A stretch of DNA of 37,660 nucleotides from Pacificibacter marinus (lineage in GTDB: Bacteria; Pseudomonadota; Alphaproteobacteria; Rhodobacterales; Rhodobacteraceae), in NCBI RefSeq assembly GCF_018860665.1, contig NZ_JAHKPK010000001.1, forward strand, positions 1 through 37,660, read 5' to 3'. This document shows positions 1-37,660 of the stretch, one piece after another. Below the pieces are notes generated by a model. That model worked only from the letters and a program-made list of their open reading frames with translations, was not told the origin of the DNA and made no database searches. The position numbers and the translations under genes are program-made. Numbering within the stretch: the stretch's first letter is position 1; each line of letters begins with the position of its first letter.

Positions 1-176
1 TGGGACAATACATCTTCGAAACGATTGAGGAGGCACAAGACCAGGCGACTGAATGGCTCTGGACTTACAACAACGAGCGGCCCAACATGGGCATCGGCGG
101 CATAACTCCCGCAATGAAATTGAAAACAGCCGCATGAATTCTATGGCTGGACCCCATTAAAAATGGGGGGATTACC
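1..176 (+). mobile_element. Right end of an IS3-family insertion sequence
   Basis: The transposase tail ends at 137 and is followed by a short G/C-block sequence (ACCCCATT then AATGGGGGGATTACC) that resembles the terminal inverted repeat of such elements. The 176 boundary is an estimate, because the matching left end lies outside the window. Beyond it the sequence becomes AT-rich and shows no gene until the GT29 stop codon at 318. Confidence 0.5.
3..137 (+). pseudogene. IS3-family transposase OrfB, C-terminal end (cut by window edge)
   Basis: The reading frame is open from the window start and ends in TGA. It encodes about 44 residues with the motif YNNERPN followed by GGITPA, the usual C-terminal signature of the rve-type DDE integrase domain of IS3-family OrfB proteins, where the YN.RPH/N..G..TP block closes the protein. 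Catalytic residues would lie upstream of the window, so it cannot be told whether the element is intact. It differs in sequence from the second IS3-type remnant near the other end of the window, so the two are not copies of one element. Confidence 0.8.
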
Positions 177-317
177 CTTTATGCTCCGCTTCGACCTAAA
201 CAATTCATGGAACAGGGTATTTAAATTGAATTTTGACTATTACCAAAGAGGCCGTTTTTCTCGCGCCCAAGGGTTTTCGCGCTGATGCTTCAATATACGT
301 GAGAGCTTCGCTTTAAG

Positions 318-944
318 CTATCTATTGAGATGGAAGCGGCGATCAGTCTCCAGTAGCGCTTCTATAAAATCGCGCTCGGCGTCGAAATCATGCGGCACCT
401 GCGCAGCCGTGCGATTACCCGAGAGCGATTGGCTTTTAAAAAAATCAAAACCATAAAGCGAAACTTTAGACGCGCCCGATTTTCCAACAAGGTCAATGAC
501 CATACATCCAACCGAGGGCGGCGCACCAAGTATCGACTTTAGCGTTTGATTGCGATCCTGATTATTCAGATAGAACCGTGAAAACGCGATCATATGCCAG
601 CTGAGGCGCTTGCGTTTTGTTGGCATCCAGATCAACAGCTTGGGCGATCTGCTTCGGAGCTTGGTCAAAGAAACTCTCTTCGCCACGGCCATCCAATCCG
701 TTCGATTTCCATGTGACACAGCGGACGTGATAGGCGCGTCATTTAGGCGAATTACTATATCGTGCGCGTCTATAGCGCCCCCGAATTCCCGCTCCCTCAA
801 ACCGCGAGAATTGCCCACAATGGCCACTGTTTGATGCATCAAATCGTGGAAGAATTCATCTTGCGAAATTGAACAACTCGAAAGGAATTGCTCGCCAAAA
901 AGAGTTTTTCGAACCCAAAACAGTAATCTCTGCCCTACAATCAT
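318..944 (-). CDS. Glycosyltransferase family 29 (sialyltransferase-like) protein
   Basis: 208 aa. The region at residues 39-70 (TVAIVGNSRGL ... IDAHDIVIRLNDAP) matches the L-sialylmotif, which binds the CMP-sugar donor in GT29 enzymes. APPSVGCMVIDLV (about 141-153) resembles the S-motif, YGFDFF follows at 164-169, and a C-terminal H185...E190 pair resembles the VS motif. There is no signal peptide or membrane anchor, unlike the Golgi enzymes, so a cytoplasmic glycosyltransferase acting on a surface glycan is likely. It starts 3 nt after the stop of the PP-loop gene, so the two are probably co-transcribed and translationally coupled. No neuA/neuB-type sialic acid synthesis genes are visible, so the donor sugar is unknown. 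Family call fairly sure, substrate unknown. Confidence 0.75.
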   Translation of the reverse strand: MIVGQRLLFWVRKTLFGEQFLSSCSISQDEFFHDLMHQTVAIVGNSRGLREREFGGAIDAHDIVIRLNDAPITSAVSHGNRTDWMAVAKRVSLTKLRSRSPKLLIWMPTKRKRLSWHMIAFSRFYLNNQDRNQTLKSILGAPPSVGCMVIDLVGKSGASKVSLYGFDFFKSQSLSGNRTAAQVPHDFDAERDFIEALLETDRRFHLNR

Positions 945-947
945 GCC

Positions 948-2108
948 TCACCCATTCGCCTTTTTGCCGCGCAGATAGGCCTCAGCTTTGGTTTTTAGAC
1001 GGCCAATTCGTGTCTGCTTTTTCTTGCTAAAGAGCTTGTCTGAAATGATTTTAAAGTCATCCAAGCGCCCTGAAGCTCTGGCCAAATCTAAAACATCGAG
1101 AGAATATGCCACCTCACTAGGCTTTTGCATATCCAGAAAGCGAAGATCATTCGGATCAAATCCACTGATTAAGAATATATTGGGCATGCCCAAGCCCGCC
1201 GCATGAAACATTGCTTTCGTACGCACACATTTGGAGCAGGTTCCACAATTGTCTGGACGCACCGAATAGTTTTTACAGAATGAAAGAGTTTCCAGAGCAA
1301 GCCTATCATCAATGAGCTGGCGAAGCTTTTCGCCTCTCGTGACATCACTAGACAGCGTGTCAATGTGCATTCTGCATCCCTGAAACATTGGGTTGGTCAA
1401 ACAATTGGTCCCCCAAGGCAGCGTTAAATAATCCTGAGATGCTGGGTGATCAGCCGAAATGAGGCCAGCGCTATAAGTTGAATCAAAAAGAAAGAGGGTT
1501 GAGAACAGCTGGAAGCCATGCCCTATAGATGAAGAAATTCCAAATCTACGCATGATAGACGCCGCGTTTGACCGCACTTCAACATTCCGTTCAGAGTATT
1601 TTTCTCGGAAGCGGGAAGTCCGTTTTTTAAGCGCTTCAAAACGCTCAAAGTCTTCGCGTTTATAATCCATTCCATGAATTGTCAGCAAGTCTGGCTTTGG
1701 GTTCCCTTCCTCCACATATCGCTTGAGTGCGAAAGTAGAATCCACCCCTCCAGAGTACAGCATAAGAGCTTTATTTGTCGCGGCGGGCGGCGGCTTCACA
1801 TCTATAAAGCCATTTGAGACAACCTTTACAGGCTGGAAGGTTTTCGGCATCCATGCGGACCAAATGACCGACAGCAATTCCGCTTTCTCGCGCGCAATTG
1901 GAGAGGTCGCCCCATCAATTTGCAACTCTCCACCAAACCGCATTGCAATCGGCAACGCAGCCCATAAAGCGAAATCACAACTCGGGTCTATAAACTCGGA
2001 CAGCTCATAAAAAATCTCTCGCCCTCGAATAGACAGCGAAATCCTTTGAGTGTCAGAAGAAATGGAACTGACGGATACAATTGTCCGCCCCCCGCCGTTT
2101 ACTTGCAC
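948..2108 (-). CDS. PP-loop ATP-pyrophosphatase, QueC/ExsB-like, of unknown function
   Basis: About 386 aa. An N-terminal domain of about 110 residues without a recognised name precedes a PP-loop with SGGVDS near residues 119-124. This is the ATP-binding signature of the QueC/asparagine synthase/ThiI superfamily. A cysteine cluster near the C-terminal third (Cys at about 278, 288, 291 and 294, pattern CGTCSKC) matches the zinc site of QueC. The protein is much longer than QueC (about 230 aa) and lacks queuosine neighbours; queF lies 25 kb away. Related PP-loop proteins are often seen in polysaccharide and natural-product clusters, where they may activate a carboxylate or amidate a sugar (inference). 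A GTG at 2108 has GAGG eight bases upstream; the GTG at 2117 is an alternative start. It forms an operon with the GT29 gene. Confidence 0.7.
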   Translation of the reverse strand: MQVNGGGRTIVSVSSISSDTQRISLSIRGREIFYELSEFIDPSCDFALWAALPIAMRFGGELQIDGATSPIAREKAELLSVIWSAWMPKTFQPVKVVSNGFIDVKPPPAATNKALMLYSGGVDSTFALKRYVEEGNPKPDLLTIHGMDYKREDFERFEALKKRTSRFREKYSERNVEVRSNAASIMRRFGISSSIGHGFQLFSTLFLFDSTYSAGLISADHPASQDYLTLPWGTNCLTNPMFQGCRMHIDTLSSDVTRGEKLRQLIDDRLALETLSFCKNYSVRPDNCGTCSKCVRTKAMFHAAGLGMPNIFLISGFDPNDLRFLDMQKPSEVAYSLDVLDLARASGRLDDFKIISDKLFSKKKQTRIGRLKTKAEAYLRGKKANG

Positions 2109-2283
2109 AATACTCACCTCATTAAATGTATAAACTGACTTTCAAATAGCCAGAGCAAACCTTCTTGGCAACAAGTAGCTTGTAACCTTCACTGCCCCAC
2201 CAACCAAGTAAGCACGGACAGGCAAATAGGTGAGGACTTCCCGAAAAGCATCAAACTCAAAACGGGGGGTAAAATGGGGGATC

Positions 2284-2330
2284 AAAAAAACCCAAGGCCT
2301 AATTACTTGAACAAAATCAGACACTTGGGT
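2284..2330 (-). terminator. Rho-independent terminator of the tRNA-Ser gene
   Basis: On the minus strand, just past the tRNA 3' end, ACCCAAG pairs with CTTGGGT across a loop of about 27 nt and is followed by a run of T. The large loop makes it a weaker example than others in the window. Confidence 0.55.
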
Positions 2331-2338
2331 GCTTTTTC

Positions 2339-2428
2339 TGGCGGAGACGAAGGGATTCGAACCCTCGAGACCCTTCCGGGCCTACTCCCTTAGCAGGGGA
2401 GCGCCTTCGACCACTCGGCCACGTCTCC
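2339..2428 (-). tRNA. tRNA-Ser (anticodon GCU)
   Basis: 90 nt including an encoded CCA (2339-2341). The acceptor arms GGAGACG and CGTCTCC pair perfectly. The D arm starts TGGCCGAGTGG, the anticodon loop reads CTGCTAA with anticodon GCT, a long class II variable arm follows, and the T arm contains GGTTCGAATCC. The 3' end faces the IS/GT29 accessory strip, a common integration geometry. No second copy of the tRNA 3' end was seen in the strip. Confidence 0.97.
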
Positions 2429-2533
2429 GTTGACCCGTCTAACGGTCTCGCAGAGGGGAGACAAGATCAAAAAGGCTGTGACTTCTGATTCTTAATAAAA
2501 AATTTGGCTGTATGGCCGAAATTCTAACAAGAC

Positions 2534-3544
2534 CTAAACATCGTAATAATCTTTGTACCAGTCCACGAACTTTGCGATGCCTTCTGGCACGGCGGTTTTT
2601 GGGGTGTAGCCTGTCAACGATTTCAGCAGGTCTGCGTTGGCCCAAGTGGCGGGCACATCGCCGGCTTGCATGGGCATCAGGTTGCGTTTGGCGGTCTTGC
2701 CTGTGGCGGCTTCGATGGCTTCGATAAAATCGACCAGTTGCACAGCGTCTGAGTTGCCGATGTTGACCACACGATGCGGCGCGACAGGGGACAGGCTGTC
2801 GCCCGTCGCCACAATGCCATCTTCTGGGCGCACAGGCGGGGTGTCGATCAGAAGGCGAATGGCATGGACAAGGTCTTCGACATAGGTGAAGTCGCGCTTC
2901 ATGTCGCCGTGATTGTAGACATCGATCGGGGTGTCTTCGAGAATGGCTTTGGTGAACTTGAACAGCGCCATATCGGGCCGCCCCCATGGGCCGTAAACGG
3001 TGAAGAACCGGAACATGGTGATCGGCAGATCAAACAAATGCGCGTAGGAATGCGCCATGTTTTCGGTCGATTTCTTGGTCGCGGCATAGAACGACATCTG
3101 GTGATCTGCTTTGTCGGTTTCGGCATAGGGCATCTGGGTGTTGGCGCCAAAAGCAGACGATGTGGACGCCAGCAACATGTGCTCGGGCGGGTAGGCGCGC
3201 GCTGCCTCGAGCAACTCAAACGTGCCGATGATGTTGCTTTCCAAATAGGAGCGCGGGTTCTCGATCGAATAGCGCACGCCCGCTTGGGCCGCGAGATGCA
3301 CAACGACATCAGGTTTTTCATCGGCAAACAGCGACATCAAGAGATCAGGCGTCTCAACCTTATCTTCAACAAAGCGATAGTTTTCGGATTGCAAAAGCTG
3401 CGCATTGCGGCGCTCTTTTAGGGCCACGTCATAGTAATCAGACATGCAATCGACACCGATCACGCGAAATCCATCGTCCAGGAGGCGGCGACAAACGAAA
3501 GAGCCGATAAAGCCGGCCGAGCCGGTGACAAGTGCTGTACGCAT
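2534..3544 (-). CDS. UDP-glucuronate 4-epimerase (NAD-dependent epimerase/dehydratase)
   Basis: 336 aa from the ATG at 3544, which has AAGGAC eight bases upstream; a longer in-frame extension lies inside the upstream gene and is rejected. The N-terminal Rossmann motif is GSAGFIGSF (8-16). The catalytic SDR triad is visible as Ser/Thr at 128-130 and Tyr153-x3-Lys157. The sequence has the character of UDP-glucuronate 4-epimerases, which convert UDP-glucuronate to UDP-galacturonate for capsule or LPS. It sits 16 nt downstream of ugd, which makes its substrate, and the pair gives UDP-Glc to UDP-GlcA to UDP-GalA. Confidence 0.88.
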   Translation of the reverse strand: MRTALVTGSAGFIGSFVCRRLLDDGFRVIGVDCMSDYYDVALKERRNAQLLQSENYRFVEDKVETPDLLMSLFADEKPDVVVHLAAQAGVRYSIENPRSYLESNIIGTFELLEAARAYPPEHMLLASTSSAFGANTQMPYAETDKADHQMSFYAATKKSTENMAHSYAHLFDLPITMFRFFTVYGPWGRPDMALFKFTKAILEDTPIDVYNHGDMKRDFTYVEDLVHAIRLLIDTPPVRPEDGIVATGDSLSPVAPHRVVNIGNSDAVQLVDFIEAIEAATGKTAKRNLMPMQAGDVPATWANADLLKSLTGYTPKTAVPEGIAKFVDWYKDYYDV

Positions 3545-3560
3545 TTGAGAAGTCCTTAGA

Positions 3561-4727
3561 TCAGTCCGCGCCAAACAGGTCACGGGTAAAGATTTTATTG
3601 GTGACGTCTGAAATATCATCCGTGACGCGGTTGGCGACGATCACATCGACCTCGGCCTTAAATGCTTCCAGATCGTTCACCACACGCGAGCCAAAGAAAT
3701 CGGGATCCGTCATCACCGGTTCATAAACGATGACCTCGATGCCCTTGGCCTTGATCCGTTTCATGATGCCTTGGATTGATGATTGGCGGAAATTGTCGGA
3801 CCCCGCTTTCATCACCAGCCTGTAGACGCCCACGATTTTCGGTTTGCGGGCGATGATTTGATCGGACAGAAAATCTTTGCGGGTGCGGTTGGCGTCGACG
3901 ATGGCGCGGATCAAGTTTTGCGGCACTTCGGAATAGTTTGCCAGCAATTGCTTGGTGTCTTTGGGCAGGCAATAGCCGCCGTAACCAAAACTCGGATTGT
4001 TGTAATGCGCGCCGATGCGCGGATCCAAACCGATGCCCTCGATGATCTGTTTGCTGTCCATGCTGCCGGCCATCGCATAACTGTCGAGTTCGTTGAAAAA
4101 CGCCACGCGCATGGCCAGGTAAGTGTTGGCAAACAGCTTGATTGCCTCGGCCTCATCGGGATCCGTAAACAACACATCCACGTCTTTTTTGATCGCCCCT
4201 TGTAGCAGCAAATCCGCAAAGACCTTTGCGCGATCTGAACGCTCGCCGACGATGATCCGGCTGGGATAAAGGTTGTCGTAAAGCGCACGGCCCTCGCGCA
4301 AGAACTCAGGACTAAAGATCACCTGAGTGGTGTCGTATTCGTCGCGAATACGATTAACGAAGCCAACAGGAACGGTGGATTTGACCACAATCGTAGCCGT
4401 TTCATTGACGGACACGACCAGATTAATAACCTGCTCAACCAATGAGGTGTCAAAGTAATTGGTCTCGGCATCATAGTTCGTCGGCGCCGCGACAATCACG
4501 AAATCAGCGTCTTTATACGCCGCAGCCCCGTCCAAAGTCGCGCTTAGACGTAGCTCTTTTTCGGCCAAAAACTGTTCAAGCTCAGCATCCACAATCGGAC
4601 TCTTGCGCGCATTGAGCATCTCAACGCGCTCAGGTGAGATATCAACTGCAACAACATCATTGTGCTGTGCCAAAAGAACAGCATTCGATAGGCCAACATA
4701 GCCAATTCCTGCAACAGCGATTTTCAT
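3561..4727 (-). CDS. ugd: UDP-glucose 6-dehydrogenase
   Basis: 388 aa, the exact length class of the short enterobacterial Ugd. It has an N-terminal NAD-binding motif [11 protein letters not shown] (6-16), the central helix [20 protein letters not shown] with Lys197, and the catalytic cysteine Cys253 in [10 protein letters not shown]. The enzyme oxidises UDP-glucose twice to UDP-glucuronate, which feeds the epimerase encoded directly downstream. It acts in the cytoplasm in surface-polysaccharide precursor supply. Confidence 0.95.
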
Positions 4728-4846
4728 AGGTTATCCATTTCAACTTAGCGCACGTCTTCCAAAACCTCTCTAGCTGCATCACGCTAGATCCGCTAGCCTG
4801 GTCCGCCAAGCTTCAAAACTCAGAACCCCTCATTACGAAAATCATT

Positions 4847-5545
4847 CTATTGACCAGTCCGAAGCACCATAACTTTAACGGTTTGAAAGATGATCGAAAT
4901 GTCTTTCCAAAACGAGACACGCGAGACATATTGCAAATCAATCTGAACGCGTTCAGCATATGAAATCGAATTACGGCCAGAGACTTGCCAAGGGCCCGTC
5001 ACGCCTGGACGCACTGACAATACAGCATCTGCGGCTTCTTGATACTGAGAGCTGATTTCTTCCATTGTGACCGGACGTGGGCCAACAATGGACATCTCGC
5101 CTTTGAATACATTGAAGAACTGGGGCAACTCATCGATCGATGTTTTGCGTAGTAATGCACCAAGACGTGTAATTCTAGGATCTTTTTCCAGCTTAAAGTC
5201 TGTTAGCCAAGCCGCTTTTTCAGCAGGGTTGCTTTCCAAATATTCGAGCAACTTTACATCTGCATCAGCCACCATCGTGCGAATTTTCCAGCACTTGAAT
5301 TGACGCCCATCCTTGCCAACACGTTTGTGGCCAAAGAACAGTGAACCACCGTCAGACTTAATGAACGGCGCAACAATGCACAGCAATACTATGACGAATG
5401 GAGCAACGAGAAGCGTGAAAATAATATCAAACATGCGTTTAGAGATCATGGAGGTGATAGTGATCAAAGTGCTTTGCGTTTCGAAACGAGCTGCACCCTT
5501 AAACGTGTCGCGCTCGCCAGAAATGTTAGTCGAAATATGTGCCAT
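4847..5545 (-). CDS. Priming sugar-phosphate transferase (undecaprenyl-phosphate glycose phosphotransferase)
   Basis: 232 aa from the ATG at 5545, preceded by GGAG at good spacing. A GTG at 5629 would add 28 unconserved-looking residues. One hydrophobic segment (about residues 39-60) precedes a cytoplasmic bacterial sugar transferase domain with RVGKDG, FKCWKIRTM, DELPQFFNVFKGEMSIVGPRP and RPGVTGPWQVSGR. These are the hallmark blocks of the WbaP/ExoY/RfbP C-terminal domain. The enzyme transfers a sugar-1-phosphate to undecaprenyl phosphate at the inner membrane, the first step of a polysaccharide repeat unit. It is followed by ugd and the epimerase, consistent with a uronic-acid-containing glycan. 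Exact sugar unknown. Confidence 0.88.
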   Translation of the reverse strand: MAHISTNISGERDTFKGAARFETQSTLITITSMISKRMFDIIFTLLVAPFVIVLLCIVAPFIKSDGGSLFFGHKRVGKDGRQFKCWKIRTMVADADVKLLEYLESNPAEKAAWLTDFKLEKDPRITRLGALLRKTSIDELPQFFNVFKGEMSIVGPRPVTMEEISSQYQEAADAVLSVRPGVTGPWQVSGRNSISYAERVQIDLQYVSRVSFWKDISIIFQTVKVMVLRTGQ

Positions 5546-6012
5546 CGAATTACTCCAAGTCCTATCGAAAGTTCTTACATCAAGTGTTGAACTATAATTG
5601 CAACTACCACACTCATATGTCGAGTTCACCTACCTGTTAGCAAATTATTAACTCTTCTGGTGTCTTTTTTTGCGAAACTTTTTTGTAGTTTACGTTAAGG
5701 CACTGAAAACGAACAAAAGACCATTATTGGACCTTAACAACCATGAGGCGATTTGTTTAATTATTGGGCAACAGGCGAACTTTATCCTTACATTAACCAA
5801 AGTTAGTCGCGATTCGTTTCATGTTTATATCGAGCAGCCACATAACAACAACTCTGGAATTCCCGACTTGACCACATGGCATCAAGAATTGCTTGCGCTT
5901 TTTCTTTTTGAACAAAAGCCACAACGGATCATTACCGCCATAGATCAGTCAGCCCACTGTCGATAAGGTCGCGACAAATGCGCAGGCTGCGCCCAGAATA
6001 GAGTACTATAAG
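5546..6012. other. Divergent intergenic region, no supported gene
   Basis: AT-rich stretch between the priming transferase (minus) and the aldehyde dehydrogenase (plus). It must hold promoters for both. A TTG-started frame across 5670-5966 (98 codons) has no homology that I recognise and no convincing ribosome binding site. No repeat or strong hairpin was seen. Confidence 0.5.
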
Positions 6013-7431
6013 ATGAAGACCGCCCCCGCCCTCTCTCAGCTGCCTGCGCAGTTTAATACCCTGAAGACAGCGCACATGACATCGCGCACCGCCGACTTTG
6101 AGACTCGGCGTGCATGGCTGGACAGTTTGGAAGCGTTTCTCACAGATTTCGAACCTCAGCTGATCGCCGCGATGCAGGCTGATTTCACCCATCGCAGCCG
6201 CGAGGAATGTCTGTCGCTCGATCTGGGCACATCCATAAGCCAAGTCCGATACCAACGACGCCATTTGAAATGGTGGATGCGAAAGCGCTATGTTCTGACG
6301 CCTATGCCCTTTTGGCCAGCCCGCGCATATACTCAGGCAACGCCGCGTGGCGTGGTCGGCATTATGGCCCCTTGGAATTTTCCCGTTTACTTGGCCATCG
6401 CACCTCTTGCGGCAGCGCTTGCAGCGGGCAACCGCGTGATGATCAAACCCTCAGAACTGGCCCCGCAGACATCAAAGGTCTTGGCCGAAGGCCTTGCACA
6501 GTATTTCAGCGCCGAAGTTGTTCAAGTGCTCTTGGGCGGCGCAGATGTGGCCGCCGCGTTCTCCGCCTTGCCCTTTGATCATTTGCTCTTCACCGGTTCC
6601 ACCGATGTGGGGCGTAAAGTGGCCATGGCTGCGGCGCAAAATCTAACGCCGGTGACATTGGAACTTGGCGGCAAATCCCCCGCCGTTGTCATGCCCTCTG
6701 CCGATCTGGATCAGGCGGCCCGACGGATCATTTGGGGTAAAACAGCCAATGCAGGGCAAATTTGCGTGGCCCCTGATTACGCTTTGGTGCCGCGCGATCA
6801 AATGGATGCGTTTGTGACATTGGCAGAAAGCTATCTGCGCGCATTCTATCCCAAGGGTGCTGCCAGCAATGACTATTGTGGAGTGATTTCCGAACGGCAT
6901 TTGGCGCGGATGGACGATCTGTTGACCGAAGTTGAGGCACGCGATGTCAAAGTCGTCCAGCTTTCAGAAGATAATATTCCTGACACACAGAGAAAATGCG
7001 CGCCAGCTTTGGTGATTGATCCGCCATTGGATTGCGCCGTGATGACACGAGAAATATTCGGGCCGATCCTACCCATCGTTCCCTATGATACTGTAGAACA
7101 GGCGCTAAATTTCGTAAAAACGCGTGATCACCCTCTGGCGCTTTATGTTTTTGCGCAAGACAAAGAAGACCAAGACCTATGGCTTGAGCGCTCGACCTCT
7201 GGCGGGGTAACCATCAATGACACAGTGATCCATGTAGCCGTGGACAGCCTGCCCTTTGGCGGCGTTGGTGCATCAGGATATGGCGCCTATCATGGCAAGG
7301 CGGGGTTCGAGACCTTCAGCCATATGAAACCCGTGCTACATCAAGCCAAATGGAACGCGATGAGTCTGACAGAGCCGCCGATGACTGGCATGAAAAAACG
7401 GTTGATGAAACTGGCGCGTAAGTTGATGTAG
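6013..7431 (+). CDS. calB: Coniferyl aldehyde dehydrogenase-like NAD(P)+ aldehyde dehydrogenase
   Basis: 472 aa, aldehyde dehydrogenase superfamily. Visible elements are the PWNFPVYL segment (120-127), the cofactor site FTGSTDVGRK (193-202), the general base Glu217 in ELGGKSP, and the catalytic Cys251 in NAGQICVAPDY. The GQxCVAPDY form, the short N-terminus and overall character place it with the coniferyl aldehyde dehydrogenase (CalB)/class 3 group. That group oxidises aromatic or medium-chain aldehydes. No lignin-monomer catabolic genes are adjacent, so the substrate is inferred from family only. It converges on ychF with a shared terminator between them. Confidence 0.82.
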   Translation: MKTAPALSQLPAQFNTLKTAHMTSRTADFETRRAWLDSLEAFLTDFEPQLIAAMQADFTHRSREECLSLDLGTSISQVRYQRRHLKWWMRKRYVLTPMPFWPARAYTQATPRGVVGIMAPWNFPVYLAIAPLAAALAAGNRVMIKPSELAPQTSKVLAEGLAQYFSAEVVQVLLGGADVAAAFSALPFDHLLFTGSTDVGRKVAMAAAQNLTPVTLELGGKSPAVVMPSADLDQAARRIIWGKTANAGQICVAPDYALVPRDQMDAFVTLAESYLRAFYPKGAASNDYCGVISERHLARMDDLLTEVEARDVKVVQLSEDNIPDTQRKCAPALVIDPPLDCAVMTREIFGPILPIVPYDTVEQALNFVKTRDHPLALYVFAQDKEDQDLWLERSTSGGVTINDTVIHVAVDSLPFGGVGASGYGAYHGKAGFETFSHMKPVLHQAKWNAMSLTEPPMTGMKKRLMKLARKLM

Positions 7432-7465
7432 TTGGATTTCGGCCCATCACCCTTGGAACCAACTC

Positions 7466-7494
7466 AAAAGGCCGCCCTTATCAGGCGGCCTTTT
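7466..7494. terminator. Bidirectional Rho-independent terminator
   Basis: AAAAGGCCGCC pairs perfectly with GGCGGCCTTTT around a 7-nt loop. T-runs on both strands serve the convergent aldehyde dehydrogenase (plus) and ychF (minus) genes. Confidence 0.9.
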
Positions 7495-7515
7495 GATATA
7501 AAATGATCAATAGGT

Positions 7516-8613
7516 TTACGTGTTGAACAAGAAGTGCATCACATCGCCATCTTTGACGATGTAGCCTTTACCCTCAGCACGCATTTTGCCGGTTTCTTTG
7601 GCTTTTGTTTCGCCTTTGCATTCGATGTAATCATCATAGGCAATGGTTTCTGCACGGATAAAGCCGCGCTCGAAATCGCCGTGAATAACACCTGCAGCCG
7701 CAGGGGCACCTGTGCCCGCAGGGATCGTCCAAGCGCGCGCTTCTTTTGGACCAACGGTGAAATAGGTTTCTAGTTTCAACAGTTGATAGCCTTCGCGGAT
7801 CAAACGGTCGAGACCCGCCTCTTCCAAGCCCATCTCGCCCAAGAACATTTCGGCTTCCTCCGCATCAAGCTGGGAAATCTCTTCTTCGATTTTGGCGGAA
7901 ATCACCACAGCGCCCGCACCTTGTGCAGCGGCCATTTCAGCCACAGCCGCAGAATGCGCGTTGCCTTTTGAGGCATTTTCTTCTTCGACGTTGCACACAT
8001 ATAAGATCGGCTTCTGCGACAACAGCTGCAGCAAGCGCCACGCTTTGGCGTCATCTTCGTCCACCTCGACGGTGCGCGCAGGTTTGTCGTTTTCAATCGC
8101 CTCTTGTGCGGCGGCCAAAAGACGGTCTTGCTGGATCGCGTCTTTATCGTTGCCTTTGATTTTACGCACGAGACCAGAACGACGTTTGATGATGCTTTCA
8201 AGATCTGCCAGCATCAATTCGGTCTCAATCACAGACGCATCATCAACGGGGTCCACGCGGCCCTCAACATGGGTCACATCGCCGTCTTCAAAACAACGCA
8301 CCACATGGGCAATCGCGTCACATTCGCGGATATTGGCCAGAAACTGGTTGCCAAGGCCCTCGCCTTTGGACGCACCTTTGACCAGACCCGCAATGTCGAC
8401 AAATGTCATACGTGTTGGGATGATCTGCTTAGAACCTGCGATCTCGGCCAACGCGTCAAGACGCGCATCAGGCACGGCCACCTCACCCACATTGGGCTCG
8501 ATGGTACAAAACGGAAAGTTCGCGGCCTGCGCGGCTGCGGTTTTCGTCAAAGCGTTAAAAAGCGTCGACTTGCCCACGTTTGGCAGCCCAACGATACCCA
8601 TCTTAAAACCCAT
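7516..8613 (-). CDS. ychF: Redox-regulated ATPase/GTPase YchF (OLA1 family)
   Basis: 365 aa from the ATG at 8613 (AAAGGGA upstream), the usual YchF length; the open frame continues upstream but without family character. It has the P-loop GLPNVGKS (9-16), the G3 region [19 protein letters not shown], a coiled-coil insertion and the C-terminal TGS domain. YchF is an Obg-related ribosome-associated ATPase. It is divergent from trpA, with 139 nt between the start codons. Confidence 0.95.
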
Positions 8614-8752
8614 GTCGCGTCCCTTTCCGTGTCGATTCCACGCGTGTCTATGCGCCAATTCGCAATCGCGCAAGACCAACAGGCACGCTTGCCCATTGCA
8701 CTTGGGCCAAAGATCGGCGAAACCTGAGCGCAAACGCAGAACGGAGCCTGAT

Positions 8753-9544
8753 ATGACACGGATCGACGATAAATTTGCCGCGCTGAAAGCCGCAGGGAAA
8801 AAAGCCTTCGTGGCCTATGTTATGGCCGGAGATCCTGACGAGGAAAAAGCGCTGGACATCATCAAGGCGCTGCCGGCGGCAGGCGTGGACATCATCGAAT
8901 TGGGTATTCCTTTCACCGACCCCATGGCCGACGGCGGCACCATTCAATTGGCAGGTCAACGCGCGCTTGAGGCAGGCATGACCTTGCAAAAGACACTTGA
9001 TATGGCCGCAGCGTTTCGGGCGTTTGATGATACCACACCGATCGTGATGATGGGCTATTACAATCCGATCTATTCACGCGGCGTGGACCAGTTCCTGGTG
9101 GACGCGAAAGCGGCCGGCGTTGACGGTTTGATCGTTGTCGACCTGCCCCCTGAGGAAGACGACGAGCTGTGCATTCCCGCGCAAGCCGCGGGTCTGAATT
9201 TCATTCGCCTTGCGACACCGACCACAGACGCGAAACGCTTGCCAAAGGTTTTGACCAACACCTCTGGCTTTGTCTACTACGTCTCAGTGAACGGCGTAAC
9301 GGGCGCAGCTGAAGCGTCCGGCGACAGCGTTGGTCCCGAAGTGGCGCGGATCAAATCGCATACGGATCTGCCTGTAATCGTTGGTTTTGGCGTGAACACG
9401 CCGCAGAAAGCCCGCGAAATCGCATCAATTTCCGATGGTACTGTTGTGGGCTCTGCTATTGTGAACCAGATCGCCCAAGGCAAATCTGTCGAAGAGGTTG
9501 CAGCTTTCGTGAAAACATTGGCGGATGGCGCGCATAGCGCCTAA
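8753..9544 (+). CDS. trpA: Tryptophan synthase alpha chain
   Basis: 263 aa; the ATG at 8753 has GGAG seven bases upstream. The open frame extends much further 5' but only as the reverse of ychF. The catalytic residues fall exactly at the E. coli numbering: Glu49 in DIIELGIPF and Asp60 in DPMADG. GYYNP and FGVNTP phosphate-binding blocks follow. The enzyme cleaves indole-3-glycerol phosphate to indole, which is channelled to TrpB. trpB and trpF lie about 9 kb away on the other strand, so trpA is transcribed separately here. Confidence 0.97.
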
Positions 9545-9572
9545 GCCCCCACCACACAGAAAAATCCAGTCA

Positions 9573-9597
9573 AAGGGGGCCCAAAGGCTCCCTTATT
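9573..9597 (+). terminator. Rho-independent terminator after trpA
   Basis: AAGGGGGCC pairs with GGCTCCCTT (one G-T wobble) around CAAA and is followed by ATTATC. The 3' T-run is short. Confidence 0.6.
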
Positions 9598-9620
9598 ATC
9601 TTTGCCAAATTAAACTCAGC

Positions 9621-10526
9621 CTAAAGTTGACCCTTCAAAAAATGTGCGGCCTGTTCCAAAGCATTGAAAGACGGGGCATAGAATTGGCCGAAATGCGCGA
9701 ACCCATGCGGCACATCTTTAACTTGTATGTAAGTATATCGCACGCCTGCTTGCGCCAATTCCCCCGCCAACCATTTGGTGTCTGAGGCCAAGCAGTCCAA
9801 TTCAGCTTCGCACAGATAAGCGGGCGGCAAATCATGCAATTTGGATTTGGACAAATCGCCATATTTCGGGTCGCTGTGATCGCCAAGATACCAATCCCAC
9901 ATGCGCGCCATGGCCTCAGTCGTTAGCCCATGATCGCCTGCGCCAAAAGCCTTGTGCGACGTTGTGTCAAACAGGCGTCGATAACAGCCATACCATAACA
10001 GCAAAGCCGAAATCACGTCGCCGCGCCCATCATCGCGCAGACGCAAAGCCGCCCCCAACGCCAGATTGGCCCCCGCACTGTCACCGGCGAGAATGATCTT
10101 GGCATGGGGCTTAGTTCTGATCGTATCGTCAATAAGCTGCATCAGATGATCCAAACCCGCAGGATATGGATGTTCAGGCGCAAGCGGATACTCAGGCCCC
10201 AAAACCTCATAGCCGGTCAATGCCGCCAGATCCGTCATAAGCCCACCATGGGTGATCGTATCGCCCGTCACCCAACCACCGCCATGCGCATAAATAATCA
10301 CAGCAGATCGATCCACAGATTTGGGCAGAAAGCGTCGCAAAGCGCCAATGTCCATCACCTCAACCTGATCCTTCAAACGCCCGACAAGCCCAGCGCGTGC
10401 TTTACGAGCCGCCTTGCGGATCATCGGCATGTCTTCTTTCGCGTCGCCCACAAGGTTCGGCGCGGAAAAGCGTTGTGAAGTCTCAAGCAAAGCAGGATCG
10501 GGGCGCTTGGAACTTGTTTCAGTCAT
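9621..10526 (-). CDS. Alpha/beta hydrolase, hormone-sensitive lipase (family IV) esterase
   Basis: 301 aa. The oxyanion-hole motif HGGGW is at 81-85 and the nucleophile elbow GDSAGAN carries Ser150. A YPLAPEHPYPAG block follows HGGGW as usual in family IV. The likely acid is an Asp in the AELDCLASD region and the base is the His in VPHGFAHF near the C-terminus. Such enzymes hydrolyse short-chain esters. There is no signal peptide, so it is cytoplasmic. It stands alone, convergent with trpA and divergent from the polyamine genes. Physiological substrate unknown. Confidence 0.85.
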   Translation of the reverse strand: MTETSSKRPDPALLETSQRFSAPNLVGDAKEDMPMIRKAARKARAGLVGRLKDQVEVMDIGALRRFLPKSVDRSAVIIYAHGGGWVTGDTITHGGLMTDLAALTGYEVLGPEYPLAPEHPYPAGLDHLMQLIDDTIRTKPHAKIILAGDSAGANLALGAALRLRDDGRGDVISALLLWYGCYRRLFDTTSHKAFGAGDHGLTTEAMARMWDWYLGDHSDPKYGDLSKSKLHDLPPAYLCEAELDCLASDTKWLAGELAQAGVRYTYIQVKDVPHGFAHFGQFYAPSFNALEQAAHFLKGQL

Positions 10527-10710
10527 ATCTTGGGCCAGCCATATTTTTGATCAGTTATATAAGTGTCTTTTCTGGGGGATAGTTTTTGGCACAAGAGCAC
10601 CGCAACACAAGCGAAATCAACCCTTGGCAAAACGGGTTTCACTTGCCCGAAAGGTCAAAAGACACTACCTGAACCCTTCATATATTTTTTAATGCAGCCG
10701 TGAGACCCCG

Positions 10711-11820
10711 ATGATCCAGACGCCATACTACCTCATCGACAAAGCCCGTCTTTTGCCAAATATGGAAAAGATCGCGCATCTGCGTGAAATGTCTGGCGCC
10801 AAGGCCTTGTTGGCGCTCAAATGTTTTGCCAGCTGGCCTGTGTTTGATTTCATGTCCGATTACATGGATGGCACCACCTCGTCGTCTTTATACGAGGTTA
10901 AGCTGGGCCGCGAAAAGTTCGGACCTGACAAAGGCAAAGAAACCCACGCCTATTCTGTCGCTTGGGCGGATCACGAAATCGACGAGGTCTTGCGTGTCTC
11001 TGACAAAGTGATCTTCAACACCGCGGCACAGCTTTTGCGTTTTGAAAGCCAGTCCCGCGACCACACGCGCGGGTTGCGCGTCAATCCCGGTGTGTCGACC
11101 TCCGACTTTGATCTGGCTGATCCGGCGCGGCCTTTCTCGCGTCTTGGCGAACACACGGCGGCGGGCATCGCCCCTGTTGCGGATTTGATCTCGGGCTTTA
11201 TGTTTCACAACAATTGCGAGAACGACGATTTTGACCGCTTTGATGAAATGCTCGGCCATATCGAAGATCGCTTTGGCGCGCTGATCAAGCAAATGCATTG
11301 GATCTCGCTTGGTGGCGGCATACATTTTACCGGCGATGACTATCCGCTTGCGCGCTTTGCCGAACGCCTGAAACGCTTTTCTGGCGAAAACGAAGTGCAA
11401 GTTTATCTGGAACCCGGCGAAGCGGCGATCACGGGATCGACCACCTTGGAAGTCTCTGTCCTGGACACCCTACACAATGGTAAGAACCTTGCCATCGTCG
11501 ACAGCTCCATCGAGGCGCATATGCTGGACCTCTTGATCTATCGTGAAAATGCCAAAATCAGCCCCAACATCGGCGCGCATGACTGGATGGTCTGCGGCAA
11601 ATCTTGCTTGGCAGGTGATATATTTGGCGAATTTAAGTTCGAAAAACCACTTCAAACCGGCGACCGCCTGTCCATTCAGGACGCAGGCGGTTACACAATG
11701 GTTAAGAAAAACTGGTTCAATGGCGTCAAGATGCCTGCCATCGCTGTGCGCGAACTGGACGGCTCGGTCAATCTCGTGCGCGATTTTGACTATTCTGATT
11801 TCGTTGCGGCGCTGGGGTAA
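10711..11820 (+). CDS. nspC: Carboxynorspermidine/carboxyspermidine decarboxylase
   Basis: 369 aa, PLP-dependent fold III (alanine racemase-like) decarboxylase. The N-terminal Lys37 in LLALKCF is the expected PLP lysine, and the C-terminal half has the GDIFGEF and DAGGYTMVKK blocks of the NspC family. The enzyme decarboxylates carboxy(nor)spermidine to (nor)spermidine, the last step of the aspartate-semialdehyde polyamine route. The partner dehydrogenase lies 48 nt downstream, so the pair is an operon. Upstream, 184 nt separate it from the divergent esterase gene and should contain the promoter. Confidence 0.92.
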   Translation: MIQTPYYLIDKARLLPNMEKIAHLREMSGAKALLALKCFASWPVFDFMSDYMDGTTSSSLYEVKLGREKFGPDKGKETHAYSVAWADHEIDEVLRVSDKVIFNTAAQLLRFESQSRDHTRGLRVNPGVSTSDFDLADPARPFSRLGEHTAAGIAPVADLISGFMFHNNCENDDFDRFDEMLGHIEDRFGALIKQMHWISLGGGIHFTGDDYPLARFAERLKRFSGENEVQVYLEPGEAAITGSTTLEVSVLDTLHNGKNLAIVDSSIEAHMLDLLIYRENAKISPNIGAHDWMVCGKSCLAGDIFGEFKFEKPLQTGDRLSIQDAGGYTMVKKNWFNGVKMPAIAVRELDGSVNLVRDFDYSDFVAALG

Positions 11821-11868
11821 CTCCCTAAGCTGCTCACACACCCAACCCACCAAAGGGGGTCTTTTGCA

Positions 11869-13116
11869 TTGACTAAGAACGTACTCATCATCGGCGCTGG
11901 CGGCGTCGCTCAGGTCGTCTTGCACAAATGTGCGCAAAACAACGATGTGTTTGGCGAAATCCATATCGCCAGCCGCACGCTTTCCAAATGCGAAAGCTTG
12001 CTTGAGACTGTCGCAGACAAAAACGCGATGAAACAAGAGGGCGTTCTTGCGGCGCATCAAGTCGACGCGATGGACACAAGTGCAGTTGCGGCGCTGATCC
12101 GCAAAATTGACGCCGAGATCGTGATCAACGTTGGGTCTGCTTTCGTCAACATGACGGTGCTTGACGCCTGTATCGAAACAGGTGCCGCCTACATCGACAC
12201 AGCGATCCATGAAGACCCTGCAAAAATTTGCGAAACGCCGCCGTGGTACGCCAATTATGAGTGGAAGAAACGCGACCTATGCGCCGAGAAAGGCATCACC
12301 GCCATCTTGGGCGCGGGCTTTGATCCGGGCGTTGTGAATGCCTTCGCGCGCTTTGCGATTGATGAATTCATGGACGAGGTCACATCTATCGACATCGTTG
12401 ACATCAACGCAGGCGATCACGGCAAATATTTCGCGACCAACTTTGATCCTGAAATCAATTTCCGCGAATTCACTGGCACGGTCTATTCATGGCAACAAGG
12501 CGCGTGGCAAAGCAACGAGATGTTCGAAGTGGGCAAAGTCTGGGACATGCCCGTTGTCGGCCCATCGCAGGCCTATATGTCTGGTCATGACGAGGTGCAT
12601 TCGCTGTCAGCCAACTACCCGCAAGCTGACGTGCGCTTTTGGATGGGCTTCGGCGATCACTACATCAACGTCTTTACCGTATTGAAAAACCTTGGCCTTT
12701 TGTCAGAGCAACCCGTGACGACCGCCGAAGGACAAGAGGTTGTGCCGCTCAAACTGGTTAAAGCTGTGCTGCCTGATCCATCGTCCTTGGCGCCGAATTA
12801 CACTGGCAAAACATGTATTGGCGATCTGGTCAAAGGCACAAAAGACGGCGAACCAGTAGAAGTCTTCGTCTACAACGTGGCCGACCACAAAGACGCCTAT
12901 AACGAGGTTGGGTCGCAAGGCATTTCCTATACCGCAGGCGTGCCGCCTGTTGCAGCAGCACTATTGGTCGCGAATGGCGCATGGGACACGAAAACCATGC
13001 GCAACGTGGAAGAGCTTGATCCCAAACCATTTTTCACCATCATGGACCGTATCGGCCTGCCGACACGCGTTCAAATCGGTGGATTGGGCGGCAAGGACCA
13101 AGCCTGGAACGCATAA
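11869..13116 (+). CDS. Carboxynorspermidine/carboxyspermidine dehydrogenase (saccharopine dehydrogenase-like)
   Basis: 415 aa. The N-terminal dinucleotide-binding motif VLIIGAGGVAQVV (5-17) and overall character match saccharopine dehydrogenase-like carboxynorspermidine synthases. These condense L-aspartate semialdehyde with a diamine and reduce the imine with NADPH. The start appears to be TTG (11869), supported by AAGGGGG nine bases upstream and by the N-terminal strand MTKNVLIIGAGG beginning there. The product feeds nspC immediately upstream. Whether the main product is spermidine or norspermidine cannot be told from sequence. Confidence 0.9.
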   Translation: MTKNVLIIGAGGVAQVVLHKCAQNNDVFGEIHIASRTLSKCESLLETVADKNAMKQEGVLAAHQVDAMDTSAVAALIRKIDAEIVINVGSAFVNMTVLDACIETGAAYIDTAIHEDPAKICETPPWYANYEWKKRDLCAEKGITAILGAGFDPGVVNAFARFAIDEFMDEVTSIDIVDINAGDHGKYFATNFDPEINFREFTGTVYSWQQGAWQSNEMFEVGKVWDMPVVGPSQAYMSGHDEVHSLSANYPQADVRFWMGFGDHYINVFTVLKNLGLLSEQPVTTAEGQEVVPLKLVKAVLPDPSSLAPNYTGKTCIGDLVKGTKDGEPVEVFVYNVADHKDAYNEVGSQGISYTAGVPPVAAALLVANGAWDTKTMRNVEELDPKPFFTIMDRIGLPTRVQIGGLGGKDQAWNA

Positions 13117-13137
13117 GCGCGCGCACATAAATCATTC

Positions 13138-13164
13138 AAAAGCCCGCATCATATGCGGGCTTTT
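13138..13164. terminator. Rho-independent terminator of the polyamine operon
   Basis: AAAAGCCCGCAT pairs perfectly with ATGCGGGCTTTT around three bases. It is a compact 12-bp stem ending in T4. Confidence 0.9.
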
Positions 13165-13230
13165 GCGTTTCTGACCCTACTTTTGCGCAGCACAATGCGA
13201 AACATACGAAATTAGATTGCGCGATATGAC

Positions 13231-13261
13231 CTGAATTGGTAACTGAACATAACCAATTCAG
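13231..13261 (+). promoter_or_regulatory. Perfect inverted repeat, probable operator in the lactate dehydrogenase leader
   Basis: CTGAATTGGT at 13231-13240 and its exact reverse complement ACCAATTCAG at 13252-13261 are separated by 11 bases and end just before the ribosome binding site (AAAGAGG). The half-site AATTGGT/ACCAATT resembles those of GntR-family LldR/PdhR repressors, although those usually have a much shorter spacer. A hairpin in the mRNA leader is the alternative reading. Confidence 0.55.
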
Positions 13262-13277
13262 ACCAAAGAGGTGCCTC

Positions 13278-14441
13278 ATGGCCGTCATCACAAACATTGC
13301 TGATCTCAAACGTCAACACAAACGACGCACGCCAAAGATGTTCTACGACTACTGCGAAAGCGGGTCTTGGACCGAACAAACCTTTCGCGAGAACACCTCT
13401 GATTTTGATCAAATTCGGTTCCGCCAACGCATCGCTGTAGACATGACAGGGCGCTCGACCGAGACAAAGATGATCGGTCAAGACGTTGCCATGCCCGTGG
13501 CGCTTGCCCCTGTTGGGTTGACAGGAATGCAATGTGCTGATGGCGAAATCAAAGCCGCGAAAGCCGCCGAAAAATTTGGCGTGCCCTTCACGCTGTCCAC
13601 GATGTCTGTCTGTTCAATCGAGGAAGTCGCCAAACACACGACCAAACCCTTTTGGTTCCAGCTCTATGTGATGCGCGACCAAGAGTTTTTGGAAGGCATC
13701 ATCCAGCGCGCCAAAGACGCGAATTGTTCCGCGCTCGTTTTGACGCTCGATTTGCAAATCTTGGGGCAGCGCCACAAAGATTTAAAGAACGGGTTGTCTG
13801 TTCCTTTGCGCCCGACAGCTGGCAACATGTTAGACCTCGCGACCAAATGGCGTTGGGGTATGGGTATGCTGGGCACAAAGAACAAATCTTTTGGCAATAT
13901 TGTCGGCCATGCCCGCGGCGTCAGCAACATGGGGTCTTTGATGACATGGACAGCCGAGCAATTCGACCCGCGCCTTGACTGGGAAAAAATTGCAAAAATC
14001 AAAGAGATGTGGGGCGGAAAGCTCATTCTTAAAGGCATCATGGAACCCGAAGATGCGCTCAAAGCCGTAGAAGTGGGCGCGGATGCCATCGTCGTGTCGA
14101 ACCATGGTGGACGTCAGCTGGATGGAGCTTTGTCATCAATCAAAATGCTGCCCGCGATCATCGATGCCGTGGGAGACCAAATCGAAGTGCATCTGGACAG
14201 TGGCATTCGCTCTGGTCAGGACGTCCTCAAAGCCATCGCAATGGGGGCAAAAGGCACCTATATTGGTCGCGCCTTTATCCACGGTCTTGGGGCCAATGGC
14301 GAAGCTGGCGTTACAAAAGCGCTTGAAGTGATCCACAAAGAAATGGATCTGACCATGGCGCTTTGCGGGCGCAGACATATCGAAACAATGGACCGCGAAA
14401 CAGTCCTCGTGCCTAAAAACTTTGCTGGCGACTGGGCCTAA
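13278..14441 (+). CDS. lldD: FMN-dependent L-lactate dehydrogenase / alpha-hydroxy acid oxidase family
   Basis: 387 aa from the ATG at 13278, chosen for AAAGAGG seven bases upstream. It shows an FMN-dependent alpha-hydroxy acid dehydrogenase TIM barrel: PVALAPVGLTGM (about 73-84), LILKGI with Lys252, the catalytic His276 in SNHGGRQLDG, and the phosphate site DSGIRSGQD. E. coli LldD oxidises L-lactate to pyruvate at the membrane and passes electrons to quinone. No permease or regulator is adjacent. A perfect inverted repeat directly upstream suggests control by a GntR-type repressor. Glycolate or mandelate oxidase activity cannot be excluded. Confidence 0.88.
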   Translation: MAVITNIADLKRQHKRRTPKMFYDYCESGSWTEQTFRENTSDFDQIRFRQRIAVDMTGRSTETKMIGQDVAMPVALAPVGLTGMQCADGEIKAAKAAEKFGVPFTLSTMSVCSIEEVAKHTTKPFWFQLYVMRDQEFLEGIIQRAKDANCSALVLTLDLQILGQRHKDLKNGLSVPLRPTAGNMLDLATKWRWGMGMLGTKNKSFGNIVGHARGVSNMGSLMTWTAEQFDPRLDWEKIAKIKEMWGGKLILKGIMEPEDALKAVEVGADAIVVSNHGGRQLDGALSSIKMLPAIIDAVGDQIEVHLDSGIRSGQDVLKAIAMGAKGTYIGRAFIHGLGANGEAGVTKALEVIHKEMDLTMALCGRRHIETMDRETVLVPKNFAGDWA

Positions 14442-14451
14442 CACATCTCAA

Positions 14452-14493
14452 ATAAAAAAACCTCTGCGCTCAACATTGGCTGAGCGCAGAGGT
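14452..14493 (-). terminator. Strong Rho-independent terminator (minus strand, MFS gene)
   Basis: A 13-bp perfect stem (ACCTCTGCGCTCA with TGAGCGCAGAGGT) around an 8-nt loop. On the minus strand it is followed by seven T residues, so it mainly ends the MFS transcript; on the plus strand there is no T-run. Confidence 0.88.
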
Positions 14494-14545
14494 CATTTAG
14501 TCTACTTGCAGGGGCTTCTCTCAGGGGGGCTTGCACGGGCGAAAT

Positions 14546-15715
14546 TTACGCCCCTGAATACGACCCTGCGGCACGTTTTGATTTAATCATCAACACGGCC
14601 GGAATGATGGTCGCGACCAACCCCGCCACTATGACAAAAGCCACGCGCAACCCCCAGTGCTGTGACACAAATCCGATCAGCGCAGGTCCGATAAAAAAGC
14701 CCGAAAACCCGAACATCCAAGCCCGCGAAATCGCGACTGCGCGTTGTTCACGGTGCACAAGTTTGCCCAGTAATGAATTCGCCGTAGGCACAATCACCGC
14801 CATGCCAATTGCCGAGATGCCGATCCCCAACAAAGCAACCGTTTGCGTCGGCGCAAGGGCCATCACCAAAGATCCGATCACGCCAAAAACACCGGACCAA
14901 AGCACGACACGTTCTTCACCTAGTTTTTCTGTGAACACCTGCCCCAAAAGGCGCACCGTGAACATCACCAACCCCAGCGTGGTGGGGCCAAAACTGCCAT
15001 GCCCGACAGCGCCCCCCAACTCGCGCTCAATGAACAACGCGGACCATGATTCTGTGGCGTTTTCGCCCACAAATGACACGAACAACATCACAGCCACTGT
15101 CAAAATAAAAAACCAAGGTAAAGACGCTGGTGCAGCGGCATCGCCCTCTTCTTTATGCATAGGCTTCCAGTTTTTTTCCCATGTCAGCACAGACACGAAT
15201 AACAAAATCCCTCCCATAAACGGAAAGACTTCGGCGATTCCCATACCTGATTGACGCATCCAACCCACAGCCAGTGCTGAGAGACCAAAACACAGAGAGA
15301 ACATCGCATGATTGACGTTCATCAAATGCAAACCGTGGCGTTCCTCAAGTTCGGACAGCCGCATGTTTGAGGTGATGTCAAAGCCAGACACCCCTGCCCC
15401 CAAAACGACCATCATCACAAACATAAACGGCAACGAATGCGCAAATACTGGTAGTTGCGACAACAACGCCAAAAGTACGGCCAGCACAGGCAATTGATAT
15501 TTTCCAAGTGCTTTCGCCACTTTAGGCGCCAGAAACATCGCGGCCATACCGCCGATAGCAGCCGTCATAAGGGCCCAGCCCAACTGCGCGTCAGAAGCGC
15601 CGACTTGCGCTTTCAGTTCCGGCACCATGGCCGAAAAGGTCCCCCAGTATAAGCCAACAATCCCGAGACCAAAAAAAGGTGCCCGCGACACTTTCACAGC
15701 TTTCAAAATAGACAT
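14546..15715 (-). CDS. MFS transporter
   Basis: 389 aa from the ATG at 15715, preceded by AGGGGA; an upstream extension to 15769 is less likely. About twelve hydrophobic segments are visible in two groups of six with a charged loop in the middle (WEKNWKPMHKEEGD), typical of the major facilitator superfamily. It begins FFGLGIVGLYWGTFSAMVPELKAQVGASDAQLGWALMT-like, similar to the YbjJ/fucose-permease-like group. Inner-membrane transporter. Substrate not deducible from sequence or neighbours. Confidence 0.88.
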   Translation of the reverse strand: MSILKAVKVSRAPFFGLGIVGLYWGTFSAMVPELKAQVGASDAQLGWALMTAAIGGMAAMFLAPKVAKALGKYQLPVLAVLLALLSQLPVFAHSLPFMFVMMVVLGAGVSGFDITSNMRLSELEERHGLHLMNVNHAMFSLCFGLSALAVGWMRQSGMGIAEVFPFMGGILLFVSVLTWEKNWKPMHKEEGDAAAPASLPWFFILTVAVMLFVSFVGENATESWSALFIERELGGAVGHGSFGPTTLGLVMFTVRLLGQVFTEKLGEERVVLWSGVFGVIGSLVMALAPTQTVALLGIGISAIGMAVIVPTANSLLGKLVHREQRAVAISRAWMFGFSGFFIGPALIGFVSQHWGLRVAFVIVAGLVATIIPAVLMIKSKRAAGSYSGA

Positions 15716-15872
15716 AATATTTTCCCCTAGCGCGGCCCCAATGGGCGTCAGGTCAATTGTCGACCACATCCCTCAAAGCGCTTTGGGCAAACTATTGGAA
15801 AGCGAAAAGTCATACAATACAACTTCGCAATCTCTAGGTTCACTCTTTGTGACCTTGAATTACAAAAAACTC

Positions 15873-15901
15873 TTTCAATTATAGGGAATCTCGCCTATAC
15901 G
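15873..15901 (+). promoter_or_regulatory. Possible sigma-70 promoter for rplY
   Basis: TTTCAA and TATACG are separated by 17 bases, 62 bases before the rplY ATG. The -35 match is poor. An overlapping TTGAAT/TTATAG pair slightly upstream is an alternative. Confidence 0.3.
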
Positions 15902-15963
15902 CGCGACTTCACGCGGGTCTACAGCCTTGGAGGAGGCCCGCCCTAAAATATTGGAGATTTATT

Positions 15964-16590
15964 ATGGCTGGTGAGATTCCTGATCTTGTTGCCACGGAAC
16001 GTACGGGGACAGGCAAGGGCGCCGCTCGTCAAGCACGTCGCGACGGCTTGGTTCCAGGTATCGTTTACGGTGGTGAAGCTGATCCTTTGCCGATCAACAT
16101 CCCGTTCAACGTTCTTTTGAAACGCCTTAAGCAAGGCCGTTTCTTGTCCACTTTGTTCAACCTCAAAGTTGAAGGTCAAGAAGACGTTCGCGTCATCTGC
16201 CGCGGTGTGCAGCGCCACGTGGTGAAAGACCTTCCAACGCACGTTGACTTCATGCGCCTAAAACGCAACTCGCTCATCAACCTCTTCATTCCTGTTGAGA
16301 TTATTGGCGAAGAAGAAGCACCTGGCATGAAAAAGGGTGGCGTTGTAACGCACGTTCGTACAGAGGTCGAGCTTATCGTGACTGCTGGCGACATTCCTGA
16401 GAAAATCACTCTGGACGTGTCTGCAGGTAACCTCGGTGATGTGTACCACATCTCTGACATCACGCTTCCTGCAGGTGCTAAATCTGTGATTGACCGTGAT
16501 TTCGTTATCGCGAACATCACTGCGCCAGCTGGTCTGGGCTCATCTGATGATGAAGACGAAGCGACAGAAGTAGAAGCAGCAGAAGCGTAA
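15964..16590 (+). CDS. rplY: 50S ribosomal protein L25/general stress protein Ctc
   Basis: 208 aa, the long Ctc/TL5 form. An N-terminal 5S rRNA-binding L25 domain (about 5-95, with [24 protein letters not shown]) is followed by a beta-rich C-terminal domain and an acidic tail ([14 protein letters not shown]). GGAG lies eight bases before the ATG. It is followed by pth, the common rplY-pth pairing in bacteria, although a strong terminator separates them here. Confidence 0.97.
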
Positions 16591-16616
16591 GCTTTTCCGC
16601 TCTTCGACAAAATTGA

Positions 16617-16646
16617 AACGCGGGCCTTCGGGTTCGCGTTTTTTTT
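16617..16646 (+). terminator. Rho-independent terminator after rplY
   Basis: AACGCGGGCC pairs with GGTTCGCGTT (two G-T pairs) around a UUCG tetraloop and is followed by eight T. Confidence 0.92.
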
Positions 16647-16718
16647 ATGCGTGGCGTCAATCACGCATAGCGCAACACGCCCTGTTCCCCTAAAATTCTT
16701 TCAAACAGGAGACCCCAC

Positions 16719-17432
16719 ATGAAGCTTTTCGTCGGCCTCGGCAATCCAGGTGCAAAGTACGCAGGCAATCGCCACAACATCGGCTTTATGGTTGTCGACC
16801 GTATCGCCGAAGAAGCGGGATTTGCGCCTTGGCGTGCCAAATTTCAAGGAAAAGTGTCCGAAGGCAAACTCGGCAGCGAAAAGGTGGTCTTGCTGAAACC
16901 CGAAACTTTTATGAATCTGTCTGGGCAATCCGTGGGCGAAGCCATGCGGTTTTACAAACTTGAACCTGCAGATGTTGTGGTCTTCCACGATGAACTGGAT
17001 TTGGCCCCCGGCAAAGCCCGCGTTAAAACCGGCGGCGGTCATGCGGGGCACAACGGGTTACGATCCATGCACCAACACATCGGAGCCGATTATGACCGTG
17101 TGCGTTTGGGCATCGGCCACCCCGGTCACAAAGACCGAGTGGCAGGCTATGTGCTATCTGATTTTGCCAAAGCGGACCAAGACTGGCTGGATGACTTGAT
17201 CCGTGGCTGCGTAGATGGCGCGGCAGCTTTAGCGGCGGGTGACAGTGCAAAATTCGGCAATGCTGTGGGTCTGCGCGTCAATCCCCCCCGCTCAGGCGGC
17301 GGTGGGAACCCCAAGGCCAATCGACCAGAGACCACTCCCCATGCGCCCCCCAAACCCGCTGCACCAAAGACAGACAGCGCACAATCTGACACCCGCAGCC
17401 CGCTTCAAAAGCTCAAGGATAAATTCAAATGA
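16719..17432 (+). CDS. pth: Peptidyl-tRNA hydrolase
   Basis: 237 aa. The Pth core has GLGNPGAKYAGNRHNIGF at the N-terminus, including catalytic His20 by family alignment, then LLKPETFMNLSGQSV, FHDELDL and GGGHAGHNGLRS. It releases peptidyl-tRNAs that drop off the ribosome. The core ends near residue 190. About 45 further residues are Pro/Ala/Lys-rich (HAPPKPAAPKT) and low in complexity, longer than the E. coli enzyme (194 aa). AGGAGA precedes the ATG. Its stop overlaps the start of the DUF2237 gene by ATGA. Confidence 0.96.
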   Translation: MKLFVGLGNPGAKYAGNRHNIGFMVVDRIAEEAGFAPWRAKFQGKVSEGKLGSEKVVLLKPETFMNLSGQSVGEAMRFYKLEPADVVVFHDELDLAPGKARVKTGGGHAGHNGLRSMHQHIGADYDRVRLGIGHPGHKDRVAGYVLSDFAKADQDWLDDLIRGCVDGAAALAAGDSAKFGNAVGLRVNPPRSGGGGNPKANRPETTPHAPPKPAAPKTDSAQSDTRSPLQKLKDKFK

Positions 17433-17809
17433 TCAAACCGCACACAAGCGAGAATGTACTGGGCGGCACCTTAGAGCTTTGTTCTACGAAACCACTGACA
17501 GGCTACTTCCGCGATGGTGCTTGCAACACTTGCGTTGAGGACACGGGGTCACATACCGTCTGCGCGGTCATGACCGACGAGTTTTTGGCCTTTTCCAAAT
17601 ATGTCGGCAACGACTTATCGACGCCGCATCCAGAGTTCGGCTTTGTTGGCCTGAAGGCAGGTGACGCTTGGTGCCTGTGTGCAGGGCGTTTTCTGCAGGC
17701 CCATGACGAGGGCTGCGCGCCCAAGGTCAATCTAGCGGCTACACATATGAGGGCGCTCAATATCGTGCCTTTGGCGGTCTTAAAATTGCACGCCGTGGAT
17801 GCGGCTTAG
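17429..17809 (+). CDS. DUF2237 family protein, cysteine-rich
   Basis: 126 aa. It matches the DUF2237 family by its GGxLExCSxxPxTGxxRDGxCxT opening and the KxGDxWCLCAxRFxxA block. Seven cysteines (18, 32, 35, 45, 82, 84, 96) suggest a metal site or redox role; the function of the family is not known. It overlaps pth by 4 nt (ATGA), so it is translationally coupled to it. Confidence 0.88.
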   Translation: MIKPHTSENVLGGTLELCSTKPLTGYFRDGACNTCVEDTGSHTVCAVMTDEFLAFSKYVGNDLSTPHPEFGFVGLKAGDAWCLCAGRFLQAHDEGCAPKVNLAATHMRALNIVPLAVLKLHAVDAA

Positions 17810-17831
17810 ACGCCCGTTTCTCTAAAACGCA

Positions 17832-17860
17832 AAACGCGAGACATTGAATGCCTCGCGTTT
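17832..17860. terminator. Bidirectional terminator between DUF2237 and trpB
   Basis: AAACGCGAG pairs with CTCGCGTTT, and the stem continues after one mismatch with CAT/ATG around TGA. T-rich flanks occur on both strands and the neighbouring genes converge. Confidence 0.8.
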
Positions 17861-17886
17861 CAAAAAATTAAAGCTCTCGGACTGCG

Positions 17887-19134
17887 CTATTCAACGTCGC
17901 GTCCTTCAGCACCCATTTCCATGCCTAAGTGACGTGCAACGGTGAAAATGTCTTTGTCACCACGTCCACACATGTTCATGACGATCACGTGGTCTTTTGG
18001 CAATGTTGGTGCGATTTTCATCACATGCGCCAAGGCGTGAGAGGGCTCAAGCGCTGGAATGATGCCTTCGGTGCGGCACGAGAACTGGAACGCCTCAAGC
18101 GCTTCTTTATCGGTAATAGACACGTATTCTGCGCGTTTGGTGTCGTGTAGCCATGCATGTTCAGGGCCAATACCAGGGTAATCAAGACCTGCCGAGATCG
18201 AGAATCCTTCCAAGATTTGCCCATCGTCATCTTGCAGCAAATAGGTGCGATTGCCGTGCAGCACGCCGGGGCGTCCGCCTGTCAAAGAGGCGCAATGTTC
18301 CATTTTGGAATTCACGCCTTTGCCGCCCGCCTCAACACCGATAATGCGCACGCTTTTGTCATCCAAGAACGGATAGAACAGACCCATCGCGTTGGACCCA
18401 CCACCGATAGAGGCGATCACTGTATCAGGCAAACGCCCCTCACCTTCATGTTCAGGCAGCTGCCAGCGCACTTCCTTGCCGATGATCGCTTGGAAATCGC
18501 GGACCATTTCGGGGTAAGGGTGCGGCCCCGCCACTGTCCCGATGCAGTAAAACGTGTTGTGAACGTTCGTGACCCAATCGCGCAAACCGTCGTTCATCGC
18601 GTCTTTCAACGTGCCACGGCCAGAGGTTACAGGCACCACTTGGGCGCCAAGCAATTTCATGCGGAACACATTGGGCGCTTGGCGTTCAACGTCATGCGCG
18701 CCCATGTAAATCACACATTCAAGGCCAAACTTGGCACAGACCGTCGCCGTCGCCACACCGTGCTGGCCGGCGCCAGTTTCGGCGATGATGCGGGTTTTGC
18801 CCATGCGTCGCGCCAGAATGATTTGACCCAACACGTTGTTGATTTTATGTGCGCCAGTGTGGTTGAGTTCGTCGCGTTTGAGGTAAATCTTCGCGCCGCC
18901 AAGCTCGTTGGTCATGTTCTCAGCAAAATACAACGGGCTTGGACGGCCCACGTAATGCTTCCACAGATGATCCATCTCGGCCCAAAAGCTCGGGTCGGTT
19001 TTGGCTTTTTCAAACTCTTCCTCAAGGCTGAGGATCAATGGCATCAAGGTTTCAGACACAAAGCGCCCGCCATAGTTGCCAAAGCGGCCCTTTTCGTCGG
19101 GACCATTCATAAAGCTGTTGAAAAGATCGTTCAT
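17887..19134 (-). CDS. trpB: Tryptophan synthase beta chain
   Basis: 415 aa from the ATG at 19134 (GGAG upstream). PLP Lys97 sits in HTGAHKINN, with the activating TGAGQHG loop after it, the phosphate-binding GGGSNAMG, and [13 protein letters not shown] near the C-terminal part. It condenses indole with serine. It lies downstream of trpF in the same orientation with a 153-nt gap that contains a plausible promoter. trpA is not adjacent. Confidence 0.98.
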
Positions 19135-19167
19135 CTGGAGGCTCCCAAAGTATGCCACACGCGCGGC

Positions 19168-19195
19168 GTCATACGAAAATTCTTATCTGTCTCAA
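19168..19195 (-). promoter_or_regulatory. Probable sigma-70 promoter for trpB
   Basis: On the minus strand TTGAGA and TATGAC are separated by 16 bases, 34 bases before the trpB start. This would let trpB be expressed apart from trpF. Confidence 0.45.
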
Positions 19196-19287
19196 AGGAT
19201 GTAGCGCACAGGTGCATGGCGGTAAAGCGATGCAGTATTATGGTGGACAAAATACTCAAACAAACGCCCGCGATCTGGGCATGAGCA

Positions 19288-19929
19288 TCAGGCTGCGCGA
19301 ATGGCTTTGATAAACGCGCGTATTTTAACAGGGTCTTTAACCCCCGGTGCGCTTTCCACACCTGAGGACACATCCACCTGTTTCGCGCCAGTCAGTTGGA
19401 TGGCTTGCACAACATTGTCGGGCGTTAACCCGCCAGCGAGCATCCAAGGCGCGTTCCAACCACGTTTGGAAATCAGCTGCCAGTCAAAACTCAGCCCATT
19501 GCCACCAGGCAAAGCTGCGCCCTTGGGGGCCTTCGCATCCACCAACACTTGATCGCTGACCAAGCCATAGGCATCGAGCGCTTGAATGTCTCGCGGTACC
19601 GCGACACCAACAGCCTTCATCACAGGCAGGCCATAGCGCACACGGATCGCTTTGACCCGTTCCAAGTCTTCAGAACCGTGAAGCTGCAACATATCGATAG
19701 GCACTTCGCCCAACAAACGATCCAGTTCTGCATCAGTCGCATTCACAACCAAGGCCACTTTGGCCACGCCCACAGGCACGTCTAAGGCAAGGTCGCGCGC
19801 AACAGATACGGATACGTTGCGGGGGGACTTTTCAAAAAACACGAACCCAAGATACTGCGCCCCCGCCTCGACGGCAGACGCAACAGTCTCGGGCGTTTTC
19901 AACCCACAAATCTTAACCCGAGTGTCCAT
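19288..19929 (-). CDS. trpF: Phosphoribosylanthranilate isomerase
   Basis: 213 aa TIM barrel. It starts [10 protein letters not shown] with the catalytic Cys8, has LQLHGSED (81-88), the catalytic Asp131 in VLVDAKA, and AGGLTPDNV plus [14 protein letters not shown] phosphate-binding blocks. It converts phosphoribosylanthranilate to CdRP in tryptophan synthesis. It lies 9 nt downstream of lapA, so it is probably read from the ihfB-lapA transcript. Confidence 0.98.
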
Positions 19930-19938
19930 GTGTCAGGC

Positions 19939-20286
19939 TTATGCGTCGAGCAAAGCGAGCACTTCGTCGCCTTCAGATTTTGCCTTGGCCACTTTGAGCT
20001 TAGACACTTCACGCGCGAGTTTATCTTTTTCGCGGCGATGCTTGCTGGCGGCTGCACGATGTTTGTATTCGCGTATCCATTCCCAGACGAAGCCGATCAA
20101 CAACCCCGCGATGATCGCGCCAAAGATGACGATGAACATCGGCAAGGATACTGAATAGCCAATGCCCAAGTAGTCGGCCAACTCAGCCGGCAAAAGATTA
20201 AGTGTCACAACGGCACGATTTGCCAAAGCAATAGTAATGAGCGCGACAGCAAGCGCCGCGAGAAAAACATAGCGGATGGTGCGCAT
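19939..20286 (-). CDS. lapA: LapA-domain (DUF1049) inner-membrane protein
   Basis: 115 aa with two hydrophobic segments (about 5-25 and 47-68) followed by a basic, Ala/Lys/Glu-rich helix likely to form a coiled coil. This is the DUF1049/LapA architecture. In E. coli LapA works with LapB in LPS assembly control. The position directly after ihfB is conserved across proteobacteria. No lapB is seen here; trpF follows instead. Confidence 0.85.
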   Translation of the reverse strand: MRTIRYVFLAALAVALITIALANRAVVTLNLLPAELADYLGIGYSVSLPMFIVIFGAIIAGLLIGFVWEWIREYKHRAAASKHRREKDKLAREVSKLKVAKAKSEGDEVLALLDA

Positions 20287-20296
20287 TGGGCGCTCC

Positions 20297-20578
20297 TTAC
20301 TCTTCGTTTAAACGGTCGCGGAGCAACTTGCCGGTTTTGAAAAACGGAACGTGTTTTTCGTCGACAGGAACGCTTTCTCCCGTCCGTGGATTGCGTCCCA
20401 TTCTGGCATCGCGCTTCTTGACTGAAAACGCGCCAAAACCGCGCAGCTCGACACGATCGCCTTTGGCCATAGCTTCGATAATTTCTTCAAAGATCGTATT
20501 CACGATCCGCTCAACGTCCCGTTGGTAAAGATGCGGGTTGTCGTCTGCGATCTTCTGAATGAGTTCAGATCGGATCAT
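20297..20578 (-). CDS. ihfB: Integration host factor subunit beta
   Basis: 93 aa HU/IHF fold. It starts [11 protein letters not shown] and carries the [14 protein letters not shown] strand and the beta-arm tip NPRTGE with the DNA-intercalating proline. With IhfA it bends DNA sequence-specifically. It follows rpsA as in many proteobacteria but has its own intergenic region, a probable promoter at 20637-20665 and, upstream, the rpsA terminator. lapA follows 10 nt downstream. Confidence 0.97.
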
Positions 20579-20636
20579 GAAAAGGTCCCCCTAAAAAAAA
20601 TGGTGCATCGTCTTTTGAACATAGCAAGCTTCCAAG

Positions 20637-20665
20637 ACTATAGGACGCGAATTTGCATCGTGGAA
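20637..20665 (-). promoter_or_regulatory. Probable sigma-70 promoter for ihfB
   Basis: On the minus strand TTCCAC and TATAGT are separated by 17 bases, about 60 bases before the ihfB ATG. Confidence 0.5.
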
Positions 20666-20889
20666 TAGTTTCCTTAACTGTCAGGTCTACTTTTTTGCCT
20701 CTAATGCGCTGATCTTGGGCCTAAATTCTGGAAATACACTGTTTTCAGACCTCCACCCCTCGTTTGACGGCACAAAGATTTCTATTCGCGTGTTTGCGAT
20801 TCGCGCCTCAGGCACTGATCCGTTGTTGATTTAGGCAATCTGTCGAGGTGCTGCATGTCGCCAATTCGGAACACTTGGCCCGCTCAACG

Positions 20890-20919
20890 AAAAACGGCCC
20901 CGCGCAAAACGCAGGGCCG
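20890..20919 (-). terminator. Rho-independent terminator after rpsA
   Basis: On the minus strand CGGCCCTGCG pairs with CGCGGGGCCG (one U-G pair) around a 5-nt loop and is followed by TTTTT. Confidence 0.9.
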
Positions 20920-20952
20920 CCAATGGATTAAGACTGTTTCGCTTGCGCGATA

Positions 20953-22629
20953 TTAGTCTTCAGTTTTCAAAGCTGCACCGAGGATATCACCCAAGGATGC
21001 ACCGGAGTCAGAAGACCCGTACTGTTCAACTGCTTCTTTTTCTTCAGCGATTTCACGTGCTTTGATGGACAGGCCAAGACGACGTGTCTTTTGGTCCACA
21101 TTGGTCACGCGTACGTCAAGCTTGTCGCCAACGTTGAAACGCTCAGGACGCTGGTCAGCGCGATCACGTGCAAGGTCAGAACGACGGATAAAGGATTTCG
21201 CGCCTTCGTACTCAACCTCAACGCCGCCTTCTTCGATCGCTGTCACTGTGACAGTTACGATTGAGCCGCGTTTCACGCCTTCAACTGCGCCAGAGAAGCT
21301 GTCGTCGAGAGCTTTGATGGAGAGAGAGATACGCTCTTTCTCAACGTCAACTTCGGTGACAACCGCTTTAACAACATCCGCTTTGCGGAAGTTCTGGATG
21401 GCGTCTTCGCCGCGCTCTTCCCATGACAGGTCAGAGAGGTGAACCATGCCGTCAATGTCGCCTGGCAAGCCAACAAACAGACCGAATTCGGTGATGTTTT
21501 TGACTTCGCCTTCAACTTGCGTGCCCTCTGGGTGTGTTTCAGCGAACACTTCCCATGGGTTACGTTGTGTCTGCTTGAGACCCAAAGATACGCGACGCTT
21601 GGAAGAGTCGATTTCCAGAACCATCACTTCTACTTCTTGTGAAGTGGAAACGATTTTACCTGGGTGTACGTTTTTCTTTGTCCAAGACATTTCAGAAACG
21701 TGTACGAGACCTTCAACACCTGGCTCAAGCTCAACGAATGCGCCGTAGTCAGTGATGTTGGTCACGCGACCCATGTGCACAGTTTCGAGTGCAAATTTCG
21801 CTTCAACAGCATCCCAAGGATCGTCTTGCAATTGCTTCATGCCCAAAGAGATACGGTGTGTCTCTTTGTTGATTTTGATCACTTGAACGTTGATGCTCTC
21901 ACCGATTGTGAGGATCTCTGATGGGTGGTTCACACGACGCCATGCCATGTCAGTGACGTGGAGCAAGCCGTCTACGCCGCCAAGGTCAACAAACGCACCG
22001 TATTCAGTGATGTTTTTGACAACGCCCTCAACAGCTTGACCTTCAGTCAAGTTGCCGATGACTTCAGCGCGCTGTTCCGCACGAGATTCTTCGAGGATAG
22101 CACGACGTGATACAACGATGTTGCCACGACGACGGTCCATTTTAAGAATTTGGAACGGTTGCTTGAGACCCATAAGTGGGCCAGCGTCACGCACTGGGCG
22201 TACGTCAACTTGGGAACCTGGCAAGAAGGCCACGGCACCGCCGAGGTCAACTGTAAAGCCGCCTTTGACGCGACCAAAGATAGCACCGTCAACGCGCTCT
22301 TCAGCAGCGTAAGCTTTTTCAAGACGATCCCATGCTTCTTCGCGACGCGCTTTGTCACGAGAAATAACAGCTTCGCCACGTGCGTTTTCAACACGGTCGA
22401 GGAACACTTCAACCTCATCGCCAACAGCGATGGAGGGAGCTTCGCCCGGGTTGGAGAATTCTTTAAGATCAACGCGGCCTTCCATTTTGTAGCCTACATC
22501 GATGATGGCTTGGCCAGCTTCGATTGCGATGATTTTACCTTTTACGACAGACCCTTCTTGAGGTGTGTCAATTTCAAAGCTTTCCGCGAGAAGAGCTTCG
22601 AAGTCTTCCATAGTGATGTTCTGAGCCAT
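20953..22629 (-). CDS. rpsA: 30S ribosomal protein S1
   Basis: 558 aa, the usual length for S1. Six S1 OB-fold repeats are visible, the later ones with the repeated blocks VEGVVKNITEYGAFVDLGG, GRVTNITDYGAFVELEPG and VEGEVKNITEFGLFVGLPG, each followed by LVH/LLH-type strands. The first two repeats form the ribosome-binding part and the rest bind mRNA. AAAAGGAAATTGAG precedes the ATG. Its usual partner cmk is separated from it here by a nitroreductase gene. Confidence 0.98.
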   Translation of the reverse strand: MAQNITMEDFEALLAESFEIDTPQEGSVVKGKIIAIEAGQAIIDVGYKMEGRVDLKEFSNPGEAPSIAVGDEVEVFLDRVENARGEAVISRDKARREEAWDRLEKAYAAEERVDGAIFGRVKGGFTVDLGGAVAFLPGSQVDVRPVRDAGPLMGLKQPFQILKMDRRRGNIVVSRRAILEESRAEQRAEVIGNLTEGQAVEGVVKNITEYGAFVDLGGVDGLLHVTDMAWRRVNHPSEILTIGESINVQVIKINKETHRISLGMKQLQDDPWDAVEAKFALETVHMGRVTNITDYGAFVELEPGVEGLVHVSEMSWTKKNVHPGKIVSTSQEVEVMVLEIDSSKRRVSLGLKQTQRNPWEVFAETHPEGTQVEGEVKNITEFGLFVGLPGDIDGMVHLSDLSWEERGEDAIQNFRKADVVKAVVTEVDVEKERISLSIKALDDSFSGAVEGVKRGSIVTVTVTAIEEGGVEVEYEGAKSFIRRSDLARDRADQRPERFNVGDKLDVRVTNVDQKTRRLGLSIKAREIAEEKEAVEQYGSSDSGASLGDILGAALKTED

Positions 22630-22746
22630 GTGGTCTCAATTTCCTTTTCAAAACGTATATTCGGGCCTCGTGGTTGTTTCCACGGGTCTTAGTTTCATTG
22701 CATCCCAAGCCGACATTGAGCGCCGCACATGATGGTGAACACACAA

Positions 22747-22817
22747 AAACAAAAAGAGCCTGAGGCATTCCCCCGGCTCTACTCACCACATCTGCGACTC
22801 TTTACGGTCTTTAGACA
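22747..22817 (-). ncRNA. Candidate rpsA leader RNA / attenuated small RNA
   Basis: A good promoter (see 22824-22852) would start transcription near 22817, and a strong intrinsic terminator ends near 22750. That gives an RNA of about 70 nt upstream of rpsA. Readthrough would produce an rpsA mRNA with a leader of about 190 nt. No Rfam family is recognised. The call is inferred from the two signals only. Confidence 0.4.
22751..22780 (-). terminator. Intrinsic terminator inside the rpsA leader
   Basis: On the minus strand AGAGCC-G-GGGG pairs with CCTC-A-GGCTCT around AATG, followed by TTTTTGTTTTT. It lies 122 bases before the rpsA start and 116 bases after the nitroreductase stop, so it may end the nitroreductase transcript, act as an attenuator, or both. 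Confidence 0.8.
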
Positions 22818-22823
22818 GGGCCG

Positions 22824-22852
22824 CATATAGGCGTTTTTCTACCTGATAGCAA
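22824..22852 (-). promoter_or_regulatory. Probable sigma-70 promoter for rpsA leader
   Basis: On the minus strand TTGCTA and TATATG are separated by exactly 17 bases. It lies just after a stable hairpin (22855-22880) that follows the nitroreductase gene. Confidence 0.6.
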
Positions 22853-22854
22853 GA

Positions 22855-22880
22855 GGGGCAAGACCTTTTGGCCCTGCCCC
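22855..22880 (-). terminator. GC-rich hairpin after the nitroreductase gene
   Basis: On the minus strand GGGGCAGGGCC pairs with GGTCTTGCCCC (two G-U pairs) around AAAA. The following T-run is poor, so it may be a weak terminator or an mRNA 3'-end stabiliser. Confidence 0.4.
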
Positions 22881-22895
22881 GCATAACAACGGCGC

Positions 22896-23528
22896 TTATT
22901 CTACGAAGGTGAACATCTCTTCGCGTGATTTGCGAACCTTTGGCAAATTGACCAACCAATCGCTCGCTTCGTCGCGATACCCTAACGCAAGTATGACTTG
23001 AGACTTCAGGCCTTTCGCGGCCAATCCAAGCGCCTCGTCTACAGCCGCCGGATCAAAGCCTTCAATCGGGGTGGCATCTACGGCTTGCTCTGCTGCGGCC
23101 AACATTGCAAAGCCGAGAGCGATATAAGCCTGACGCGCAGCGTGACCCGCATTTACAGCTTCAGGCAAAGAAAGATACAGAGATTTTAGGCCTTCATAAT
23201 AGGCCGTTGCCAATTCAGTCGGGCCGCCACGTGCGACTTCGCCGCGCTCGCGCACGGCATCGATGCGCTCCGCTGTGTAATTGTCCCAAGCGGCGAAGAC
23301 CAAGACATGAGAGCAATCTGTCATCAAAGACTCGTTCATTCCCATGGTTGGAATACCTTCGCGTGCCACTTGGCCGCTGACCACAAAGACCTCGAAAGGC
23401 TGAGACCCTGACGACGTCGGCGCTAGGGAAATCGCATCTAAAATCGCTTCAAGTTGCTCCGCGGGAATTTTCTTAGAAGGGTCGTATTTTTTGGTCGCGT
23501 AGCGCCATTGCATAAGATCTTTGAGCAT
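22896..23528 (-). CDS. Nitroreductase family NAD(P)H-dependent oxidoreductase
   Basis: 210 aa from the ATG at 23528 (AGAGG upstream). The N-terminal WRYATKKYDPSKKI and LAPTSSGSQPFEV blocks bind FMN in this family, and the C-terminal ILALGYRDEASDW is the usual closing element. It resembles NfsB/YdgI-like enzymes that reduce nitro compounds or quinones with a flavin. It stands between cmk and rpsA, which are neighbours in most proteobacteria. Physiological substrate unknown. Confidence 0.88.
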   Translation of the reverse strand: MLKDLMQWRYATKKYDPSKKIPAEQLEAILDAISLAPTSSGSQPFEVFVVSGQVAREGIPTMGMNESLMTDCSHVLVFAAWDNYTAERIDAVRERGEVARGGPTELATAYYEGLKSLYLSLPEAVNAGHAARQAYIALGFAMLAAAEQAVDATPIEGFDPAAVDEALGLAAKGLKSQVILALGYRDEASDWLVNLPKVRKSREEMFTFVE

Positions 23529-23699
23529 TGCTGCCTCTTCTGTGTATGTCGTTGAAATATAACACTGCACCTACGCCCATCATGTTAAATATCAAGAAGA
23601 AACACCTCTGCATTCTCGCACAGCATCTCTATCATGGCGGCGAGAGTCGCGTATTCAACATGATCACGTCAAAGCTGCAAAGCTCATTTGCAATACGTT

Positions 23700-24308
23700 T
23701 TATCTTTGCTTGAGCTTCACCAAAGCCACCACCTGCGCGATGGCGTCTTCGATGCTCATGTTTGAAGTGTCGATGATGGTCGCGTCATCCGCTGGCTTAA
23801 GCGGCGCTGCGGCGCGGGCGGAATCACGTTCGTCACGTTCACGCAGGTCGTGCAAAACTTGCTCGACGGTGGTGACTTCGCCCGCCGCAATCAATTCGTC
23901 AAAACGGCGTGTGGCGCGCACCTCATCTGAGGCAGTGATGTAGAGTTTTACATTGGCGTCAGGGCAAATCACGGTGCCGATATCGCGCCCATCCAAAACA
24001 GCGCCACCAGAGCGACGCGCAAAGGCTTGTTGGAAATCGACCAAAGCCTCGCGCACCTCAGCAATGGCGGCCACACGACTGGCCGCTTGGCCCGCATCGC
24101 CTGACCGCAAATCATCGCGTTGCAAATCTTCGGCTGTCAGGGTTTGCGCTGCCTCGATAGGGGCCAAGCCCTCAAAGGTTTTTGCCCCTGTAGCGCGGTA
24201 CAAAAGCCCTGTATCCAAATGCGCAAAGCCAAAAACCTCGGCCACTGCGCGGGCCACTGTCCCCTTGCCTGCCGCGGCAGGTCCGTCGATCGCTACACAA
24301 AAACTCAT
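23700..24308 (-). CDS. cmk: Cytidylate kinase
   Basis: 202 aa. P-loop [14 protein letters not shown] (7-20), the nucleotide-binding [23 protein letters not shown], and the Arg-rich lid [19 protein letters not shown] with the family's DSxRxxxPLxxAxDA motif. It phosphorylates CMP and dCMP. It lies 67 nt downstream of aroA, as in the conserved aroA-cmk-rpsA order. Confidence 0.97.
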
Positions 24309-24375
24309 GTATTTGTCCTCATTCAGGCGTCAAGCATTACAAGTGGTCCAGTGGAGTGCAAGTCAAAGTTTTGCG

Positions 24376-25725
24376 TCAGCGATTTGTCCGCTGAATGGAT
24401 GCGCCAAGCGCCGCCATAAGTGTCTCGAACACAGGGAAAGAGGTTGCGATAGGGGACCCATCATCAACGGAAACCGGTTCATTTGAGGCCATCCCCATGA
24501 CAAGGAACGACATCGCAATGCGGTGATCGATAAAGGTGGCGCAGGTCGCACCGCCTTTGACGCCTTTGGGCCCGCAGCCATGAACGATCAGCGTGTCTTG
24601 ATCTTCTTCGATCTTAACACCGCATTTTTCCAAACCGCGCGCCATCGCATCAATGCGATCGCTTTCTTTCACACGCAATTCTTTGACGCCCTTCATCACA
24701 GTGGTGCCTGTCGCGAAGGATGCGACCACAGACAAAACAGGGTATTCATCGATCATCGATGCTGCACGCGCAGGTGGCACTTCGATACCTTTGAGTTGAG
24801 AGTATTTCACACGCAGATCGGCAACAGGTTCGCCACCTTCCTCGCGCGGGTTCTCAAACGTGATATCTGCACCCATTTCAACAAGCGTGGTGTAAAGCCC
24901 GTTGCGGGTCGTATTTTGGCTCACGCCCGGCACCAAGATGTCAGACCCCTCGACGATCAAAGCCGCACAGACCGGAAAAGCGGCAGAGCTTGGGTCGCGC
25001 GGCACGGCGACAACTTGGGGTTTCAATTCGGGGCGACCTGTCAGGGTGATTTTATAGCCTTCAGCCACCTTTTCAGTCACGACCTCAGCCCCGAAGCCGC
25101 GCAACATGCGTTCGGTGTGATCCCGCGTGGCTTCTTTTTCGATCACCACGGTTTTGCCGGGGGCGTTCAATCCCGCCAAAAGTACGGCAGATTTCACCTG
25201 CGCGGACGGCATTGGCGTGGTGTATTCCACAGGCGTCGCATCACCGGTGCCCACAAGCGTCAGCGGCAAACGCCCACCAGAACGACCAACAGACGTTGTG
25301 CCAAACAAGGCCAACGGATCGGTGACGCGCCCCATAGGACGTTTGTTCAACGAGGCATCGCCAGTAAAGGTCACAGCAAAAGGTGATGTGGCGACACAGC
25401 CCATGATCAAGCGCACACCGGTGCCAGAGTTACCGCAATCGATCACATTGTCAGGCTCGGAAAATCCACCAACCCCAACACCATGCACTGACCATTCGCC
25501 CGCGCCGTGATCCACGACATCCGCGCCCAGCGCTTGCATCGCTTTGGCCGTGTCCAGCACGTCTTGGCCTTCAAGCAGGCCCGTGATCTTGGTCTCACCC
25601 ACCGCCATCGCGCCGAAAATCAATGCGCGGTGCGAAATGGATTTATCGCCCGGCACAGAGGCCACGCCTGACAAAGGGCCAGATTTGCGGGACGTCATCG
25701 GGATAGGGGTGCCGTGGCCGGACAT
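24376..25725 (-). CDS. aroA: 3-phosphoshikimate 1-carboxyvinyltransferase (EPSP synthase), class II-like
   Basis: 449 aa from the ATG at 25725 (AAGGAG upstream). Shows [13 protein letters not shown], the [10 protein letters not shown] block (98-107), [42 protein letters not shown] and the late DHRIAMS. These blocks align with class II (CP4-type) enzymes, but the position equal to the CP4 alanine next to GN is Gly101 here. The enzyme makes EPSP from shikimate-3-phosphate and PEP in aromatic amino acid synthesis. cmk follows. Confidence 0.97.
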
Positions 25726-25841
25726 GGGTCTCTCCTTATGCAGCGCGCGGCGCTGATACATCATTTGCAGAATTGATAGCGCAAACAGAAATTAGGGTCC
25801 ATCCACGTCGTCGTCATAAAGCCAACTTTGGCGCCCTGCGC

Positions 25842-26579
25842 TTAAGGGCGGCGGAACGTCATGTAATGCGGCGTGCGGCCTTCGCGTAGTGCTTTTTGCT
25901 CGTAGCGCGTTGAAATCCAATCTGGCCAAGACTCACTCAAATCTTTCGGGTCGCCCTCAAAGACAAAGCCCGCCTTTGGCACCTCTTCCATCGTTTGACG
26001 CACATAATCAGGAATGTCCGTGGCAACACGAAATTCTGTGCCCGGCTTCATCGCTTTAAACAGCGGCACCAAGTGTTCTTGCGTCACAAAACGCCGACGG
26101 TGATGCCGTGATTTTGGCCAAGGGTCAGGATAGTTCAAGAATGCTTTTTCAAGACTCTCATCAGGCAAAACATCAAACAGATCGCGCACATCGCCGGGAT
26201 GTACCCAGACGTTTTGCGTGCCGAGTTTGCGAATTTTACCCAAAAGCATCGCGACACCATTCATGAACGGTTCGCAACCGATGATTTCGACCTGCGGATA
26301 GGTTTCGCCCATATGTACCAGATGCTCGCCTCCGCCAAAGCCAATCTCAAGCCAAACAGGTTTGCCTTTGAACTTGGCAGCCATATCGATGGGCGTGCGA
26401 TCAGGATTAACATCCCAACCCACCCCACCAGGCGACAGCGCATCCAGATCCTCAACAAGATAATCTTTTTGCGCTTGGTTCATTGTTTTCCCATGGATAC
26501 GCCCATAGAAATTGCGCCAAGGGGCACCGGATTGGTGTGCGCCGGGAGGCGTCTTTTTGGGTGTGTTCTCATCGGTCAT
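25842..26579 (-). CDS. trmB: tRNA (guanine-N7-)-methyltransferase
   Basis: 245 aa from the ATG at 26579; an ATG at 26636 would add 19 residues and neither start has a strong ribosome site. The SAM-binding motif LEIGFGGGEHL is followed by GCEPFMNGVA, VHPGDVRDL and the signature LNYPDPWPKSRHHRRR. It methylates G46 of tRNA. It is 110 nt downstream of queF, another tRNA modification gene. Confidence 0.95.
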   Translation of the reverse strand: MTDENTPKKTPPGAHQSGAPWRNFYGRIHGKTMNQAQKDYLVEDLDALSPGGVGWDVNPDRTPIDMAAKFKGKPVWLEIGFGGGEHLVHMGETYPQVEIIGCEPFMNGVAMLLGKIRKLGTQNVWVHPGDVRDLFDVLPDESLEKAFLNYPDPWPKSRHHRRRFVTQEHLVPLFKAMKPGTEFRVATDIPDYVRQTMEEVPKAGFVFEGDPKDLSESWPDWISTRYEQKALREGRTPHYMTFRRP

Positions 26580-26689
26580 GGGCAGCGATTTATCAGGGCT
26601 TTGGCGCGGCGGCAACCACTGGCTGTCATCAAGCATATGTCAAAGTGAAACCTGTCCCCGCCTCGCTGCGCCAACGCTGACCAAAAGAC

Positions 26690-27154
26690 TCAGCCGCGTC
26701 CGCGATAAGGCGGCACACCCTGTTCGGGAATCCATAGATCTTTGGGTTCCGGCCCAGAAGCCCAAAACACATCAATCGGAATACCACCGCGCGGATACCA
26801 ATACGCGCCTAAGCGCAGCCATTCAGGATCCAGTAATTCCGTTAAACGCTTGCCGATATAGACAGAACAATCCTCATGAAACGCACCGTGATTGCGAAAC
26901 GATCCCAAGAACAGTTTAAGCGATTTGCTTTCGACCAGCCATTTGCGCGGCACATAGTCGATCATCAGATGACCAAAATCAGGCTGACCTGTCATTGGGC
27001 AGAGTGACGTAAACTCAGGCGCGGTAAACCGCACCGTATAGCGTTCGCCGGCATGTGTATGTGGCACCCGCTCAAGCACGGCATCTTGCGGTGAATTGGG
27101 CAATTCGGTCGCGCCACCAAGTTGAGTGAGTTTGCTTGTGTCTGTTTGAACCAT
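26690..27154 (-). CDS. queF: NADPH-dependent 7-cyano-7-deazaguanine reductase (QueF, short type)
   Basis: 154 aa, the single-domain YkvM-type length. The thioimide-forming Cys52 and Asp59 lie in [11 protein letters not shown], followed by the diagnostic [20 protein letters not shown] region. The enzyme reduces preQ0 to preQ1 in queuosine synthesis in the cytoplasm. No other queuosine synthesis gene and no preQ1 riboswitch was seen nearby. It lies between metK, with a terminator between, and trmB. Confidence 0.97.
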
Positions 27155-27203
27155 AGATCACCTTTAACATTTTTGCCCGTTCTAGCTGCGCGTCTCACAA
27201 AGC

Positions 27204-27230
27204 AAAAGGGCGAGGTTGCCCCCGCCCTTT
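27204..27230 (-). terminator. Rho-independent terminator after metK
   Basis: On the minus strand AAAGGGCG pairs with CGCCCTTT around a 10-nt loop, followed by TTTTGC. Confidence 0.75.
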
Positions 27231-27253
27231 AGAAATCAGTGATACAACAAACG

Positions 27254-28435
27254 TTAGATCGCGTTGATCAAGGCTTGTGCCAAATCGGTACGTTCCCACG
27301 AAAAACCGCCATCCGCTTCAGGGGCCCGACCAAAGTGGCCGTAAGCCGCTGTGCGTGCATAGATTGGTTTGTTCAAATCAAGATGAGTGCGAATGCCACG
27401 CGGTGTAAGATCCATAACCTTTGGAATAGCTGCCTCGATCAACGCAGGGTCCGTATCGCCAGTGCCATGCAAATCGGCATAAATCGACAGAGGTGCAGAG
27501 ACGCCAATCGCATAGGACAATTGGATCGTGCAGCGCTTTGCCAAGCCTGCCGCAACGACGTTTTTCGCTAAATAGCGCGCAGCATAGGCCGCAGAACGAT
27601 CCACTTTGGTCGGATCTTTGCCAGAAAACGCACCACCACCATGCGGTGCTGCGCCACCATATGTGTCGACAATGATTTTGCGCCCCGTCAGGCCTGCATC
27701 GCCGTCAGGGCCACCGATGACAAACTTACCTGTTGGGTTCACATGCCACACAGTTTCTGGGGTGATCCAACCTTCAGGCAGGACCTCCAAAATATACGGT
27801 GTGATCAGCTCACGTACATCGGCAGACGACATGGACTCGTCGAGATGCTGCGTCGACAACACGAGCGACGAAATGCCGACAGGCTTGCCGTCACGGTATT
27901 GCACAGACAATTGCGATTTCGCGTCAGGACCCAAGCGTGGCTCAGTGCCGTCTTTGCGCACTTCCGCCAAACGGCGCAAAATCGCGTGAGCATATTGGAT
28001 CGGCGCGGGCATAAGCGCCTCGGTTTCATCTGTCGCGTAGCCGAACATGATACCTTGATCGCCCGCGCCTTCGTCTTTGTCGCCAACTGCATCAACGCCT
28101 TGGGCGATATGGGCCGATTGTTCGTGCAGATAATTGGACACTTTGAGCGTATCCCAATGAAACTTATCTTGCTCATAGCCGATATCGCGCACACAATCGC
28201 GTACGATACCGTCAATTTTGCCCATGTATTCGGTGAGCGTTTCGGGATCAGACAGGCCAACTTCGCCGCCGATCACAACTCGGTCTGTGGTTGCAAATGT
28301 TTCGGCGGCAACCCGTGCTTCGGGTTCTTCGGTCAAAAATGCATCTAGAACGGCATCAGAGATGCGATCGCACACTTTATCCGGGTGGCCTTCGGATACA
28401 GATTCCGAGGTAAAAATATAATCTTTGCGAGACAT
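27254..28435 (-). CDS. metK: S-adenosylmethionine synthase
   Basis: 393 aa. Contains [22 protein letters not shown], the [18 protein letters not shown] block with PPi-binding residues, and FGR near the C-terminus. It makes SAM from methionine and ATP. Its leader carries a SAM/SAH-type riboswitch whose last helix would cover the ribosome binding site, so high SAM should repress translation. It is downstream of lnt in the miaB-phoH-ybeY-corC-lnt series. Confidence 0.98.
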
Positions 28436-28442
28436 GGGGTGG

Positions 28443-28493
28443 TGCTCCGTTATTTCATGTCGCCCATCACGTCAGGAAGCCGTTGTGGCGGGC
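28443..28493 (-). promoter_or_regulatory. SAM/SAH riboswitch upstream of metK
   Basis: On the minus strand the leader contains CCACAACGGCTTCCTGACG, then AATAACGGAGCA. These are the conserved core and the 3' strand remembered from the SAM/SAH class, found before metK in Rhodobacterales. A P1 stem forms between GCCCGCCAC (28493-28485) and GTGATGGGC (28470-28462), with one mismatch and one wobble. The GGAG at 28448-28445 is the metK Shine-Dalgarno, nine bases before the ATG, and would pair with the CTTCC in the loop to make the pseudoknot. Confidence 0.85.
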
Positions 28494-28531
28494 CGATATG
28501 TTAAGTGCGATATAGCGCGGTCTGGGTCGGG

Positions 28532-30031
28532 TCAAACGGTTTTTCGAAATCGCTCTCTAAGTGGCAACAGCCATGCACATAGCGCAAGAAAGCTTAACAG
28601 TCCCAAAACGACCCGTTCGCCGTGGCGCGCATAGAACGTAGGCGGCAACGGCGCGGGCAGCGGCGCGGTCACAGCCCCCGCCTGCCCCAAAGGGATAAAC
28701 GCTTGAATTCGGCCACGTGCATCAGTGATCGCCGATATGCCAGTATTGGCGGCACGCACCATCGGCAGACCCGTTTCAATCGCGCGAAATCTGGCCTGCG
28801 CAAGGCTTTGCTGTGGCCCTGTGAGGGTGCCGAACCATGCGTCGTTGGTGATTTGCAACAGCCAATCTGGGCGCAAAACACTGCGGGCATCGCGTGGGAA
28901 AATCGCCTCGTAACAGATCAATGGCAGCGCTTTTCCCAAAGCGCCGAAATCGAACAGCAATTCGTCTTGGCCTGCAGAAAAGCCAAAACCGGCTTGCGCC
29001 GTGAACGTACGCAAACCTATGGCGCTCATGAGTTTCGGCAAAGGCATGTATTCACCGAACGGCACCAAATGGCGTTTGTCATAAATTGCTTCAACCGCGC
29101 CATTCGCGCCGATCACTGCCGCAGAATTATACCCCTGAAAGCCCTCAACACGTTGTAGGCCTACGACGGCTTTCGCGGCTCCAGTCCGTTCAGCGACAAG
29201 ATCAAGATAAGTTTCAGCCGCATAAAGCGGTGCAGGCACAGAGGTTTCTGGCCAAATGACCAAATCAGCGCCTTCTGGATCCGACAGTTCCAAAGCGCGA
29301 TCAAAAAAGATCGGGATATAAGCGGGGTCCCATTTGAGATGCTGTGCCGCGTTCGGCTGCACGATTCGCAAACTATGGGTGGTATCCGGTGGCACGGGTT
29401 GATTGAGTTGCCACGTGCCAAGGCCAAACATTGCGGCAAACCCGAACACGGACATCAGCGCCACACGCAGGTTGCGCGCCAAATAAGCCTGAGCGATCAG
29501 CGCGGCCAGACCAAAGGTTAAAACCGTCAAACCGTAAGGCCCAACAAAAGCTGCAATCTGCGCCACGGGGTTGTCGAGCCAAATATAGGCAGGCAAGGCC
29601 CAAGGGAAACCGGTGAACAGATAACCGCGCAACAACTCGGTCAACGACCAAAAGACTGTGAGCGCAAAAAAACCTGCACCAAAGCGTTTGGCACAATAAA
29701 AGGCGACACTCCAAAACAGCGCCAAGCCCCCTGCCATACCGAATAACGCAAAAGGGATCATCCAACCATGGCGCGCAGGTTCAACCAAAAACGGTTCTGC
29801 GATCCAAAAAATCGAGCTTAAAAATGTGCCAAAGCCAAGCCACCAGCCCAGCGCCGCTGCAGCGCGGGGCGTTTTAGCACCTGCCCAAAGGGAGGCACCA
29901 AGACAAAATCCTATCAAAGCAATAGGCCAGGCTTGCACAGGTGCTTGCCCAAGTCCTCCAGTTAGACCAGCAAGAAACGCCATGCTGCGCGGCGCTCGCA
30001 CAGCGCTAAAAAGGCGCTGCGCCGCCGACAT
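28532..30031 (-). CDS. lnt: Apolipoprotein N-acyltransferase
   Basis: 499 aa from the ATG at 30031, which follows the corC stop by one base (TAACATG). Several N-terminal membrane segments (about 15-205) are followed by a periplasmic nitrilase-type domain with the catalytic triad Glu262 (WPETSVPAP), Lys319 (YDKRHLVPFGEY) and Cys373 (ICYEAIFP), then a final hydrophobic segment. It adds the third acyl chain to outer-membrane lipoproteins. The corC-lnt pairing is conserved in proteobacteria. Confidence 0.96.
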   Translation of the reverse strand: MSAAQRLFSAVRAPRSMAFLAGLTGGLGQAPVQAWPIALIGFCLGASLWAGAKTPRAAAALGWWLGFGTFLSSIFWIAEPFLVEPARHGWMIPFALFGMAGGLALFWSVAFYCAKRFGAGFFALTVFWSLTELLRGYLFTGFPWALPAYIWLDNPVAQIAAFVGPYGLTVLTFGLAALIAQAYLARNLRVALMSVFGFAAMFGLGTWQLNQPVPPDTTHSLRIVQPNAAQHLKWDPAYIPIFFDRALELSDPEGADLVIWPETSVPAPLYAAETYLDLVAERTGAAKAVVGLQRVEGFQGYNSAAVIGANGAVEAIYDKRHLVPFGEYMPLPKLMSAIGLRTFTAQAGFGFSAGQDELLFDFGALGKALPLICYEAIFPRDARSVLRPDWLLQITNDAWFGTLTGPQQSLAQARFRAIETGLPMVRAANTGISAITDARGRIQAFIPLGQAGAVTAPLPAPLPPTFYARHGERVVLGLLSFLALCAWLLPLRERFRKTV

Positions 30032-30032
30032 G

Positions 30033-31028
30033 TTAGGCTTGTTCCGTTTCGGGCGTGACAGACAGAACTTGTGCCTTCGGGGCTTTGGCCGCATTGGGCA
30101 AGCGCACACGAATGCGCTTGATCCGGCGCGGGTCTGCATCGATGATTTCGAACTCGGCCCCAGATACATGTGGGATCACCTCGCCGCGCACTGGCACGCG
30201 CCCCGTCAACAAAAACACCAAGCCGCCAAGCGTGTCGATTTCTTCATCGGCGTCGTCTGGCGTCAAGCGCAAGCCAATTTCATTCTCGAACTCATCCATC
30301 GGCGTTTTGGCCAAAGCAACATAAATACCATCGCCCTGTTGTGTCCAATATTCGTCTTCTTCGACGTCATGTTCGTCTTCAATTTCTCCGATCACCTGTT
30401 CGACCAAATCTTCGAGCGTAACCAACCCGTCAACCCCGCCGTATTCATCGATGACCAAGGCCATATGCATACGATCCGATTGCATTTTTGTCAGCAACAC
30501 CCCAATGGGCATCGAAGGCGGCGCATAGATCAACGGACGCAGCATTTTCGACAGATCGAAATCTTCACCCTTGCCATTAAATCCGTGGGTCAGCGCGAAA
30601 TCTTTTAGGTGCACCAGCCCAACAGGCGAATCGAGCGTTCCATCGTACACAGGCAAGCGCGTGTTGCCACTTTCGCGGAACACTTTCACCAGATCATCTT
30701 TTTTGATGTCAGACGGAACGGCCGTCATATCCGCTTTAGGCACAGCCACATCGTCAACCCGCTTAGAACGCAGGTTCATCATGCCCAAACGTTGCAATTG
30801 CACCGGCTCGCGCTGTTGCGGCACCGTTGTGCTGGGCACATCGTGTTCGGATGATGATGAGAATGAAGACAATACACGCCTGATCCAGCTTGGTTTAGAA
30901 GCTTGTGGCACAGGGCCATACACATCAGGTGTGTTTTGCGTCGGGGAGAGGCTCATTTCTGAGAGTCTCTTGGGGTCTGGGCGCGCGCATTGCGCTGCCG
31001 TAGAAGACCCAGGCTCGGTGTCGCCCAT
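30033..31028 (-). CDS. CorC/HlyC-family CBS-domain protein
   Basis: 331 aa from the ATG at 31028 (AAAGGA upstream). A poorly conserved, Ser-rich N-terminus (1-80) precedes two CBS motifs (about 100-215, with RLPVYDGTLD and ALVIDEYGGVDGLVTLEDLVEQVIGEIEDEHD) and a C-terminal CorC_HlyC transporter-associated domain. It lacks the DUF21 membrane domain, so it is a soluble CorC/YbeX-type protein implicated in Mg/Co handling or ribosome biology. It is 42 nt after ybeY and coupled to lnt, as in the ybeZ-ybeY-ybeX-lnt operon of E. coli. Confidence 0.93.
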   Translation of the reverse strand: MGDTEPGSSTAAQCARPDPKRLSEMSLSPTQNTPDVYGPVPQASKPSWIRRVLSSFSSSSEHDVPSTTVPQQREPVQLQRLGMMNLRSKRVDDVAVPKADMTAVPSDIKKDDLVKVFRESGNTRLPVYDGTLDSPVGLVHLKDFALTHGFNGKGEDFDLSKMLRPLIYAPPSMPIGVLLTKMQSDRMHMALVIDEYGGVDGLVTLEDLVEQVIGEIEDEHDVEEDEYWTQQGDGIYVALAKTPMDEFENEIGLRLTPDDADEEIDTLGGLVFLLTGRVPVRGEVIPHVSGAEFEIIDADPRRIKRIRVRLPNAAKAPKAQVLSVTPETEQA

Positions 31029-31070
31029 GCGTCCTTTCCAAAATTGATAGCCGAAATGCGGCCTAGTGCC

Positions 31071-31565
31071 CTAATATGGGTCAGGTATACCTAAAGTTTC
31101 AAGTAGTTCTGTCTCAAGTTGTTCCATTAGCGCTGCATCTGCATCACTTATGTGATCATAACCCAGCAAATGTAGTATTCCATGCACAATCAAATGTGTC
31201 ACATGGTGCTCGAATGGCTTGCCTGCTTCACGTGCTTCCGCGTCGCATGTGTCGTAAGAAATCGCGATATCGCCCAACTCGATGGCACCAAACACATCGG
31301 CCTCAGGCACATCGGGGACACAGCCCTCATCTGCGCCACGCTCGAGAGCAGGCCAAGACAGCACATTGGTGGCCTTATCCTTTTCACGAAAATCCGCGTT
31401 CAGCTCTTGGATGCGCATATCATCGCAAGCCAAAACAGAGACCTCGCACTCATCAGGATCGAGACCCAAACGCGCGCAGATCGCGTTCATGGCCACACTG
31501 GAAATGGCCGCCAGGTCGAGCGCCGCGTCCCAGCGGGCATCGGCGATATCAATGTCTATTTGCAT
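31071..31565 (-). CDS. ybeY: Endoribonuclease YbeY (16S rRNA maturation factor)
   Basis: 164 aa from the ATG at 31565, with AGGG ten bases upstream; a TTG two codons earlier is possible. The zinc motif H128-x3-H132-x5-H138 in HGILHLLGYDH defines the family. It acts in 16S rRNA 3'-end processing and ribosome quality control. It lies between phoH and corC in the conserved order. Confidence 0.97.
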   Translation of the reverse strand: MQIDIDIADARWDAALDLAAISSVAMNAICARLGLDPDECEVSVLACDDMRIQELNADFREKDKATNVLSWPALERGADEGCVPDVPEADVFGAIELGDIAISYDTCDAEAREAGKPFEHHVTHLIVHGILHLLGYDHISDADAALMEQLETELLETLGIPDPY

Positions 31566-31642
31566 ATGCAAAGTGCCCTATGTTCAAACTCAATTGGCGC
31601 ACCAAACCCGCCGCGCGTGGCACCTTGCCCCCAACAGCCTGC

Positions 31643-32752
31643 TTACTTTGCCTCATCAGCCTCATAGGCTTCAATGATTGCCGCCACAAGCGGATGGCGC
31701 ACCACATCTTTCGAGGAGAAGTAATTGAACGAAACTTTTTTAACGCCAGCCAAAACCCGTTCAGCGTCGCGCAAACCCGAAGCCATGCCCCGCGGCAAAT
31801 CGATTTGCGTGCGATCCCCCGTGATGACCATACGCGAGCCTTCGCCCAGACGGGTCAAAAACATCTTCATCTGCATCGTGGTGGCGTTTTGGGCCTCATC
31901 CAATACCACAAAAGCACGACTTAAAGTGCGGCCACGCATGAACGCCAGCGGCGCGATTTCGATGGTTTTTTCTTCTTTAAGCTTGGCGATCAATTTGGCC
32001 GGTAAAAAGTCATCCAAAGCATCATAAAGCGGCTGCATGTAGGGATCGACTTTTTCACCCATATCACCAGGCAAAAACCCCAAACGCTCGCCCGCTTCCA
32101 CAGCTGGACGCGAAAGAATGATCTTGTCCACATGACCGTTGATGAACATGTTCACACCAACAGCCACAGCCAGATAGGTTTTGCCCGTCCCCGCAGGCCC
32201 GATGCCAAAAGCCAATTCGTTGTTGTACAGGCTTTCCACATAGGCCTTTTGCGCTTGGGTGCGCGGTTCAATGGTTTTCTTGCGGGTTTTAATCTCGGAC
32301 CCTGTACCCTTGAACATCTCGATTTGATCGGCAGGAAATGCACCGTCACCACGGCGCGCATCAGCTTTGCCAGATTGGGCTTTGCTGCCTTTGCCCATGC
32401 GAATGGTTCCAGCAATCTCGCCCTCGTCGATATCGCGTCCAGCGTCCAATTTGAGATAAAGCTCTGTGAGGGTTGAACAGGCCAATGCGCGAGGGTCTTC
32501 CTCGCCCATCACGGCCAAGATATTCCCGCGCCGTACAATTTGAACCGAAAGATTGGTTTCGATCTGCGCCAAATTGCGATCGTATTCGCCGCACAGATCA
32601 ATAAGCGATCGGTTATCGTCAAACTCAAGCAGAGTTTCAAAACCGTTGTCTTGTGTTCGCGGGGGTGTCAGCACGCTGGTGGCCAAATGTCTCTCCGACT
32701 CTAAAGGGCTATGTTCCAATGGTGCCAAGGGATTGTGGTCAGCGCAAGCCAT
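31643..32752 (-). CDS. phoH: PhoH-family ATPase (YbeZ-like)
   Basis: 369 aa. Walker A GPAGTGKT (185-192), Walker B VVLDEAQN, and the late MVITGDRTQIDLPRG block define the PhoH domain; a KH-like segment lies around 60-110. A Gly/Lys-rich linker (120-160) separates the two. The PhoH/YbeZ-YbeY pair works in RNA metabolism; the older link to phosphate starvation is not supported by anything visible here. ybeY follows 77 nt downstream. Confidence 0.95.
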   Translation of the reverse strand: MACADHNPLAPLEHSPLESERHLATSVLTPPRTQDNGFETLLEFDDNRSLIDLCGEYDRNLAQIETNLSVQIVRRGNILAVMGEEDPRALACSTLTELYLKLDAGRDIDEGEIAGTIRMGKGSKAQSGKADARRGDGAFPADQIEMFKGTGSEIKTRKKTIEPRTQAQKAYVESLYNNELAFGIGPAGTGKTYLAVAVGVNMFINGHVDKIILSRPAVEAGERLGFLPGDMGEKVDPYMQPLYDALDDFLPAKLIAKLKEEKTIEIAPLAFMRGRTLSRAFVVLDEAQNATTMQMKMFLTRLGEGSRMVITGDRTQIDLPRGMASGLRDAERVLAGVKKVSFNYFSSKDVVRHPLVAAIIEAYEADEAK

Positions 32753-32830
32753 GATACAAAATATTCACACAGTCGCGCAAAGTTTGGCGCATCCTTAATC
32801 ACTGTGATGGCGCAATGTTTCGTTAAAATC

Positions 32831-32861
32831 AAAAAAAAGCCGCCCCAAAAGGAGCGGCTTT
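32831..32861 (-). terminator. Rho-independent terminator after the lipoprotein gene
   Basis: On the minus strand AAAGCCGCTCC pairs with GGGGCGGCTTT (one wobble) around TTTT, followed by TTTTT. It isolates the envelope pair from phoH. Confidence 0.9.
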
Positions 32862-32883
32862 GAAAATCTTAACGGTTAGATCG

Positions 32884-33216
32884 TTAGATAGGGTCACCAA
32901 AGACGGACCCAGACTTATACGGACCAATCGCTGTGTTTGGCTCAGCGGACCCAGAACAAACTGGTTTGCCGTATTTATCAACGCGTGGGGACAAGTAGCC
33001 CTCGACACCATCATCGATGATCCAGTGGTCACACCCGATTGGGTCGATCCAAATACCCGCCTGCAATTGAGACAAGTGTTTGGAATCAAATCCGCGATCG
33101 ACTGTTTTGTCTTGCTTGCTGCCGAAGGCAGCGCCCGCACTTTCAGTCACAACGTTTTCACAGGCTGACAAGGAAACAGCGACACCAAGAATGGCAATAA
33201 CTTTGATAGCTTTCAT
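32884..33216 (-). CDS. Small lipoprotein sharing a module with the adjacent OmpA-domain protein
   Basis: 110 aa. The signal peptide ends in a lipobox LSAC with Cys19 as the likely acylated residue, followed by Glu, so it is probably not retained in the inner membrane. Residues 55-87 carry a module IWIDPxGCxHWxxDDGVEGYxxxxVDxxGxPxC. The same module, with 21 of 33 residues identical and no gaps, occurs in the OmpA-domain protein encoded 11 nt upstream. The two conserved cysteines (62, 87) could form a disulfide. I do not recognise a named family. The gene is second in a two-gene operon ended by a strong terminator; GGAG precedes its ATG. Confidence 0.85.
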   Translation of the reverse strand: MKAIKVIAILGVAVSLSACENVVTESAGAAFGSKQDKTVDRGFDSKHLSQLQAGIWIDPIGCDHWIIDDGVEGYLSPRVDKYGKPVCSGSAEPNTAIGPYKSGSVFGDPI

Positions 33217-33227
33217 TCTTTCGCTCC

Positions 33228-33800
33228 TTACTTGATGCAGATAATTTCAACGCGACGGTTTTTTTGCATGCCTGCACTCGTCCCGTTAGACGCGATTGGC
33301 ATACGCTCACCATACCCACGAACGTCCGCGATACGCGCGCCTGTGCTTGCTGCGATTTTTGCAACTGCGTTGGCACGATTATAGCTGAGACGCATGTTGT
33401 ATTCGTCTGATGCACGGCTGTCTGTGTGACCGATAATTGTGTAGGCTGTTGCCCCCGCTTGCGCGAAGAAGTCAGTCAAACGCTTGCGACCTGCTGCAGA
33501 AATTGAATACTTATCTGTTGCGAACAATTGGTCTGAATTCATAACAGCACAGGCCTGAACGGGGTGACATGTTGGGTTGCCCTGACGGTCAACCTTAAGA
33601 TCCATGTACCCCTCAACGCCGTCATCCATAACCCAATGCTCACACCCATCTGGGTCAATCCAGATGGTTGGTGCATAGCGTTCGCCATTCACAGTACCGG
33701 AAATTACTTGTGCCTGCGCGGCAGTTCCAACGAAAGCCGTGGCGGCGATCAAAGAGCCCGCAAGTACTGCTCGTCCTTTAGAAAGAAGTTCGTTTACCAC
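33228..33800 (-). CDS. OmpA-domain outer-membrane/periplasmic protein
   Basis: 190 aa with a GTG start (33800) supported by GGGAG nine bases upstream. A signal peptide (1-30, ending AQA) is followed by the IWIDPDGCEHW...DDGVEGY module (46-78, cysteines 53 and 78) shared with the lipoprotein downstream. A C-terminal OmpA/MotB peptidoglycan-binding domain then covers about 90-190 (IIGHTDSRASDEYNMRLSYNRANAV, then GYGERMP and NRRVEI). No beta-barrel is present. It probably anchors to peptidoglycan in the periplasm. A promoter is proposed at 33894-33921. Confidence 0.9.
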   Translation of the reverse strand: MVNELLSKGRAVLAGSLIAATAFVGTAAQAQVISGTVNGERYAPTIWIDPDGCEHWVMDDGVEGYMDLKVDRQGNPTCHPVQACAVMNSDQLFATDKYSISAAGRKRLTDFFAQAGATAYTIIGHTDSRASDEYNMRLSYNRANAVAKIAASTGARIADVRGYGERMPIASNGTSAGMQKNRRVEIICIK

Positions 33801-33893
33801 GTCTTCAGTCTCCCTTGTTAACGCTTTCAGAGTATTTTACTTTACACCCTAACATAAACCACGTTTTGGCGCCCTACTCACAAATATAGCGAT

Positions 33894-33921
33894 AGGATAG
33901 CAAACTTCGTGGAATTGTGAA
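33894..33921 (-). promoter_or_regulatory. Probable promoter of the OmpA/lipoprotein pair
   Basis: On the minus strand TTCACA and TATCCT are separated by 16 bases, about 95 bases before the GTG start. Confidence 0.4.
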
Positions 33922-34057
33922 GAAAATTCCCCACATATTGTGCTGATACTCGCAACGATCACTAAAATCGAGACACATTGTCGACGTTACGTAAAGCATC
34001 GAGACCTTTTTTTCAGCACCCCGCCGTAAAAACGCCGACTTCGTGATAAGGCTGTGA

Positions 34058-35419
34058 TCAACCGATCAACTTGCCTTCTAAAGAGTTCGTTTTGCTTTGG
34101 GTGATTCTCACGGTGCGAATATCGCCAATTTCCACGCCCTCAACAGGGGCGTGAACGGCATGTAGATACTCAGATTTCCCGATCATTTGCCCTTCAAGGC
34201 GGCCTTTTTTCTCGAATAACACAGACACATCGCGGCCAACCATGCTTTCTTGGAAAGCATATTGTTGCTCAGAAATCAGCGATTGCAAGCGGTGAAGGCG
34301 CTCCATGGCCACGTCATGCTCGACCATTTTATCGTCTTTTTCTGCAGCCGGCGTGCCAGGACGTGGAGAGTATTTGAATGAGTAAGCCGAGGCATAGCCC
34401 ACCTCACGCACAAGCGCCATGGTGTCTTCAAAATCTTGGTCGGTCTCGCCCGGAAATCCGACAATAAAATCGCCCGACAAAGCCATATCAGGGCGCGCCT
34501 CGCGCATACGTTCCATCAGGCGAATGTACTGTTCGGCCGTATGCTTGCGGTTCATCGCTTTTAGAATTTTGTTTGATCCAGATTGCACCGGCAGATGCAG
34601 GTACGGCATCAACTTATCGCAATCGCCATGCGCTGCGATAAGGTCGTCCTCCATATCATTGGGATGTGATGTGGTGAAACGAATGCGCTCCAACCCGTCG
34701 ACTTTCGCCAAATTGCGAATGAGCTTTGCCAATCCCCATGTGTCTTTTGACCCGCCAGAGACCTGCCCATGATAGGCATTAACATTCTGGCCCAAAAGCG
34801 TAATTTCTCGCACACCGCGTTCAACCAGATCTTGCGCTTCACGCAAAACGCGGTCCGCAGGGCGCGACACTTCGGCCCCGCGCGTGTATGGCACAACGCA
34901 AAAAGCGCAAAATTTATCGCAGCCTTCTTGCACCGTCAAAAATGCCGCTGGCGCACGGCGCGCTTTGGGACGATTGGGCATAGCGGAAAATTTATCGACC
35001 TCTGGAAAATCCGTATCGACAGCCGTGACACCATTACCCACTTTGGCTTCCAGCTCAGGCAAACGATGATAAGCCTGCGAGCCCACAACCAAATCCACCA
35101 GCGGCTGACGTCGAATGATTTCTTCGCCCTCAGCTTGTGCCACACAGCCCGCAACACCGACTTTCAAATTCGGGTTCGCCAGCTTGATGTCTTTATAGCG
35201 TCCAAGGTCTGAATAGACTTTTTCGGCCGCTTTCTCGCGAATGTGACAGGTGTTGAGCAAAATCATGTCAGCCTCTTCAGGGCTGCTGACCTCGGTATAT
35301 CCCGACCCACCGAGCGCTTCGACCATGCGCTCGGAATCGTAAACGTTCATCTGGCAGCCGTAGGTTTTTACGAACAGCTTTTTGAGTTCAGCTTTTGTAT
35401 CAGCCTTGGGGTCAGACAT
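34058..35419 (-). CDS. miaB: tRNA-2-methylthio-N6-dimethylallyladenosine synthase
   Basis: 453 aa. The MTTase N-terminal domain has cysteines 22 ([12 protein letters not shown]), 58 (NTCHIREKA) and 92 (AGCVAQ). The radical-SAM cluster is C167-x3-C171-x2-C174 ([10 protein letters not shown]), and a C-terminal TRAM domain follows (about 385-445). It adds the methylthio group to i6A37 of tRNAs. It heads the minus-strand series; in many proteobacteria miaB directly precedes phoH, whereas here the two envelope genes intervene. Confidence 0.98.
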
Positions 35420-35657
35420 GCTATTGATCCATGCGTTTAGGAGGTGTATTTGCTGCGCCTAGCTACACAAAAGCGCGCCACCTTGCAATCCACTGTACGC
35501 GCGGCCAATCTGGCCATCAGCGCACAATAGCTGACCTGTGATATCCATATGCCAAAGATTGCGCCAAAGATTGCCTCTCTAACGCTTGCAATCCTATGTT
35601 GTTCATGGCTTTTTTACCGAAAACGGCAACACTACGATGTGGTGTGCAGGAGACATG

Positions 35658-36518
35658 ATGCGTTTTGACAGTTTAGAGATTTTTCTAAAGAGCGGCACAG
35701 ACGCTTTGGCCAAAGGGCCAGTGGCGATCATTTTTGCCGAAGACCTGATCGAGGTCGACACATCTGTGCGCCATCATTTGTCTTTGGGGTTCAAGTCGTT
35801 GATCCTGTTTGGCCCTGAGACAATGACCTTGCCGCCGGCCGTTGAATTGAAAATTCATCGTGTCACTTACGACACCCGCGCGCCAAATATGTTGACCAAC
35901 GCCGTCAACGCCCTCATCAAAGCGGCTCCCGACATATGGATGTACTACTGCTACAACGCTGAATATCTATTCTATCCGTTTTGTGAAAATCGGACTATCG
36001 GCGACATGTTGACCTTTCATACAGAAGAGCGCCGCTTTGGGATGCTCACCTATGTGGTAGACTTATATGCGGGCGATTTGGATGAGGCCCCCAACGCCGT
36101 CTCTTTGGAAGACGCACATTTGGATAAATCCGGCTACTATGCTTTGGGCCGCTCAAGCACCGATGGACCCAAAGAACGACAGCTCGACTTTTTCGGCGGA
36201 CTGCGGTGGCGGTTTGAAGAACACATGCCCGCCGCGCGGCGTCGTATTGATCGCATCGCTATTTTCAAATCCCAAATAGGGTTGGAACTGCGCGAAGACC
36301 ACACATTCAACATGGAAGAATACAACACATTTTCGTGCCCATGGCACCACAACATCACCGCAGCCATCGGCAGCTTTCGCACAGCAAAAGCGCTGAAAGC
36401 CAACGCGGGGTCCGCGTTTGATATCCACACCTTCCGCTGGCACAACTCCGTCGAATTCGAATGGCACTCACAACAGCTGTTGGATTTGGGACTGATGGAA
36501 CCGGGACAGTGGTTTTAA
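35658..36518 (+). CDS. Glycosyltransferase-like protein of uncertain family
   Basis: 286 aa from the second ATG (35658), which has AGGAG five bases upstream; an ATG one codon earlier and a TTG at 35586 are alternatives. The layout resembles GT2-type enzymes of the Glyco_tranf_2_4 kind. An N-terminal alpha/beta segment (GPVAIIFAEDLIEV, GFKSLILFGP) is followed by a WMYYCYNAEYLFYPF segment where such enzymes show a D-x-D-E-F-L-x-x-P metal site, then FGMLTYVVDLYAGD, and a C-terminal HNSVEFEWHSQQLLDLG. The acidic metal-binding residues are not in place, so activity is doubtful. No signal peptide. It lies next to IS debris, away from the polysaccharide genes. Confidence 0.6.
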   Translation: MRFDSLEIFLKSGTDALAKGPVAIIFAEDLIEVDTSVRHHLSLGFKSLILFGPETMTLPPAVELKIHRVTYDTRAPNMLTNAVNALIKAAPDIWMYYCYNAEYLFYPFCENRTIGDMLTFHTEERRFGMLTYVVDLYAGDLDEAPNAVSLEDAHLDKSGYYALGRSSTDGPKERQLDFFGGLRWRFEEHMPAARRRIDRIAIFKSQIGLELREDHTFNMEEYNTFSCPWHHNITAAIGSFRTAKALKANAGSAFDIHTFRWHNSVEFEWHSQQLLDLGLMEPGQWF

Positions 36519-36561
36519 GTCCCCGCATTCTACTGTTTTGACATGTTTTATTGTCTCAACC

Positions 36562-37166
36562 TGCTCTTGCACCCAACCTTCGACCAGCTGGGTCTAGAGA
36601 TTTCCGGCTTTCGTCAGTTCGGTGGGCTGGTTTCACCTTCTGATTTTACGAGCATCATCGGTGACTTGTTTCCGATCGCGCTATGGGGCCGTTCTTCGTT
36701 GTAGTATCTACCACTGCCCGACCGGGTTATGCGGAGCATGATCCCGAGAGGGACCAAGTCTCCACCTTTTCTGCCGCATCCGCAAGGCTCAAGAACCAAT
36801 ACGCGTTCAAACATTCATGGCGGAACTTACCGTTGAATGCCTCGATGTAGGCGCTCGCCATTGTGCTCGAACCAATGGCGCACATTGCTCGCTCTGTCGG
36901 CTTTCCTGGCCTGCTAAAATCCAAAACCACGCCCCGATGATAAGCCCACAGATCCAGATCTCGCGAGTAACGGCATATCTACATACGTCGCCGGACTTAC
37001 GGCAAACCTCCGCAACCGTCGTGCCCTCATTGCCTTCCTTAACGATAAACGCCTTTTGGGCGTCCGTGAATTTGGATGCTTTCATCGCGCCCACTCCTTC
37101 GCTAGCCAGGAAAGTAGCAGTCGGAAACTCTAATTCAGAATGGTCTAGTTTTTAGGGGGTAGAGCA
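36562..37166 (-). mobile_element. Degenerate, internally deleted IS3-family element
   Basis: The ends form imperfect inverted repeats of roughly 45 bp. The left end reads TGCTCTTGCACCC and the reverse of the right end reads TGCTCTACCCCC. Both then share GACCA/AGACC-, CTCTA- and TTTCCG-like blocks inward. The terminal TG...CA fits IS3. At 605 bp it is about half the usual size. Target duplications are not visible at the two edges (ACC and TGA). Confidence 0.7.
36614..37085 (-). pseudogene. IS3-family transposase remnant (OrfA start joined to broken OrfB end)
   Basis: The ATG at 37085 opens an OrfA helix-turn-helix start (MKASKFTDAQKAFIVKEGN...VAEVCRKSG). After about 32 codons the sequence jumps to the OrfB integrase end, seen in a different frame as VVLDFSRPGKPTE, then AYIEAFNGKFRHECLNAYWF after a short insertion. 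A further frameshift leads to RYYNEERPHSAIGNKSP and a stop at 36614. The middle of the element, with most of the DDE catalytic core, is missing. Not functional. Confidence 0.85.
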
Positions 37167-37660
37167 TGATTATTCCGATGCGGCGATTTCTGGCGCATCC
37201 CTACAAAGGCCAGGCTACCAAAACCTCCTCGAAGCTGCCCGCAACGGCCTTTTCGACGTGGTTGTGGCAGAAAGCCTCGATCGTATCAGCCGTGACCAAG
37301 AACACATTTCCGGCTTCTTCAAGCAAATGCAATATCGAGGCATTCGTATCGTGACGGTATCGCAAGGCGATGTGAGCGAGATGCATATCGGCATTAATGG
37401 TGTATTGTCTGCGATGTTCTTAAAAGACCTCGCGGCCAAAACACACCGCGGTCTTGAGGGCCGCGTGCGCAAAGGTAAATCCGCAGGCGAGATCAGCTAT
37501 GGCTACCGCGTCAGACGCGCCTTTAACGAGGATGGCACCCCCGTCACGGGTGAACGTGACATTGATCCCGATCAGGCCGCTGTCGTTGAGCGTATTTTCA
37601 AAGAATATGATGCCGGCCATTCGGCGCGCACGATTGCGGCAGGCTTGAACGCTGATGGCA
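37167..37660 (+). pseudogene. Large serine recombinase, N-terminus missing, runs off the window
   Basis: An open frame begins at codon 37168 immediately after the IS end and continues to the window edge (164 codons). It reads DYSDAAISGASLQRPG..., then VVVAESLDRISRDQEHISGFF, LKDLAAKTHRGLEGRV and GERDIDPDQAAVVERIF. This is the second half of the resolvase catalytic domain followed by the start of the recombinase domain (PF07508). The first roughly 45-50 residues, which hold the catalytic serine (YARYSS-type motif), are absent and are not found on the other side of the IS, so it should be inactive. The C-terminal part is outside the window. Confidence 0.85.

Follow-up and report, generated by a model that had tools for sequence, protein, structure and literature searches.

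A GT29 glycosyltransferase gene paired with a gene for a distant QueC/QatC relative in Pacificibacter marinus, with a possible role in LPS core modification

The stretch of DNA analysed here (the window; 37,660 nucleotides at the start of a contig of Pacificibacter marinus) carries close to its left edge two intact genes on the minus strand, an upstream one for a PP-loop protein and a downstream one for a glycosyltransferase of family GT29 (Table 1). As a preliminary description of this locus had pointed out, the two are 3 nt apart on the same strand, and they are probably co-transcribed. That description let the pair end at position 2108, and the second GTG found there, which would give a PP-loop protein of 386 aa, is indeed the probable start codon; a GAGGTGA sequence lies 5 nt upstream of it.

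Table 1. Features of the locus, with positions in the window
Feature	Position	Strand	Basis or remark
End of multicopy insertion sequence at contig edge	1..178	+	100% identical stretch elsewhere
GT29 (sialyltransferase-like) glycosyltransferase, type I subfamily	318..944	-	intact ORF, 208 aa, ATG start
H185-x4-E190 of GT29	375..392	-	invariant in 21/21
Sialylmotif S region of GT29, aa 142-168, PPSVG...LYGFDF	441..521	-	profile alignment to 2wnb through LYGF
Sialylmotif L region of GT29, aa 40-85, VAIVGNSRGL...DIVIRLN	690..827	-	phmmer to 2wnb
Spacer, PP-loop stop to GT29 start	945..947	-	3 nt; TGA GGC ATG
PP-loop protein, distant QueC/QatC relative	948..2117	-	intact ORF, 389 aa, GTG start
Cx9CGxCxKC zinc-type motif of PP-loop protein, aa 281-297	1227..1277	-	C281, C291, C294, C297
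SGGVDS ATP-pyrophosphatase loop of PP-loop protein, aa 122-127	1737..1754	-	motif match
tRNA-Ser (GCT), upstream side of pair; possible island insertion site	2339..2428	-	ARAGORN
NAD-dependent sugar epimerase, UDP-glucose dehydrogenase family, bacterial sugar transferase (surface glycan genes)	2534..5629	-	Pfam

The pair probably lies on an acquired island between the tRNA-Ser gene and the insertion sequence (IS). The stretch at the IS end recurs with 100% identity at the start of contigs C36, C7, C64 and C26 of the same genome and also elsewhere, the GC content of the pair's segment is lower (0.478 versus 0.528), and 19 other genomes of the genus yielded no close relative of the PP-loop protein. 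No repeat of the tRNA-Ser end that could mark an attachment site was found within the window, and the interval from the IS to the sugar epimerase gene holds no amidotransferase gene. Contig C27 of the same genome (95% complete) encodes NeuB together with a NeuA-type cytidylyltransferase of the NeuA/KdsB family, so the earlier statement that CMP-sialate genes are missing holds for the window but not for the genome. Kdo, in turn, is a normal LPS sugar, and the earlier argument for an unusual sugar donor is thus not supported. The genome has no match to QueD and none to QueC above the cut-off; a role of the PP-loop protein as a stand-in for a lost QueC is rejected, since QueD is missing too.

That the 208-aa protein belongs to GT29, as originally proposed from its sequence, is borne out by the Pfam profile PF00777, which matches residues 30-87 with E=1e-12 and 48.5 bits (curated cut-off 23), and by the presence of sialylmotifs L and S. 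With a profile of 21 sequences, the match to 2wnb, a sialyltransferase of solved structure, has E=6.4e-12 and reaches the LYGF of motif S but ends before H185-x4-E190, which we take to be like sialylmotif VS. In the alignment of 21 GT29 sequences, G44, R66, N68, G79 and T82 of the L region are invariant, as are G146, G165, F166 and F168 of the S region, and no clear motif III was seen by eye. The window protein shares sialylmotifs L and S and the H-x4-E with GT29 sialyltransferases like 2wnb and with the bacterial proteins described in the available part of Petit et al. 2018 (PMC5811610), where 19 of 23 bacterial sequences are alphaproteobacterial and Loktanella is named.

Among 394 family genomes, a split at E=1e-30 separates a type I GT29 subfamily that includes the window protein (36 genomes, including G386 with its match in two pieces) from a type II subfamily (15 genomes). 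NeuB, present in 119 of the 394 genomes overall, is depleted in type I genomes (3/36) and enriched in type II genomes (11/15), lying within 2.8 kb of GT29 in 8 of these 15; shared ancestry remains in these counts despite the use of one genome per genus. The 20 GT29 neighbourhoods that we inspected come from 19 of the 51 GT29 genomes, mostly best matches, and comprise 19 type I loci and one type II locus (L086). Seven GT29 genes were located by six-frame search (L050, L068, L073, L078, L079, L081, L097), and in five loci with touching or overlapping genes (L068, L073, L080, L096, L097) the upstream side was read from strand and coordinates. Directly upstream of type I GT29 we find PYR in 6 loci, GT4 in 10 (once on the opposite strand) and neither in 3, where PYR stands for a match to an iterated profile built from four seeds, of which three carry a pyruvyl-transferase family annotation; PF04230 itself matched 9/90 and 4/69 neighbours at E<=1e-6. 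KdtA precedes PYR in four of the six PYR-linked type I loci and also in L097 (for L069 and L097 this rests on NCBIfam matches with E<=1e-65, under curated cut-offs), and the GT29 paralogue on contig C16 of the P. marinus genome overlaps a PYR gene. On the GT29 tree, the window protein falls outside the GT4-linked clade and among PYR-linked genes, on a long branch. The GT29s paired with PP-loop genes do not group together (3 changes for 3 rows, with 500/500 shuffles as low).

Type I GT29 genes sit in LPS-core-type operons, and this context and the rarity of NeuB are what they add to 2wnb and to the bacterial GT29s in the available part of Petit et al. 2018 (PMC5811610). Given this operon context, CMP-Kdo seems the likelier donor of type I GT29 because type I genomes rarely encode NeuB; for the window protein, whose own genome does encode it, a sialate-like donor is still open. 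A precedent may be the plant GT29 RCKT1, which, according to the available part of its description (PMC11288761), is required for the Kdo of RG-II and was proposed to be a CMP-Kdo transferase, but with plant pectin as acceptor. The open-access literature yielded no paper joining GT29, alphaproteobacteria and lipopolysaccharide.

The PP-loop protein has the QueC-like ATP site and the zinc cysteines already noted in the preliminary description, together with an N-terminal domain then put at about 110 residues; with ~115 aa, this domain is common to the whole PP-loop family, and W86, W89 and P91 occur in 84-93% of 58 relatives. G124, D126, S127, K264 and the four cysteines are kept in all 13 relatives of set A1, which was gathered without use of the zinc motif and is the only independent evidence for it, since the 58 relatives (set A4) were fetched by the search pattern NCGxCxKC. 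Among these 58, the GG and D126 of the ATP loop are invariant and position 127 holds Ser in 39 relatives, Ala in 16 and Gly in 3, so that the second serine of the loop, retained in the window protein, is replaced in 19. The x9 spacing of the zinc-type motif is found in 11/13 (A1) and 54/58 (A4) relatives, and an x8 spacing in 2 of the 58.

The putative homology of this family to QueC and QatC is weak. A search with the QueC profile PF06508, as suggested earlier, does give a match, but its 15.3 bits stay below the curated cut-off of 22. Profile searches of the PDB gave weak matches as well, the best of them to QatC (E=0.0027) and others to GMP synthase and to the nitrile synthetase entry 9lei (E=0.12), and hhalign aligned the family with seven QatC proteins over 355 columns at a probability of 87. 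At E<=0.01, the window protein has no match in NCBIfam (where only argG-related, Dph6 and LarE models appear, at E>=0.03), in PADLOC, to the QatC model NF041925 (matched by 2/58 relatives, best E=0.0038) or to DUF6395 (PF19932), which 11/58 family members match weakly (best 3.7e-5); in the 4 inspected one by one, the match covers the zinc motif. No relative was found on viral contigs.

Like QueC, the protein combines an SGGxDS loop with a C-terminal four-cysteine zinc-type motif, but it has x9 where QueC has C(x)8CxxCxxC, carries the additional N-terminal domain and lacks the motifs YxQxHxxE, VPxRN and YPDC listed in the available sections of a QueC-family survey from 2026 (PMC13329287). With QatC of the Qat anti-phage system it shares an N-terminal domain and a QueC-like core, but not the zinc variant Cx19CGxCxxRR; to WbpG-type N-sugar amidotransferases it may be likened as a PP-loop enzyme in surface polysaccharide synthesis, but their CxxC(x)6CxC, as given in the same sections (PMC13329287), is absent. 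The text of that survey holds no word starting with "polysaccharide" or "glyco", and the glycan link found in it is WbpG. No open-access paper was found that ties QueC-type PP-loop proteins to polysaccharide amidotransferases or that joins pyruvyl transferase, 7-cyano-7-deazaguanine synthase and lipopolysaccharide, and in a broader search "QueC-like" occurred in none among the matches listed. Judged by sequence, these proteins appear to form a PP-loop family, distantly related to QueC and QatC, of which we found no earlier description.

A contig scan confirmed at least 508 relatives, of which we used the loci of the best 80, found with the pattern NCGxCxKC[VML][RQ], so motif conservation there is by construction. 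Neighbourhoods were counted in 87 loci, that is 98 with a called PP-loop gene minus 11 near-duplicates (10 Psychrobacter and L170); this count omits L088, L123, L124, L135, L150 and L162 (six-frame match, no called gene) and L066 (no profile match) and includes the GT29 genes of L050 and L097 added by hand. PYR is the next gene to the PP-loop gene in 22/87 loci, 19 times on the same strand, compared to a mean of 5.9 and a maximum of 13 in 1000 shuffles. All five loci that hold GT29 have it as the gene next to the PP-loop gene (shuffle mean 0.8, maximum 4), and four of them also have PYR nearby; in the window locus, PYR is not next to the PP-loop gene and the contig ends at the IS. The adjacency thus recurs beyond the window in L050, L096, L097 and L098, the recurrence on which the preliminary description had made its proposal depend. 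L098 has, close to its PP-loop gene, a single ORF in which a GT29 domain is joined to a PF04230 domain. The GT29-paired PP-loop genes occupy three places on the PP-loop tree, counted over the rows labelled GT29 (5) or PYR (23) with 64 unlabelled rows left out, and the three changes may equal a single gain followed by two losses. As for the close relatives of the PP-loop gene, KdsA and KdsB-KdsC genes lie downstream of it in L105 (above curated cut-offs), MsbA (above cut-off) and two weak matches of Kdo-kinase type lie upstream in L142, and L095, L109 and L112 are placed among housekeeping genes (by eye; L109 partly by Pfam). A PP-loop relative of any kind occurs in 4/36 type I genomes, slightly above expectation (Fisher p=0.04), and the PP-loop gene stands beside GT29 in only 2 of the 15 PP-bearing genomes among the 394. 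With GT29 out of reach in 82/87 PP-loop loci and PYR as the commoner neighbour, the dedicated two-enzyme system suggested earlier is not supported.

The reading that we tentatively favour gives GT29 the task of attaching an ulosonate to the LPS core and the PP-loop enzyme that of adenylating and amidating a carboxylate on this core. Going by operon context, GT29 would transfer an ulosonic acid to the LPS core, with Kdo as the most likely sugar and CMP-Kdo as its donor, and the PP-loop enzyme, as an ATP-pyrophosphatase of the QueC/QatC kind, would act on the same acidic core, most likely by adenylating the carboxylate of an ulosonate, a pyruvate ketal or a uronate. Ammonia or an amine would then attack the adenylated carboxylate, and the resulting amide would lower surface charge. 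Carboxylate amidation or nitrile chemistry is plausible for this enzyme from its distant homology, given that QueC uses ammonia to turn a carboxylate into an amide (PMC13329287, available sections). A broader proposal, which we regard as rather doubtful, is that a new QueC-like ligase family modifies the carboxylates of ketal-type acids carried by surface glycans (the pyruvate ketals that PF04230 enzymes make and the ulosonates that GT29 adds) and, with it, that type I GT29s are bacterial Kdo transferases. PF04230 enzymes and GT29 both place a carboxylate-bearing quaternary carbon on a sugar chain, and this common feature would account for the pairing of the PP-loop family with either. Of the literature on amidated Kdo or pyruvate ketals, none among the matches listed had all terms; a possible lead is a threonine amide in the LPS of Rhodobacter sphaeroides.

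It seems fairly unlikely that the window GT29 is instead a true sialyltransferase-like enzyme using a CMP-nonulosonate from the C27 cluster, with the PP-loop enzyme acting on that sugar. The co-occurrence of NeuB and a NeuA-type gene in the genome, the NeuB genes adjoining type II GT29s and the neuraminic acid carried on Kdo in Loktanella rosea LOS (PMC3210612, available part) would fit such a role, but the window GT29 is of type I, for which 33/36 genomes have no NeuB match and PYR, GT4, asd and KdtA surround GT29 in the loci examined. The pathway of the preliminary description, which has the PP-loop enzyme act first, on the free or CMP-activated acid, and GT29 then transfer the modified sugar, could draw on the 3-nt spacing, the recurrent adjacency and the slight excess of co-occurrence with type I GT29; we nevertheless consider it improbable, as 32/36 type I genomes lack a PP-loop relative, most PP-loop loci lack GT29, and the two genes are convergent and not one operon in L050, L096 and L097. 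There is also only a slim chance that the genes share no function and came to lie side by side on a mobile segment by accident: the IS edge, the tRNA-Ser, the lower GC and the lack of close PP-loop relatives in the 19 other genomes of the genus would allow for it, but the same adjacency in four other loci, with different gene order and from three places on the PP-loop tree, speaks against it.

Two further proposals concern the PP-loop enzyme itself. A QatC/Cap9-type activity, joining 7-deazaguanine or an analogue to a protein terminus or glycan, would agree with QatC being the best PDB match and with the long hhalign alignment, but is very unlikely for an enzyme without the canonical QueC motifs, from a family with glycan-gene neighbours for many members, in a genome where the lack of a QueD match and of QueC above cut-off closes the known route to 7-carboxy-deazaguanine made de novo. 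Continuation from amide to nitrile is known from QueC (PMC13329287, available sections), and nitrile synthetase 9lei did appear in the profile search, but that match covers only 24 positions around the ATP loop. With regard to the product, we know of no nitrile-bearing LPS and hold this outcome to be highly improbable.

Bacterial GT29s were reported in 2018, in the available part of that paper without a tested function (PMC5811610). Their split into NeuB-linked and KdtA/PYR-linked subfamilies leads to a direct prediction of the donor. If amidation of acidic glycans is what the PP-loop family, large as it is, carries out, bacteria would have in it a widespread means of tuning their surface charge.

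The PP-loop and GT29 genes of the window are both intact and lie 3 nt apart on the minus strand (see table), and the motifs and coupling reported in the preliminary description are borne out. For the PP-loop gene, a GTG start at 2108 with GAGGTGA 5 nt upstream is likelier than the one at 2117. The pair likely lies on an acquired island, although this falls short of proof: its GC content is 0.478 compared to 0.528 for the rest (3 of 112 windows are equally low), it is flanked by tRNA-Ser(GCT) and by an IS end also found at the start of four other contigs, and among 20 genus genomes searched only the host has a close PP-loop gene, with a 26%-identical relative in one other genome. A search for an attachment repeat found none. 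The contig ends at the IS, which conceals the sequence beyond, including any polysaccharide pyruvyl-transferase (PYR) gene there.

Features of the gene pair and its flank in the window
Feature	Coordinates	Strand	Position
PP-loop gene	948-2117	minus	first in reading order
GT29 gene	318-944	minus	directly after PP-loop gene
tRNA-Ser(GCT)	2339-2428		one flank of the pair

In a single-sequence search, the PP-loop protein of the window matches QueC at 15.3 bits versus a cut-off of 22. G124, D126, S127, R261, K264, and four cysteines are retained in 13 of 13 relatives from a whole-protein search. A wider set of 58 relatives shares GG, D126, K264, and the cysteines throughout (for the cysteines partly by construction, since this set was collected with the search pattern NCGxCxKC), while residue 127 varies (39 Ser, 16 Ala, 3 Gly); zinc-motif spacing is x9 in 54 and x8 in 2. 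PDB profile matches of the family are weak. The best is QatC (9vlk, E=0.0027), aligned only in short segments around the ATP loop and the zinc region; then come archaeal GMP synthase at E=0.02, an entry labelled nitrile synthetase at 0.12, and QueC at 0.73. Hhalign against seven QatC proteins gave a probability of 87 over 355 columns. The window protein lacks the canonical YxQxHxxE, VPxRN, and YPDC motifs and x8 zinc spacing of QueC, the zinc variant of QatC, and the cysteine motif of WbpG, as these appear in the available part of PMC13329287, and it thus looks like QueC-type machinery but is none of these three. In the host genome (95% complete), a search for QueD gave no match and one for QueC none above cut-off, which speaks against a deazaguanine substrate. 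Its sole QueC-profile match, below cut-off, is at G000:C11:70639-70743.

The GT29 protein exceeds the Pfam cut-off (48.5 versus 23 bits), and a profile of 21 bacterial GT29 sequences matches sialyltransferase 2wnb (E=6.4e-12), with the alignment stopping at 'LYGF' of motif S. G44, R66, N68, G79, T82, G146, G165, F166, H185, and E190 are unchanged in 21/21 of these sequences, and by eye no motif III is evident in the alignment. Bacterial GT29, mainly alphaproteobacterial, had already been described in 2018 (PMC5811610, available part).

Recurrent adjacency, which the preliminary description had proposed as a check on the pair, is indeed found. A contig scan confirmed 508 PP-loop relatives, of which the best 80 were kept, and neighbors were counted at 87 loci (98 with a called PP-loop gene minus 11 near-duplicates). 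GT29 occurs in five, each time as the next gene (shuffle mean 0.8, maximum 4): the window; L096 (Rhodobacteraceae MAG) and L097 (Limimaricola litoreus), both with convergent genes and PYR touching GT29; L050 (genome G051), also convergent, with PYR 1.2 kb from a divergent GT29 (E=2e-12 with a profile built without it); and L098 (Verrucomicrobiaceae MAG), with GT29 about 1.5 kb off and no gene called between. At L098:6248-8416, a single 723-aa ORF joins a GT29 domain to a PF04230 (polysaccharide pyruvyl-transferase) domain. PYR, defined by our own profile, adjoins the PP-loop gene in 22/87 loci (mean 5.9, maximum 13 in 1000 within-locus shuffles), 19 times on the same strand, and these loci span cyanobacteria, Campylobacterota, Chloroflexota, Psychrobacter, and Azospirillum, among others. 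Against a tight pairing, PP-loop relatives occur in 15 of the 394 genomes of the family and adjoin GT29 in only 2 of these, and the 5.9-kb contig of L095, the nearest relative by tree path, lacks GT29. GT29 rows fall at three places on the PP-loop tree; comparing GT29 and PYR rows, with 64 unlabelled rows left out, well-supported branches force three label changes, a pattern that either three gains or a single gain with two losses could produce.

GT29 itself occurs in 51/394 genomes. The window gene falls in type I (family genome search, E below 1e-30; 36 genomes, one with a broken match), and type II genes (including L086) are ~30% identical to it. Directly upstream of type I GT29 (19 loci sampled from 18 genomes) lies PYR in 6, a GT4 glycosyltransferase gene that we take to be LpcC-like in 10 (one on the opposite strand), and neither in 3; asd lies downstream in 13. 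In 4 of the 6 PYR-linked loci, and likewise in L097, the gene before PYR is that of the lipid IVA Kdo transferase KdtA (calls in L069 and L097 by NCBIfam models at E<=1e-65, under curated cut-offs). Another type I GT29 of the host, on contig C16 (L067), overlaps a PYR gene and has asd after it. On the GT29 tree, the GT4-linked genes group in a single clade (23 rows, support 95/99), outside which the window gene sits on a long branch with six PYR-linked and two other PP-paired type I genes; these non-GT4 rows (12, including the type II outgroup) are a remainder whose cladehood the tree does not establish. PP-paired GT29 genes do not cluster together (500/500 shuffles as low). From neighborhoods and tree, GT29, PYR, and the PP-loop gene are a loose triad: the association is real and recurrent but loose, and its component parts are of known kinds. 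We met no description of it in the literature that could be searched.

CMP-Kdo is present in LPS-making cells, and NeuB seems dispensable for type I GT29 because it occurs in only 3/36 type I genomes, rarer than expected from 119/394 overall (Fisher p=0.002); together these make CMP-Kdo the likelier type I donor. NeuB accompanies type II in 11/15 genomes (p=0.0006), within 2.8 kb of GT29 in 8/15 (G041, G049, G052, G070, G134, G202, G284, and G375), suggesting that type II is likely a nonulosonate transferase. A nonulosonate is also a possible donor for the window enzyme, as the host's contig C27 carries several sugar genes together with those for NeuB and a NeuA-type cytidylyltransferase (L181, C27:1-10313), probably a CMP-nonulosonate cluster by gene content. 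The L181 run also includes a NeuD-like gene, an SDR, and three Gfo/Idh-type oxidoreductases; apart from the NeuB and CTP_transf_3 matches, its gene names were assigned by eye. The earlier case for an unusual donor, argued from missing CMP-sialate genes, thus does not hold, given these C27 genes and a CMP-Kdo pool common to LPS makers. For CMP-Kdo as the favored donor, plant RCKT1 is a genetic precedent of a Kdo-using GT29 (PMC11288761, available part). The available part of PMC3210612 describes the LOS core of Loktanella rosea as two Kdo and one neuraminic acid, nothing else; L095 is labelled as an uncultured Loktanella.

An LPS role would fit some PP-loop members of the close clade: at L105, genes that pass the curated cut-offs for KdsA and KdsB-KdsC begin 1.1 and 2.0 kb downstream, and upstream in L142 lie an MsbA gene that passes its cut-off plus two weak Kdo-kinase-like matches. 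Relatives at L095, L109, and L112 lie among housekeeping genes, as far as those loci were read. At least two PP-loop matches cluster at each of L116, L122, L133, L142, L145, L155, L159, and L057 (one L057 copy apparently split). On haloarchaeal plasmids (L092 and L093), distant relatives adjoin ATP-grasp/carboxylate-amine ligase annotations near sugar genes, and on Gloeothece plasmids (L089 and L090), PYR and PP-loop genes lie by glycosyltransferases, with large NRPS genes farther along.

From the observed motifs, spacing, and neighborhoods, we infer enzymatic steps in which GT29 would put an ulosonate onto the LPS core, where the PP-loop enzyme would adenylate a carboxylate, which would then go to ammonia or an amine; the carboxylate chemistry suggested earlier is a conjecture, if a reasonable guess. 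Pyruvate ketals and ulosonates are alike in having a quaternary ketal carbon that bears a carboxylate, and this likeness would explain how one PP-loop family could serve either a PYR or a GT29 partner.
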